Source: Chitinophagales bacterium
GTDB lineage: Bacteria > Bacteroidota > Bacteroidia > Chitinophagales > CAIODY01
NCBI GenBank assembly: GCA_947452995.1
Contig: CANGEV010000018.1
Span: 1-53,706, forward strand
Direction: 5' to 3'
DNA: 53,706 bases
Position numbers and translations under genes: made by a program. Within the stretch, counting starts at the first letter, position 1, and each line of letters begins with the position of its first letter. The notes under the pieces were generated by a model, which saw nothing but the letters and a program-made list of their open reading frames with translations, had not been told where the DNA came from and did no database searches. Below are positions 1-53,706 of the stretch, one piece after another.

Positions 1-291
1 GCAGTGAAGAACTTGCAATTGCCAGCGGGCGAGGCAAGCGAAGGCGCATTAGCTTTGATGGCGAATACCTTTGAGCGTTTTGTATATGGCATTTTCGGAT
101 TACAAGAAAGTGTTCAAACGAGTGGTAGCAAGATGGACGATGTGATGCAAGTGTTGATTAACATTCGTAAAGAAGCGCGTGCTAAGAAAGACTTTGCCAC
201 CAGCGACTTGATCCGCAATCAACTAACGGAAAAAGGAATTAGTATTAAAGACGAAAAGGACGGAACGGTGTCCTGGACGATAAACGAATAA
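1..291 (+). CDS. cysS: cysteinyl-tRNA synthetase, C-terminal end (partial)
   Basis: This is the last ~96 codons of a gene that begins before the window. The C-terminal part of CysS is an anticodon-side helical domain, and the end reads RKEARAKKDFATSDLIRNQL followed by GISIKDEKDGTVSW. That is the family's typical C-terminus (a K-x-K-D-F-A-x-(S/A)D-x-IR-x-L helix, then a G-I-x-(I/L)-x-D-x-x-(D/N)G-T strand pair). The catalytic HIGH/KMSKS core lies outside the window. The gene ends only 2 bp before the biotin carrier gene, so the two are probably co-transcribed. The identification is good for the visible part. Integrity of the rest cannot be judged. Confidence 0.88.
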   Translation, partial: AVKNLQLPAGEASEGALALMANTFERFVYGIFGLQESVQTSGSKMDDVMQVLINIRKEARAKKDFATSDLIRNQLTEKGISIKDEKDGTVSWTINE

Positions 292-293
292 TT

Positions 294-794
294 ATGTTAG
301 AAGTAAAAGTAAATGAAGCTCAGGCTATGCAGCTTGAATTTAAGGACGGTGTTCCACAAGTAAATGGAGTAGACTGTCCTTGGGATATGCAAGTAGTGGG
401 CGATGGACAGTTTCACATTTTGATGGCAGGACGTTCTTATAACGCGACGGTATTAAGTTTGAACAAAGAGGAGAAAACGGCACGCATTCGTGTAAATGCA
501 AATGAGTATACGGTGAATGTGAAAGATCGCTTTGATCTCTTGTTGAAGCAATTAGGAATGGATGCGAAGGCGGGTAACAAAGCGAATGATTTGAAAGCGC
601 CAATGCCAGGTTTGATTTTGCGTATGATGGTGGAAGAAGGACAAGAAGTTAAGAAAGGCGATTCTCTTTGTGTGTTGGAAGCGATGAAAATGGAGAATGT
701 CTTGAAAGCGGCTGGTGACGGCGTCGTGAAGAAGATTGTGGTTAAGGAAAAGACTACCGTAGAGAAAGGACAGTTAATGATTCAAATGGGATAA
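294..794 (+). CDS. biotin carboxyl carrier (biotinyl-domain) subunit of an acyl-CoA carboxylase
   Basis: A 166-residue protein that carries CO2 on biotin between the carboxylase and carboxyltransferase subunits of an acetyl-/propionyl-CoA or related carboxylase in the cytosol. The C-terminal ~70 residues form a biotinyl/lipoyl domain: an APMPGL strand near residue 102, then the biotinylation motif LEAMKMEN with the acceptor lysine at about K132, and a closing VEKGQ-L turn. The N-terminal ~90 residues are a beta-rich region typical of the carrier subunits of propionyl-CoA/oxaloacetate-type enzymes, and a short linker (KAGNKAND) separates the halves. No carboxylase or transcarboxylase gene is adjacent, so the exact substrate cannot be assigned. 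The ATG lies 2 bp after the cysS stop, which fixes the start. Confidence 0.88.
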   Translation: MLEVKVNEAQAMQLEFKDGVPQVNGVDCPWDMQVVGDGQFHILMAGRSYNATVLSLNKEEKTARIRVNANEYTVNVKDRFDLLLKQLGMDAKAGNKANDLKAPMPGLILRMMVEEGQEVKKGDSLCVLEAMKMENVLKAAGDGVVKKIVVKEKTTVEKGQLMIQMG

Positions 795-805
795 AAACAA
801 TAAAA

Positions 806-1222
806 ATGAGTTCAGAAAAAATAACAACAGGAAAGGCGCCAAAGCCAGTAGGTTTATATCCGCACGCACGTAAGGTGGGAAATTTATTATTCTTGAGTGG
901 TATTGGTCCGCGCAAGCCGGGTACGAACGAGATCCCGGGAAACGTATATGATGAAAGCGGGAAGCTGACAGCTTATGATTTCGAAGCGCAATGTCATAGC
1001 GTGTTTGAAAACATAAAAATCGTTTTGGAAGAGTCGGGAGCGAAGTGGGAGAACTTGGTGGATGTGACGGTATTCTTAACGAATATGAAAGGAGATTTCC
1101 CAACGATGAATAAGTTGTATGCAGAATACTTCAAGGACAGCTTACCTTGCCGGACGACGGTCGAGATTTTGTCGTTGCCAACCGCTATTGCGATTGAGTT
1201 GAAGTGTATTGCGGTGGTGTAA
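806..1222 (+). CDS. RidA (YjgF/YER057c/UK114) family protein
   Basis: A 138-residue member of the RidA superfamily. Founding members hydrolyse reactive enamine/imine intermediates from PLP enzymes, and relatives act as 2-aminomuconate deaminases. Visible hallmarks are a VGNLLFLSGIGP strand near residue 24, the helix ending NIKIVLEESG, the VDVTVFLTNM strand, and the signature CRTTVEI around residue 115 whose arginine (R116) aligns with the substrate-binding arginine of RidA. An acidic residue follows in IELKC. The segment at residues 35-60 (PRKPGTNEIPG...) is longer than in housekeeping RidA, as in the 2-aminomuconate deaminase-like branch. That branch assignment is inference. It probably shares a transcript with the two genes upstream. 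Confidence 0.85.
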   Translation: MSSEKITTGKAPKPVGLYPHARKVGNLLFLSGIGPRKPGTNEIPGNVYDESGKLTAYDFEAQCHSVFENIKIVLEESGAKWENLVDVTVFLTNMKGDFPTMNKLYAEYFKDSLPCRTTVEILSLPTAIAIELKCIAVV

Positions 1223-1260
1223 TAAGGTCAATAGTCTTTATTAAAGATTAAGTCTTCATG

Positions 1261-1311
1261 CCTTAATCCGTTGTCGATGATTAGTTCGACGTGGATTAGG
1301 GCATTTTCTTT
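1261..1311 (+). terminator. possible terminator hairpin between ridA-like gene and uvrA
   Basis: The segment contains nested complementary arms: CC(T)TAATCC at 1261 pairs with GGATTAGG at 1293, and inner GTCGA at 1273 pairs with TCGAC at 1286. A T-rich tract (CATTTTCTTT) follows on the plus strand. The two flanking genes converge here. The stem has a bulge and the T-run is interrupted, so the call is tentative. Confidence 0.4.
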
Positions 1312-1329
1312 GGTGGCGATTCGTGCTGT

Positions 1330-4134
1330 TTACTTCGCCTTCTTCCGCAAACGTAAATACTCTCCAGTATATCCTGCCTTACATTTCAATAATTCTTCTG
1401 GCGTGCCTGTGAATACAATCTCGCCTCCGCCAGCACCCCCTTCCGGACCCAAATCGATCACATGGTCGGCGTATTGGATGACATCTAGGTTGTGTTCTAC
1501 TACAATAACGCTATGACCGATTTTTATCAAGGCATCGAATGCGATGAGTAATTTTTGTATGTCGTGGAAATGCAAGCCTGTCGTCGGTTCGTCGAATATG
1601 AATAAGCCCGGCTTCGGCGAGGTACCTTTCACTAAGAAAGAAGCCAGCTTCACCCGCTGTGCCTCTCCCCCACTTAAAGTGCTACTGCTTTGACCTAAGC
1701 CGACATAGCCTAGTCCCACCTGTTGTAGCGGACGAAGACGATCAACAATTCCTTTTATGTTTTCAAAAAATAATAAGCCTTCGTCGACAGTCATGTTTAG
1801 AATGTCGTAGATGTTTTTCCCTTTATACTTTACTTCTAACACATTCGACTTAAAGCGCATGCCTTTACATTCTTCACATTGCAGGTGTAAGTCGGCCAAG
1901 AATTGCATTTCTACAATTACCTGCCCATCGCCCTTGCAGGTTTCACAACGACCACCTTCTACGTTAAAGGAGAAGTGTTTTGGTAATAAGCCTTTCACTT
2001 TTGATTCCGGCAATTTTGAGAACAAATCACGAATCTCATCATAGGCCTTCACGTAAGTTACTGGGTTGCTACGAGAGCTTTTGCCCAGTGGATTTTGATC
2101 GACAAGCTCGACGAAATGTAGTTTTTTTATATCGCCAGCTAGTCCGTCGAACAAACCTGGCTTTTGATCGGCCGTTTGTCCTAAAGCGATTTGAAGGGAA
2201 GGATGTAAAATTTGGCGGATGAGTGTTGTTTTTCCAGAGCCGCTTACGCCACTTACCACTACTAAATTATTGAGTGGAATTTTGACGTCTACATTTTTGA
2301 GGTTATTCTGACGGCAGCCGTTCAGGTCTAAATGATAATTAGAAGCTCTTCTCGATTCCGGCGTAGGTATGAATAATTCACCACGAAGATATTTAGTGGT
2401 AAGGGAACGCTCGTCGTTGCCAAGGGCTTTATAATCGCCACTAAAGACTACTTCTCCGCCATGTACGCCTGCTTCTGGGCCCATGTCGATAATATAATCC
2501 GAAGCGCGCATCACCTCTTCTTCGTGTTCCACAACAAGAACGGTATTCCCCAAGTCGCGAAGACGGAGCAATACTTTAACCAGACGATCGGTATCGCGTG
2601 GATGTAAACCCACGCTTGGCTCGTCGAGAATATAAAGCGAAGAAGTAAGATTACTACCTAAGGAACGCGTGAGTTGGATGCGTTGCGTTTCACCACCACT
2701 TAAGGTAGATGAGTTTCTGTTGAGATGTAAATAACCTAAGCCTACTTGTAAGAGAAATTCAAGACGGTTATTGATTTCAGCAAAAATGATTTTAGCAATA
2801 CTCTGATCATAGGCATTCAATTTCAAATTTGCTAAGGTCGGTGCAAGGTCGGAAATCGGCATGAGTAAAAGTTCGCCGAGCGTAAACCCGCCAACCTGAA
2901 CATAGCTAGTCTCTTTACGAATTCTACTACCATTACATTCCGGGCAGGTCGTTCTTCCGCGATAGCGCGAAAGCATTACACGATATTGAATTTTATAGGT
3001 CTGTGTTTCTAACATTCTGAAGAAACTATTCAATCCTTCAAAATATTGGTTGCCCGTCCAGAGTAAATTGTATTGTTCTTTCGTTAATTCTTTAATGGGT
3101 CGATGGATAGGGAAGTTGAAACGATGTGCGTTTTGGATAAGCAATTGTTGATATTCGCTCATTTTATCTCCTTTCCACGCTGCTATTGCGCCATCGAATA
3201 CGCTAAGTGATCTGTTTGGAAATACGAGCTCCGCATCAATACCTAGTACATGACCAAAGCCTTCACATTTCTTACAGGCACCAAAAGGGCTGTTGAAAGA
3301 GAAGAAGTGTTCATTCGGTTCATCGAAGCTCATGCCGTCGCGTTCGAACTTGTTAGAGAACCAATGGGTTTGATTGTTATCGTGAATAAGGATAGCACAT
3401 TCACCTTGCCCTTCTTCAAATGCAGTTTTTATCGAGTCGGCTATACGAAAAAGGTGGTCTTCGTCGTTATATACAACAGCGAAGCGGTCGATGAGTAGAA
3501 AACAGTCTTGCGGTAGTGCTTTAGTGTTTTTGTTTTCAGCGAGCCAATCTTCAATCAGAAATATCTCTTCTCCGATACGTATTCTAGAAAAGCCGTTCTG
3601 TAAAAGGATGCTGAGTTGTTGTTCTGCCTTGCGATCTGGGTGTGGTAAGATGCGCGATAAAACAAGGATGCGCGTGCCTTCCACTTGTGATTGAACAAAT
3701 TGAACGATGTCGTTTACTTCGTCTTTTTTGACTTGTTCTCCACTTATTGGCGAATAGGTTTTGCCGATACGCGCAAAGAGCAAGCGGAAGTAATCATAGA
3801 TCTCAGTGGCTGTTCCAACAGTGCTTCTTGACGATTTGGTGCTCACCTTTTGTTCGATGGCGATCGCAGGGGCTAGGCCTTTGATGTATTCTACCTCGGG
3901 CTTGTCCATTCGTAGAAGGAATTGACGTGCGTAGGAAGAAAGACTTTCTACATAACGGCGTTGTCCTTCCGCGAATAAAGTATCGAAGACGAGGGTAGAT
4001 TTTCCAGAGCCAGAAACACCAGTAACTGTTACTAGTTTATGCTTTGGAATTTGTACGTCAACCCCCTTCAAATTGTGCATGGAAGCGTTTTTGATGAGGA
4101 TATGGGTATGTGGTGTGTACGTAGATTCGCGCAT
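1330..4134 (-). CDS. uvrA: excinuclease ABC subunit A (UvrA)
   Basis: A 934-residue damage-recognition ATPase of nucleotide excision repair that loads UvrB on lesions. It has two ABC ATPase modules. The first has Walker A GVSGSGKST at about residue 39 with a signature NSSTLSGGETQRIQL. The second has GVSGSGKTT in the second half with a signature SSSTLSGGEAQRVKL. Walker B stretches LYILDEPSVGLHPRD and LFIFDEPTTGLH are intact. The C-terminal zinc module (CETCKGDG...CEECKG) and a CPECNG motif are present. The first zinc finger lacks the usual N-terminal CxxC pair: the region reads FSNKFERDG and then SFNSPFGACKKCEG. From memory, some Bacteroidota UvrA paralogues have the same form. Convergent with the RidA-like gene and divergent from the secreted protein at 4251. 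Confidence 0.95.
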   Translation of the reverse strand: MRESTYTPHTHILIKNASMHNLKGVDVQIPKHKLVTVTGVSGSGKSTLVFDTLFAEGQRRYVESLSSYARQFLLRMDKPEVEYIKGLAPAIAIEQKVSTKSSRSTVGTATEIYDYFRLLFARIGKTYSPISGEQVKKDEVNDIVQFVQSQVEGTRILVLSRILPHPDRKAEQQLSILLQNGFSRIRIGEEIFLIEDWLAENKNTKALPQDCFLLIDRFAVVYNDEDHLFRIADSIKTAFEEGQGECAILIHDNNQTHWFSNKFERDGMSFDEPNEHFFSFNSPFGACKKCEGFGHVLGIDAELVFPNRSLSVFDGAIAAWKGDKMSEYQQLLIQNAHRFNFPIHRPIKELTKEQYNLLWTGNQYFEGLNSFFRMLETQTYKIQYRVMLSRYRGRTTCPECNGSRIRKETSYVQVGGFTLGELLLMPISDLAPTLANLKLNAYDQSIAKIIFAEINNRLEFLLQVGLGYLHLNRNSSTLSGGETQRIQLTRSLGSNLTSSLYILDEPSVGLHPRDTDRLVKVLLRLRDLGNTVLVVEHEEEVMRASDYIIDMGPEAGVHGGEVVFSGDYKALGNDERSLTTKYLRGELFIPTPESRRASNYHLDLNGCRQNNLKNVDVKIPLNNLVVVSGVSGSGKTTLIRQILHPSLQIALGQTADQKPGLFDGLAGDIKKLHFVELVDQNPLGKSSRSNPVTYVKAYDEIRDLFSKLPESKVKGLLPKHFSFNVEGGRCETCKGDGQVIVEMQFLADLHLQCEECKGMRFKSNVLEVKYKGKNIYDILNMTVDEGLLFFENIKGIVDRLRPLQQVGLGYVGLGQSSSTLSGGEAQRVKLASFLVKGTSPKPGLFIFDEPTTGLHFHDIQKLLIAFDALIKIGHSVIVVEHNLDVIQYADHVIDLGPEGGAGGGEIVFTGTPEELLKCKAGYTGEYLRLRKKAK

Positions 4135-4250
4135 ACGTAATTTGGTGTATTCCGTTATAATTATACGTGATTATGCTGATGGTTTTGGGCTTCTTCTCGA
4201 ACTACCTTAGCCTCATCGAAACATAAAACTAAAAGACAAAAATTCTAATC

Positions 4251-5144
4251 ATGAAAAACTTAACAACACTTCTTGCCATTAGTTCGTTATTCCTTGCAAT
4301 AAGCAAAGATACATTGGCAAACACCAAAACTGCAGGATCTTTTACAAATCCTGTCAACAGTATCAGTGTAGATGAAACGAATACTAAACGTATTGCTTTT
4401 GGCAACGCATCCCCAGTATTGAAAGATACGTCTTATATCAACGGTAAAGCGGTTGTTACTACTTATTGCTTAACGAGTGGTAAAGAGCAAAAGCTGTTTA
4501 GTGTACATAACTTAAACAACGAGCAGATTGCTTACGTAACGAAGTTGGGAATGTATAATGGACGTAATATCTATCGTACTTATTTTATTGCTACGCAACA
4601 AAGCATTTCTGGTTCTTTGTATGAATCACCGTATGCTTGGGTTGATTTAATCAGTGAGAAAGTAAAAAATGGTGCAATCAGTGCTAGCTCGGTAGCAGCA
4701 TTAGCTAAAGAATTGCATATGGACCTCAGAAATGATGTTGCCTTTTCAATGCCCGCAGCTGAAGCAGAACGTATTGCAAATGCATATGCCGCTGAAATCA
4801 GCAGAAAAGCGATTGCTGTTGCTACGCAAACAACGCCGGTAGTGGCTGTATCTATGAAGTTAGAGAACGAGTCGAATGATAAACAAATTGTTCAATTCAG
4901 TTATAATCATGCGTATGCTTCGGTAGCTTCTGATAAAACAGTGGTAGAGCCGGGTCATGCTCGCGTAATTGAATTGCGTAGCGGTGATTATATTGCATTA
5001 TTGAACAAACAAGGTGTGATTATTGAGCGCATCGAAGTTAAGCAAGGACTTCAAACGATTAACGTAAGTGCAGATGGAATGCATTTACAAGCGATGAGCA
5101 TCGACGATATCAGCAATGAAGCTGTAGCGATGGGTAATCGATAA
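4251..5144 (+). CDS. secreted/periplasmic protein of unknown function
   Basis: A 297-residue protein not recognised as any named family. It starts with a probable signal peptide (charged MKN, hydrophobic LLAISSLFLAIS, possible cleavage near LA-N at about residue 24). The first third is beta-rich (IAYVTKLGMYNGRNIYRTYF). The middle is helical and alanine-rich (AEAERIANAYAAEISRKA), and the C-terminal ~90 residues look like a small beta-sandwich (KIENESND-type strand, VVEPGHARVIELRSGDY, GLQTINV). There is no T9SS sorting domain, lipobox or catalytic motif. It appears monocistronic: the next gene is convergent, 5 bp away, and the preceding uvrA is divergent across a 116-bp spacer. Confidence 0.6.
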   Translation: MKNLTTLLAISSLFLAISKDTLANTKTAGSFTNPVNSISVDETNTKRIAFGNASPVLKDTSYINGKAVVTTYCLTSGKEQKLFSVHNLNNEQIAYVTKLGMYNGRNIYRTYFIATQQSISGSLYESPYAWVDLISEKVKNGAISASSVAALAKELHMDLRNDVAFSMPAAEAERIANAYAAEISRKAIAVATQTTPVVAVSMKLENESNDKQIVQFSYNHAYASVASDKTVVEPGHARVIELRSGDYIALLNKQGVIIERIEVKQGLQTINVSADGMHLQAMSIDDISNEAVAMGNR

Positions 5145-5149
5145 ACGAT

Positions 5150-5476
5150 TTATTTCAATTTAGAGTTTGTTTTATGACGATCAGCATCTCGGAGAGTTTT
5201 CTTCGAGATGTTGTTTTTTAGGGCCTCTGTGAGGTCAATGCCTGTTTGATTGGCAAGGCAAATTACCACAAATAAAACATCTGCCAATTCATCCGCCAGT
5301 TGTTTTCCTTCGTCTGATTTCTTTTTAGACTGTTCTCCATATTCTCTTGCGATAATTCTCGCCACCTCTCCCACTTCTTCGGTAAGCATTGCCATATTGG
5401 TTAGTTCGTTAAAATAACGTACCCCTGTTGTGTTGATCCAATTATCAACGGCCTTTTGCGCTTCTTCGATAGTCAT
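5150..5476 (-). CDS. MazG-like nucleotide pyrophosphohydrolase
   Basis: A 108-residue all-alpha NTP-PPase of the MazG/RS21-C6 (dCTPase-like) superfamily, which cleaves (d)NTPs to NMP and pyrophosphate. It is probably a house-cleaning enzyme. The metal-binding signature is complete: EEVGE around residue 33 (ExxE) and ELADVLFVV around residue 64 (ExxD). It is a single-domain protein, much shorter than two-domain MazG. Its ATG overlaps the stop codon of the upstream rhomboid gene by one base (TAATG), indicating translational coupling as the last gene of a four-gene minus-strand operon. The substrate cannot be read from sequence. Confidence 0.85.
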   Translation of the reverse strand: MTIEEAQKAVDNWINTTGVRYFNELTNMAMLTEEVGEVARIIAREYGEQSKKKSDEGKQLADELADVLFVVICLANQTGIDLTEALKNNISKKTLRDADRHKTNSKLK

Positions 5477-6363
5477 TAAAATAGGTTGTTTTTAATACGG
5501 CGATTCCAAATACGAATCAAAATAAAGGCGAATAGCATACCTCCTAAATGAGCAAGGTGTGCTACATTATCATTTGGATTATTTTGCCACATCGCATATA
5601 ATTCCAAAGCACCATAAATCATCACAAAATATTTTGCTTTGATAGGAATAAAAAATTGGAAGTAAATAATGGTATTTGGAAAAAGGTATCCAAAAGCAAA
5701 TAGAACACCAAACACTGCTCCGGAAGCACCTACCAGGTTGGTAGCAAAACGTGTGTCGAACAGATTTAATGATTCTGCTCCTTGTAAATTATACATGTTT
5801 TGTTGATAGTTCCGCATGATTTCTACCGCCTCATTTGCATAGTGTGAGCTACGCGGGAAAGATTCCCAAGGTTGTATCAACTCGCCTACAATATAGTTCT
5901 GATCCAATCGCATAAAATCGATTAGATGATGCGTGAATAATAGGTCGCGTAAGCCGGAAGGTGTTGGGTGATTTAAAAAGTGTTGTACCAATACTTCTGT
6001 TTGATGCGCATTAAACCACATGACACTCAAATAGCATAAGGCGGCGCCTACCCCTGTTAGCAGATAAAAGATTACAAAGCGACGTGTTCCCCAATAGTTT
6101 TCGAGTACGGAGCCAAACATGTAGAAGGCGAGCATATTGGAAAATAGGTGCATAAAGCTACCATGCATGAACATGTGCGTTATCAACTGCCACGGATGGA
6201 AGTGTGGACTTTTAGGGAAGAAAAGACCTAAGTAATCGTTTAGGTCGATGTGATAGACGTTGTTGAATACGAAGGTAGCAAACAACAGTAAGCCGTTGAT
6301 GATAAGTATGTTTTTTACTGCAATGGGTAGCAGACTAAACTGACGAGGACGAAATTCGTTCAT
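5476..6363 (-). CDS. rhomboid family intramembrane serine protease
   Basis: A 295-residue multi-pass membrane protein with the rhomboid catalytic set: GASGAVFG with the nucleophile at about S214, and AHLAHLGG with the catalytic histidine at about H272. The oxyanion-side HMFMHGSFMHLFSNM (HxxxN) motif is at about residue 63-77. At least six hydrophobic segments are visible. A hydrophilic insert of ~85 residues (about 118-206, containing HFLNHPTPS and NYQQNMYNLQ) separates the second/third membrane segments from the serine helix. This is longer than in compact bacterial rhomboids such as GlpG. Stop overlaps the mazG-like start by one base, and the start is 2 bp from the oxygenase stop. Substrate unknown. 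Confidence 0.9.
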   Translation of the reverse strand: MNEFRPRQFSLLPIAVKNILIINGLLLFATFVFNNVYHIDLNDYLGLFFPKSPHFHPWQLITHMFMHGSFMHLFSNMLAFYMFGSVLENYWGTRRFVIFYLLTGVGAALCYLSVMWFNAHQTEVLVQHFLNHPTPSGLRDLLFTHHLIDFMRLDQNYIVGELIQPWESFPRSSHYANEAVEIMRNYQQNMYNLQGAESLNLFDTRFATNLVGASGAVFGVLFAFGYLFPNTIIYFQFFIPIKAKYFVMIYGALELYAMWQNNPNDNVAHLAHLGGMLFAFILIRIWNRRIKNNLF

Positions 6364-6364
6364 A

Positions 6365-7318
6365 TTATTTTTTCAATCCGATTTCTATAAGACGTTCATT
6401 CAAATATTCTCCTGCAGTGCAGGGTGCATAGTGAATAGGGTTTTGTTCATTCACACAGGTTGGCAAAACATCTAAGCGCATTTCATCGCGAGGATGCAGG
6501 AAGAATGGAATAGAGAAACGAGAGGTATGCCATAATTCGCGAGGAGGATTCACTACGCGGTGAGTAGTACTTCGCAAGACATTGTTGGTAAGGCGTTGTA
6601 ACATATCTCCGACGTTGATGACAATATGATCCGGTGATGAACGTACTGAAATCCATTCTCCATCGAGTGTTAAGACTTGCAATCCATCCGCAGAAGCACC
6701 AATCAATAAGGTAATAAGATTGATATCTTCATGTTGTTCGGCACGGATGGCAGAGGCTGGTTCTTGAGTGATCGGTGGATAGTGAATGGCGCGAAGAATA
6801 GAGTTGCCATTTTTTATTTTATCATCGAAGAAGGTTTCTGGAAGTTGTAGGTAGATTGAGATGGCGCGAAGTAGTTCACTTCCGCTTTTTTCAAAGGCAC
6901 GATAGGCTGCTGCGAAAACTTGGTTAAAGGTAATTATCTCTTCACCTGTTGGGTTGGGAGGATAATGTTCATCGCTCATTGTTTCTCCTTCTACATTTTG
7001 GCCATACTGCCAAAACTCTTTTAGGTCGCCTACATCACTTTGTTTTGCTTTTTCTTTCCCGAAGGAGGTATAGCCTCTTTGACCGGCTAATCCTGGGATT
7101 TCGTATTTAAGTTTTGTTTCGAGAGGTAATGCATAGAAGCGTTTTACTTCCTCATACATTTGCGCAATGAGATCGTCACTGATGCCGTGATTTTTTAGCG
7201 AGACGAATCCTACGTTTGTGAAGGCTTCTCCTAACTGTTGAATAAATTGTTCGCGTTGCGCTGCATCTCCTTTCGTGAAGTGTGCAAGGTCGATCGATGG
7301 TATTTCTTTGAGCGCCAT
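6365..7318 (-). CDS. isopenicillin N synthase-like 2OG-Fe(II) dioxygenase
   Basis: A 317-residue non-haem iron oxygenase with an N-terminal DIOX_N region (IPSIDLAHF..., GFVSLKNHGI) and a C-terminal 2OG-Fe(II) jelly-roll. The facial triad is visible as H196-x-D198 (in EQHEDINLITLL) and H253 (STTHRVVNPP), with the RxS 2-oxoglutarate-binding pair at R267/S269 (SRFSIPFF). This architecture includes IPNS, plant hormone oxidases and many uncharacterised bacterial enzymes. The presence of RxS suggests use of 2-oxoglutarate, but the substrate is unknown. Second gene of the minus-strand operon, 2 bp behind the hypothetical protein and 1 bp ahead of the rhomboid gene. Confidence 0.88.
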   Translation of the reverse strand: MALKEIPSIDLAHFTKGDAAQREQFIQQLGEAFTNVGFVSLKNHGISDDLIAQMYEEVKRFYALPLETKLKYEIPGLAGQRGYTSFGKEKAKQSDVGDLKEFWQYGQNVEGETMSDEHYPPNPTGEEIITFNQVFAAAYRAFEKSGSELLRAISIYLQLPETFFDDKIKNGNSILRAIHYPPITQEPASAIRAEQHEDINLITLLIGASADGLQVLTLDGEWISVRSSPDHIVINVGDMLQRLTNNVLRSTTHRVVNPPRELWHTSRFSIPFFLHPRDEMRLDVLPTCVNEQNPIHYAPCTAGEYLNERLIEIGLKK

Positions 7319-7320
7319 TA

Positions 7321-7749
7321 TTATTCAGCTTTAGCGTTGTTGATTGAACATTTTACATCTTCTGCGTCTAGCGGCTTTTCAATTTTGAAATCGAAATTAA
7401 TACTGCTATTTGGTTTCACTGATTCGTGGAGGGTATAGTCCATGCTGCTTATTACAGCGCCGTTTTTAGAGATGAATTGCAGGAGTAATTCAACTTCATT
7501 AAATGTGGTAGCGCTTGCTTTACTTGTGATGGTGCCTGAAATTTTAAATTTAGTACCGACGCCAAGGAGGGTACGTTTAGCGCTAGCATCTACACTAAGA
7601 AAATTTAATGGATTTGTTTTTTCAATTTTGCTGACATCTTCTACTTGACGCTTATATTTTTCTGGTGAAAATTTAGATGAGCTACTAATAAAGTAGTAGC
7701 CACCAGCGCCTAAGATGGCTATAACTAATACGGTGATAAATATTTTCAT
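7321..7749 (-). CDS. single-pass membrane-anchored protein of unknown function
   Basis: A 142-residue protein with an N-terminal hydrophobic anchor (FITVLVIAILGAGGYYF) followed by an extracytoplasmic domain. The domain alternates short beta strands (TKFKISGTITSKA, EVELLLQFISKNGAVISS, SINFDFKIEKPL), suggesting an immunoglobulin-like or LEA/WHy-like sandwich. No family recognised. First gene of the operon with the oxygenase, rhomboid protease and MazG-like enzyme; a link to those activities is not evident from sequence. Start chosen at the ATG directly before the hydrophobic segment. Confidence 0.65.
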   Translation of the reverse strand: MKIFITVLVIAILGAGGYYFISSSSKFSPEKYKRQVEDVSKIEKTNPLNFLSVDASAKRTLLGVGTKFKISGTITSKASATTFNEVELLLQFISKNGAVISSMDYTLHESVKPNSSINFDFKIEKPLDAEDVKCSINNAKAE

Positions 7750-7815
7750 GCTATTGATTTATTGCGCAAACCTACAAAAATGTTGGCAAGAAAGCGCGAG
7801 TAGCATGAATTGGAT

Positions 7816-7823
7816 TAACTTTG
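7816..7823 (+). promoter_or_regulatory. candidate -7 element for asd
   Basis: TAACTTTG fits the Bacteroidota -7 consensus TAnnTTTG and lies 15 bp before the asd ATG, giving a very short leader. No well-spaced -33 TTTG is visible, so the call rests on the -7 box alone. Confidence 0.4.
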
Positions 7824-7838
7824 TAAAAACAATTTTTT

Positions 7839-8834
7839 ATGCGTTTAGCCATTGTTGGTGCAACGGGTTTGGTGGGTGGCGAGATGATGCGTGTGGTTGC
7901 AGAGCGAAAGTTTTCTTTTGATGAATTGATTTTAGTTGCTTCAGATAAGTCGCAAGGGCGTATGATTGCATTTGAGGGGAAGGAATATCAAGTTCATACG
8001 ATGGCGGAGGCCATTGCGAAGCGCCCGCATATAGCTTTGTTTTCAGCGGGTGGCAAGACATCAAAAATGTATGCGCAGCAGTTTGTGGAGGTGGGTACGG
8101 TGGTGATAGATAATAGCAGTGCATGGCGCATGGATCCGGATAAGAAGTTGATTGTACCGGAGGTAAACGGACATTTGCTAACGGAGTCGGATCGTATTAT
8201 AGCAAATCCTAATTGTTCTACGATACAGCTGGTAGTGGCTTTAGAGCCGTTGCGAAAGCGCTACGGGATTAAACGCGTGGTGGTATCGACCTATCAGGCG
8301 GTGACAGGCACGGGTGTTATAGGTGTTCGTCAGTTGATGGACGAGCGGCAAGGGATTTCGGACGGACCTAAGGCGTATGCGCATCCAATTGATTTAAACG
8401 TAATACCTCACGGAGGCGATTTTTTAGCAGATGGGTCGACGACTGAGGAAGAGAAGTTGCTGAAGGAAAGCAGAAAGATTATGGGCGACGACAGTATTGG
8501 CGTTAGCGCTACCGTTGTGCGTGTGCCAGTGACGGGCGGACATAGTGAGAGTGTGAATGTGGAGTTTTTGTCGGAGTACGATATTACAGAAATAAGACAA
8601 ATTTTAACATCTGCACCAGGAGTGCGACTTTTAGACAATCCGTCACAAAATGAGTATCCTACGCCATTACAAGCATCGGGGAATGATTGGGTATGGGTAG
8701 GCAGGCTACGTCGAGACGAGAGTGTAAAAAGTGCTTTAAATTTGTGGGTAGTTAGTGACAACCTTCGGAAGGGTGCTGCGACCAATGCCGTGCAAATAGC
8801 GGAACTTGTAAGAACTTGGAATTTTATTGGATAG
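7839..8834 (+). CDS. asd: aspartate-semialdehyde dehydrogenase
   Basis: A 331-residue NADPH-dependent enzyme that reduces aspartyl-4-phosphate to aspartate semialdehyde, the branch point to lysine/diaminopimelate, threonine and methionine. The N-terminal Rossmann motif is GATGLVGGEM (residues 7-16). The catalytic cysteine is C126 in IANPNCSTIQ, and the catalytic histidine is about H235 in PVTGGHSESV. Length matches the bacterial family. Start supported by the immediately preceding -7-like element and by the ATG leading straight into the first beta strand. Monocistronic by appearance, with HU following after 76 bp. Confidence 0.95.
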   Translation: MRLAIVGATGLVGGEMMRVVAERKFSFDELILVASDKSQGRMIAFEGKEYQVHTMAEAIAKRPHIALFSAGGKTSKMYAQQFVEVGTVVIDNSSAWRMDPDKKLIVPEVNGHLLTESDRIIANPNCSTIQLVVALEPLRKRYGIKRVVVSTYQAVTGTGVIGVRQLMDERQGISDGPKAYAHPIDLNVIPHGGDFLADGSTTEEEKLLKESRKIMGDDSIGVSATVVRVPVTGGHSESVNVEFLSEYDITEIRQILTSAPGVRLLDNPSQNEYPTPLQASGNDWVWVGRLRRDESVKSALNLWVVSDNLRKGAATNAVQIAELVRTWNFIG

Positions 8835-8910
8835 GGATGTGAATAAGGGAAAATTTACTTATTTTTAGGCCTACGATTGAACACACTAAACCCAAGAAAC
8901 CCTTAATCAA

Positions 8911-9228
8911 ATGAGAAAAGCTGATTTATTTCAGGCAATTTCCGAGAAAACAGGCATTCCTAAAGTGGATGTCTTAGTAACGATGGAAGCCTTCTTCAAA
9001 GAAGTAAAAGACACACTAAAATCCGGAGAGAATATTTATGTACGCGGATTTGGCAGTTTTATTTTAAAGAAGCGTGCTGCTAAGGTAGGACGTAATATTA
9101 AAAAGAATACTACTGTTAATATTCCTGAACATCATATTCCTTCTTTTAAACCTGGTAAAGAGTTTATGCAAGAGGTGAAAAAGATTAAATTTGCCCCTGG
9201 AAAAATTAAGAAAGAAATTGAAGATTAA
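8911..9228 (+). CDS. HU-family DNA-binding protein
   Basis: A 105-residue nucleoid-associated protein of the HU/IHF family. The N-terminal helices (MRKADLFQAISEKTGIP, then VLVTMEAFFKEV) are followed by the beta-arm region with the family signature VRGFGSFILKKRAAKVGRNI and NIPEHHIPSFKPGKEF. It is ~15 residues longer than HU because of a lysine-rich tail. In Bacteroidota this HU type sits next to a TPR protein and RNase G, as here. Its 3' end overlaps the next gene's probable TTG start by 11 bp. Confidence 0.93.
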   Translation: MRKADLFQAISEKTGIPKVDVLVTMEAFFKEVKDTLKSGENIYVRGFGSFILKKRAAKVGRNIKKNTTVNIPEHHIPSFKPGKEFMQEVKKIKFAPGKIKKEIED

Positions 9229-10048
9229 ACCATTTTTACTTTTAGCAGGATCTTTTGTCCTTGTTATCGTATTATATTTTTATTTAGACACTCAGGCTCC
9301 AAAGACTTCTATCCCAGCCATGGCGAAACGGAGTGGGAGCCTGATTGATTTAGACGCCTTATCAAAAAGTGCACGCACAGAAATTGATGCTCGATGGATT
9401 CCATCACTAGATCGTCTGGATGCTGAATTAAAAGCGGGAAAGCGTGATGAAGTGAGTATTTATAAGGATTTAGCCTCTGTTTGGGATAGTGCAGGTGCGT
9501 CTATTCTCTCTGCAGAATATTATAATCGTATTGCACAAAAAACACAACGTGAGTCCGACTATCGTCAGGCAGCGGATCGTTTGATTGATGTGATGCATCG
9601 TGCAGCGGATAGTACCATGGCAAAGGCTTTATTCGAAGATGCTTATGCTAGTGCTCGTCAGGCCTATGAGCTTGATTCTACGTCACTTGACAACCAAACT
9701 AATCTGGGCGCTTGCGTGATGGAACAGGGAACAGAAGTTATGACAGGGGTAAAATTATTACTCGGAGTTGTAAAAAAAGACCCGAATCATTTGAAAGCTA
9801 ACTTTATTTTAGCTAAATTTGCCGTCCTTTCGGGGCAATATGAAAAAGCAAAGGTTCGCTTAGAACATTTGTTAAGCTTGGATAAACACAATATTAACGT
9901 GTATTTACTCTTAGCAGAAACATATAACCGGATGGGGGAACGTTCGAAAGCTGTAGCTACGCTACGTACTTGTGTCTTAGTAATTAAAGACGAAAAAGGC
10001 AAGAAAGAAATACAGCAGTATATCGAACAACTGGAAAAAGGAAACTAA
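9218..10048 (+). CDS. membrane-anchored TPR-repeat protein
   Basis: About 276 residues from a TTG at 9218 (MKIKPFLLLAG...). An N-terminal anchor (PFLLLAGSFVLVIVLYFYL) precedes a helical domain with tetratricopeptide-like pairs: SIYKDLASVWDSAGASILSAEYYNRI, ARQAYELDSTSLDNQTNLG, VVKKDPNHLKANFILAKFAVLSGQYEKA and LSLDKHNINVYLLLAETYNRMGERSKA. The first in-frame ATG lies after the membrane segment, so a non-ATG start is needed to keep the anchor. The alternatives are TTG at 9218 or 9191, both overlapping the HU gene. TPR proteins scaffold protein complexes; no partner can be named. The tight HU overlap implies co-translation. Confidence 0.75.
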   Translation: MKIKPFLLLAGSFVLVIVLYFYLDTQAPKTSIPAMAKRSGSLIDLDALSKSARTEIDARWIPSLDRLDAELKAGKRDEVSIYKDLASVWDSAGASILSAEYYNRIAQKTQRESDYRQAADRLIDVMHRAADSTMAKALFEDAYASARQAYELDSTSLDNQTNLGACVMEQGTEVMTGVKLLLGVVKKDPNHLKANFILAKFAVLSGQYEKAKVRLEHLLSLDKHNINVYLLLAETYNRMGERSKAVATLRTCVLVIKDEKGKKEIQQYIEQLEKGN

Positions 10049-10079
10049 AAGCTATTCTAAACATATTTAACGAACGACT

Positions 10080-10169
10080 ATGCCTTGCGGAAAAAAAAGA
10101 AAGCGTCATAAAATTGCAACTCACAAACGTAAAAAACGTTTGCGTAAGAATCGCCATAAGAAGAAGTAA
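10080..10169 (+). CDS. very short basic protein of the AURKAIP1/COX24 (bS22-like) type
   Basis: A 29-codon reading frame starting MPCGKKRKRHK and ending RKNRHKKK, with about two thirds Lys/Arg/His. Its KRKKRLRKNRHKKK tail matches the pattern of the COX24/AURKAIP1 C-terminal domain, which is found in mitochondrial ribosome proteins and in the small bacterial ribosomal protein bS22. A similar short peptide is regularly annotated between the HU/TPR genes and RNase G in Bacteroidota. Very small, but the composition, start and position argue strongly that it is translated. Inferred role: ribosome association. Confidence 0.8.
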   Translation: MPCGKKRKRHKIATHKRKKRLRKNRHKKK

Positions 10170-10220
10170 TAGGCTCTAGCCTTTTACTCGCTTCTAGCGT
10201 GCAAGATTTTTTGACAATAT

Positions 10221-10267
10221 CCTTCACTACAATCTCAGCCGAACGGCGAAGGTGTGTTTAGTGAAGG
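10221..10267 (+). promoter_or_regulatory. long stem in the RNase G leader
   Basis: In the 162-bp gap between the small basic protein and RNase G, CCTTCACTA (10221-10229) pairs perfectly with TAGTGAAGG (10259-10267). The 29-nt loop itself contains GCCGAACGGC. GGTTTTGTTG follows. It could be a weak terminator for the upstream operon or a 5'-leader structure for the RNase gene. Confidence 0.4.
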
Positions 10268-10331
10268 GTTTTGTTGCATATAAGCGTCAGCTTCGTTATC
10301 TATGTTCATGTAGCGTAAAACGCATATTCAC

Positions 10332-11885
10332 TTGAACAAGGAGCTAATTATTAATTCGAATGCCGAGGGTGTTGACATTGCTCTATTGGAAGAGAAACGC
10401 TTAGTCGAACTCCATAAGGAACGCACAGGCAATCAATTCAATGTCGGAGATATTTATTTAGGTCGCGTCGCTCGTTTGATGACCGGCCTGAACGCCGCTT
10501 TCGTGAACGTAGGTTACGAAAAGGAGGCCTTTTTGCATTATACAGATCTCGGACCGAACCTTCGATCCCTTTTAAAATTTACCGACAATGCCATCAAAGG
10601 GCAACAAGGTAAACTTTTACAAGGATTCGAAATCGAGACAGAAATCATCAAAACAGGTAAAATCAACCAAGTACTAAAATCGCGTATGCCGATTCTAGTA
10701 CAGATTTTAAAAGAACCTATCGGCACAAAAGGTCCACGCCTGAATGCTGAAATCTCCCTACCCGGCCGTTATTTGATCCTCAACCCATTTACCAACTTCA
10801 TCACGATTTCAAAAAAAATCGTAGATAAAGAAGAACGGATGCGCCTTACAAAAATAATGGAGAGCATTCGTCCGGATAACTTTGGCGTCATCCTGCGTAC
10901 CGCAGCCGCAGGCAAACAAACAGGGGAATTACATCAAGATCTTCTTCAACTTTCTCAGAAGTGGGAAGATATGAAAGATGCCCTGAATAACGCTACTCCA
11001 CCATTAAAGGTGATGAGTGAGCTGGATAAAACATCTTCTATCTTACGTGATTTGTTGAATGATAATTTCAGTAAAATTATCGTCAACGATAAAAATATGT
11101 CAGCCGATCTGAAAGCCTATATCGGCAAGATTGCGCCTGGCAAAGAAAGTATCGTCCATTTTTATAGTGGACAGACGAATATCTTCGATGCCTATGGCGT
11201 GACGATGCAGATTAAAGCAAGCTTCGGAAAGCAAGTTCCTATGGGCTCGGGTGGTTCTTTGATCATCGAAAAAACAGAAGCCTTACACGTAATCGACGTG
11301 AATAGCGGCAATAATGTCGGAAGTGCGAATAAAGAGCATGAAGAAAACGTACTGAAAGTAAATCTAGAAGCTGCTAAGGAGGTAGCTCGTCAGTTACGTC
11401 TTCGTGATATGGGCGGGATTATCATCATCGATTTTATCGACTTGAAAGACCCTAAGAATCGCTTATTATTATTCAACACCATGCGTGATGAGATGAAGAG
11501 CGATCGTGCAAAACATACCATTCTTCCTGTGAGCAAATTTGGTGTGATGCAAATCACGCGTCAGCGCGTGCGCCCTGAAGTTCAAATAACCACTACCGAG
11601 GCTTGTCCGACCTGTAATGGTTCAGGAAAAATAGGTGCCTCTGTCTTGTTGGTAGATGAAATCGAAAAAGCGATGCATCATCTTTTTGTCAATAATAACC
11701 AATCAGCCCTTAAATTAGTGGTACATCCATTTGTAGAGAAGTATTTGAAAGCTGGATTGTGGAGTTCTCGCATGAAATGGATGGTGAAATATAAGCGTCC
11801 GATTCAAATAATGGCTGATGCGAATTATGCGTTGACACAATACAAGTTTTATGATAAGGTAGGTGATGAGATTGATTTAAAATAA
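10332..11885 (+). CDS. rng: Rne/Rng family endoribonuclease (RNase G-type)
   Basis: A 517-residue endoribonuclease with an S1 domain near the N-terminus (GDIYLGRVARLMTGLNAAFVNVG...AFLHYTDL). The catalytic DNase I-like domain carries the metal-binding aspartates in HVIDVNSGN (about D322) and IIIDFIDLKDPKNR (about residues 367-370). The CPTCNGSGK motif near residue 428 matches the Zn-link that dimerises RNase E/G. There is no long C-terminal degradosome scaffold, so it is RNase G-like in size. It starts at TTG (10332), giving MNKELIIN, the N-terminus I expect for Bacteroidota homologues. Probable roles: 5' maturation of rRNA and mRNA decay. Confidence 0.93.
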   Translation: MNKELIINSNAEGVDIALLEEKRLVELHKERTGNQFNVGDIYLGRVARLMTGLNAAFVNVGYEKEAFLHYTDLGPNLRSLLKFTDNAIKGQQGKLLQGFEIETEIIKTGKINQVLKSRMPILVQILKEPIGTKGPRLNAEISLPGRYLILNPFTNFITISKKIVDKEERMRLTKIMESIRPDNFGVILRTAAAGKQTGELHQDLLQLSQKWEDMKDALNNATPPLKVMSELDKTSSILRDLLNDNFSKIIVNDKNMSADLKAYIGKIAPGKESIVHFYSGQTNIFDAYGVTMQIKASFGKQVPMGSGGSLIIEKTEALHVIDVNSGNNVGSANKEHEENVLKVNLEAAKEVARQLRLRDMGGIIIIDFIDLKDPKNRLLLFNTMRDEMKSDRAKHTILPVSKFGVMQITRQRVRPEVQITTTEACPTCNGSGKIGASVLLVDEIEKAMHHLFVNNNQSALKLVVHPFVEKYLKAGLWSSRMKWMVKYKRPIQIMADANYALTQYKFYDKVGDEIDLK

Positions 11886-11903
11886 TCCTCAAACCCTTTT
11901 AAA

Positions 11904-12560
11904 ATGGGTAAGCTACTCCGGTATTTATTGTTTTCACTATTCTTGCTAACTAGCTTCAGTCTGGCTCCGAAATTACGTTTGGGCCTGTTGAAATATAATG
12001 GCGGCGGAGATTGGTATGCTAATCCAACTTCATTACCCAACCTCGCTAAATTTTGTAATCAGGAATTGGGGACCAACCTCGATGTAGAGAATGGTGTGGT
12101 AGAAGCGGGTAGTCCGGAAATTTTTCAATATGCGTTTATCCATTCAACAGGGCATGGCAACATGACGATGAATGAGCAAGAGGCTGCTAATGTGCGCGCC
12201 TATTTATTAGCAGGCGGTTTTTGGCATATCGATGATAATTATGGTATGGACCCTTATGTTCGTCCGACCTTAAAGAAAATATTTCCCGAAGCCGAATTAG
12301 TCGAATTACCCTTTGATCATCCGATTTATCATCAGCATTACCAATTTAATAAGGGCTTGCCAAAAGTTCACGAACATGATGGAAAGCCACCGCGCGGTTA
12401 TGGCTTAATAATAAAAGGTCGTGTTCTTGTATTTTATTCGTTCGAGTGTGATCTTGGGGATGGTTGGGAAGATTATGCTGTACATAAAGATCCGGCAGAG
12501 AAGCATATTCAAGCCTTACAAATGGGCGCCAATATTCTACAATATGCATTTACACATTAA
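11904..12560 (+). CDS. DUF4159 family protein
   Basis: A 218-residue protein with an N-terminal signal/anchor (LLRYLLFSLFLLTSFSLA) and a domain matching DUF4159: LRLGLLKYNGGGDWYANPTS, then AFIHSTGHGNMTM, LLAGGFWHIDDNYG and a C-terminal YSFECDLGDGWED. The fold is thought to be glutamine-amidotransferase/flavodoxin-like but no function is established. In other Bacteroidota DUF4159 occurs near MoxR/DUF58 genes; here no such partners are present. It begins 18 bp after the RNase G stop and is probably co-transcribed. Confidence 0.82.
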   Translation: MGKLLRYLLFSLFLLTSFSLAPKLRLGLLKYNGGGDWYANPTSLPNLAKFCNQELGTNLDVENGVVEAGSPEIFQYAFIHSTGHGNMTMNEQEAANVRAYLLAGGFWHIDDNYGMDPYVRPTLKKIFPEAELVELPFDHPIYHQHYQFNKGLPKVHEHDGKPPRGYGLIIKGRVLVFYSFECDLGDGWEDYAVHKDPAEKHIQALQMGANILQYAFTH

Positions 12561-12574
12561 GCGTACACAGTGGT

Positions 12575-13192
12575 TTATACAAACCAGTTAGCCACCATCA
12601 TTCCCACGAATCCTACCATATAACCGGCATAGACTTCTTCTGTGACATGGGCTTTTAAGTATAAGCGACAGCTTCCTACTAATCCGCAGGCGAGCAAAAC
12701 GATGATAAGAATAGCATTAAACGGCTGCAATGCGAAGCTATAAGCAGCGATAGCAACGGCTGCAAGACATGCTGCACCTAACGCGTGAATGCTTATTTTT
12801 AAAAAAGTATTAACGATAAAGGCGAATGAAATAGCGAGGCAAGAGCCTAGCATCATCCAGTTCATTATTGGTGGTAGGTATTGTTTACGAACCACTAGAT
12901 AGGCCCAAATATAAAAGATAAGAATAGCGATATACGGCATGAAACGTTGCTTCTGACTCGTGAGATAATAATCGTCTACGAAGTTGAGCTTCTTCATTAA
13001 GAATAAAGTAAAAACAGGAAAGAAGAAAGTCAGGATAAATACCAAAGGGATGATTCCTAAACCACCTCCTTTAATGTGCGCAAAAGCGTAAGGATTGGCT
13101 AACAACAACACTATAGCCGCATAGGTGGGCAATAATAATGGATGAAAAATATAAGCGATAGATTGAAAAAAATACTTCAACACTTTATTCAT
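12575..13192 (-). CDS. PAP2-like integral membrane protein
   Basis: A 205-residue protein with about six hydrophobic segments (SIAYIFHPLLLPTYAAIVLLL, GIIPLVFILTFFFPVFTLF, and others). Three places resemble the type 2 phosphatidic acid phosphatase motifs in degenerate form: QKQRFMP for KxxxxxxRP, SIHALG for the PSGH element, and SCRLYLKAHVTEEVYAG for SRxxxxxHxxxD with Glu in place of the final Asp. It may therefore be a diverged lipid phosphatase or a non-catalytic relative. Its start lies 2 bp after the rpoN stop, so the two form an operon. Confidence 0.6.
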   Translation of the reverse strand: MNKVLKYFFQSIAYIFHPLLLPTYAAIVLLLANPYAFAHIKGGGLGIIPLVFILTFFFPVFTLFLMKKLNFVDDYYLTSQKQRFMPYIAILIFYIWAYLVVRKQYLPPIMNWMMLGSCLAISFAFIVNTFLKISIHALGAACLAAVAIAAYSFALQPFNAILIIVLLACGLVGSCRLYLKAHVTEEVYAGYMVGFVGMMVANWFV

Positions 13193-13194
13193 AA

Positions 13195-14688
13195 TTATAA
13201 TTCTTTACGTAAGCGAGCAACAGGAATATTTAATTGTTCACGATATTTGGCGACCGTGCGGCGTGCGATATTATAGCCTTTTTGATTGAGTTCTTGCATT
13301 AAAAACTCGTCACTTAAAGGTTTTTTCTTGCTTTCAGCATCGATTAAATCTTGCAATATTTTTTTCACTTCTTTCGTAGAAACCTCTTCGCCTGATTCAG
13401 TGCTAAGCGATTCGCTAAAAAAGCTTTTTAAAGAGAGCGTACCAAATTCTGTCTGTACAAATTTACTATTGGCAACGCGTGAAACGGTTGAAATATCAAG
13501 CCCCGTTTTTTCGGCGATATCTTTTAATATCATCGGTTTTAACATGGTCTCATCTCCAGTTTGGAAGTAAGCCAATTGTTTATCTAGGATGCTCCGCATC
13601 ACCAGCAAGAGTGTATGCTGACGTTGTTTGATGGCATCAATAAACCATTTAGCAGAATCGAGTTTTTGCTTTATAAATATCAAGGCTTCCTTTTGCTGTT
13701 TATCTTGCTTTGCGCCTTTTTGATATTCTTTAAGCATATCCTTAAAGCTATTTGAGATGCGTAATTCCGGTGCATTACGTGCATTCAAGGTAAGCGTTAA
13801 GTCGCCTTCATTATTGATGATAATAAAGTCTGGAATGACATATTGCTCTTGGCGACCGCTTCCAATAAAGGCACTACCAGGCTTAGGATTTAGGCGAATA
13901 AGAATGTCTATAGCAAGCTTCATCACCTCTTCACTGATTTCAAGGCTACGCGCAATTTTTTCGTAATGTTTCTTTTTAAACTCTTCGAAATGATTTGTGA
14001 TTATTTCAATCGCAAGTCGGATAAGTGGTGTATGTATATCGCGACGGTTCAATTGTAATAAAAGACATTCTTGTAGGTTGCGTGCGGCAACACCAGGCGG
14101 GTCGAAGCTTTGAATGGCATGTAGGATGCTTTCCACCGTTGGAATATCTGTGAGGATATTCATCGAAAAGGCAAGGTCGTCGACCATCGCATCCAACGGG
14201 CGGGTCATATAGCCATCATCATCTACGCTACCAATGATTTGTTGAGCGATTTGATAATGTTCGTCGCTGAAATCAGAGAGGCCTAATTGTTCTTCTAGGT
14301 ATTCTTGAAAGGAGAAGTTTGAGTCGGCAGTAGGGATACTTTTTTTATCCTCTATCTCATCATTCGGATCGTAGTTATCTGCGTTTAGTTTATAGTCGGG
14401 GGTGTCGAGATCGTCAGGACTTAAATACTCATCGATATTGGTGAGTTCATCGTCATTCAGACTAGTATCATCGGAGTCGTTATTCGACTGTTCTTCTTCA
14501 AGGTCTTTGAGGATATTATTTTCATCTTCGTCGGTAGCGGCGCCATCCTCTAGTGCGGGGTTTAGTTCTAGCTCTTCTTTGATTCGTTCTTCTAATTGCG
14601 CAGTAGGCACCTGAAACAGTTTCATTAGTTGAATCTGTTGTGGCGACAGTTTTTGCTGTAGTTTGAGAGCTATCGACTGTTTTAACAT
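13195..14688 (-). CDS. rpoN: RNA polymerase sigma-54 factor
   Basis: A 497-residue alternative sigma factor that needs AAA+ enhancer-binding activators. Region I at the N-terminus is glutamine/leucine-rich (LKLQQKLSPQQIQLMKLFQVP). An acidic region II follows (EDENNILKDLEEEQSNNDSDD..., ~residues 50-120). Region III includes the core-binding domain (SFDPPGVAARNLQECLLLQL) and the HTH (TGLDISTVSRVANSKFVQ). The RpoN box ARRTVAKYREQL lies near the C-terminus. All parts are present and of normal length. First gene of a two-gene operon with the PAP2-like membrane protein. No obvious -24/-12 promoter was noticed in this window. Confidence 0.95.
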   Translation of the reverse strand: MLKQSIALKLQQKLSPQQIQLMKLFQVPTAQLEERIKEELELNPALEDGAATDEDENNILKDLEEEQSNNDSDDTSLNDDELTNIDEYLSPDDLDTPDYKLNADNYDPNDEIEDKKSIPTADSNFSFQEYLEEQLGLSDFSDEHYQIAQQIIGSVDDDGYMTRPLDAMVDDLAFSMNILTDIPTVESILHAIQSFDPPGVAARNLQECLLLQLNRRDIHTPLIRLAIEIITNHFEEFKKKHYEKIARSLEISEEVMKLAIDILIRLNPKPGSAFIGSGRQEQYVIPDFIIINNEGDLTLTLNARNAPELRISNSFKDMLKEYQKGAKQDKQQKEALIFIKQKLDSAKWFIDAIKQRQHTLLLVMRSILDKQLAYFQTGDETMLKPMILKDIAEKTGLDISTVSRVANSKFVQTEFGTLSLKSFFSESLSTESGEEVSTKEVKKILQDLIDAESKKKPLSDEFLMQELNQKGYNIARRTVAKYREQLNIPVARLRKEL

Positions 14689-14780
14689 AGGACAATGTAG
14701 GGTATAAAGTTAATAAAATGAGCGTTGAGATTTAAGAATAGGCGAGAAGAGTTGAGTATTTTTGGGCAATAATTTTTTCT

Positions 14781-16067
14781 ATGAAGATTTTACTATTGGG
14801 ATCCGGCGGTCGAGAGCACGCTTTTGCCCAACATTTGTCGAAGAGTCCGAATTGTGAACGCTTGTATATTGCTCCGGGCAATGGAGGTACAGGAGTCTGT
14901 GGTGAGAATGTGGCATTGGGGGTGGAGGATTTTCCTGCGATAGCGAGCTTTTGTTTAGCGCAAGGAATAGACATGGTAGTACCGGCTTCGGAAGCGCCTT
15001 TGGTTGCGGGTATTTATGATTATTTTTTAGCGGATGAGCGTTTATCTTCGATAGCAGTAATCGGCCCGTCGAAGGCTGCGGCGCAGTTGGAGGGTAGTAA
15101 GGCTTTTGCGAAGGCGTTTATGGAGCGTAATGCTATACCGACAGCGGGATATAGAGAGTTTACAGTTGCGGAGTTAGCAGAAGGAAAGCGTTATCTGGAA
15201 GGGCAACAGTTGCCGATAGTATTAAAGGCCGATGGTTTGGCGGCAGGTAAGGGTGTGGTGATCTGTGCGAGTGTGGAAGAGGCGAAGCAAGAGATGGAAG
15301 AGATGTTAGCTTCTGCGAAGTTTGGTGCTGCCGGAAGTAAAGTGGTGGTAGAGGATTTTTTGAAGGGGATTGAGTGTAGTGTTTTTGTGTTGACAGATGG
15401 TGAGAATTATCGACTGTTGCCAACGGCGAAGGACTATAAGCGAATTGGAGAGGGAGATACCGGGTTGAATACTGGCGGGATGGGCGCGGTATCGCCGGTG
15501 CCGTTCGCGGATGAAAAATTCATGGAGATAGTGAATCGAACAATAATAAAACCAACGATAGAAGGCTTGCGTAAGGAAGGCTTGGTATATAAGGGCTTTA
15601 TTTATTTCGGTTTGATGAAAGTGGGCGATACGCCTTATGTGATAGAATACAACTGTCGAATGGGTGATCCGGAGACGGAGGCGGTTTTGCCAAGGATTAC
15701 GAGTGATTTGGTGACGGAGTTTGAAAAGGTGGCAGCAGGGAGCTTGGAAACGAAGCCCTTAGAGGTTTGTGCGGAAGGGGCGGTGACTATTGTTTTGGCA
15801 AGTAAAGGTTATCCGGAGCATTTTGAAAAGGAAAAGCTAATAAGCGTAGGATCAATACCTGCAGGGGGCTTTGTGTTTCATGCGGGGACGAAATTGAGTG
15901 ATGGTAACTTATTGAGTAGTGGCGGAAGGGTAATGATGGTAACTAGCTTGGATAAAGACTTGCGGGAGGCTTTGCGTAAAAGTAATGCTTTGGCACAAGT
16001 CGTTGATTTTGAAAATAAATATTACCGGAGGGATATAGGGGTGGATTTGGGTATAGGCGAAGGATAA
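14781..16067 (+). CDS. purD: phosphoribosylamine--glycine ligase (GARS)
   Basis: A 428-residue ATP-grasp enzyme of de novo purine synthesis that joins phosphoribosylamine and glycine. The N-terminal signature is LLLGSGGREHAFA. ATP-grasp elements are visible as PIVLKADGLAAGKGVV, VVEDFLKGIECSVFVLTDG, the GDTGLNTGGMGAVSP loop and EYNCRMGDPETEAVLP, the family's conserved RxGDPE metal-binding motif. Length is typical and no fusion to PurM/PurN is present. A -7-like TATTTTTG lies at 14757-14764 just before the ATG. Divergent from rpoN. Confidence 0.96.
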   Translation: MKILLLGSGGREHAFAQHLSKSPNCERLYIAPGNGGTGVCGENVALGVEDFPAIASFCLAQGIDMVVPASEAPLVAGIYDYFLADERLSSIAVIGPSKAAAQLEGSKAFAKAFMERNAIPTAGYREFTVAELAEGKRYLEGQQLPIVLKADGLAAGKGVVICASVEEAKQEMEEMLASAKFGAAGSKVVVEDFLKGIECSVFVLTDGENYRLLPTAKDYKRIGEGDTGLNTGGMGAVSPVPFADEKFMEIVNRTIIKPTIEGLRKEGLVYKGFIYFGLMKVGDTPYVIEYNCRMGDPETEAVLPRITSDLVTEFEKVAAGSLETKPLEVCAEGAVTIVLASKGYPEHFEKEKLISVGSIPAGGFVFHAGTKLSDGNLLSSGGRVMMVTSLDKDLREALRKSNALAQVVDFENKYYRRDIGVDLGIGEG

Positions 16068-16069
16068 TA

Positions 16070-16101
16070 TTTGCAAGAAGGATTAAAAAAGCTTAAATTT
16101 A
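16070..16101 (+). promoter_or_regulatory. promoter of the giant PKD protein
   Basis: TTTG (16070-16073), a 20-bp spacer and TAAATTTA (16094-16101) match the Bacteroidota TTTG-N19/20-TAnnTTTG promoter with one mismatch. Transcription would begin near 16108, excluding an upstream GTG at 16106 as start and favouring the ATG at 16145. Confidence 0.5.
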
Positions 16102-16144
16102 GGACGTGTTCTGTCAGTTCGATAGGACTAAGTTATTTATTACT

Positions 16145-19100
16145 ATGAAGTATATGCGACGAATAAGTTTATTGTTAATTGGAATGTTGTTGTTGAGTTG
16201 GAATGTTCAGGCTCAAACGCCTTGTTTTACAATTTCTGCTCCTGGAACAGCCTATAACCAAACGCATCAGTGTGTTCCTTTTCAGGCGACATTGAATGAC
16301 TGTAGCACGGGTTCATATGATCATGCTATGTGGACTTTATTAATAGCAACGAATAGTAGTTGTTCGGGCCCCTTTGGTACTTGGCAAGTGGTAGGACCTT
16401 TGGCACCGGGTACGCCAGCAACGATGAATGTCAATGCTACAGGGGTTTATAATGTCCGTTTGGATTTATATGATGCGTCGAATAACTTATTGGCAACTAC
16501 CACACAGAACTGTATTTTTCAAATTTTTCCGAAGCCATCTATCAATGCGACGGCGTCACCTAATCCGTTATGTGGAGGAGGTGCGGTAAACTTCACGCCT
16601 AACGTGAGCGGAGGTACGGGCCCCAATGCGAATTGTGGATGGACCTATCAATGGAATTTTGGAGGTGGTAATCCAAGTACGTTTAATGGTTTAAACCCTC
16701 CTCCAGTTTATTATTCCTGTCGTACAGCTCCTTATAGCGTAGTATTCATTGCGACGGATTGTAATGGTTGTAATGACGTTTATGTGAATGCTGCAGCGGT
16801 AACAGCCCCTTGTAAGCCAACAGCTTCGTATATGATTACAGCAGGAAGTTCATGTAATGCACCTGCCAACCTAACGTTTGCTGCAAGTCCGATCGGACCG
16901 AATTATAGTTATGGATGGTGGTTTCCATCAACCTTACCTACCACAGGTGGTGCAACGCAGACGGGAGTTAGTATAGCGCATAATTTTCCTTCCTTAGGAT
17001 GTTATAATTTGCAGCTTGCGGTAAAGGATAATACGACAGGGTGTTCGGATACGATGACGTCTCCTAATGCGGTATGTATTGATGGGTTCTCTGTAACATC
17101 GATGAGTATCAATCAAACTAGTATTTGTAGTGGCCAGTCGGTATGCTGTACTTTACATATTGTTTCAACATCGGGAGTAACGATGTCTAGTGCCTTTTTC
17201 TCCGGTACGGCTACACCAACAACAGCTGGTATTCCGACTACAGCAACCTTTAACTATATTGGTAATGGTGATTATGTTGGATGTTTTAATTTGGGTGCAA
17301 GCGCGAATACGCTGACGTACACAATTTCTGTTGGTACGATTACAAATACCTTGAACAATTGTACCATAAGCTATTCTGGTACTAAATCAGTGACTGTAAA
17401 GCCTGCACCGGTGGCGCAGATTAATATGCAAGCGCCTTACGTTGACAATTATTGTGCGCCTTCGCATCAGTTTTGTTTTACGGCGTCACAGCCTGCAATA
17501 AATGCGGGTGGCACATACGATTGGTATTTGAATGCAGGATATAACCCATCAGTAGGAACAAGCCCTAGTTCGTATTGTACGAATTTCAGCGGTATAGGAA
17601 TGCATAATATCTATTTGAAGGTTTGTATTAACAGTGCTGCGGGATTATGTTGTTCGTTTGACATGGACACTGTTTATTTACAGAAACCACAATTGGCTTT
17701 TACTGGTGATACTTTGAGCGGATGTTCTCCTTTTAACACGCACTTTACGGCTTCACCGTTTAACATTAACTCAGACTCTATTTTCAAGTGGTTTCCGACG
17801 GGATATCCTGCACCTCCAGGTGCTGGGCCATTTGTTACTACTGGTCCTACTTTCACTTATACCTATAGCTCACCAATCGATACTTGTTACAATGTAGCAT
17901 GTATTATCGTTAAAAAGGCTACTGGGACACCAGCCTATGCATGTACTGATACAGTTCGTTTATTAAAGTACGTAAAAGTAGGTCATAAGATTACACCGAT
18001 TGTAAATGTAAATCCGAACAATGTTTGTTTGGTTAAGAAAAGTGCCTGTGTTCAGTTAAACACAGTTATACCAGGATATTCGTTACCTATTCCTGCGACG
18101 AAATGTCCGGCTCCGTTATGTGATTGGTATTTTACGCGTCCTGGTAATAAGTCAGCGATTCTTCACAATTATAATTGCGACTCACCAAAAGTGTGTTTTA
18201 CCGATACGGGATATTATAATGCGCATTACCGTGTTTGTGTTGGGAATTGCTGTGATACGGTACACGTGGATTCTGCCATTGTAGTATCTGGGATTATCGG
18301 GGATTTTGCAGATTCAACACACTGTACCTCTGCAGGTACTTTGAATGCAGGTAACCCAACAGTAACTTTCAAAACGAAATATAAAATTTTCCCTAATCCG
18401 ACTTCAGGTAAGGTATATACGCAATTAGTAATAAACGGCGTTCCTAATCCATCAACGGGCGTTTCGCCGTATATAATTTACGATTCATTAGATTATGGAA
18501 CTCCGGGTAATCCTTTGCATCCGAGCTTTAAGCGATATACGGTTAATGCCTTCCCGCAAACAGGGTCCTATAGTATATGTTGGATAGTCAGTTATCCTCA
18601 AAGTGGCTGTCCGCCGGATACTACCTGTAAGACGATTCAGCTTGTTCCAATCACAGCTGTTATTCGTTTGGTTGGTGCAAATAAAACTACTTGGAGCCAG
18701 TGTAAGCCGGCTACATGGACCTTCTCCTCTGCAGGCTGTAGTCCGACGCATCCAGCCATTGTACAATGGATTTTTAGTGATTCTCCTAATGTGATTCATA
18801 CCTATCCTAATCCTTCGACGGATACTACCATTGCACACGTATTTGCTAATTGTGGCTATGTATGGGCGAAATTGAGAATATCCAACGCTTCTGGTTCGTG
18901 TAAGGACTCTGCGATTATTTCTGGTTTACAAGTAGTTGATTTTACGCCTTCCTTTACTTTAAGACCCGTGAGTGCAACGTGTAATACCTGCTTTTGGTTG
19001 AAAAATAATAGTACCTATTGTAATACCGGCTACGATAGTTGTGTCATTAATTGGAACTACTATAAACCTGGTGGAGAGATGATGTATCTCCCTAGTGATT

Positions 19101-22100
19101 TTGATTCTGTATTCTACTGTGTGAATAATGTTCCATATGGTGGTCAATCTTCCGTTGTTGTAACGCTTTGGGATACCATTGCACATTGTAATAAGTATCA
19201 GCAGTTCTATTATTTTGCTGCGGGTGTGGTTCCTGACTTTAGCATGTCGAGTGATACAGTAGTGTGCGCCGGATCTAACGTGAGCTTCTTTAGTACGACG
19301 AAGGGAACGCCTGATCCATCTAAATATGTTTGGAATATTAATAACGGCCCATGTGTCGGACCGAAAGTAGGAACACAGGCTTCTAATTCAACTCCGAACT
19401 TCGCAAGTGGCGTATCGTCTATTAGTAATACATTTACGACGCAAGGCTATTATAATGTCACTTTGTACGCCTCAAATCCTGCGGGCACTTGTTCGGATTC
19501 CATTTGTAAAACGATTCATGTACAAAATCCGGTAGCATGCTTTACTTGGAAGCGCGATACATTAACTTGTCCGGGCTTGGACACTTTGTATAATTGTAGT
19601 TATGGTGCTGGGGATTCTTTGATTGTTACTTTCTCTACGAATAATGCTGGTGGCTCGGGCTTACCGTTTGTTTATACAGCCTCTTATTCTAAGCCGTTCC
19701 CAAAGAAGATTATTGTCCCAGCAAAATTGCCAGGGGTTTATAATGTGTGTATGGAATTGCGTAATAATAGCGTTGGCTGTTTTGATTCTATGTGTCGTAC
19801 CCTAACAGTATTGGGTCCGATTGGTTATGTAACTTCTATACAAAATAGAGTTGTGTGTGCGGGAGATCCAAGTTCGATATGTTGGTATACGAATTCATTT
19901 ACGAAGCCGAATTTAATTTATTGTGATTCCTTACCTATCGCAGTTCCCTACAATCCTGCTAATACTTACTGCACAACGCATTCGTTTAAATATCCGGGCT
20001 TCTGTAAAAATCAAATATGGATTCAAGACTCAGCCGGATGTTCTTATCCTTTAACAGATACTGTTATTGTAGATAAGCCACTAGGCGGCTTTACTTGGTC
20101 GATCAATGGTAAACCTGGTGTGAATGGTACTTATTGTGGACCAATTACTGTTTCATTTGCTGATACCTCTAAGAAGACAGTTTATAACTTAGATCCTTTA
20201 AGTTATAAGTGGACTTTCTTCCATGCTAATGGAACTACGATTAGCACTTCAACGCAAGTTAATCCTTCTGTTGTGTTCTTCCCACCAGACACTATTAGTG
20301 CTCAATTGATCTTGTCTTCCATGTATGGATGTAAGGATACTGTTTATGCAAGTAATATTGCAAAGTTATATTCGTTCCCTGTTGCGGCTTACCAAGCTAC
20401 TGCAGATACTGTTTGTAGGAATGCATGTGTTAGCTTTACGAATACATCCTTAAACCTAGATCCAGTTCAACAGTATACATGGCATTATAACTGGCCTGCA
20501 TCTTCACCAATGGATCACAATACAAACGGCTATCAATGTTATAATACTGCTGGTAATTTTACAGTCGTACTTATTGATAGCTCTGTAAATGGTTGTGTGG
20601 ACACTAGTTCTACGCGGGTAGTGACAGCATTACCTGATTTGGTGGCGGCATTTACAATTGCGAATGATACGCTATGCGGAAATAGTGCGACTGCAATTTT
20701 TAATGATGCTTCAAACCCAACTAGCGGCCTTTCTTATTGTTGGAATTTTGGTGATTTGTATGATGCTACTGGTAATCTAGATCCAAATACCTGTCAATCC
20801 ACCCTAATAAATCCAACACATCTTTATACGTTGAATCCTCCTAACGGAGCGGGAAATCAATTCAATGTAAAATTAGTGGTGACTAGTCGTTATGGATGTA
20901 TGGATTCGATAGCGCATGATGTTTGGTTGTTTGCAAACCCGGTGGCACAATTGAGTTCTTCTCCTTTGGTTGCCTGTGATCCGATGCTTACTAACTTTAT
21001 CGATCTTTCTAGCTCTGTTAATCCAATTGCGAATTATCACCTTGTTTATGGAGATGGTAAGCCAGATTATAATAGTCCTAACGCAATCGGTGGCGTTGCT
21101 GGGCAACATACATATAGTCCGGCAGGAAGTTATACAGCGAACTATACAGTAACAACGATACAAGGTTGTTCTACATCCTCAACACTTAACTTTACGGTTA
21201 ATCCGAACCCTGTAGCTTGTGCGGGCGCAAACGACACCATTTGTGCGGGCGATATCATTGCGATAGGTTGTATGCCTGTTCCTAATTTGCAGTACAATTG
21301 GTTTAACCCAGGAGGACCGATATATACGCCAAATAATACGATTGCTCAGCCAACAGTACATCCATATCTTTCAACGACCTATCAATTAGCGGTGATCAAT
21401 CAATTTGGTTGCTCTGATACGGATGATATATTCATTTATGTGTGGCCGTTGGTTTCAGTTTCTGCTGGTCCAGATTCAAGTGTATGTTATGGACAGCCAA
21501 TCACCCTTTGGGCAAATAATGTTGGTCCAATAATCGGTCCATTCCAATGGCACTCTTCACGCTATGATATAGTGGCGAATACACAAAACATTACTGTTTC
21601 GCCAACGCATTCAGATCTGTATACAGTAGCTGTTAACGGACCATGTAACAGTGATAGTGCTTCTGTTCAAGTGAATGTATATATGCCGCCTCCAGTTACT
21701 TTAGAGCCAAGTGCGACAATCGTTGCGGGTCAGCCATATAGCATACTTTCTGTTGGAAATGGCAATGCGAATTGGTATCCGAATTATATGATCACATGTA
21801 CTGACTGTGTGAATCCAACCGTTTCTCCAGAGGTTAACACAACGTATCATGTAATATTAACGGATATTCATGGTTGTATTGATTCTGCTAAAATCACCGT
21901 AACTGTATTGTGTGATCGTACCAATGCGGTTTATGTTCCGAATGCCTTTACACCTTCGAAACCAGGCTTGAATGATCATTTCTATATTCAAGGTACTGGC
22001 GTTAAAGAGGTAAATTATTTACGCATATACAACCGTTGGGGTAATTTGGTCTTCAGTAATGAACACTTCCAAATCAATCAAAAAGATTTAGGTTGGGATG

Positions 22101-22213
22101 GTAGATTTGGTGGTCATGAACTGAGCTCAGATGTGTTCATGTATCAAATGCAAGTTGAGTGTGCAAATGGTAATATATTCCCTATTTCAGGCAACTTCAC
22201 GTTAATACGTTAA
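16145..22213 (+). CDS. giant PKD-repeat surface protein with T9SS type B (CHU_C) sorting domain
   Basis: About 2022 residues from the ATG at 16145. A signal peptide (MKYMRRISLLLIGMLLLSWNVQAQ) is followed by many PKD/immunoglobulin-like repeats. Typical marks are Y-x-W-N-F-G (TYQWNFGGG, YCWNFGD, YKWTFFHANG) plus T-x-x-G-x-Y-x-V strands (TQGYYNVTLYASNPAGTC, PAGSYTANYTVTT), spread over the whole length. The C-terminal ~90 residues form the gliding-motility-associated, type B sorting domain: VYVPNAFTPSKPGLNDHFYI, then YNRWGNLVFSN, GWDGRFGG and a closing GNFTLIR. It is predicted to be exported by Sec and then T9SS to the cell surface or medium, as an adhesin or matrix protein. Cysteine is unusually frequent throughout, suggesting many disulfides. 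No enzymatic domain recognised. Confidence 0.88.
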   Translation: MKYMRRISLLLIGMLLLSWNVQAQTPCFTISAPGTAYNQTHQCVPFQATLNDCSTGSYDHAMWTLLIATNSSCSGPFGTWQVVGPLAPGTPATMNVNATGVYNVRLDLYDASNNLLATTTQNCIFQIFPKPSINATASPNPLCGGGAVNFTPNVSGGTGPNANCGWTYQWNFGGGNPSTFNGLNPPPVYYSCRTAPYSVVFIATDCNGCNDVYVNAAAVTAPCKPTASYMITAGSSCNAPANLTFAASPIGPNYSYGWWFPSTLPTTGGATQTGVSIAHNFPSLGCYNLQLAVKDNTTGCSDTMTSPNAVCIDGFSVTSMSINQTSICSGQSVCCTLHIVSTSGVTMSSAFFSGTATPTTAGIPTTATFNYIGNGDYVGCFNLGASANTLTYTISVGTITNTLNNCTISYSGTKSVTVKPAPVAQINMQAPYVDNYCAPSHQFCFTASQPAINAGGTYDWYLNAGYNPSVGTSPSSYCTNFSGIGMHNIYLKVCINSAAGLCCSFDMDTVYLQKPQLAFTGDTLSGCSPFNTHFTASPFNINSDSIFKWFPTGYPAPPGAGPFVTTGPTFTYTYSSPIDTCYNVACIIVKKATGTPAYACTDTVRLLKYVKVGHKITPIVNVNPNNVCLVKKSACVQLNTVIPGYSLPIPATKCPAPLCDWYFTRPGNKSAILHNYNCDSPKVCFTDTGYYNAHYRVCVGNCCDTVHVDSAIVVSGIIGDFADSTHCTSAGTLNAGNPTVTFKTKYKIFPNPTSGKVYTQLVINGVPNPSTGVSPYIIYDSLDYGTPGNPLHPSFKRYTVNAFPQTGSYSICWIVSYPQSGCPPDTTCKTIQLVPITAVIRLVGANKTTWSQCKPATWTFSSAGCSPTHPAIVQWIFSDSPNVIHTYPNPSTDTTIAHVFANCGYVWAKLRISNASGSCKDSAIISGLQVVDFTPSFTLRPVSATCNTCFWLKNNSTYCNTGYDSCVINWNYYKPGGEMMYLPSDFDSVFYCVNNVPYGGQSSVVVTLWDTIAHCNKYQQFYYFAAGVVPDFSMSSDTVVCAGSNVSFFSTTKGTPDPSKYVWNINNGPCVGPKVGTQASNSTPNFASGVSSISNTFTTQGYYNVTLYASNPAGTCSDSICKTIHVQNPVACFTWKRDTLTCPGLDTLYNCSYGAGDSLIVTFSTNNAGGSGLPFVYTASYSKPFPKKIIVPAKLPGVYNVCMELRNNSVGCFDSMCRTLTVLGPIGYVTSIQNRVVCAGDPSSICWYTNSFTKPNLIYCDSLPIAVPYNPANTYCTTHSFKYPGFCKNQIWIQDSAGCSYPLTDTVIVDKPLGGFTWSINGKPGVNGTYCGPITVSFADTSKKTVYNLDPLSYKWTFFHANGTTISTSTQVNPSVVFFPPDTISAQLILSSMYGCKDTVYASNIAKLYSFPVAAYQATADTVCRNACVSFTNTSLNLDPVQQYTWHYNWPASSPMDHNTNGYQCYNTAGNFTVVLIDSSVNGCVDTSSTRVVTALPDLVAAFTIANDTLCGNSATAIFNDASNPTSGLSYCWNFGDLYDATGNLDPNTCQSTLINPTHLYTLNPPNGAGNQFNVKLVVTSRYGCMDSIAHDVWLFANPVAQLSSSPLVACDPMLTNFIDLSSSVNPIANYHLVYGDGKPDYNSPNAIGGVAGQHTYSPAGSYTANYTVTTIQGCSTSSTLNFTVNPNPVACAGANDTICAGDIIAIGCMPVPNLQYNWFNPGGPIYTPNNTIAQPTVHPYLSTTYQLAVINQFGCSDTDDIFIYVWPLVSVSAGPDSSVCYGQPITLWANNVGPIIGPFQWHSSRYDIVANTQNITVSPTHSDLYTVAVNGPCNSDSASVQVNVYMPPPVTLEPSATIVAGQPYSILSVGNGNANWYPNYMITCTDCVNPTVSPEVNTTYHVILTDIHGCIDSAKITVTVLCDRTNAVYVPNAFTPSKPGLNDHFYIQGTGVKEVNYLRIYNRWGNLVFSNEHFQINQKDLGWDGRFGGHELSSDVFMYQMQVECANGNIFPISGNFTLIR

Positions 22214-22227
22214 TAGTTAGCTTATAC

Positions 22228-22261
22228 AAAAAAGCCTCTCTGGATTCAGAGAGGCTTTTTT
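22228..22261. terminator. bidirectional intrinsic terminator
   Basis: A perfect 15-bp stem: AAAAAAGCCTCTCTG (22228-22242) pairs with CAGAGAGGCTTTTTT (22247-22261) over a 4-nt loop. T-runs exist on both strands. It sits exactly between two convergent genes and can terminate both. Confidence 0.9.
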
Positions 22262-22274
22262 ATTTTAAGGCTGT

Positions 22275-25200
22275 TTATTCTTGTACGATAACTTTCCCGC
22301 AACTCATCTTGTCGCCAGCTTTAATTCTGTAGAAATAGACGCCATTTTTCCATTTAGGAGCAATAGTCGTTGATTCACCAAAACTGCTACGATAGAAAAA
22401 CCTTCCTTGGTCATCGTAAATTACGATTTCACTGTACGCGCTAGCCGGACAATGAATATTTACGGCGTCTTGTCTTGCAATAATATTCGGATAAAGTACG
22501 ATGCCGTTAGTGCTATTTTCTATTTCTGAAATTTCAGTAAATGAGTTATTGCTATTAGATGTAATGAGCAATTGTCCGTTGGAAGGGAGGTTGCAGTTGG
22601 TGTAAACTAAGCGACCTCTCGCTCCGGCAGTAGCACTGTCTGCCGTTTCACGTACACTTCCCCAGGTAAATAGGTCGGCGCGTGGTTTGCGTTGATACAA
22701 AGCGAAATTGCTTGGATTTTGCGCATCTGTTGCAGCAATTGGTCCGACATTATTCAATATCATTTTTTGGAAACGTGCGCTTGTATCGGAGCCGTAATTG
22801 TCGATAATCCAATAACAACGTCCGCTATTAAAAGAAGTAGGTAAAGTATCCGGACGGAGATTGATACGCGTAGTTACGACTTCTCCATTTGGTGTTGCCC
22901 CATTCCACGTCAAACTAGCCCCTGTATTACCGAAGGTATAGGTGCCTGCATTTGATACATTCAAACGAGCGCTGTTACCACCACCTAATGGCGCAGTTGA
23001 TTTCACCTTACTGGCACTACTTGAAATGGTTCCATGATTGCCATTTGCTTTATCCAAAATAGTACTTCCATCTTCATTCATCTGATAATATGCAACAAGA
23101 CTAGGATCCTGTCCGGCAGGGCGTGTTAGGTGCATATGCTCTCTAATTTCGTTTTGTGATAGTGCCCGATTATAGATACAAACTTCATCTACTTTACCCG
23201 CAACATAACGAGCTCCGCCATTCGGATCGTAGCCAATCATCGTTGCACTGCTAAAGGTTTCCATTGTATGCGATCCAGTATTCACATTTGAAACGCCATT
23301 TACATAAATGGTTCCTGTGGTTGGTGTAATAACCAATACGACGTGGTTCCATTCATTGGCTTTCATGTATAAGCCGCTGCTCCAACTCCAATAGTTATCA
23401 TTCCAATGATAACGTACTTCGAGATTATTGCGAATGCTGATACCGGCCGCAGAGCCACTGCTTCGACTAAAAATTAGTCCACCCCAATCGTGTTGGGTAG
23501 CATCTGGTTTAATCCAAGTCTCAAGTGTAACAGTATTGCTATTTAAATTGAAGGCAGGCAAGGTGGCCTTTGCACTATTACCATCTAATAGTAGTGCGTA
23601 ACCAGGTATAGTATCTGTTCTGCATTGATCATCCACACTTAAAAATTTATTTAATGTTTGTGTGCTCGTTCCATTCGCATCTGTAACAGTGAGCGTAACT
23701 GATTTTTTGCCTGGGCTATTGTAGAGTACTTTCGGATTCCGAAGGGTCGAGCTAGAAGGTGTTCCACCAGGGAAGCTCCAATTCCAAGTAGCACCTGTTG
23801 CTGCAAGGGCAGAGTGATCAAAGAAATAAAAGGTGTCTTGTAAGCATGAGTGAGCAAGGTGGTCGACAGAAATACATGCTACTGGAGCAGTATTCTCTTC
23901 GTATAGGTCGCATACATAAGCACTACGATTCGTTCCGTTGACAATTTTACGATTTTTATAATCGATGACAAGTTGTGTTGAGCTTGTGATAGCTGGTAGG
24001 TTATTATTGAACAGCGCCCAGTCAGACATTGTTTTATTACGATAGTAAACAGCGCGGCGCGTACCGATATAAACGCCTCCGTTACTACCTTTCTGGTAGA
24101 CGATATTCGTGATGTATTCATTGTTTAATAACGGCGTTGTGAGATTATTCCACGTGGTACCCGCATCGGAAGAATAGAATACTTTATATCCGTTTAAATT
24201 GTTGTAGCTAGAACTTTGTGGCGTGCGCACGAGCCAAATTTCATTTGGATTATCGCCAACGGCCATATCAAACGGAGCCCAGAGTTGAGCGTTCATCGTT
24301 GCCGAAGAAGGTGTGATGTCGATCCATGTTGAGCCAGTATCCTGACTTACATATAGTTTCTTAGCACCCCACCAAGAAGGATAAACAGCGGCGTAGATTG
24401 TTTTTCTGTCAGCTGCAATTTCTAAGGAAGTTACTTTTCCATTTGGAAATGAATGTACTAAATCGAAGTTGGCTCCATTATCTTTCGAGTACCAAATAGC
24501 GCTGTCATGGGCAATATACAGCCCGTTGTAAGTATTCGGATCAAATTCAAGTTCTCCATCTTCTCCAACAATATAAGAGCTCGAAGGAATCAAGCTCATT
24601 GGCATATCGGTTTTGTTGATCATGCGATTGCCAGATAACTTATGTTGTCCCCATTCAGTATAAATCAATCGGTCGTTACCGTAATTCACAGCACCCAAAG
24701 TGCCGTCGCCACCGTTCATACAAACCCAGCCGTTAGTATATACATTATTATCTTTTAAAAGCGTCCCATTATGATAAGCGCCACCCGCCATCACTTGTGT
24801 GCCATCCCACCAGCCTGTTGCGAAGCCCCAGAAATCCGAACCAGCAATACCTAGCATTCTACGATCAATGGTATCGCCAGAGTTAGATGAATAGAAAACA
24901 CCGCCGTCACAAGCCATCCAGAGGTCGTTTCCGAAGAAATTGATATCGTGAATATCTGCGTGGACGTAATTTACTTTATAGCTATGGCTCCATTTCGAAG
25001 GGCATATGAAGTTGACCCCTCCATCATAACTAACCCAATGATTCACGGCTCCGACATGTAGTTCATTACTATCCACCGGAGATACTGCTAACGCGAGATC
25101 ATAGTAATATTGTCCGCCGTCATCACTACCATCATCTGCCCATGCACATAAGTTTTTATTGCTGTTTGCATTCGGTGCGCCACCTGGTCCTACTCCACAA

Positions 25201-26309
25201 CATTGAAAGCTCCAAGTAGTACCTTCATCATGACTCACATAAACACCATAAAGTCCGCTACCACCGTTTGCAACGCCTGTTGCGAGTGCATAGACAATGG
25301 AAGGCGCAGCTGGCGTTACAGCAATTTCAACACGTTTGTTTTCCTCTCCGGCAACTGTCGGCGTAGGCCATGTGCCACTGGTATTTGCTGTGAAGCTTGC
25401 ACCTTGGTTGCTTGATTTCCAAAAGGTCGTTGATACGCCACTTTGTGATACTGCATAAACAATCGCAGGATTAGTAGGGTGCCAGTTCACTTCTAGCCAA
25501 CGACCGCCTTGTAAAAGCGTCCAATTTAATCCTCCATCGATCGTTCTAAAAAGGCCTTGCTCTGTAGCTGCTATCAATTGATTGGTATCAATCGGACATT
25601 GTTGAAGGTCGTTCAATTTTCGAGTTGCTGCCTGGAAAGTCGCATCACCAGTGGCATTGAAGCTTATACCGCCGTCTTGTGATTTCCAAATTTTCCGTCC
25701 GTCTCCGAAATAAACGGTGTTTGGATTAAGGCTATTAATTTCTAACGCATACACTTCGGCAACATCGCGGTACAATGTTAAGCCTGTCCAATGCAATCCT
25801 TTATCTATCGATTTCCAGAGGCCAGCATTGGCCGAGCCTGCGTAAAGTGTATTTGGATTGGAGGCGGATTGTTCGACGGTATAGACGTGTGCTGCGCCGG
25901 CGGCATAAGAACGTTGAACGGATTCTTTATCGAAGTCGAAAGGCCCGATGCAAGTCCATGCGGAGTTAGAAGATTTTGCAAACGCAGATTGTTGACAGCG
26001 AAGTAGGTATTGATCGAGTTCTTGTTGCGTTGCCGCCGAACGAGGGCTACCGAGGGCCGTTCCGTCGTAATCGAGACGGACGGCGTGCAGCAGACGTTTA
26101 TATTCTTGGGTTTCTGTATTCTTCTTGAAAGGATGAGTGCGATAATAGGTATTATAGGCTGCTGTTAAAGCTCCTAGATCAAGAGGTTGGGTATGCATAA
26201 TCTGCACCCAGGTAGGGATGGATGAAGTTTGTGCCATAACACTTTCCGTGCCTATGCTCAGGATGATTGAAAGGAGGTAAAGGCTTACTGCAAGGAGTTT
26301 TTTTTGCAT
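22275..26309 (-). CDS. secreted beta-propeller/PKD/LamG protein with T9SS type A sorting domain
   Basis: About 1344 residues from the ATG at 26309, which begins the signal peptide MQKKLLAVSLYLLSIILSIG. An upstream in-frame ATG would overlap the preceding gene. Residues ~100-830 carry repeated sortilin/BNR-type blades (GLWKSIDKGLHWTGL, IWKSQDGGISFNATG, LFRTIDGGLNWTLL, VYVSHDEGTTWSF, LYVSQDTGSTWIDI, VFYSSDAGTTWNNL). A PKD domain follows (TWNWSFPGGTPSS, KKSVTLTVTDANG), then a LamG/concanavalin-like domain (LETWIKPDATQHDWGGLIF, ANEWNHVVLVI, KVDEVCIYNRALSQNEI). The C-terminal domain GIVLYPNIIA...VNIHC...YFYRIKAGDKMSCGKVIVQE is a T9SS type A signal. Probably surface-exposed; ligand or substrate unknown. 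Confidence 0.88.
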   Translation of the reverse strand: MQKKLLAVSLYLLSIILSIGTESVMAQTSSIPTWVQIMHTQPLDLGALTAAYNTYYRTHPFKKNTETQEYKRLLHAVRLDYDGTALGSPRSAATQQELDQYLLRCQQSAFAKSSNSAWTCIGPFDFDKESVQRSYAAGAAHVYTVEQSASNPNTLYAGSANAGLWKSIDKGLHWTGLTLYRDVAEVYALEINSLNPNTVYFGDGRKIWKSQDGGISFNATGDATFQAATRKLNDLQQCPIDTNQLIAATEQGLFRTIDGGLNWTLLQGGRWLEVNWHPTNPAIVYAVSQSGVSTTFWKSSNQGASFTANTSGTWPTPTVAGEENKRVEIAVTPAAPSIVYALATGVANGGSGLYGVYVSHDEGTTWSFQCCGVGPGGAPNANSNKNLCAWADDGSDDGGQYYYDLALAVSPVDSNELHVGAVNHWVSYDGGVNFICPSKWSHSYKVNYVHADIHDINFFGNDLWMACDGGVFYSSNSGDTIDRRMLGIAGSDFWGFATGWWDGTQVMAGGAYHNGTLLKDNNVYTNGWVCMNGGDGTLGAVNYGNDRLIYTEWGQHKLSGNRMINKTDMPMSLIPSSSYIVGEDGELEFDPNTYNGLYIAHDSAIWYSKDNGANFDLVHSFPNGKVTSLEIAADRKTIYAAVYPSWWGAKKLYVSQDTGSTWIDITPSSATMNAQLWAPFDMAVGDNPNEIWLVRTPQSSSYNNLNGYKVFYSSDAGTTWNNLTTPLLNNEYITNIVYQKGSNGGVYIGTRRAVYYRNKTMSDWALFNNNLPAITSSTQLVIDYKNRKIVNGTNRSAYVCDLYEENTAPVACISVDHLAHSCLQDTFYFFDHSALAATGATWNWSFPGGTPSSSTLRNPKVLYNSPGKKSVTLTVTDANGTSTQTLNKFLSVDDQCRTDTIPGYALLLDGNSAKATLPAFNLNSNTVTLETWIKPDATQHDWGGLIFSRSSGSAAGISIRNNLEVRYHWNDNYWSWSSGLYMKANEWNHVVLVITPTTGTIYVNGVSNVNTGSHTMETFSSATMIGYDPNGGARYVAGKVDEVCIYNRALSQNEIREHMHLTRPAGQDPSLVAYYQMNEDGSTILDKANGNHGTISSSASKVKSTAPLGGGNSARLNVSNAGTYTFGNTGASLTWNGATPNGEVVTTRINLRPDTLPTSFNSGRCYWIIDNYGSDTSARFQKMILNNVGPIAATDAQNPSNFALYQRKPRADLFTWGSVRETADSATAGARGRLVYTNCNLPSNGQLLITSNSNNSFTEISEIENSTNGIVLYPNIIARQDAVNIHCPASAYSEIVIYDDQGRFFYRSSFGESTTIAPKWKNGVYFYRIKAGDKMSCGKVIVQE

Positions 26310-26310
26310 T

Positions 26311-26742
26311 TTAAGGTTGTTTAGTAGTGGCAACAAAATTGAGAAGGGCATGACCATCATTACTAATTAGTATGAGATGATTACCACTAATCATATATGC
26401 TTTTGTTTTTTGTAGATGTTCTAAAATAATTTCTTCATTTGCCAATTCGCTACAAGCGGTTTTCGTGCGATTGATATTGGTGAATTGAATTTCTTGTTGT
26501 TGAAACTTCCAAATACCCCACATCATATTACATGCAGCATACCCTGTGAAACGCCCATCAGTGCCTAGTTCTATATGAACAGGCTGACTTGTCTCTGCTT
26601 TATAGTCGATACCATCCAGCTGCCAAAGTTTCCAATATGTATTTTCTAATGTGTGATTTGCTTTTTGGAATCCGACTGTTTCTTGCGTCTTACAAGCGAC
26701 AAAAAGTAGAAGGAAGCAGACAATAAGGTAAGTATTTCTCAT
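26311..26742 (-). CDS. META-domain (HslJ-like) lipoprotein
   Basis: About 143 residues from the ATG at 26742, giving a lipoprotein signal MRNTYLIVCFLLLFVAC with lipobox LFVAC. The mature part has the META domain pattern: LENTYWKLWQLDG, then VHIELGTDGRFTGYAACNMMWGIW and a KTACSE motif, then EHLQKTKAYMISGNHLILI. META/HslJ proteins are outer-membrane or periplasmic proteins linked to stress tolerance in E. coli; the molecular function is undefined. Its stop is separated from the next gene's ATG by one base, so it is likely translationally coupled to the large propeller protein. That pairing is specific to the local context. Confidence 0.8.
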   Translation of the reverse strand: MRNTYLIVCFLLLFVACKTQETVGFQKANHTLENTYWKLWQLDGIDYKAETSQPVHIELGTDGRFTGYAACNMMWGIWKFQQQEIQFTNINRTKTACSELANEEIILEHLQKTKAYMISGNHLILISNDGHALLNFVATTKQP

Positions 26743-26872
26743 AAACGGGTTTATACGTCTGCAAAATACAAAAAGCAAGGTAAAAATCGACTTGTGAAAG
26801 CTTTGTTAGGATGACGAATTTATTTCACGAATTGCGCACATCTTAGTATTTTTATGACCTTAAGTTACGTGT

Positions 26873-28852
26873 ATGAAATTCATTCCTGGAAACGAAACCA
26901 AAGAGGAATTACTATCCTTGTACAAAGGCTTGGTATTACCTCGTATGATTGAAGAGAAGATGTTAGTTTTACTTCGTCAAGGTAAAGTAAGTAAATGGTT
27001 TAGTGGTATTGGTCAAGAAGCGATTGCTGTGGGCGTTACATCAGCTTTAGATGCGGATGAATATATCATGCCGATGCATAGAAACCTTGGCGTCTTTACG
27101 GGGCGTAAAATGCCATTGGATAAGCTTTTCATGCAGTTGCAGGGAAAGAAGGACGGTTTTAGTAAAGGTCGCGAGCGTTCCTTCCACTTCGGAAGTAATG
27201 AACATCACATCTGCGGGATGATTTCGCATCTTGGTCCGCAATTAGCTATCGGAGATGGTATCGCCTTAGCACATAAGCTTCGCAAAGAGAACAAAGTGTC
27301 TGTAGCCTTTACAGGCGATGGTGGAACTTCGGAAGGTGATTTCCATGAAGCGTTGAACGTAGCTGCTGTATGGGGTTTGCCGGTTATTTTTATTATTGAG
27401 AATAATGGATACGGCCTCTCTACCCCTGTTCGAGAGCAGTTTGTGTGTGATCAATTAGCAGATCGTGCGAAAGGATACGGTATGAAAGGTGTTACGATTG
27501 ATGGTAATAATATCTTAGAAGTCTATCGTACAATGAAGGAAGCCCGCGATTATTGTATTCGCGAGCAGAAGCCTATTCTAGTGGAATGTATGACTTTCCG
27601 TATGCGCGGACATGAAGAGGCTTCGGGTGTAAAATATGTACCGAAGGAATTGATTGAAATGTGGGCGGTGAAAGATCCCGTTAAAAATTTTGAAGATTAT
27701 TTGCTTCGTCAAGTAATTATCAAACAAGAAGAGATAGATGCTCTGAAAGCTAACTATAAATCAGAGATTGAAAGTGCCTTAGCGACGTGTTTTGCGGCTG
27801 CCGAACCAATTGCTAATACAGCTGAAGAATTCAATGATTTATTTGCGCCACGTACCCTTCCTGTAGCCGGACCAGCATCTTCAGAAACGAAAGACATGCG
27901 TTTGGTAGATGCGATCTCGGAAGGCTTACGCCAGTCGATGGAGCATAATGATAACTTGGTGATTATGGGACAAGACGTTGCGGAATATGGCGGCGTTTTC
28001 AAAATAACAGACGGCTTTGTGGAAGCCTTTGGCAAAGAGCGTGTACGCAATACGCCTTTATGTGAAAGCGCAATCATCGGTGCAGCACTGGGAATGAGTA
28101 TTAAAGGGATGAAGAGCGTAGTAGAAATGCAGTTTGCCGATTTCGTGACTTGTGGCTTTAACCAGATCACGAATAACTTAGCGAAGATGCATTATCGTTG
28201 GGGACAGAATGCGGATGTTGTAGTGCGCATGCCAACAGGCGCAGGTGTAGGTGCTGGTCCGTTTCACTCGCAAAGTAATGAGGCCTGGTTTACGCATACG
28301 CCGGGATTGAAAGTAGTTTATCCTTCAAATCCTGCAGATGCAAAAGGTTTGTTGATTGCAGCGATTAACGACCCGAACCCTGTCATGTACTTCGAGCATA
28401 AAGCATTGTATAGAAGTATCAGCGGTGCCGTTCCTACGAATTATTATGAAGTAGAAATTGGTAAAGCGGCTATCGCAAAAGAAGGGAATGGTATTACGGT
28501 ATTAACGTACGGAGCGGGAGTACATTGGGCCTTAGAGGCGGCGAATCAAAATCCGCACTACGATTTACATATCATCGACTTGCGCACTTTGTTGCCGTTG
28601 GATTACAGTGCTATCGAAGCAGCGGTACGCAAAACTGGTAAGGTGGTGGTATTGCATGAAGACTGTTTGATTGGTGGTATCGGAGGCGAAATTTCTGCTT
28701 GGATTAACGAGCATTGTTTCGAAACCTTGGATGCGCCTGTGATGCGTTGTGCTTCGTTAGATACCCCTGTGCCTTTCGCGATTCCGTTGGAACAGAATTT
28801 CTTGCCGAAGCATCGTTTTATTGAAACATTAGAAAAAATATATAACTATTAA
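26873..28852 (+). CDS. fused E1 alpha/beta 2-oxoacid dehydrogenase (branched-chain/pyruvate type)
   Basis: A 659-residue thiamine diphosphate enzyme in which the two E1 subunits are joined. The alpha part (~1-330) has the TPP/Mg motif GDGGTSEGDFHEALNVAAVWG...ENNGYG and an E1alpha helix IGQEAIAVG. The beta part (~340-659) has MGQDVAEYGGVFKITDG, NTPLCESAIIGAALGMSIKG, GVGAGPFHSQSNEAWF and a C-terminal transketolase-like domain (LTYGAGVHWALEAA, VVLHEDCLIGGIGGE). E1 decarboxylates a 2-oxoacid and acylates lipoyl-E2. Bacteroidota commonly carry such fused E1 genes, usually annotated as 2-oxoisovalerate dehydrogenase. E2/E3 are not adjacent, so substrate is inferred only. Confidence 0.92.
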   Translation: MKFIPGNETKEELLSLYKGLVLPRMIEEKMLVLLRQGKVSKWFSGIGQEAIAVGVTSALDADEYIMPMHRNLGVFTGRKMPLDKLFMQLQGKKDGFSKGRERSFHFGSNEHHICGMISHLGPQLAIGDGIALAHKLRKENKVSVAFTGDGGTSEGDFHEALNVAAVWGLPVIFIIENNGYGLSTPVREQFVCDQLADRAKGYGMKGVTIDGNNILEVYRTMKEARDYCIREQKPILVECMTFRMRGHEEASGVKYVPKELIEMWAVKDPVKNFEDYLLRQVIIKQEEIDALKANYKSEIESALATCFAAAEPIANTAEEFNDLFAPRTLPVAGPASSETKDMRLVDAISEGLRQSMEHNDNLVIMGQDVAEYGGVFKITDGFVEAFGKERVRNTPLCESAIIGAALGMSIKGMKSVVEMQFADFVTCGFNQITNNLAKMHYRWGQNADVVVRMPTGAGVGAGPFHSQSNEAWFTHTPGLKVVYPSNPADAKGLLIAAINDPNPVMYFEHKALYRSISGAVPTNYYEVEIGKAAIAKEGNGITVLTYGAGVHWALEAANQNPHYDLHIIDLRTLLPLDYSAIEAAVRKTGKVVVLHEDCLIGGIGGEISAWINEHCFETLDAPVMRCASLDTPVPFAIPLEQNFLPKHRFIETLEKIYNY

Positions 28853-28868
28853 TTTAAAACCTCCTGCC

Positions 28869-29852
28869 ATGCGTAAAAACATTTTACTTACTGCAATGCT
28901 AAGCTTGTTCTTCGTATTACAAGCTGCGGCGCAATGGACCCCAACCGCTAACTTGACGATTTTTTCGGATGATGGAAATAAGTTTTATCTAATCTTGAAT
29001 GGCGAAAAATATAACGACCAACCACAAACGAATATTCGTGTGGAAGAGTTGCCTAATCCATATTATAGCTGCAAAATCATTTTTGAAAACAAAGCGATTC
29101 CTACAATTTCTAAAAGTATTCAGCTAACAGATGCGAATGGTATGCCGCAAGATGTAACCTATCGTATTAAAGTGGCTTCGAAAGGTAAATATGTTTTACG
29201 TTTCTATTCAATGATTCCAGCTGAGCAAAATATGATGCGCCCGAGCAATTGTACGGTGTATCATTTTGGTCAACCGAATACTATTATCGGCGGACCAGGA
29301 TATGTTCAAACTACGACACAACAGCAAGTCTACAATCAAGGGGTTAGCACTGGTGCAAATATGAATGTAAACGTTGGTGGCGTGGGAGTGAATATCAATG
29401 TCCCAATAAACGGTAATGTGACGACAAGTGGTTCTAGCACGACGACTACCACTACAACAACAACGACAACCACTTCTGGTGGAGGAAACTATAACAATTA
29501 TGGGAATGTACCTGCTCCTCCTCCGGTAAATGTAAACGGTGGCAACTATAACACGATGTGTTCGTATGCAATGGCGCCAAATGAATTTGAAGATGCACGT
29601 AAAACAATTGCGAATAACGGCTTCGACGATACACGTTTGTCTACCGCTAAAACAATTATCAGTACTAATTGTATGAACACGACGCAAATCATGAACATCA
29701 TGAAGATTTTTAGTTTTGAAGATTCTCGTATGGACTTCGCTAAATATGCGTATCAATACTGCGTTGATAAAAAGAGCTATTATAAAGTTGCGAATACCTT
29801 CTCTTTCGAGAGTTCTAAAACAGAGTTGAACAATTATATTCAAGGACGATAA
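28869..29852 (+). CDS. secreted DUF4476 protein
   Basis: A 327-residue exported protein. Signal peptide MRKNILLTAMLSLFFVLQAAAQ, then a beta domain (LTIFSDDGNKFYLILNGEKYN...RVEELPNPYYSCKIIFEN), then a low-complexity linker at about residues 180-215 rich in Thr, Ser, Gly and Asn. The C-terminal ~95 residues are DUF4476, three repeats of the type F-E-D-(A/S)-R/K (NEFEDARKTIANNGFDDTRLS, FSFEDSRMDFAKYAYQYCVD, FSFESSKTELNNYI). DUF4476 has no established function. Starts 16 bp after the E1 gene and may share its transcript. Confidence 0.82.
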   Translation: MRKNILLTAMLSLFFVLQAAAQWTPTANLTIFSDDGNKFYLILNGEKYNDQPQTNIRVEELPNPYYSCKIIFENKAIPTISKSIQLTDANGMPQDVTYRIKVASKGKYVLRFYSMIPAEQNMMRPSNCTVYHFGQPNTIIGGPGYVQTTTQQQVYNQGVSTGANMNVNVGGVGVNINVPINGNVTTSGSSTTTTTTTTTTTTSGGGNYNNYGNVPAPPPVNVNGGNYNTMCSYAMAPNEFEDARKTIANNGFDDTRLSTAKTIISTNCMNTTQIMNIMKIFSFEDSRMDFAKYAYQYCVDKKSYYKVANTFSFESSKTELNNYIQGR

Positions 29853-29879
29853 TTATATCGTAATTCAACCTTCAATCAA

Positions 29880-30755
29880 ATGCAAATGAAAAGACTTTCT
29901 TTAATCATAATCAGTACACTTACTTTTTTAACAGCGAGTGCACAACAAGGGGTTTTGCATTTGCAACCAGATACTAGCAATGGGAATCATTCATCCTATA
30001 TTTCAGATGATGGTTCTGTTTGTAATAATTGTTGGATTATAGGCGCTGGCTTAGGCACAGTGAGCGCTGTTCCTGTTTTATCACGAAGCTATTTTCAATT
30101 TAATCTTTCACTGTTACCTAATGGAGCTGCAATAGATAGTGCATTTTTAAACTTGTTTCATGAACCTACCGTTCTTCAAAATACGCAAGGAGGCTCAAAT
30201 GATGTGATGCTAACAAGAGTTAGCACAGCTTGGAACATGGCTAGTATTAATTTTTTAAATCAACCTGCTTGGTCGGCTGATTCAATAAACTTAGGACCTT
30301 CTTTTACACCGACCGATGATAAAGTACATATTGATGTTAAAAATAGCGTTCAGTTTTGGTCGTTAAATCCATCCTTAAATTTTGGATGGAGCGTGTATGC
30401 TAGAACAGAGATAGGGCCGATTTATCGTTTTCAACACTGGGCAGGCTTTAGCAATTCCGATACCACGCGTCATCCTTCACTCGACATTTACTATACTTTG
30501 ACTGCTGGTACGAATAGTATCTCCAAAATAAAATACGAACTTCGAAACCTTGGTGAATCGATTGTAATTGATGGAGCTGATGAAATCATCGAAGTAGCAG
30601 TAATGAATGTTTGCGGACAGCAAGCCTTACAACAAATTATTAATTCATCGGATAAGATTAATATTTCTATTATTGGATTGCCGGTTGGTTTATATGTCGC
30701 GCAGATTAAAGAAAAGAATGGTGCAATGCAATCGTTGAAATTCATTAAACAATAA
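29880..30755 (+). CDS. secreted DNRLRE-like protein with T9SS type A sorting domain
   Basis: A 291-residue protein. The signal peptide begins MQMKRLSLIIISTLTF and ends near SAQQ; the second ATG, two codons in, is an equally possible start. The main domain resembles the DNRLRE/carbohydrate-binding-like sandwich (GVLHLQPDTSNGNHSSYISD, SRSYFQFNLSLLPNGAAIDSAFLNLF, FGWSVYARTE, HPSLDIYY). Such domains occur in extracellular fibrous or adhesive proteins. The C-terminal ~75 residues (EVAVMNVCGQQALQQ, LPVGLYVAQIKEKNG, LKFIKQ) form a T9SS type A signal. Ligand unknown. Confidence 0.8.
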   Translation: MQMKRLSLIIISTLTFLTASAQQGVLHLQPDTSNGNHSSYISDDGSVCNNCWIIGAGLGTVSAVPVLSRSYFQFNLSLLPNGAAIDSAFLNLFHEPTVLQNTQGGSNDVMLTRVSTAWNMASINFLNQPAWSADSINLGPSFTPTDDKVHIDVKNSVQFWSLNPSLNFGWSVYARTEIGPIYRFQHWAGFSNSDTTRHPSLDIYYTLTAGTNSISKIKYELRNLGESIVIDGADEIIEVAVMNVCGQQALQQIINSSDKINISIIGLPVGLYVAQIKEKNGAMQSLKFIKQ

Positions 30756-30780
30756 ACATTTTATTATAGTCGATATAGAG

Positions 30781-32043
30781 ATGCAGAAAATTGCTTTTCA
30801 TACACTCGGGTGTAAATTGAATTTTTCAGAGACTTCCTACCTCGCGCGTCAGATGGACAAAGCCGGTATGGAACGTGTCGATTTTGACGGCGTTTCGGAT
30901 GTGTATGTGATCAATACCTGCTCCGTTACAGACAACGCCGATAAAGAATGTAGACAGCTCGTTCGACAAATACGTCGGCGTGCACCTGAATCGTCTGTTG
31001 TGATTATGGGCTGCTATGCGCAGCTGAAGCCGCAAGAAATCGCGAGCATTGAAGGTGTAGATCTTGTGTTGGGCGCAGCAGAGAAATTTAATTTACTCGA
31101 GCATCTGGAATCAATAAAAGGACAAAGCGAGCCGAAAGTACTCAGCTGTGCGATTGAAGATGTAAACGATTTTCATAGCGCCTATTCTTTTGGCGACCGT
31201 ACACGTTCTTTCTTGAAAGTACAAGACGGCTGTGATTATTCTTGTTCGTTTTGTACTATTCCATTAGCACGCGGAGCAAGCAGAAGTGATACCATTGAAA
31301 ATGTTCTTGCAAAGGCGCATGAAATAGCGTCGCTTGGGGTTAAGGAAGTAGTGCTCACGGGAGTTAATCTCGGCGACTTCCACTATACCGATGCTGCAGG
31401 AGAAAAGAAAAATTTCTATGATTTGATTCGTGCACTGGATGAAGTGGAAGGCATTCAACGCTATCGAATTTCAAGCATCGAACCGAATTTGCTTACGCGT
31501 GAAATAATCGAGTTTGTCGCTGTTTCAAAGCGTTTCATGCCGCATTTTCATATTCCACTGCAAAGTGGAAGTCCGGATATTTTGAAAGCGATGCGTCGTC
31601 GTTATAAGCGCGAAGTATATGAAGAGCGCGTGGCTATTATCAAAGAAGTGATGCCGCATGCTTGTATCGGAGTTGATGTGATTGTTGGTTTTCCAGGTGA
31701 AAGTGATGCGCATTTTAAAGAGACCTATGATTTTATTCATGGCTTGGATGTGTCTTATCTGCATGTGTTCACGTATAGCGAACGTCCGGATACTGTTGCA
31801 ATCGAGCTTCCAGATGTTGTACCTATGAATATTCGCAAAGAACGCAACCAGCAGTTACGTAACTTGTCGATGAAAAAACAAAATTTCTTCCGCGAGCAGT
31901 TTGTCGGTCAAACCCGCAAAGTGCTTTGGGAAGGGCAAGATAAGGAGGGTATGATTGAAGGTTTTTCTGACAATTATATTAAAATGCGCGCTGTTTATGA
32001 TGCGCAAAAAGTAAATCAAATTTTACCTAGTCTAATCGATTAA
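30781..32043 (+). CDS. mtaB: tRNA t6A37 methylthiotransferase (MtaB type)
   Basis: A 420-residue radical-SAM methylthiotransferase that converts t6A37 to ms2t6A in tRNAs reading ANN codons. The N-terminal UPF0004 domain carries the second-cluster cysteines C11 (TLGCKLNFSE), C47 (NTCSVT) and C78 (MGCYAQ). The radical-SAM CxxxCxxC is C151/C155/C158 (DGCDYSCSFCTIP). The LGCKLN and NTCSVTDNAD variants separate MtaB from MiaB/RimO. A C-terminal TRAM-like region (REQFVGQTRKVLWEG...GFSDNYIKM) binds tRNA. Complete. Confidence 0.93.
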   Translation: MQKIAFHTLGCKLNFSETSYLARQMDKAGMERVDFDGVSDVYVINTCSVTDNADKECRQLVRQIRRRAPESSVVIMGCYAQLKPQEIASIEGVDLVLGAAEKFNLLEHLESIKGQSEPKVLSCAIEDVNDFHSAYSFGDRTRSFLKVQDGCDYSCSFCTIPLARGASRSDTIENVLAKAHEIASLGVKEVVLTGVNLGDFHYTDAAGEKKNFYDLIRALDEVEGIQRYRISSIEPNLLTREIIEFVAVSKRFMPHFHIPLQSGSPDILKAMRRRYKREVYEERVAIIKEVMPHACIGVDVIVGFPGESDAHFKETYDFIHGLDVSYLHVFTYSERPDTVAIELPDVVPMNIRKERNQQLRNLSMKKQNFFREQFVGQTRKVLWEGQDKEGMIEGFSDNYIKMRAVYDAQKVNQILPSLID

Positions 32044-32059
32044 TAAAGGTCACACTATT

Positions 32060-33361
32060 ATGTATCCTACGCTTGCAGATGTATTTCGGGACCTTTTAGG
32101 AAATAGCCTTCCAGAGGGAATATATAAGTTCTTTCATGTTTTCAATAGTTTCGGAATCATGATGGCGATCTCGTTTATTGCGGCGGCCTATGTCTTGAAG
32201 AAAGAATTAGGGCGCATGATACAGCTTGGTCAGATACAGAAGATTCAACGCGAAGTGATTGAAAACGAACCGGCGACAATAAGTGGATACCTTCGAAACG
32301 CTCTTGTAGGAGGCTTTCTCGGTTTTAAGATTGGATTATTCCTTACGGATTTTAACCGTACCACGGCAGATGTGCAGGCTGCTTTTTTCTCCAAACGGGG
32401 AAGTGTTTTGTTCCTCGTGATAGGTGCCATTGCGGCAGCACTAGTTTACTATTGGGAGAATAGAAACAATAAAACAACAACTAAGAAAACAATACAACTC
32501 AGTGCCGGCGAAATAGTCGGTGAAGTGGTTATACGTGCAGCTTTGGGTGGAATCATCGGTGCTAAATTGTTTCATTGCCTAGAGTATTGGAGTGATTTTG
32601 TGCAAGATCCTTTCGGTTTGTTATTCTCCGGAAGTGGACTCACATTTTATGGTGGCTTGATTTTGGGAGCTGTTGCCGTTATTCATTGGGCCTATCAGAA
32701 TAAGGTTTCCTATCGTCGTTTGGCAGATGCTATTGCACCTGGATTGATGTTGGCTTACGCATTAGGTAGAGTGGGCTGTATGCTTGCCGGAGACGGAGAT
32801 TGGGGAATTTACAATAGTGCTTATATAACGAAAGGTGATGGCAGTGTTGTATTGACTACCGAAGCAGGCTTCCAACAGCAAGTGAATGATAACGCACATT
32901 ATTTTTATCGTCTATATGAAAGTTTTGATAAAATTCCACACACAGCTGTAAAGGCTCCGGCATTCTTACCGGATTGGATGTTTGCTTTTAGCTTTCCACA
33001 CAACGTGATTAGTGAGGGTGTGTTGTTGGAAAATTGTCAAGGAGAACATTGTGCTGCCTTACCTGTACCGGCCTTCCCGACGCCATTCTACGAAACAGTC
33101 ATTTGTTTACTGTTCTTCGTTGTTCTTATGTTATTCCGTAACAAAACAAAAGTGGCAGGAATGATCATAGCTATTTATATGGTATTAAATGGTGTCGAAC
33201 GGTTTGCAATCGAGCAGATACGCGTGAATTCAACCTATACTATTTTTGGTTTTCATCCAACACAAGCTGAGTTAATTTCCATGGCGCTTATACTTATCGG
33301 AGCCGCTTGGTATCTCTTCTTAGCTCGAGCACAATCTAACATTCAAAACGAATCAAACTAA
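32060..33361 (+). CDS. lgt: prolipoprotein diacylglyceryl transferase
   Basis: A 433-residue inner-membrane enzyme that adds diacylglycerol to the lipobox cysteine of prolipoproteins. Conserved Lgt parts are SGLTFYGGLILGAV, the signature GRVGCMLAGDGDWG and the C-terminal NGVERFAIEQIRVN. It is well above the usual 270-300 residues, with an N-terminal extension that includes extra hydrophobic and charged segments (residues ~1-130). A periplasmic-type insert of ~60 residues lies after the signature (TKGDGSVVLTTEAGFQQQ to FPTPFYETV). Bacteroidota Lgt proteins are often enlarged. It lies in a chain of closely spaced plus-strand genes. Confidence 0.9.
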   Translation: MYPTLADVFRDLLGNSLPEGIYKFFHVFNSFGIMMAISFIAAAYVLKKELGRMIQLGQIQKIQREVIENEPATISGYLRNALVGGFLGFKIGLFLTDFNRTTADVQAAFFSKRGSVLFLVIGAIAAALVYYWENRNNKTTTKKTIQLSAGEIVGEVVIRAALGGIIGAKLFHCLEYWSDFVQDPFGLLFSGSGLTFYGGLILGAVAVIHWAYQNKVSYRRLADAIAPGLMLAYALGRVGCMLAGDGDWGIYNSAYITKGDGSVVLTTEAGFQQQVNDNAHYFYRLYESFDKIPHTAVKAPAFLPDWMFAFSFPHNVISEGVLLENCQGEHCAALPVPAFPTPFYETVICLLFFVVLMLFRNKTKVAGMIIAIYMVLNGVERFAIEQIRVNSTYTIFGFHPTQAELISMALILIGAAWYLFLARAQSNIQNESN

Positions 33362-33365
33362 CAAT

Positions 33366-36236
33366 ATGCAATTTTCAAAACACATCAAAGTACTTTTATT
33401 ATTGAGTATGTTTTGTAGCGTGCAAGCTTTCGCACAGCTTACAAGCTACAAGTTACCGAATGGCCTGACAGTCTACCTTCTTCCAGATGCGCATGCTAGT
33501 CGCACTTTCGGCGCGATGGTGGTGAATGCAGGCTCTAAAAATGATCCGGCTGACGCTACAGGTTTGGCACATTATCTCGAACATCTGTTGTTCAAAGGAT
33601 CAGAACATATGGGTACGACGAACTTCGCAGCAGAAAAGCCGCACTTAGATAGTATCACGATCTTGTATCGTGATTTGGCAAAAACGAATGTAGAAAACCA
33701 ACGTGATTCCATCAAACGTTTGATCAATGCACAAGCCTTGAAAGCCTCTGCCTATGGACTTCCTACGGAGTTTCATACTTTGTTAAGTAGTATCGGCGGT
33801 ACGCGCATCAACGCTTTCACGCAGCCTGATCGTACTGTTTATCATAATTCATTCCCTGGCGAACAGATGGAGAAGTGGTTAGAACTTTATGCGGAGCGTT
33901 ATAATCATCCCGTGTTCCGTTCGTTTCAATCGGAGTTAGAAGTGGTATATGAAGAGAAGAATAGAGGCTCTGATAATTTTGGTCAGCAGCTTATTGAGAC
34001 ACTCAATAAAGAATTATTTCCTGGTCATCCATATGGTACACAGTCTACGATAGGTACGACTGAACATTTGAAAAATCCACCAATAGATCGCATTTATGAT
34101 TTCTACAATACGTACTATGTCGCAAATAACATGGCTTTAGTATTGAGTGGTAATTTTGATGTAGAGTCGACAAAGGCCTTGATAGAAAAGAAGATGAGCG
34201 GATTGCGTGTTGGGAAAGTTCCTGAATTCGTAGCACCTACTGCTGCGCAGTTTACAGAAGACAAGAAAATTGAAATGCGTATTTCGCCGATTAAATTGGC
34301 GGTAGAAGGCTTCAAATCTATTCCTGCAGGCGCTCCAGATGAAGAGGTATTAGAAATTTGTGCTAATCTTTTATCGAATAGTGCAGGTACTGGTTACTTA
34401 GATAAACTACAACAAGAAGGTAAATTGTTGGCCGCACAAATGTTCCCCTATCATCAAACAGATGACGGAGCGGAGGTGTTTATCATCGTACCAAAATTAG
34501 TCGGACAGTCATTTAAAGATGCGGAAGGATTGGTGAATGCACAGTTCGAGCATTTGATGCAAGGGGATTTTAGTGATGCTGAATTGATGCAAGTGAAGAA
34601 TGCCTTGATTCGTGAGTACAATCAAAATATGGAAGATGCGGAGCAAAGAGGTTTGGAATTGGTGATGACTTTTAAAGGTCCGCGCACTTGGGCAGATATT
34701 CAAAATTATCCATCGAAGATTATGTCATTGACGAAGCAAGATATCATGGCTGCCGCGAAGAAATATTATGGCGGACATCATATCACGCTTGAGTCGTCAA
34801 CAGGCTTTCCAAAGAAAGATAAATTATCGAAGCCCGGCTTCAAACCTGTCGTCGTACACAATGCGCAGAAGTCTGTTTTTGCACAGCATTTCGATAGCAT
34901 CTTGATGAATAACGCGTCTCCGAAATTTATTGATTTCGCACACGATATGCCTGCATTCGATTTGGGTAATGGAAATCGTTTGTTCCATGCTGAAAACCCT
35001 TATAACAAGGTTGCTTCGCTACAAATCAAATATCATATTGGATTACGCCAAGATCAAAAGTTAAGTTTAGCAACAACATTATTAAATGAATGTGCTCCCC
35101 AAGGTATGACATTGGCAGAATATAAATCAGCATGGGCAGCAATCAACTATACCTATTCATTCGGTGTGGATGATGATTATTTCACGATCTCTTTAGAAGG
35201 TGATCAATCGAAGTTGAAAGAAGCACTTCAATTATTGGCGAAGTTGCAAACGAATCCAGTTCCTTCTGCAACGGCTTACAAAACTTTGATGGAAGGTTTG
35301 AAAGCAGCGTATCAGCAAGAAGCTAAGGATCCTTCTACGATGGGTCGTATTTTAACAGAGTATGCAGCCTATGGTGCGAACTCTGAATACTTGCAACGTT
35401 ATGGACTTAAAGCAGCTAAGAAAATTAAGCCAGAAGAAATGTTGGCAGCTTTCAAGGATGTATGCGCACATGCTGCAAGCCTTCACTATTGTGGTGGTGT
35501 CGCTATGGATGAAGTAGCTATGACCATAAAAGATAATGCACAATTAGGGAAGGGTGAATACGCAATGACACTTTACGCTAAAACCCCGCAAGTGCATAGT
35601 CAGAATCGATTGGTAGTGGTGAATGATAATAAGTCGCGTCAAAATCAAGTGTATTTCATGTTGCAAGGACAGAATTATACGCATGAAAATGATGTTGTTT
35701 CCCATTTAATGGATCAGTATATGGGTGGCGACTTCTCAGGTTTAATCTTACAAGAGATTCGTGAATTCCGCTCGCTAGCGTATTCTGCGGGAGGTCGTTG
35801 GGTTCGTCCGGTGAAGGAATCTAATCCGCTTGTGTTCCGTAGTTATGTAGGTTGCCAGGCTGATAAAACAAACGAAGCAATTAATGTGATGATGGATTTG
35901 TTTAATAATATGCCGCAGTTTACGGATCGAGTGGTGCCATTCCAACAATATTTGAAAGCCGCTGCTTGTACTGCATATCCTTCCCCACGTGATTTGACGG
36001 AAACCATTGAAAACTTACAATTGCGTGGTTATAATTATGATCCTTCCTTCTTAGATTTTATGAATGCGGATAAAGTGAGCTTTGCCGATATGTATAAATT
36101 CTATCAAGCAAATATGCAAGGACATCCCGTGACAGTCACTATCTATGGAGATTTATCGAAAGTGGATATGGAGGCTTTGAAAAAAATCTTCCCAATTGTT
36201 GAAGAAAAGAAGATAAAAGATATCGCAAACTATTAA
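33366..36236 (+). CDS. M16-family zinc metalloprotease
   Basis: A 956-residue exported peptidase with signal peptide MQFSKHIKVLLLLSMFCSVQAFAQ. The inverted zinc motif HxxEH is H69-Y-L-E72-H73 (GLAHYLEHLLFKGSEHMG), with the distal glutamate in ELEVVYEEKNRGSDN. The protein contains an M16 N-domain, an M16_C domain (YYVANNMALVLSGNFDVE) and a second, non-catalytic pair of halves (~residues 500-950), like pitrilysin/insulysin-type enzymes. It is likely periplasmic and degrades peptides. It begins 4 bp after lgt and ends 8 bp before the permease, so it is co-transcribed with both. Confidence 0.9.
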   Translation: MQFSKHIKVLLLLSMFCSVQAFAQLTSYKLPNGLTVYLLPDAHASRTFGAMVVNAGSKNDPADATGLAHYLEHLLFKGSEHMGTTNFAAEKPHLDSITILYRDLAKTNVENQRDSIKRLINAQALKASAYGLPTEFHTLLSSIGGTRINAFTQPDRTVYHNSFPGEQMEKWLELYAERYNHPVFRSFQSELEVVYEEKNRGSDNFGQQLIETLNKELFPGHPYGTQSTIGTTEHLKNPPIDRIYDFYNTYYVANNMALVLSGNFDVESTKALIEKKMSGLRVGKVPEFVAPTAAQFTEDKKIEMRISPIKLAVEGFKSIPAGAPDEEVLEICANLLSNSAGTGYLDKLQQEGKLLAAQMFPYHQTDDGAEVFIIVPKLVGQSFKDAEGLVNAQFEHLMQGDFSDAELMQVKNALIREYNQNMEDAEQRGLELVMTFKGPRTWADIQNYPSKIMSLTKQDIMAAAKKYYGGHHITLESSTGFPKKDKLSKPGFKPVVVHNAQKSVFAQHFDSILMNNASPKFIDFAHDMPAFDLGNGNRLFHAENPYNKVASLQIKYHIGLRQDQKLSLATTLLNECAPQGMTLAEYKSAWAAINYTYSFGVDDDYFTISLEGDQSKLKEALQLLAKLQTNPVPSATAYKTLMEGLKAAYQQEAKDPSTMGRILTEYAAYGANSEYLQRYGLKAAKKIKPEEMLAAFKDVCAHAASLHYCGGVAMDEVAMTIKDNAQLGKGEYAMTLYAKTPQVHSQNRLVVVNDNKSRQNQVYFMLQGQNYTHENDVVSHLMDQYMGGDFSGLILQEIREFRSLAYSAGGRWVRPVKESNPLVFRSYVGCQADKTNEAINVMMDLFNNMPQFTDRVVPFQQYLKAAACTAYPSPRDLTETIENLQLRGYNYDPSFLDFMNADKVSFADMYKFYQANMQGHPVTVTIYGDLSKVDMEALKKIFPIVEEKKIKDIANY

Positions 36237-36244
36237 TTTAGGAT

Positions 36245-37510
36245 ATGCCTTTGCGCAACCTAATGAATTTACTGAAATCGCTTTCTTCCCGCATAAGGAA
36301 GGGAGCGATTTTTGTTTTATGTTGTTGGATAGTCCTCGCCTTCATTGCCCCATGGATAGCTAGTTCGGAGCCGTGGTATGTGAAGGTAAATGGAAGCTCC
36401 TATTTCCCTGCATTTTCTAAAACGCGTTATTATGATTTGCCGTCGAGTGGAGGAGGATTTTCGATGCAAGATAAATCCGTCTACGATTGGCAAACTTGTG
36501 AGGCAGAAAGCATTCTGTTTGCGCCGATTCCCTATGCGCCGAATAGCAGCGATTTGGACAACGCAGATTATTGTTCCCCCTTTGCCCAACAAGTAAAAAC
36601 GATAGATGGACAGGAAACGCCTATGCCGCTTCGTTATAGACATTGGCTCGGCACCAATAAGCGTGGCGAAGATGTATTGAGCGGAATACTTCACGGAGCA
36701 CGATTCAGCCTTGCTTTAGCCATTGGCGCTATGCTAATTGCCTTGTTAATAGGCTTATTCATGGGAATTTTATCTGGCTATTATGGCAACACCAATTGGC
36801 GTGTCAACCGAGACGCGCTTGCGTTACGTACGCTTGGCTTATTACTTATTTTCTTTGTCAGTATTTGGCAACGCTTAGCCATTTGGCGAATGGCCTTGGA
36901 AGAAGAAAGAATCGCCTCCGCCATTGCGTTGAGTCTGCTACTATTTATTGCTGCAAGCACGCTTTGGTATTTCTTCATTCGTTATCTAGAACGTAAAAAT
37001 TATCTAGGATCGAAAATCGTGAAAGTACCTTGGGATAGTATTGCGCAACGTATCATTGAATTAATACAAGCACTACCTTTGATATTGTTTTTGATTTTAA
37101 TAGCCTCAATCAGTCAATCTTCTTTCTGGCAACTGATGTTTATAATGGGTGCTGTAAGTTGGATTTCTATCGCGCGATTCTTGCGCGTTGAATTGCAAAG
37201 TGCTCGTAACGGTGATTATTTTATTGCGTTACGTGGTTTAGGTGTAAGCGATTTTTCTATTTTGTTTTATAAGGCATTACCAGCAGTATTGCCTTTATTG
37301 ATGTTGAATTTTTCAATGGGAATTGCACACTGTATTTTAGCAGAAGCAGGCCTTAGTTTTCTTGGAATAGGTATACCTGCAGATATTGTTACTTGGGGTA
37401 CCTTGTTGAGTGCAGCAAAGGAAAATTGGAGCGCATGGTGGCTGGTGCTTTTCCCTGGATTATCGCTTGCTTCGGTAGTAATTTCGTTTAATACGTTGTT
37501 TCGTAGATAA
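36245..37510 (+). CDS. peptide/nickel-type ABC transporter permease
   Basis: A 421-residue inner-membrane permease of the DppC/OppC type. The N-terminal membrane helix is followed by a periplasmic loop, then RHWLGTNKRGEDVLSGILHGARFSL. The EAA-like coupling loop lies in YFIALRGLGVSDFSILFYKALP, and the C-terminal helices run through AGLSFLGIGIPADIVTWGTLLS. Compared with DppC, it is ~120 residues longer because of a long first periplasmic loop and extra hydrophobic segments around residues 190-245. No ATPase, binding protein or DppB partner is adjacent, so the transported substrate is unknown. Confidence 0.85.
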   Translation: MPLRNLMNLLKSLSSRIRKGAIFVLCCWIVLAFIAPWIASSEPWYVKVNGSSYFPAFSKTRYYDLPSSGGGFSMQDKSVYDWQTCEAESILFAPIPYAPNSSDLDNADYCSPFAQQVKTIDGQETPMPLRYRHWLGTNKRGEDVLSGILHGARFSLALAIGAMLIALLIGLFMGILSGYYGNTNWRVNRDALALRTLGLLLIFFVSIWQRLAIWRMALEEERIASAIALSLLLFIAASTLWYFFIRYLERKNYLGSKIVKVPWDSIAQRIIELIQALPLILFLILIASISQSSFWQLMFIMGAVSWISIARFLRVELQSARNGDYFIALRGLGVSDFSILFYKALPAVLPLLMLNFSMGIAHCILAEAGLSFLGIGIPADIVTWGTLLSAAKENWSAWWLVLFPGLSLASVVISFNTLFRR

Positions 37511-37682
37511 AATTTAGCTATCTATTGAAGTACTGAGGGGGCGGAAATTTAGAAGTTGTGATAAGGATTAAAGTTTCATCTTTTTTTCTTCCTTTCTACA
37601 ATAAGACATTCCTAATCTTACGTGGCTTATAAAAGACAAAATATATTCCGCCTTTTTTATCAATTTCAAATTCCGCTTTCTA

Positions 37683-37712
37683 CAAAACGCACGAATTAAT
37701 TCGTGCGTTTTG
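37683..37712. terminator. 30-bp perfect palindrome, terminator-like
   Basis: The sequence is an uninterrupted palindrome: CAAAACGCACGAA pairs with TTCGTGCGTTTTG over a TTAA loop. The arms end in short A/T runs on both strands, consistent with a terminator for the permease operon or a protein-binding palindrome. Confidence 0.55.
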
Positions 37713-37828
37713 AGATAAACGCGAAAAAAAAGAGTTTTAGTATTTACAATCAGATTATTCTGTAAATATCACCTTAAAAGTCCACAAACGCTATAACTCT
37801 CGTCTTTCAATGGATGTTTTACTTTAAT

Positions 37829-37862
37829 AAAAAACCCCGCCTTCCGCGAGGAAAACGGGGTG
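37829..37862 (-). terminator. terminator of the DUF2892 gene
   Basis: Read on the minus strand, CCCCG and CGGGG arms enclose an inner TTCC/GGAA stem and are followed by TTTTTTATT. It lies 35 bp after the stop of the small membrane protein. Confidence 0.8.
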
Positions 37863-37895
37863 ATGTGGACACAAGGCCACAACAACACAACGAAT

Positions 37896-38093
37896 TTATT
37901 GCTTAGTAGAAATTTTGAATGGAATATAGAGTGGACAAAAACTAACGGCTGACGTTAGTAAGAAGATTGCACCTAAAATAACTAGAACTGTTGCAGCAAT
38001 ACCTTCAACAATCCCTGTCAGCGTTAAGGTGAAGAATATTAATGCTACAATTATTCTAATGATACGATCGATCGAACCCATGTTTGCTTTCAT
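37896..38093 (-). CDS. DUF2892 (YgaP transmembrane-like) small membrane protein
   Basis: A 65-residue protein from the ATG at 38093 (MKANMGSIDRIIRIIVALI). The pattern N-(M/V)-G-x-x-D-R-x-x-R, two hydrophobic segments with a glycine hairpin (TLTGIVEG, AATVLVILGAIFLLTS) and the ending FCPLYIPFKIST is DUF2892, which forms the membrane part of the E. coli YgaP rhodanese. The conserved cysteine (FCPLY) is present. Here the membrane part is free-standing; two free-standing rhodaneses occur later in the window but are not adjacent. An upstream in-frame ATG would add 21 residues without domain character. Confidence 0.85.
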   Translation of the reverse strand: MKANMGSIDRIIRIIVALIFFTLTLTGIVEGIAATVLVILGAIFLLTSAVSFCPLYIPFKISTKQ

Positions 38094-38190
38094 GATAAAT
38101 GTTTTTGTTGCTATTGTTGATTTAATTTCTAATTCAAAGTTACAATCAACATACATTCAAAAACGGTAACATCTGTTACATATCAAAGCA

Positions 38191-39132
38191 CTAACGGAGA
38201 TGAGTTCCCCAATACACAAAATCCCAAAGGATCCGTCGAACGCGATTTCCTAACGAAGCCTTGATCTTTTTGTCTTGTTGCCCTAAATCAAAACGCCATA
38301 AACAGCCTGCACTCCAAGGTAACTTTTCATTGCTTATATAAAGTGAATGATCATCACTCATGCAAACAGCTTCGAACTGCGCAAAATAACTAAGGTTGAT
38401 TCGTGGATGAATTGGTCCGAAGAGTTTATTGGGTTCAGGCTGAAAGCTGTACAGAAAACCTTGCCCATGATTCGTATAGCCAATGAGGTAAAGACTATTA
38501 TTTTTTTCATTATAACATGCACCTGTAATCAATCCCTTCGCGTCAAAACTGTCGATGAAATTAGCCACGTAATGCCCCGGTGCTGTCGGTAGGGAATACG
38601 CCTTACAATGGCCTCGCAGCCAGTCTTTCGTAAAAACAAAAATCTTGTCCCCAATAACCGTCATCGCCTCCATATCATAAGGGTGCTTGTTGAACTTGAT
38701 TGTCGCATCTCCAGCAGGTATTGGAATACTGAAATGAATCGTCTCACAGTTAACGGTATCCTTATGCTTGTCAATTACTATCGGAAGCATACAACGATAA
38801 ATAGTGCGTTGTCTGTGCTTGCCATTGTTATTCCCGAAGTCGCCTACATACACATACATGCCGTCAGTGGTCATGTCTTCCCAATCCATGTTCTTCGCAT
38901 TGCGCAAATAAATCCATTGTAATACCTTGCCGCTCTTTTTGTCGATTCGGTAAATACAGGCTTCACCCTTGCTGTCGTTGTGAGTATAAATCTGACCATT
39001 CACATGGATTAAACCCGAACTTTCATTAACTGTTTGAGATAACTTACAAACGGGCTTCAAAGGATTGTGGGCCTCTGCGAAAGAAACACAAATCAAACTA
39101 AATAGGATCGTCAGTATACGTTTCAAATACAT
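38191..39132 (-). CDS. secreted propeller-like protein of unknown function
   Basis: A 313-residue protein with signal peptide MYLKRILTILFSLICVSFAEA. The mature part looks like a beta-propeller: NESSGLIHVNGQIYTHNDSKGEACIYRIDKK, the DMTTDGMYVYVGDFGNN turn, MEAMTVIGDKIFVFTKDW, GLITGACYNEKNNSLYLIGY and AVCMSDDHSLYISNE. The arrangement recalls SdiA-regulated/phytase-like propellers, but no catalytic set is evident. Its start is one base after the stop of the amidotransferase gene, so it is co-transcribed with it and probably with the lytic transglycosylase. Confidence 0.65.
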   Translation of the reverse strand: MYLKRILTILFSLICVSFAEAHNPLKPVCKLSQTVNESSGLIHVNGQIYTHNDSKGEACIYRIDKKSGKVLQWIYLRNAKNMDWEDMTTDGMYVYVGDFGNNNGKHRQRTIYRCMLPIVIDKHKDTVNCETIHFSIPIPAGDATIKFNKHPYDMEAMTVIGDKIFVFTKDWLRGHCKAYSLPTAPGHYVANFIDSFDAKGLITGACYNEKNNSLYLIGYTNHGQGFLYSFQPEPNKLFGPIHPRINLSYFAQFEAVCMSDDHSLYISNEKLPWSAGCLWRFDLGQQDKKIKASLGNRVRRILWDFVYWGTHLR

Positions 39133-39133
39133 A

Positions 39134-39706
39134 TCAAAGACAATTGTATTCTTTCCAATTTTTTAATAACTGAATGCCCTCTGTGGTAAGGATAGATTCT
39201 GGATGAAATTGTACCCCCCAAATAGGCCATTCCCTGTGCGCTATCGACATTACATGCCCATCCTCACTATGTGCAGTGACTTCTAGGCAAGGAGGCACTT
39301 CCTCTAATACTAAAGAATGATATCGCATCACTTCCATTGGATGCTTAATGTTCGAAAACATCCGATGAGAAGGATTTTCAATCTTTAACTTCGATGTCTT
39401 ACCATGCATAGGATACGTCGCTTTACGCAATTTCGCTCCGAAAAATTCTCCTATTGCTTGATGACCTAAACAAACACCCAAAAATGGTTTTTGTTGATAC
39501 CACTGTTGTAATACCGCCATCGTACAACCACTATCTGAAGGCGTATTCGGGCCCGGACTAATTACAACCGCTTCGTAAGGAAATCGGTGCAAATCATCTG
39601 CTAACAAAGCGTCATTCCTTCGAACCTCCGTCTGCAAGCCAAGTTGCAGTAAGTAGTCGTTCAACATATAAGTGAAGGAATCGTAATTGTCGATTAGTAA
39701 AATCAT
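39134..39706 (-). CDS. anthranilate/aminodeoxychorismate synthase glutaminase subunit (TrpG/PabA type)
   Basis: A 190-residue class I glutamine amidotransferase that supplies ammonia to the chorismate-converting subunit. It opens IDNYDSFTYML and has VISPGPNTPSDSG. The nucleophile is C79 in GVCLGHQAIG and the H168-P-E170 dyad is in VQFHPES. Length is right for a stand-alone subunit. With no trp or pab partner nearby, TrpG versus PabA cannot be decided; isolated copies in Bacteroidota are often used in folate synthesis. Flanked by the lytic transglycosylase (upstream) and a propeller-like protein (downstream). Confidence 0.9.
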   Translation of the reverse strand: MILLIDNYDSFTYMLNDYLLQLGLQTEVRRNDALLADDLHRFPYEAVVISPGPNTPSDSGCTMAVLQQWYQQKPFLGVCLGHQAIGEFFGAKLRKATYPMHGKTSKLKIENPSHRMFSNIKHPMEVMRYHSLVLEEVPPCLEVTAHSEDGHVMSIAHREWPIWGVQFHPESILTTEGIQLLKNWKEYNCL

Positions 39707-39736
39707 TTGCTTGTTGCAAAGTAAGTAGATATAAAA

Positions 39737-40660
39737 TTAAAGTTTCGGCAAAAGCACAATATATTCTTTGCCTTTCTTCACAACAAGATCTTTATCACGG
39801 AGCCAAGGGTTGAAAATTTTCAATTCCTTGTAGGTACAGCCTTTCGATTTCGCATAAACGGCTAAATCTTTAACAGTGGTTCTGATGGTGTCTGTATAAG
39901 TGTTTCGTGGACTGAAATAATCCTTCTCCTTTACAGAAAAGTGATACTGCTTAGGCTGACTAATGATATTTTTGAAAGCTAGAATTCTGAAAACATAACG
40001 CATGGTTTCATCAGGCAATAAGGCATCATAATAACTTTTTACCTGTTGTTGATACATGAATTTTTCTACTCCCGCTTCTCCGCAATTAAAGGCCGCTGCG
40101 ACTAAGGTCCAGCTACCGAACTTTGCATAAGCCCTTTTGAAGTAGCGACAGGCTGCGCGTGTAGATTTCTCCACATGATAACGTTCGTCTACCTGTTTAG
40201 AAATCTCTAATCCACTTTGCTTTCCCGTTTCCTCTAAAAATTGCCAGAAACCTACTGCATCACTCTTCGAAACGACTTGCTGTAAGCCACTTTCCGCCAC
40301 GCAGAGATATTTAAAATCTTCAGGAATACCTTCCTCTTTCAATATCGGAACAATCAACGGAAACCACCGACTGGTCTGCAGTAAAATCCAGGTATTGCCT
40401 GCATGTAAGTTTGTATTGATTAACATCTCACGAAGTAGACGCTCCCTAACATCGCTCTGGTCCAATGGCACCGCTTCGCCAGCAAAGTCGAGCTGCGACG
40501 GTAAACTCGGCAGTATGTCCCGATCCTTCGCAGCCGCCGTCTTTATAATGGTTTTAGGCGCCCTACTGCTAACTACCCAATAGCTAATGCAGTAAGAAAG
40601 TATCCCGGCCGTAAGGACGGTCAGGCTAAAATGGAACCAAAATTGTCGTTTTGTCTGCAT
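39737..40660 (-). CDS. membrane-anchored lytic transglycosylase (MltD-like, SLT domain)
   Basis: A 307-residue cell-wall enzyme that cleaves MurNAc-GlcNAc bonds with formation of 1,6-anhydro ends. N-terminal anchor FHFSLTVLTAGILSYCISYWVV. The SLT domain has the catalytic glutamate E123 in LCVAESGLQQVV, then AVGFWQF and AAFNCGEAGV. The C-terminal ~45 residues (VKDLAVYAKSKGCTYKELKIFNPWL...KGKEYIVLLP) resemble a LysM peptidoglycan-binding module. First gene of a minus-strand operon with the amidotransferase and the propeller-like protein. Confidence 0.88.
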   Translation of the reverse strand: MQTKRQFWFHFSLTVLTAGILSYCISYWVVSSRAPKTIIKTAAAKDRDILPSLPSQLDFAGEAVPLDQSDVRERLLREMLINTNLHAGNTWILLQTSRWFPLIVPILKEEGIPEDFKYLCVAESGLQQVVSKSDAVGFWQFLEETGKQSGLEISKQVDERYHVEKSTRAACRYFKRAYAKFGSWTLVAAAFNCGEAGVEKFMYQQQVKSYYDALLPDETMRYVFRILAFKNIISQPKQYHFSVKEKDYFSPRNTYTDTIRTTVKDLAVYAKSKGCTYKELKIFNPWLRDKDLVVKKGKEYIVLLPKL

Positions 40661-40810
40661 GCTCGGAGATTGAAGTGATGTCGTGAAACAAATTTAACCA
40701 AATCTATTATAAGCTCTTCGTCAAATAATACTGAATCTTAAGTAATTTGAAAGCAACTCTTTCCCAATTTTTATTTCTTAATTCATAATTCTTCATTATT
40801 ACGTTTTCCC

Positions 40811-40841
40811 TTTGAAATCTCGCTTTTGCCGAGTACTTTTG
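40811..40841 (+). promoter_or_regulatory. secA promoter
   Basis: TTTG (40811-40814), a 19-bp spacer and TACTTTTG (40834-40841) match the Bacteroidota promoter consensus exactly. Predicted start of transcription near 40848, ~38 nt before the secA ATG. Confidence 0.7.
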
Positions 40842-40847
40842 ATATCT

Positions 40848-40872
40848 TGTAAAAAACCCTTTTTGGGTTACA
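40848..40872 (+). promoter_or_regulatory. leader hairpin just upstream of secA
   Basis: AACCC (40855-40859) and GGGTT (40865-40869) pair over a TTTTT loop, with outer TGTAA/TTACA complementarity extending the arms. The hairpin would occupy most of the short predicted secA leader and end 14 nt before the ATG. Confidence 0.45.
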
Positions 40873-40885
40873 AATAGAGAATTTT

Positions 40886-43800
40886 ATGTTAGGTTTTTTA
40901 GCCAAAATATTTGGTGGCAACAAAAGTGAAAAAGATGTACGCGCCCTCCGTGAACAAGTGACCCTTGTCAATCAATTCTTCAACTCCTATCAAACTATAA
41001 GTGATGATCAATTACGTGCGAAGACAACTGAGTTCAAAGCACGTATCCAAGCGCATTTGACGGAAATTGATGCCGCTATTGCGGATGCTAAAGCAGAGGG
41101 TGAAAACGAAGCCTTAGAAGATCATGAGAAAGAAGAATTCTTCAAACAAATAGATGAACTGAAGAAAAAACGCGATGAGAAAATTGAAGAAGCACTGAAA
41201 GAGATCCTTCCAGAAGCCTTTGCTGTCGTAAAAGAAGCCGCTCGCCGTTTTAAAAATAATCCAACAATCACCGTTACCGCAACTACCCTCGATAAAGAAT
41301 TAGCCGCTCGTCAACGCAGCTACGTAAGCATCGAAGGCGCGAACGCTACTTGGAAAAATACCTGGGAAGCTGCCGGAAACACCGTCGTTTGGGATATGGA
41401 GCACTATGATGTGCAGCTGATCGGTGGTATGGTGTTACATCAAGGTAAAATTGCTGAAATGGCTACCGGTGAAGGTAAAACCCTCGTTTCTACCTTGCCA
41501 GCATACCTCAACGCCCTCGCAGGCGAAGGCGTGCATATCGTAACAGTGAATGATTATTTGGCACGTCGTGACCAAGAGTGGAATGGCCCATTATTCGAAT
41601 ATCTAGGATTGACAGTTGATTGTATCGACAAACACCAACCGAATAGCGAAGCACGTCGTAATGCTTATTTGGCGGATATCACTTATGGTACTAATAACGA
41701 ATTTGGTTTCGACTACCTACGTGATAACATGGTGCATGATAAAGATGAAATGGTGCAACGTAAACACCATTACGCGATGGTCGATGAGGTCGACTCCGTA
41801 TTAATCGATGATGCACGTACGCCCTTAATCATCTCTGGTCCAGTACCAAAAGGCGATGATCAAGAGTTTCATGTCTTGAAGCCACGTATTGAGAAGTTGG
41901 TAGAAGAACAAAAGAAGCTCACCAACGCATTCTTGGTAGATGCACGTCGTTTGATTAGCGAAGGGAAGACCGATCATGAAACAGGCGGACTAGCTTTGTT
42001 ACGTGCTTATCGTGGATTGCCGAAAAATAATGCGCTCATCAAGTATTTAAGCGAAGCAGGAATGAAGCAATTGTTGCAGAAGACAGAAAGCCATTATATG
42101 GCTGAGCAGATGAAAAATATGCCGAAAGTCGATGCAGAGCTTTATTTCACTATTGATGAAAAAAATAATCAAGTTGATCTAACAGAAAAAGGGATTCATC
42201 TAATCACCGCTTCTGGTGAAGACCCACATTTCTTCGTCATGCCTGACGTCGGTGCTGAAATCGCCGAACTCGAACGTCAAACTCTTCCTGTTGAAGAGAA
42301 AATGGCTGTCAAAGATCGCTTAATAGCCGACTTCGCCATTAAAAGCGATCGCATCCACTCCGTACAACAATTATTGAAAGCCTATACGCTCTTCGATAAA
42401 GATGTGGAATATGTCGTGATGGAAGGTAAAGTAAAAATCGTCGATGAACAAACAGGACGTATCTTGGAAGGACGTCGTTACTCAGACGGTTTGCACCAAG
42501 CCATCGAAGCGAAAGAAAATGTAAAAGTAGAAGCTGCGACACAAACCTTCGCTACGATCACTTTACAGAACTATTTCCGTATGTTCCACAAGTTGGCAGG
42601 TATGACAGGTACGGCCGAAACAGAAGCAGGGGAGTTCTGGGAAATTTATAAGTTAGATGTCATCCAAATCCCGACACATCGCTCTATCGTGCGTGATGAT
42701 CGTGACGACTTCGTCTACAAAACGAAGAAGGAAAAGTATAACGCTATTATCGACGAGATTAATAAGCTTACGGAAGCGGGCCGACCAGTATTGGTGGGAA
42801 CAACGAGCGTAGAAGTGAGTGAGTTGTTGAGTCGTATGTTGAAAATGCGCAATATAAAACACAATGTGTTGAACGCAAAACAACATCAGCGCGAGGCGGA
42901 AATTGTTGCCGAAGCCGGATATCCAGGAAGTGTTACGATTGCAACCAATATGGCCGGTCGTGGTACGGATATCAAATTGAAAGGAGGTTCGAAAGAGAGT
43001 GGTGGTTTGGCAATCATCGGTACAGAACGTCATGAAAGTCGTCGTGTCGATCGTCAGTTGCGTGGTCGTGCTGGTCGTCAAGGTGATCCGGGCTCTTCAC
43101 AGTTCTTCGTTTCTTTGGAAGATGATTTGATGCGTTTATTCGGTAGCGATCGTATCGCTGCGGTAATGGACAGAATGGATTATAAAGAAGGAGAATATAT
43201 CCAAAGCAGCATGATCTCTCGTAGTATCGAGCGTGCGCAGAAGAAAGTGGAAGAAAACAACTTCGGTATTCGTAAGCGTTTGTTGGAATACGACGACGTA
43301 ATGAATAAGCAACGTAATGTTATCTATACAAAACGCCATAACGCCCTTGGTGGCGAGCGTTTGAGCTTGGATATCGACAATGCGATATATGATTTAGTAG
43401 CGGTAGTCGTACAAACACATAAAGAAAATAATGAGTTTGAAAACTTCCGTTTAGGAGTAATGATGCAGTTCTCTATCGATACAGCAATTACGCACGACCA
43501 ATTCGTTCGCGCTGCCGAAGATGAATTAGAGAACATTCTTTACCATGAAGTGAAAGATGCGTACAAACGTAAGAATCAAGCGATCATGGCTGAAGCATTA
43601 CCTGTTTTACAAAATGTTCGTACTAATAATCCGAATATTGAAAATATCGTGATGCCGTTTACCGACGGACGTAAAGGATTGCAGGTGGTTTGTTCTTTAG
43701 ATAAAGTGCTTGCGACGAATGGTCAAGAAATCATCACTACCTTGGAGAAAACGATTTCATTGGTAGCGATCGATGAGCAATGGAAAGAACATCTTCGTGC

Positions 43801-44206
43801 GATGGACGATTTGAAACAAAGCGTACAGTCGGCTGTCTACGAACAAAAAGATCCTTTGTTGATTTACAAAGGGGAAGCCTTCAACTTGTTCAAAGAGATG
43901 ATGGATGAAACGAACCGCGAGATTTTGAATTATATCTTGAAAGCGCATCTACATCAAGAAGAACGCCAGCCGCAAGAGGCCCGTCCCGCAATGCGTACCG
44001 ATATGAGTCGTTTACGTACAGAGAAGGAAGAGTTTAATGCGCAAGCAGAAAGCGATGCCGCTAATAGAGAGGCTATGCAGAATGCGGGTGAAAAGCCGAA
44101 GCAGGCGCCGATTCACGTCGGACCGAAAGTCGGACGAAACGATCCTTGTCCTTGCGGCAGCGGCAAGAAGTTTAAATCCTGTCACGGAAAAGATATCGCT
44201 GAATAA
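40886..44206 (+). CDS. secA: preprotein translocase ATPase SecA
   Basis: The 1106-residue motor of Sec-dependent export. DEAD-like motor: Walker A MATGEGKTLVSTLPAYLNAL, motif II MVDEVDSVLIDDARTPLIIS and motif VI RQLRGRAGRQGDPG. A preprotein crosslinking domain follows NBD1. The C-terminus ends with the zinc-binding SEC-C tail CPCGSGKKFKSCHG, which binds SecB/phospholipid. It is ~200 residues longer than E. coli SecA owing to insertions, including an acidic/lysine-rich segment at about residues 60-105 (EDHEKEEFFKQIDELKKKRDE) and one near residues 350-400. Such enlargement is common in Bacteroidota SecA. Exports the T9SS cargo seen elsewhere in the window across the inner membrane. Confidence 0.97.
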   Translation: MLGFLAKIFGGNKSEKDVRALREQVTLVNQFFNSYQTISDDQLRAKTTEFKARIQAHLTEIDAAIADAKAEGENEALEDHEKEEFFKQIDELKKKRDEKIEEALKEILPEAFAVVKEAARRFKNNPTITVTATTLDKELAARQRSYVSIEGANATWKNTWEAAGNTVVWDMEHYDVQLIGGMVLHQGKIAEMATGEGKTLVSTLPAYLNALAGEGVHIVTVNDYLARRDQEWNGPLFEYLGLTVDCIDKHQPNSEARRNAYLADITYGTNNEFGFDYLRDNMVHDKDEMVQRKHHYAMVDEVDSVLIDDARTPLIISGPVPKGDDQEFHVLKPRIEKLVEEQKKLTNAFLVDARRLISEGKTDHETGGLALLRAYRGLPKNNALIKYLSEAGMKQLLQKTESHYMAEQMKNMPKVDAELYFTIDEKNNQVDLTEKGIHLITASGEDPHFFVMPDVGAEIAELERQTLPVEEKMAVKDRLIADFAIKSDRIHSVQQLLKAYTLFDKDVEYVVMEGKVKIVDEQTGRILEGRRYSDGLHQAIEAKENVKVEAATQTFATITLQNYFRMFHKLAGMTGTAETEAGEFWEIYKLDVIQIPTHRSIVRDDRDDFVYKTKKEKYNAIIDEINKLTEAGRPVLVGTTSVEVSELLSRMLKMRNIKHNVLNAKQHQREAEIVAEAGYPGSVTIATNMAGRGTDIKLKGGSKESGGLAIIGTERHESRRVDRQLRGRAGRQGDPGSSQFFVSLEDDLMRLFGSDRIAAVMDRMDYKEGEYIQSSMISRSIERAQKKVEENNFGIRKRLLEYDDVMNKQRNVIYTKRHNALGGERLSLDIDNAIYDLVAVVVQTHKENNEFENFRLGVMMQFSIDTAITHDQFVRAAEDELENILYHEVKDAYKRKNQAIMAEALPVLQNVRTNNPNIENIVMPFTDGRKGLQVVCSLDKVLATNGQEIITTLEKTISLVAIDEQWKEHLRAMDDLKQSVQSAVYEQKDPLLIYKGEAFNLFKEMMDETNREILNYILKAHLHQEERQPQEARPAMRTDMSRLRTEKEEFNAQAESDAANREAMQNAGEKPKQAPIHVGPKVGRNDPCPCGSGKKFKSCHGKDIAE

Positions 44207-44209
44207 AAC

Positions 44210-44239
44210 AAAAAAGGGAACCAAGCGGTTCCCTTTTTT
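44210..44239. terminator. bidirectional terminator between secA and the XRE regulator
   Basis: A perfect 13-bp stem, AAAAAAGGGAACC (44210-44222) with GGTTCCCTTTTTT (44227-44239), AAGC loop. It lies 4 bp after the secA stop and 14 bp from the end of the convergent regulator gene. Confidence 0.9.
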
Positions 44240-44252
44240 ATTTATAGTTTTT

Positions 44253-44642
44253 TTATTTTTTGAATTTATCAAGGAGCGATTTCATCATTTTGATGGTCTC
44301 ATCTTTTTCTTGAATCCGTGCATCCTTTTCTGCAAGGAGCTTTTCATACATCGCCTTCATCTCTTCATGCTGGTAGTCGTTTACTACGTTACCAACGTTT
44401 TTTACATTGTGATTATGATGCGTGGTATTGAAAATTTGTTTGTCGTTAAAGTCGATAATATCATTCAAGGCAACATCCATCACCTTTGAAAGTGACTGTA
44501 ACTGCTCGAATTTTATTTGAGTCTCGTTATTTTCTACCTTAATATAGAAAGAACGAGAAACGCCCAATTTCTTCGCGACATATTCCTGGGTCAGATTTTT
44601 CAATTCTCTGACCTTTCGGATATTATGACCAATATTGTGCAT
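44253..44642 (-). CDS. XRE-family transcriptional regulator with C-terminal coiled coil
   Basis: About 129 residues from the ATG at 44642 (MHNIGHNIRKVRELKN). The N-terminal ~65 residues are a Cro/C1-type HTH: RELKNLTQEYVAKKLGVSRSFYIKVENNE with FEQLQSLSKVMDVALNDII. The rest contains a polar linker (NTTHHNHNVKNVG) and a predicted coiled coil (YEKLLAEKDARIQEKDETIKMMKSLLDKFKK), likely for dimerisation. An in-frame ATG 33 nt upstream would add MYLRINNKSIY. Similar orphan HTH/coiled-coil regulators are common in Bacteroidota. It faces the long non-coding region holding the paired RNA-like elements and could bind there (inference). Confidence 0.85.
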   Translation of the reverse strand: MHNIGHNIRKVRELKNLTQEYVAKKLGVSRSFYIKVENNETQIKFEQLQSLSKVMDVALNDIIDFNDKQIFNTTHHNHNVKNVGNVVNDYQHEEMKAMYEKLLAEKDARIQEKDETIKMMKSLLDKFKK

Positions 44643-44709
44643 ATAAATCGACTTATTGTTTATACGAAGATACATAATGCAATTTAAATAATCTTCAATT
44701 CAGCTCAAC

Positions 44710-44741
44710 TTTGTATGACTCCTCAAAGCGAGTACATTTTG
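44710..44741 (+). promoter_or_regulatory. promoter of first RNA-like element
   Basis: TTTG (44710-44713), 19-bp spacer, then TACATTTTG (44733-44741), which fits the Bacteroidota promoter with one extra T in the -7 box. No open reading frame with coding character follows on the plus strand; the element at 44759 does. Confidence 0.55.
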
Positions 44742-44758
44742 TACTTAATTTGATACTT

Positions 44759-44832
44759 CAGTGTTAAAGTGTTTTTGTTTATAATCTTTAACCTGTTGAA
44801 AGTCCGACGCAAGTGGGACTTTATTATTTTTT
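44759..44832 (+). ncRNA. candidate small RNA, copy 1 of a duplicated element
   Basis: A 40-nt head (44759-44798) contains TTAAAG (44764-44769) able to pair with CTTTAA (44786-44791). It is followed by a terminator: AAAGTCC (44799-44805) pairs with GGACTTT (44816-44822), then a T-rich tract. The head is nearly identical to 45179-45218, but the terminator stem sequence is unrelated. With the promoter at 44710 the transcript would be ~85 nt. It is not a known family to me, and expression is inferred. Confidence 0.5.
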
Positions 44833-45178
44833 CTATAGATGTTACACATGAACTACAAAAAGAATAAATTTTGTTCAGTTCAATGCGTAACTGAACGCTT
44901 AGATACATTGTAAATGCTTTTAAGTAGTTTTTAATTGATGTTTATTGAAATGCTATATATCCACGAATAGTTTTAATGTGTTAGTTGTGTATATATAATA
45001 ATTATTCAGATGTTTTTTAATGGAGTCTATATTATATTGATTAATTAATAAGTAGTTGATGTATAGCTATTACAGAATCGTATACAATAAAAACAAAAAG
45101 TATTTATAGAGCGACAAATTGTGAATTATTGTTTTTTTAAATAGGTATAGATTTGTACTAATCATTTAAGGAATGAGA
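44833..45178. other. AT-rich spacer between the two RNA-like elements
   Basis: About 345 bp of very AT-rich DNA without a convincing reading frame. An 8-bp inverted repeat (GTTCAGTT at 44873, AACTGAAC at 44889) and a -7-like box TAGATTTG at 45148-45155 are the only distinct sites. The latter could start a transcript through the second element into the gene at 45272; a well-spaced -33 box is not visible. Confidence 0.5.
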
Positions 45179-45246
45179 CAGTGTTAAAGTGTTTTTGTTT
45201 TAATCTTTAATGCTGTTGGGGTTCTATTTCGATAGAACCCCTTTTT
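45179..45246 (+). ncRNA. candidate small RNA or leader attenuator, copy 2 of a duplicated element
   Basis: The 40-nt head (45179-45218) repeats copy 1, including GTGTTAAAGTGTTTTTGTTT, the TAATCTTTAA block and CTGTTG. A strong terminator follows: GGGGTTCTAT (45218-45227) pairs with ATAGAACCCC (45232-45241) over a TTCG tetraloop, then TTTTT. It ends 25 nt before the ATG at 45272, so it may act as a premature terminator in that gene's leader or as an independent small RNA. Confidence 0.5.
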
Positions 45247-45271
45247 AATCAAACCATTTTAAAAGTTCAAA

Positions 45272-45775
45272 ATGAAAAAACTATTTCTCCTATTTTTTAC
45301 ATTAGTCATTCTAACATCTGCAAGGTCTCAGGTAATATTACGTTCAGGCTTTGCTATACCATTGGAGCTTTCTAGCTCTGTCTCTTCTAACTCTGCAATG
45401 CAAGGGCAACAGGTTGATCTTCGGGTTATTTACGATATTACTGTAGATGGTAAGACTGTAATTCCAGCAGGAACATTGGCAAAAGGTATTGTAAGACGTG
45501 TATCGAAAGCTAAAGGTGCTGGTCGCGCTGGTGTGATTGAATTGCAAGTTGAATCAATAACAATTAATGATCAGCAAATTGGTTTAACAAGTAACACTTT
45601 GTTGGTTGAAGGCGAAAATAAAAAGGCTCTCGCTTGGGGTCTTACCGGAGGTGGTTTTTTTGTTGTTGGACCTCTTTCTTTCTTCTTTTTACTAATAAAA
45701 GGAGAAAGTGCAGTTATTCAAGCAGGAACGAAATTAGATGCAACTTTAGTTAAAACTGTTAGCGTAAACCAATAA
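45272..45775 (+). CDS. exported protein of unknown function
   Basis: A 167-residue protein with signal peptide MKKLFLLFFTLVILTSARSQ. The mature part is beta-rich with a repeated idea: VDLRVIYDITVDGKTVIPAGTLAKGIVRRV and ESAVIQAGTKLDATLVKTV, both with a (P/A)AGT turn. A hydrophobic glycine-rich segment (ALAWGLTGGGFFVVGPLSFFFLLI) near residue 115-140 may be a membrane segment. No named family recognised. It lies behind the second RNA-like element and 5 bp before the next gene, so the two are an operon. Confidence 0.6.
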   Translation: MKKLFLLFFTLVILTSARSQVILRSGFAIPLELSSSVSSNSAMQGQQVDLRVIYDITVDGKTVIPAGTLAKGIVRRVSKAKGAGRAGVIELQVESITINDQQIGLTSNTLLVEGENKKALAWGLTGGGFFVVGPLSFFFLLIKGESAVIQAGTKLDATLVKTVSVNQ

Positions 45776-45780
45776 ATAGT

Positions 45781-46788
45781 ATGAAATACTTTTTAGTTAT
45801 TCTAGCTACTTTAATCACTTTTTCAGTATGTGCCAAACAAAAACAAAAAACCTTACTTCATAATACTTATCAAGTCTTTACTGTGGCAAGTGATAATGTA
45901 AAAATGAAGGGTGGATATTTTGTCTTTGAGAATGATGATCTTTGGATTGTATATGATTTTTGGAATACTGCTGGAGCTTTCTCAATGCGTATTCACAATA
46001 AAACTGATCGACAAATAACATTCGATTTTGGTAAAAGTCAAATTGTTATGCCAGGTGGTTTATCAAAACCATATTGGACTGACAAGGTGGAAATTACTTC
46101 GAACACTTATTCTTCTCAAACGACTAGATCGGCAGCAGCAGGAAGTTCAGCGACAGTTTCAGCATCACAGGCCGCTGCCATTGCACGAGGTTCTTATGGT
46201 CTTATGGAAGCGCAGGGTGCAAGTGCATCAGCGAGTTCTGTATATGGTATTTCTAGAACCAACGGTTATTCATCAACAAATACTGTGATTGACAAGCCTT
46301 TAAGATATATTAATATTCCTGCTGATGGTTCAATTGAGATGAAAGGTTTTGCTGTTGTTCAAGATGTTTATGCTACAATGGATTTTCCCATCAATAATGT
46401 AACTAAAGATCCTGTTGAAATTTCTTTCAAGCGTAATGAATCTCCTATATCTTTTGCTAATAATTTGAGTTATTCTTTTGAAGAGGGCTCCAATAATGTA
46501 ACCACCATCATAAGTAAGTTTTGGGTTAAGAAAGTAACTAATATGTTTGTTTCTCATTATAACGGCCCCAAAATTTCTAGAAAATACCATGATGAGTATG
46601 GAAATGTAAATGAACGAAAAGAATTTCAATATCCATATGCAGCACCGAATTCATTCTTTATTTATCGTCCAAGAACAATAGACAAATTACTTGCACTTAA
46701 AATTGCAACTGCCTGTGTATGTGGTCCGCCAATTATTTATGTTGCTTTAGCAGGTCTTGTAGCAGGAATTCAGGCTATAAGTAAATAG
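45781..46788 (+). CDS. exported/membrane protein of unknown function
   Basis: A 335-residue protein starting with signal peptide MKYFLVILATLITFSVCA; the VCA ending could alternatively be a weak lipobox (FSVC). Residues ~20-105 form a beta domain (GGYFVFENDDLWIVYDFWNTAG, MRIHNKTDRQITFDF). A low-complexity Ala/Ser-rich stretch follows at ~115-165 (SAAAGSSATVSASQAAA), then a second beta domain and a C-terminal hydrophobic segment (IATACVCGPPIIYVALAGLVAGI). No family recognised. Base composition is AT-rich. Second gene behind the duplicated RNA-like element. Confidence 0.6.
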   Translation: MKYFLVILATLITFSVCAKQKQKTLLHNTYQVFTVASDNVKMKGGYFVFENDDLWIVYDFWNTAGAFSMRIHNKTDRQITFDFGKSQIVMPGGLSKPYWTDKVEITSNTYSSQTTRSAAAGSSATVSASQAAAIARGSYGLMEAQGASASASSVYGISRTNGYSSTNTVIDKPLRYINIPADGSIEMKGFAVVQDVYATMDFPINNVTKDPVEISFKRNESPISFANNLSYSFEEGSNNVTTIISKFWVKKVTNMFVSHYNGPKISRKYHDEYGNVNERKEFQYPYAAPNSFFIYRPRTIDKLLALKIATACVCGPPIIYVALAGLVAGIQAISK

Positions 46789-46820
46789 TTTCTTTGAGTT
46801 AAACTGTAAATTAATTTAGT

Positions 46821-47117
46821 ATGCGATTTCTTAAGTTTTTTTTCATCGTTATATGCTGTGCAGTTACTATGTCCGCAAGCGCAATTAGTAGTGAATTTAA
46901 ATTAAATCAGAAATCTGTTGATGAGCAATTTAAAAATGCAGAAAGCGTATCCCTGAATTTGTTTTTAGCTTCATTTTGGAATATCCCTAGTAAGCCCGAT
47001 TTAACACATAATGAACTTTGGGTAATTAAAAATCGTATTTACTATTCAATTTTTGGCTTATTTAATTATTATAATTATTATGATACAAAGTTTGATTTGA
47101 CTTGTATTATGTCTTAG
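46821..47117 (+). CDS. short exported protein, possibly a truncated gene
   Basis: A 98-residue reading frame with signal peptide MRFLKFFFIVICCAVTMSASA. The following ISSEFKLNQKSVDEQFKNAESVSLN resembles the short conserved region that precedes the TM2 domain in many Bacteroidota secreted proteins. The expected TM2 core (two hydrophobic helices with a GxxGxHRFYLG-like turn) is absent; instead there is an aromatic-rich end (YYSIFGLFNYYNYYDT). It may be a decayed TM2-type gene or an unrelated small protein. Confidence 0.45.
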   Translation: MRFLKFFFIVICCAVTMSASAISSEFKLNQKSVDEQFKNAESVSLNLFLASFWNIPSKPDLTHNELWVIKNRIYYSIFGLFNYYNYYDTKFDLTCIMS

Positions 47118-47143
47118 AATTATTTATCTATTCAAAAAATTTC

Positions 47144-47380
47144 ATGAAAAAATTTATTCTTGCTTTACTCCTTTTTTCGTTTGTTAGTTTGGTTTCCTCT
47201 GCAAATCCGCGCCATTCAGTTTGTAAAGGTTATTATCAGGAACAATATACATGGCAAACCATTACAATTGAAATTGAAGAAAGTAATGGTCGTTATCAAG
47301 TGTATTATTGGGATAGAAATCGTCGACCATGTAATCAGTATCAGCATTTTGCTGCGCCGTTAAATCCGAATAATGATTAA
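47144..47380 (+). CDS. small secreted protein of unknown function
   Basis: A 78-residue protein from the ATG at 47144, which begins a clean signal peptide MKKFILALLLFSFVSLVSSA. The mature ~58 residues contain two cysteines (SVCKGYY, RPCNQYQ) and a beta-hairpin-like TWQTITIEIEESNGRYQVYYWD. No family recognised. Earlier in-frame ATG at 47102 would place 14 residues before the signal peptide. Last gene of the AT-rich small-protein cluster. Confidence 0.55.
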   Translation: MKKFILALLLFSFVSLVSSANPRHSVCKGYYQEQYTWQTITIEIEESNGRYQVYYWDRNRRPCNQYQHFAAPLNPNND

Positions 47381-47484
47381 GCGAAAAATAATAACTTAAC
47401 GCATTATGTCTCCACTCAAGAATATGGTACAATATATTTTAGCGTATATGAGTGCCAATAGTTCTAGATAAAAAGTCCCCACAC

Positions 47485-47520
47485 AAAAAACCCCACCACC
47501 TCTCGGTCGTGGGGTTTTTT
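47485..47520 (+). terminator. strong intrinsic terminator after the small-protein cluster
   Basis: AAAAAACCCCAC (47485-47496) pairs with GTGGGGTTTTTT (47509-47520), with an inner ACC/GGT extension and TCTC loop. A-runs on the left arm could also serve the minus strand. Confidence 0.88.
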
Positions 47521-47566
47521 ATTTTTGGCCTTTTCACATTTTTTAATGCGTTACAAGATGCCGTTT

Positions 47567-47605
47567 AATTAGCAAAACTTGCATTTTTTACAAGTTTTGC
47601 TAATT
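47567..47605. repeat. 15-bp perfect inverted repeat
   Basis: AATTAGCAAAACTTG (47567-47581) and CAAGTTTTGCTAATT (47591-47605) are perfect complements around a 9-nt T-rich loop. No T-run follows on the plus strand (CTTGCC), so it is not a standard terminator. Located between the terminator and the site array of the fic gene. Confidence 0.7.
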
Positions 47606-47702
47606 CTTGCCTTTCCAAAGTACAACGCCTATTACTAAATTTTCAGGCTTATGGCGCGCTGCAACTAGCAAATACTGTGCGCGTACACAATAACTATATG
47701 TG

Positions 47703-47942
47703 TTATAATGGAAAATATTTTCTATTTACAGTGTTATAGTGGAAAATTTTCGACCTTTTTCGAATATATGCGACTTTTAGTGGAAAAACTGAACAAATAA
47801 CTTCATCTCATTAATTATCATTGATTTAAGTTCACTTACAGCAATAGACAGAAGTCTTATAATGGAAAATATTTTCCCAAAATAGGTTTATAGTGGAAAA
47901 TTTACGCTAAACTTGTGATAAATCTGATAGATAATGGAAAAT
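47703..47942 (+). promoter_or_regulatory. array of six TTATARTGGAAAAT sites upstream of fic
   Basis: Sites start at 47703, 47734, 47775, 47857, 47888 and 47929. Four match the consensus exactly (47703 and 47857 with A, 47734 and 47888 with G at the R position). The sites at 47775 and 47929 diverge at the edges. Spacings are 31 and 41 bp within each triplet, and the triplets are 154 bp apart. The last site overlaps the fic start codon. All sites have the same orientation. Best explained as an operator array for a DNA-binding protein (inference). Confidence 0.75.
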
Positions 47943-49421
47943 AATCTACCGCTTCATTTACAAGAAGTAATCTTTAGTTCAAAGAATCCTGCTATCTCGA
48001 AACAAATAGGCAAACTGCAAAAAGTTGGAGCCATCAGAAAAATTGCGCCCAGAATATATTCGTCCAATTTAGAAGAGCCCATTGAAGGCATCATACGCAG
48101 AAATATCTTTCAGATATTAGGCAATCTATACCCAGGTGCACTGTTGAGTCACCGGTCGGCTTTTGAATTTCAGCCCACTAAATCAGGTATGCTGTTTTTA
48201 ACAACGAGTTATACCAAAAAAGTAAGCCTTCCGGGCATTACACTTCAATTTTTACAGGGGCATCCACCCATTGAAGGCGACAATAAATTTTCAGGTGAAT
48301 TGTACGCATCTCAAAAGGCGCGCGCTTTTTTAGAAAATTTGCAAGCATCCAAGAAAATAGGCAGTGATTCTAAAAGTTTGAGTTTACCGGAAATAGAGGA
48401 GCGTTTAGAGCAAATAATACGAGTGAATGGCGAAGATGAAATCAATAAATTGAGAGATCAGGCTAGAGCCCTTGCCAAGGAATTGGAAATGCCCAAAGAG
48501 TTTGAACGATTGAATCGCTTGATTAGTGCATTGCTTACTACTAAGACATCTAAAATTCTAAGTTCACCACTGGCCAAAGCAAGAGCATTTGGGAAGCCCT
48601 ATGATCCTGCTCGCTTGGAATTATTTGAAATGCTGTTTAGAGAATTGAAAAATACGGAATTTCCCTATCGAGCAGAAAAAAATACCACCCCCACATCTTT
48701 CCGAAACTTTGCCTTTTTTGAAAGTTACTTCTCGAATTATATCGAAGGAACTGTTTTTGAAATTGACGAAGCAAAAAAAATCATACAAACCAACAAACCA
48801 CTTCCTTCGAGAAACGATGACAGTCATGATGTGCTGGGAACCTATCAGATTGTTTCAAACAAAAAAGAAATGCAGATAACTCCTTCAACGCCTGAAGAGT
48901 TTCTTAAAATCATTTCGTTTCGTCATTCGGTACTCATGCGTGCTCGGCTGGATAAAAAGCCAGGGCTGTTTAAAGACAAAAATAATTTTGCCGGCAGCAC
49001 AGCCTTTGTGGATTTTAATTTGGTGAGGGGAACATTGGAACAGAGCTTTGGATTTTATTCGGCATTGGATCATCCCTTCGCTAAAGCAGCCTACATTATG
49101 TTTGTGATCAGTGAGGTACATCCCTTCTCGGATGGCAATGGTCGTATTGCGCGTGTGATGATGAATGCAGAATTAGTAAAAGCCGAGCAATCGAAAATCA
49201 TCATCCCAACGGTGTATCGAGAAGATTATATGGGCGCATTGAAGAAATTCACGAAGCAAAGGAAGTGCGATACCTACATCAAAATGCTACAAAGAGCGCA
49301 TCAGTTCAGTGCTAATGTATATGATGATAAAATGGATGACATGCAAGAATATTTAAACTCCTGCAAAGCATTTATGGAGGATTCGGATGTTATATTGAAA
49401 ATAGTACAACGCTCTAATTAA
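47934..49421 (+). CDS. Fic family protein with N-terminal AbiEi-like winged helix
   Basis: A 495-residue two-part protein. Residues ~1-140 resemble the AbiEi-antitoxin/transcriptional regulator type: NPAISKQIGKLQKVGAIRKI winged helix with PRIYSS, then GALLSHRSAFEFQ and SLPGITLQFL. A helical linker follows (~150-215). The Fic domain contains the inhibitory (S/T)xxxE(G/N) motif as S267-N-Y-I-E271-G272, preceding the core as in class II Fic proteins, and the complete catalytic motif HPFSDGNGRIAR (H396 to R407). Such enzymes transfer AMP to proteins, restrained by the inhibitory glutamate. The wing domain suggests DNA binding, and the site array overlapping its start suggests autoregulation (inference). 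No separate antitoxin gene is adjacent. Confidence 0.88.
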   Translation: MENNLPLHLQEVIFSSKNPAISKQIGKLQKVGAIRKIAPRIYSSNLEEPIEGIIRRNIFQILGNLYPGALLSHRSAFEFQPTKSGMLFLTTSYTKKVSLPGITLQFLQGHPPIEGDNKFSGELYASQKARAFLENLQASKKIGSDSKSLSLPEIEERLEQIIRVNGEDEINKLRDQARALAKELEMPKEFERLNRLISALLTTKTSKILSSPLAKARAFGKPYDPARLELFEMLFRELKNTEFPYRAEKNTTPTSFRNFAFFESYFSNYIEGTVFEIDEAKKIIQTNKPLPSRNDDSHDVLGTYQIVSNKKEMQITPSTPEEFLKIISFRHSVLMRARLDKKPGLFKDKNNFAGSTAFVDFNLVRGTLEQSFGFYSALDHPFAKAAYIMFVISEVHPFSDGNGRIARVMMNAELVKAEQSKIIIPTVYREDYMGALKKFTKQRKCDTYIKMLQRAHQFSANVYDDKMDDMQEYLNSCKAFMEDSDVILKIVQRSN

Positions 49422-49485
49422 TTATTCGAATTTTTAATGCAATGCACGCTAATCGTGTAGGTTTAATTATAATTTTTTACCTCCC

Positions 49486-50307
49486 TTAGTAACTCTCCGA
49501 TTCATTCGGGAAATCTTGTGATTTCACATCGTCGATATAGTTGCTTATCGCTCCTTTAATGCCATCATATAATTCCATATAACGACGTAAAAAGCGTGGA
49601 TGAAAGCCTGTATTCAGTCCGAGCATATCGTGTAATACCAAAACTTGTCCGTCGACCCCCGCTCCGGCACCAATGCCAATTACAGGAATTTTAACGGTCT
49701 TCGCCACGCGCTCAGCAAGGTCGGCAGGAATCTTCTCCAATACCAAAGAGAAACAGCCTAACTCTTCCAACAATTTCGCATCCTCAATCAATTTCTCCGC
49801 CTCAGGCTCTTCTGTTGCACGTACGGTATAGGTTCCAAACTTATTAATCGATTGGGGCGTCAATCCTAAATGACCCATTACCGGCACCCCTGCAGATAAA
49901 ATACGTTGTATCGATTCTTTAATCTCTTCTCCTCCTTCCATCTTCACCGCATGCGCACCACTTTCTTTCATAATTCGAATCGCAGATACCAAGGCCTCTT
50001 TCGAGTTTCCTTGATAAGAACCGAAAGGAAGATCTACTACCACTAAAGCACGTTTGATAGCACGCATTACACTCGAAGCATGATAAATCATGTGATCAAG
50101 AGTGATTGGTAGGGTAGTGTCATGACCAGCCATAACATTACTGGCAGAATCGCCTACCAGAATGACATCCATTCCCGCATCGTCTACAATTTTCGCAAGT
50201 GTATAGTCGTACGCTGTAAGCATACTAATTTTCTCACCACGCTCTTTCATTGCTTGTAAAACGTGGGTCGTCACTTTATTGACATTCATGCGGCGTTCCG
50301 TACTCAT
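49486..50307 (-). CDS. panB: 3-methyl-2-oxobutanoate hydroxymethyltransferase
   Basis: A 273-residue TIM-barrel enzyme making ketopantoate from 2-oxoisovalerate and methylene-THF, the first step of pantothenate/CoA synthesis. Signature segments: [38 protein letters not shown] (metal-binding D in GDS), [35 protein letters not shown] and [15 protein letters not shown]. The ATG at 50307 is preferred because a promoter-like TACCTTTG is read on the minus strand at 50338-50331. The longer frame to 50358 would start upstream of it and exceed the family length. Monocistronic by appearance. Confidence 0.95.
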
Positions 50308-50330
50308 AACAATTCGCTTTTGTGCTTGAC

Positions 50331-50358
50331 CAAAGGTAAGGAAGCTATTTAATAGCAA
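50331..50358 (-). promoter_or_regulatory. candidate panB promoter
   Basis: On the minus strand TTG (50358-50356) is followed after 17 bp by TACCTTTG (50338-50331), a perfect TAnnTTTG box. Spacing is slightly short of the usual 19-20. It argues for translation from the ATG at 50307. Confidence 0.45.
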
Positions 50359-50428
50359 GAAATATATATCTCTTCCTTTTGTAACAAATGTTGCCGTCAG
50401 GGATTGATTAAGTAACGACCTTTGTTGT

Positions 50429-50632
50429 ATGAAAATACAGTCTTTCTTTCGTAGGTATTGGTTGACAATGCTCGGCGTAATTCTCGGAGCAGGTATCGGC
50501 TATGGCTATTATCGTTTGGTGGGCTGTCCGAATGGGACTTGTATGATTACAAGCAAGCCTTCTCACAGCATGGCCTATTTCGGCGTGTTGGGTGGGGTGA
50601 TGATTCAGTACTTTAAAAAAAATAAAAAATAA
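50429..50632 (+). CDS. DUF6132-type small membrane protein
   Basis: A 67-residue protein with two hydrophobic stretches ([22 protein letters not shown] and [16 protein letters not shown]) separated by the conserved-looking [13 protein letters not shown] loop. The loop's two cysteines (C33 and C38) form a CxxxxC pair. I recognise this G-C-(P)-x-G-x-C-x-I-T-S-x-P pattern as the DUF6132/YtxH-like small membrane family of Bacteroidota; its function is unknown. It is followed after 3 bp by a rhodanese gene, suggesting a role in sulfur handling (inference). Confidence 0.75.
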
Positions 50633-50635
50633 GTC

Positions 50636-50914
50636 ATGTTAGAACAAATCATTAAAGAGGGTAAATGCAGTATCGTAGATGTACGCACGCGAGAAGAATT
50701 TGCGATGCAAAGTGTGAACGGAACGGTGAACATTCCTTTGCAAGAATTGGAAATGCACCTCGATGAATTGAAAGGAATGCAGCAGCCCATCGTCTTATGC
50801 TGCGCCTCTGGCACACGCAGTGGCATGGCGAATATGATCTTGAATCAAAAAGGTTTGCAGTCGTATAATGCCGGACCATGGTTTTATGTACAAAATGTTT
50901 TAGCAAACAAATAA
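50636..50914 (+). CDS. single-domain rhodanese-like protein (first)
   Basis: A 92-residue rhodanese domain without signal peptide. It begins directly with the fold: SIVDVRTREEFAMQSVNGTVNIPL. The active-site loop is CASGTRS with the persulfide-carrying cysteine at about C56. Stand-alone rhodaneses move sulfane sulfur to acceptors such as cyanide, thioredoxin or biosynthetic proteins. Second gene of a three-gene set with DUF6132 and another rhodanese; spacing 3 and 12 bp. Confidence 0.9.
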   Translation: MLEQIIKEGKCSIVDVRTREEFAMQSVNGTVNIPLQELEMHLDELKGMQQPIVLCCASGTRSGMANMILNQKGLQSYNAGPWFYVQNVLANK

Positions 50915-50926
50915 TAATTTAAATAT

Positions 50927-51241
50927 ATGTTATCATTACTTAAAAAATTGTTCTCTTCAGCGCCTGCAGTAGATTATAAAGAGCTTGTAAAAGCTGGTGC
51001 AATTATTTTGGACGTGCGTTCGAAAGGGGAGTATGCAGGAGGGCATATCAAAGGATCCATGAATATCCCTGTAGATCAGCTTTCCCAGAATCTGTCGAAG
51101 CTGAAAGACAAAAACAAAACGATCATCACGTGTTGCGCTTCAGGTATGCGTAGCAGCTCTGCTCGTGGTATCTTACGCTCGAATGGATATACGAATATAC
51201 ATAATGGCGGAGGCTGGATGAGTCTTAGAAACAAATTATAA
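50927..51241 (+). CDS. single-domain rhodanese-like protein (second)
   Basis: A 104-residue rhodanese domain with ILDVRSKGEYAGGHIKGSMNIPVDQL and the active loop CASGMRS (catalytic cysteine about C70). The N-terminal ~12 residues (MLSLLKKLFSSA) form a short amphipathic stretch rather than a clear signal peptide. About one-third identical by eye to the preceding gene, so the pair probably arose by duplication. Confidence 0.9.
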   Translation: MLSLLKKLFSSAPAVDYKELVKAGAIILDVRSKGEYAGGHIKGSMNIPVDQLSQNLSKLKDKNKTIITCCASGMRSSSARGILRSNGYTNIHNGGGWMSLRNKL

Positions 51242-51602
51242 ATTTTTTACAAGAATTAAAGCTTCGTTTACGCTAAGCACTAAACGCTTTGTTTATCGAC
51301 TTTCCAAGGCCGGCATATAAGTCGGCCTTCGTTATTATACTTAAGATAAGATTTACAATTCAGTAACAGTTTAATTTGGTAGTGTAAAAAAATAAGAATA
51401 CCTTTGCACCTCCAAAAAATGAGTAGGGAGTGAATCACCCGCTTCAAATATCGATAAATACGATGTTTGGGCACAGTTGACAAAAATTAATTGATTGAGT
51501 CAGCGCTTCTGAAAAACGAAAAATAATTGACTTTTGTCACGAAAGTTGAATAAAAGTCTTAAGATTTTGAAAATTTTTCGTTCTCGTTTTTAAACAAAAT
51601 TT
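51242..51602 (+). other. non-coding leader region of the secreted protein gene
   Basis: 361 bp without a credible gene. It contains a terminator-like hairpin for the rhodanese operon (AAGGCCG at 51306-51312 with CGGCCTT at 51323-51329), the promoter listed separately, and a ~190-nt predicted leader. The leader holds a small hairpin (GGGAGTG/CACCC near 51425) and a four-codon upstream frame starting at the ATG at 51419-51421. A second promoter-like TAAGATTTTG occurs near 51560. Confidence 0.5.
51375..51406 (+). promoter_or_regulatory. promoter upstream of the T9SS protein gene
   Basis: TTTG (51375-51378), a 20-bp spacer and TACCTTTG (51399-51406) match the Bacteroidota promoter consensus perfectly. 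The predicted start near 51413 gives a leader of ~190 nt before the ATG at 51603. Confidence 0.65.
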
Positions 51603-53306
51603 ATGAAGAATTTCTTTAGTGTTCTCGCCTTATTCGTTTGCCTTCTAGGAAGCAACGTACAGGCTCAATTTTTTCCTTCTACCACTGCGGATAATCGTAC
51701 AGGTTGGAGCATCGGTGTAAACACCGCTACTACCAACTGTGATATCTTTGATAATGGCGTTGATCGTTTAGTAACCTATGTTGCCTATGATTCGACTTGT
51801 ATGTTTAGTTATATATTGGTAAACGACCCTGTATGGGGTGGTTTGGGAAATTATCTTCCAATGAATAGTCGCTATCATGATGTTGTTATCTCACACAGCT
51901 TCGGAGCTAACCACTATATTCTTAATGTCACGTATTACGACCCAGCACAAGGGATGGTGCTCGAACAAATCGATTATTATGTTGGAAGCGGTTTCTCTTC
52001 TAGCGTTGTGACTGTTTTAGATAGCATGATTGGTAATACAATGCCACTTACTGGTCCTCGTATCGATATTGATCAAGAAAACTGTCACGCGGCAATCGTT
52101 TGGCATAATCCCGCTCAAAATGTGATGAAAGCAGTACATCTCAATTTTTACTTAGGATTGACTGTTAAGTCTCCGGTAAATATTCTTCCTTTTACTGCTA
52201 ATTGTATCGAACCTGATGTCGCTGTGACGATGGAGGCTGCCTATTTTACTTTCCTCAATAAAACGCGTAAAGACGTTTATATGATGGAAGTAACATTGAA
52301 CGACCTCGATCACAACTCTGGTGCTTTTCAAGCTTTTTTAATGCTTAAAACATTACATGGCTTCGATCATTATAATCCTCGCATCGCCACATCGTGTATG
52401 AATACTAAGAATCATGGTGATTGGACTATCGTTGTTGGTGCAGGTACCTGTACTAGCGCAGGCGTTTACGGATGGAGTGGTTCGGGTTCTAACATTTACA
52501 CCAGCTTGCCGCACAACTATACTAATAGCTTTACCTGGTTGAATAAAACAACGAACAAGTATCAAATGGATAATGGGAATAGTCTTAACCTTTTCCCTGT
52601 AGTTACGTACCAACATAGTAATGGAAATACAGGTGCTAATTATTTCCAAGTTGCATGGCAAACAACAGATGCCCTAAATAATTATATGGGTAAAGTTGCG
52701 GGTACTACTACTATTGTAAGTGTTACCTGTGATAATATTGGAAACCCAATCGCTGTTGGATCTACTAGCAGTGCTCAACCTGAATTTCAAATCGTACCAC
52801 ATTACTATAGTGCAAGCGCAATGCCTCCTATTAACTCTAATAGCGGTGTAAATAATTTTAATAGCCAAAGCGCTGTTAGCCTTGCCGGACGTAACTCACA
52901 ACAAAATACTCAGCTTGCAGTTTATTTTGACGCTTATAATGTAGGCGTTAATAAACCAACGTGGAACGAAGCAATCTTGAAGGAAAATGTGTCTGCTATT
53001 GGCGGTTTTAAAACGCAAGACGTTCAAAGTGTTTCGTTTGAAACGCCCGCTTCAGTTCGCATCTTCCCTAATCCAGTAAGTAACCAAATTACGCTCCAAA
53101 GTGAAACGCTTACATCGGATATGAATTTGAGTGTTTATGATGTGAATGGTCGCCTCTTAATGCAACAAAAGGCCTCTATAGACCAATTAAATATGCAATT
53201 AAACGAGCTATTACCTTCTTTGGTTGCTGGAACTTACCTTGTTGAGATTTTCTCAGACAACGGATCTTTAGTGCTAAAGCATAAAATGCTTAAAGCTGCC
53301 AATTAA
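51603..53306 (+). CDS. secreted protein with T9SS type A sorting domain
   Basis: A 567-residue protein with signal peptide MKNFFSVLALFVCLLGSNVQAQ. The body (~25-470) consists of repeated beta strands with a propeller-like rhythm (GVDRLVTYVAYDSTCMFSYIL, NCHAAIVWHNPAQNVMKAVHL, EAAYFTFLNKTRKDVYMMEV, DWTIVVGAGTCTSAGVYGW), but no known domain was recognised. The last ~80 residues (VRIFPNPVSNQITLQ, LSVYDVNGRLLMQQ, LVAGTYLVEIFSDNGSL) are a canonical T9SS type A sorting domain. It should be exported by Sec, then T9SS, and either released or attached to the surface. Apparently monocistronic. Confidence 0.85.
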   Translation: MKNFFSVLALFVCLLGSNVQAQFFPSTTADNRTGWSIGVNTATTNCDIFDNGVDRLVTYVAYDSTCMFSYILVNDPVWGGLGNYLPMNSRYHDVVISHSFGANHYILNVTYYDPAQGMVLEQIDYYVGSGFSSSVVTVLDSMIGNTMPLTGPRIDIDQENCHAAIVWHNPAQNVMKAVHLNFYLGLTVKSPVNILPFTANCIEPDVAVTMEAAYFTFLNKTRKDVYMMEVTLNDLDHNSGAFQAFLMLKTLHGFDHYNPRIATSCMNTKNHGDWTIVVGAGTCTSAGVYGWSGSGSNIYTSLPHNYTNSFTWLNKTTNKYQMDNGNSLNLFPVVTYQHSNGNTGANYFQVAWQTTDALNNYMGKVAGTTTIVSVTCDNIGNPIAVGSTSSAQPEFQIVPHYYSASAMPPINSNSGVNNFNSQSAVSLAGRNSQQNTQLAVYFDAYNVGVNKPTWNEAILKENVSAIGGFKTQDVQSVSFETPASVRIFPNPVSNQITLQSETLTSDMNLSVYDVNGRLLMQQKASIDQLNMQLNELLPSLVAGTYLVEIFSDNGSLVLKHKMLKAAN

Positions 53307-53336
53307 TCCCAACTGTTTTTATCAGTGGTTATACAT

Positions 53337-53370
53337 AAAAAAGCCTGACGATTTTTCGTCAGGCTTTTTT
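53337..53370. terminator. intrinsic terminator
   Basis: A perfect 14-bp stem, AAAAAAGCCTGACG (53337-53350) with CGTCAGGCTTTTTT (53357-53370), loop ATTTTT. It lies 30 bp after the stop of the T9SS protein and has T-runs on both strands. Confidence 0.9.
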
Positions 53371-53376
53371 ATTTCT

Positions 53377-53706
53377 GCTTCTCATTCTCTTTCTGTTTCT
53401 CCTTCTACAACCTTGCTGTAAAGCCCTGTTTAAAGCGTAGCGCAAAGCAGGGCGACATAGCCATAGCATCGTTTATTGTACCGAATAATTAAACCCTGCA
53501 AATTGCAGGGTGGCATTTCAATTCTAAAACGGTTTTGTTTACCCGATTCCAAAAATGAGAATACGGTAGAAATCTTTTTAAATAAAAGAAAATCAATAAA
53601 TTATATTAATGTAAACGAGACAAGTCTCATTTATAAACTAGTCAAAACTACGTAGATAATCCAAAAAATGAACGCAGTACTACGTAGTACGAAATAGGTG
53701 AAAAGA
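53377..53706. other. non-coding end of window with hairpins and palindromes
   Basis: 330 bp with no visible gene. It contains GCCCTG/CAGGGC arms (53423-53428 and 53448-53453), ACCCTGCAA/TTGCAGGGT (53493-53501 and 53503-53511), GAGAC/GTCTC (53617-53628), and two CTACGTAG palindromes (53648-53655 and 53680-53687). The last is embedded in the 14-bp palindrome GTACTACGTAGTAC (53677-53690). Confidence 0.6.

Follow-up and report, generated by a model that had tools for sequence, protein, structure and literature searches.

The targets of small RNAs (sRNAs) are known in few cases in the Bacteroidota. GibS of Bacteroides thetaiotaomicron (PMC7366714), an intergenic RNA of ~145 nt with an intrinsic terminator, pairs without Hfq through a single-stranded seed in its 5' portion, across the start regions of several Bacteroides mRNAs that lack a Shine-Dalgarno (SD) sequence. 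RteR (~90 nt) of the Bacteroides conjugative transposon CTnDOT (PMC7366714) is trans-encoded on a moving unit, and its target is the tra operon of the transposon that carries it. Rfp18 of Flavobacterium psychrophilum (PMC9723704) is another structured sRNA of the phylum for which pairing with mRNAs via a stem-loop is predicted. More generally, mRNAs of Bacteroidota have no classical SD sequence and are enriched in A upstream of the start codon (PMC7366714). In the literature on Chitinophagales we found no sRNA target and no relevant Chitinophaga sRNA paper, and nothing was found that links TM2 proteins with an sRNA.

The window (the whole stretch of 53,706 nt analysed, from a Chitinophagales genome) contains two plus-strand elements 420 bp apart, which we consider fairly probable, from their sequences, to be two genes of one ~85-nt trans-acting antisense sRNA repressing the translation initiation of a TM2-like gene. 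They can be likened to GibS by description, not by sequence: both are intergenic, end at an intrinsic terminator and have in the 5' portion an extended seed, predicted in the present case, directed at the start region of an SD-less mRNA, with no Hfq. However, the elements described here are shorter, their seed lies in a hairpin arm and loop rather than in a single-stranded 5' region, and they have one candidate target, matched perfectly over 18 nt, instead of several. The likeness to RteR, again one of description, concerns its size, its trans-encoded nature and its location on a moving unit, but the candidate target here is encoded elsewhere in the genome. Rfp18 differs in that its deletion lowers the mRNA of the tested targets, so that it acts positively, and in being conserved across its genus, beyond one species.

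Two elements with a common head and different terminators

As stated in the original prediction, CAGTGTTAAAGTGTTTTTGTTT is identical at positions 44759–44780 and 45179–45200, the two copies share a 40-nt head, which continues with (T)ATAATCTTTAA as far as CTGTTG and in which they differ by a 1-nt indel, and each head runs directly into its own intrinsic terminator, the terminator sequences of copies 1 and 2 being different (Table 1). A search of the whole 2.54-Mb genome with a 21-mer, allowing up to 3 mismatches, identified only four places, corresponding to the two exact copies, one antisense site on another contig (C5) and one forward site with 3 mismatches. The head is not part of a longer repeat.

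RNA folding yielded two successive hairpins per copy (copy 1: −21.0 kcal/mol, z −4.1; copy 2: −28.5 kcal/mol, z −6.9), and none of 200 shuffled sequences was equally stable. The terminator of copy 2 was listed in a terminator pattern scan, and folding revealed both terminators. A short inverted repeat (GTTCAGTT-caatgcgt-AACTGAAC), located between the elements at 44873–44896, may be an operator or a minus-strand terminator.

The consensus deduced for the Bacteroides primary sigma factor is TAnnTTTG, with TTTG near −33 (PMC7366714). The consensus promoter originally assigned to a ~85-nt copy 1 transcript was roughly right, but it is one base off TAnnTTTG. The frequency of this arrangement in 380 kb of the genome is ~0.04 per kb. 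For copy 2, we found a predicted −7 box and no clear −33 box.

Table 1. Predicted features of the two elements, their neighbours and the candidate target (window coordinates unless a contig is given).
Feature	Position	Strand	Remarks
Xre-type HTH regulator gene	44253..44675	-	Pfam HTH_3 1.7e-14; divergent from copy 1
Predicted promoter, copy 1	44710..44740	+	TTTG(44710)-N19-TACATTTT(44733-44740); predicted start ~44747
Copy 1, predicted ~85-nt sRNA	44747..44832	+	Start predicted from promoter, end from terminator
Head of copy 1	44759..44798	+	Stem, 16-nt U-rich loop, then CUGUUG
Head stem of copy 1	44763-44769 / 44786-44792		GUUAAAG / CUUUAAC; perfect 7-bp inverted repeat
Predicted seed of copy 1	44763..44780	+	Perfect 18-nt antisense match to TM2-like 5'UTR
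Intrinsic terminator, copy 1	44799..44832	+	AAAGTCC...GGACTTT + ATTATTTTTT
Predicted -7 box, copy 2	45148..45155	+	TAGATTTG; predicted start ~45162
Copy 2, predicted ~85-nt sRNA or terminated leader	45162..45246	+	
Predicted seed of copy 2	45183..45200	+	Identical to copy 1 seed
Intrinsic terminator, copy 2	45218..45246	+	GGGGTTCTAT TTCG ATAGAACCCC + TTTTT
Exported protein, no known family	45272..45775	+	First gene of accessory cluster; possibly reached by copy 2 read-through
Complementary stretch	G000:C5:118834-118851	antisense to head	18-nt perfect match

Conservation of the unit of Xre gene and predicted sRNA, and the place of the accessory cluster

A second species of the same genus (Chitinophagales MAG JAPJNH01, hereafter G002) also has copy 1, which there adjoins the same divergent Xre gene, encoding a protein 94% identical to that of the window. 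The G002 head is identical letter for letter through CTTTAA, TTTG-N19-TACATTTT is conserved with the same spacing and −7 box, and the terminator has changed yet still pairs; the folded G002 element has a z value of −6.1. Both sides have changed in 7 of the 10 terminator pairs among the three elements, with the changes supplied by copy 2 relative to the other two. The TTAAAG/CTTTAA stem of the head, which had been proposed for a check of covariation, is present, but it is invariant and therefore offers none, and all the covariation lies in the terminator. The seventh pair of the head repeat is not kept in G002 and copy 2 (CTTTAAG and CTTTAAT, respectively). The identical head, the retained promoter and the compensated terminator support the proposal that the two elements correspond to a selected small RNA with a conserved head and a free terminator.

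The Xre gene and the sRNA form a unit with 86% DNA identity over 573 bp between G002 and this genome, and the homology reaches no further than the 3' end of the HTH gene on one side and that of the sRNA terminator on the other. The unit follows secA here, whereas the G002 secA (98% identical protein) has a different downstream neighbour, and the neighbours of the G002 unit are a TM2 gene and, as read by eye, an ABC-type ATP-binding gene. The Xre gene and the predicted sRNA have therefore changed location together. In Chitinophagales, the homologues of the window's Xre (L013–L021) are usually divergent to a gene with an exported-protein or lipoprotein start, which suggests a general pairing of this type of regulator with an exported-protein gene; the element was not found beside any of the other Xre homologues in the order.

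No further copies were identified in the third genome of the genus, in 299 Chitinophagales genomes searched with a covariance model (R1) or in viral contigs, and a viral origin was rejected on the latter result. The head helix of R1 was one column out of register, with the three true elements still scoring 87–100 bits, and its matches elsewhere in the genus and the 299 genomes were generic terminators only, below 37 bits; the best of those outside (L063) was a tRNA followed by a terminator. A corrected model (R2), run on 0.69 Mb of sequence, scored the three elements at 103, 100 and 82 bits and no other match above 29 bits, and the order-wide scan rests on R1. The covariance scan proposed at the outset for Bacteroidota extends over the genus and 299 genomes of the order, and three elements were detected in this range. 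Rfam gave no family match for the window, and only chance matches to miRNA models, far below the cut-off, for this region. The form is therefore one that Rfam does not name, as had been supposed, but the kind of regulator is already known.

Downstream from copy 2, between 45272 and 47380, the window encodes exported proteins without Pfam families, in DNA with a GC content of 34%, versus 44% for secA. For the first gene, distant homologues are scattered over 7 other genomes of the 199 from the order, and the two other genomes of the genus have none. The low GC content and this distribution indicate that the cluster was probably acquired. A supposed TM2 homologue in the cluster (KLNQKSVDEQF stretch, 46821) was rejected, as there was no real match. 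Repeats of (T)ATAATGGAAAATATTTTC and TAGTGGAAAA at 47600–47940, before a Fic-domain gene at 47934, may be clustered binding sites.

Copy 2 ends (45246) 25 nt upstream from the ATG at 45272, as first noted, with no −7 box seen in between, and it could accordingly be read as an attenuator, that is, a terminated 5' leader of the cluster with regulated read-through, copy 1 being a relic or a decoy. However, the minimum-energy and centroid folds contain no antiterminator alternative to the terminator, the head not being paired with the terminator stem, it is copy 1 that is conserved in the two species, standing alone in both and closely preceding no gene, and the 45272 gene is absent from G002. We thus consider an attenuator improbable and, of the two roles originally envisaged, small RNA or regulatory leader, the first is retained and that of cluster leader would be at most secondary.

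Complementarity to the leader of a TM2-like gene

The sequence GTTAAAGTGTTTTTGTTT occurs once more in the genome, in antisense orientation on contig C5, where it directly abuts the ATG start codon of a TM2-like gene. This gene encodes a 131-aa membrane protein with a Pfam TM2 score of 19.6 bits, below the cut-off of 27.9. A −7-like box (TATCTTAG) is located just upstream of the complementary stretch, which would therefore account for the predicted 5'UTR wholly or for the most part. In G002 too, the only other exact head match is antisense and flush with the ATG, and the 18-nt perfect match is kept by both partners. In two species, the conserved seed thus has a perfect complement of 18–19 nt in the translation-initiation region of a gene located elsewhere. 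TM2-domain paralogues are present in the genus (G000:C6:73544, G001:C68:4121 and G002:C46:951-1418), and none of their leaders contains the complementary 18 nt. A paralogue in G002 scores 49.3 bits against Pfam TM2.

The leader tests were carried out on a sample of this genome (454 kb, 332–333 leaders). The TM2-like leader matches the head over 19 nt and the runner-up among 333 leaders over 10 nt, and the longest match of 1000 shuffled heads to 332 leaders was 16 nt (2 shuffles). Extrapolation to 19 nt and the whole genome puts the probability of the TM2-like match arising by chance at about 1 in 1000 or lower, for a match that was noticed after the fact. In an unrestricted search of 0.45 Mb on both strands, 5 of 300 shuffles gave matches of 17–18 nt; such matches elsewhere are therefore not so rare, and the argument depends in large part on the match lying at the ATG. 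Duplex energy is less decisive, because the pairing is A-U rich: the head paired with its best leader gives −25.8, only modestly beyond the best values for shuffled heads (mean −23.1, lowest −29.0). Cofolding gave a net gain of about −13 to −17 kcal/mol, the 5' part of the seed sitting in the stem, which must open.

The leader is identical over the 30 nt above the ATG in G002 and this genome, and the distal upstream sequence has diverged. Over the last 25 bases, identity was 25/25 for the TM2-like leader and 7–20/25 for nine further orthologues whose distal upstream DNA has diverged to a similar degree (a small sample, compared ungapped). The leader is nearly kept in a third species (CAAACAAAAAATCACTTTAATATG), with one 2-nt insertion in the alignment and one change adjoining the ATG. 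A search for a counterpart sRNA in the genome of this species (89% complete) gave 15 matches. One is the leader itself, and the others do not rise above background, lie mostly inside long open frames and have no terminator. The leader may therefore also have a reason of its own for conservation, since the third species keeps it without a detectable antisense RNA.

The sRNA could be real and the TM2-like match a coincidence, the true target being recognized through another, shorter and imperfect pairing, since the A-rich leaders of the phylum invite chance pairing with a U-rich RNA and the energy test is weak. However, the lead over the second-ranked leader, the recurrence of the same perfect pair in G002 and its abutment on the start codon argue against this explanation, which we regard as unlikely. 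The most doubtful alternative is a DNA operator, with GTTAAAG...CTTTAAC as the site of the divergent Xre protein just 3' of the promoters that it would control, as the conserved adjoining Xre gene, the perfect inverted repeat of copy 1 and the divergence of homologous regulators from exported-protein genes in the order might suggest, but it leaves unexplained the letter-for-letter conservation of the U-rich loop and the terminators that follow at a constant distance. In addition, G002 and copy 2 do not keep the seventh pair of the repeat, and the C5 site has the seed but not the CTTTAA arm, as would be expected of RNA pairing more than of a palindromic operator common to these sites.

Proposed mechanism and significance

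In the antisense reading that we favour, each copy would be transcribed from its own promoter into an RNA made up of a head hairpin, in which the loop is long and U-rich, and then an intrinsic terminator. Pairing would be perfect between the hairpin's 5' arm and loop (GUUAAAGUGUUUUUGUUU) and AAACAAAAACACUUUAAC, which covers the short TM2-like 5'UTR, entirely or for the most part, up to the start codon. The TM2-like mRNA would be expected to start at or just 5' of AAACAAAAACAC. Pairing in the cell would cover the A-rich translation-initiation region, block ribosome binding and lower the amount of TM2-like protein; the seed would thus mask exactly the A-rich sequence found upstream of the start in Bacteroidota. 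Hfq (PF17209) was not detected in any of the three genomes of the genus, with control genomes giving matches, and a long perfect seed is therefore plausible. By analogy, we infer that the antisense sRNA would work like GibS. The divergent Xre protein may control its expression, and copy 2 may add dosage, or it may provide the accessory cluster with a terminated leader.

A wider and rather speculative reading, to which we give little credence, is that of a portable cassette of Xre and antisense sRNA that would move between genomic places and repress a resident membrane-protein gene in trans, without Hfq, by perfect pairing with almost all of its 5'UTR, copy 2 having been lent to the cluster as a terminated leader. 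If this were true, the TM2-like mRNA, the sRNA and the accessory cluster would be tied into one circuit.

Copy 1 is an example of a predicted sRNA that stays fixed to a regulator gene while their genomic place changes. Sequence alone suffices to name both partners and their exact predicted pairing, in a lineage where no Hfq was detected, and the pair would therefore be a clean test case for long-seed antisense control of SD-less translation.
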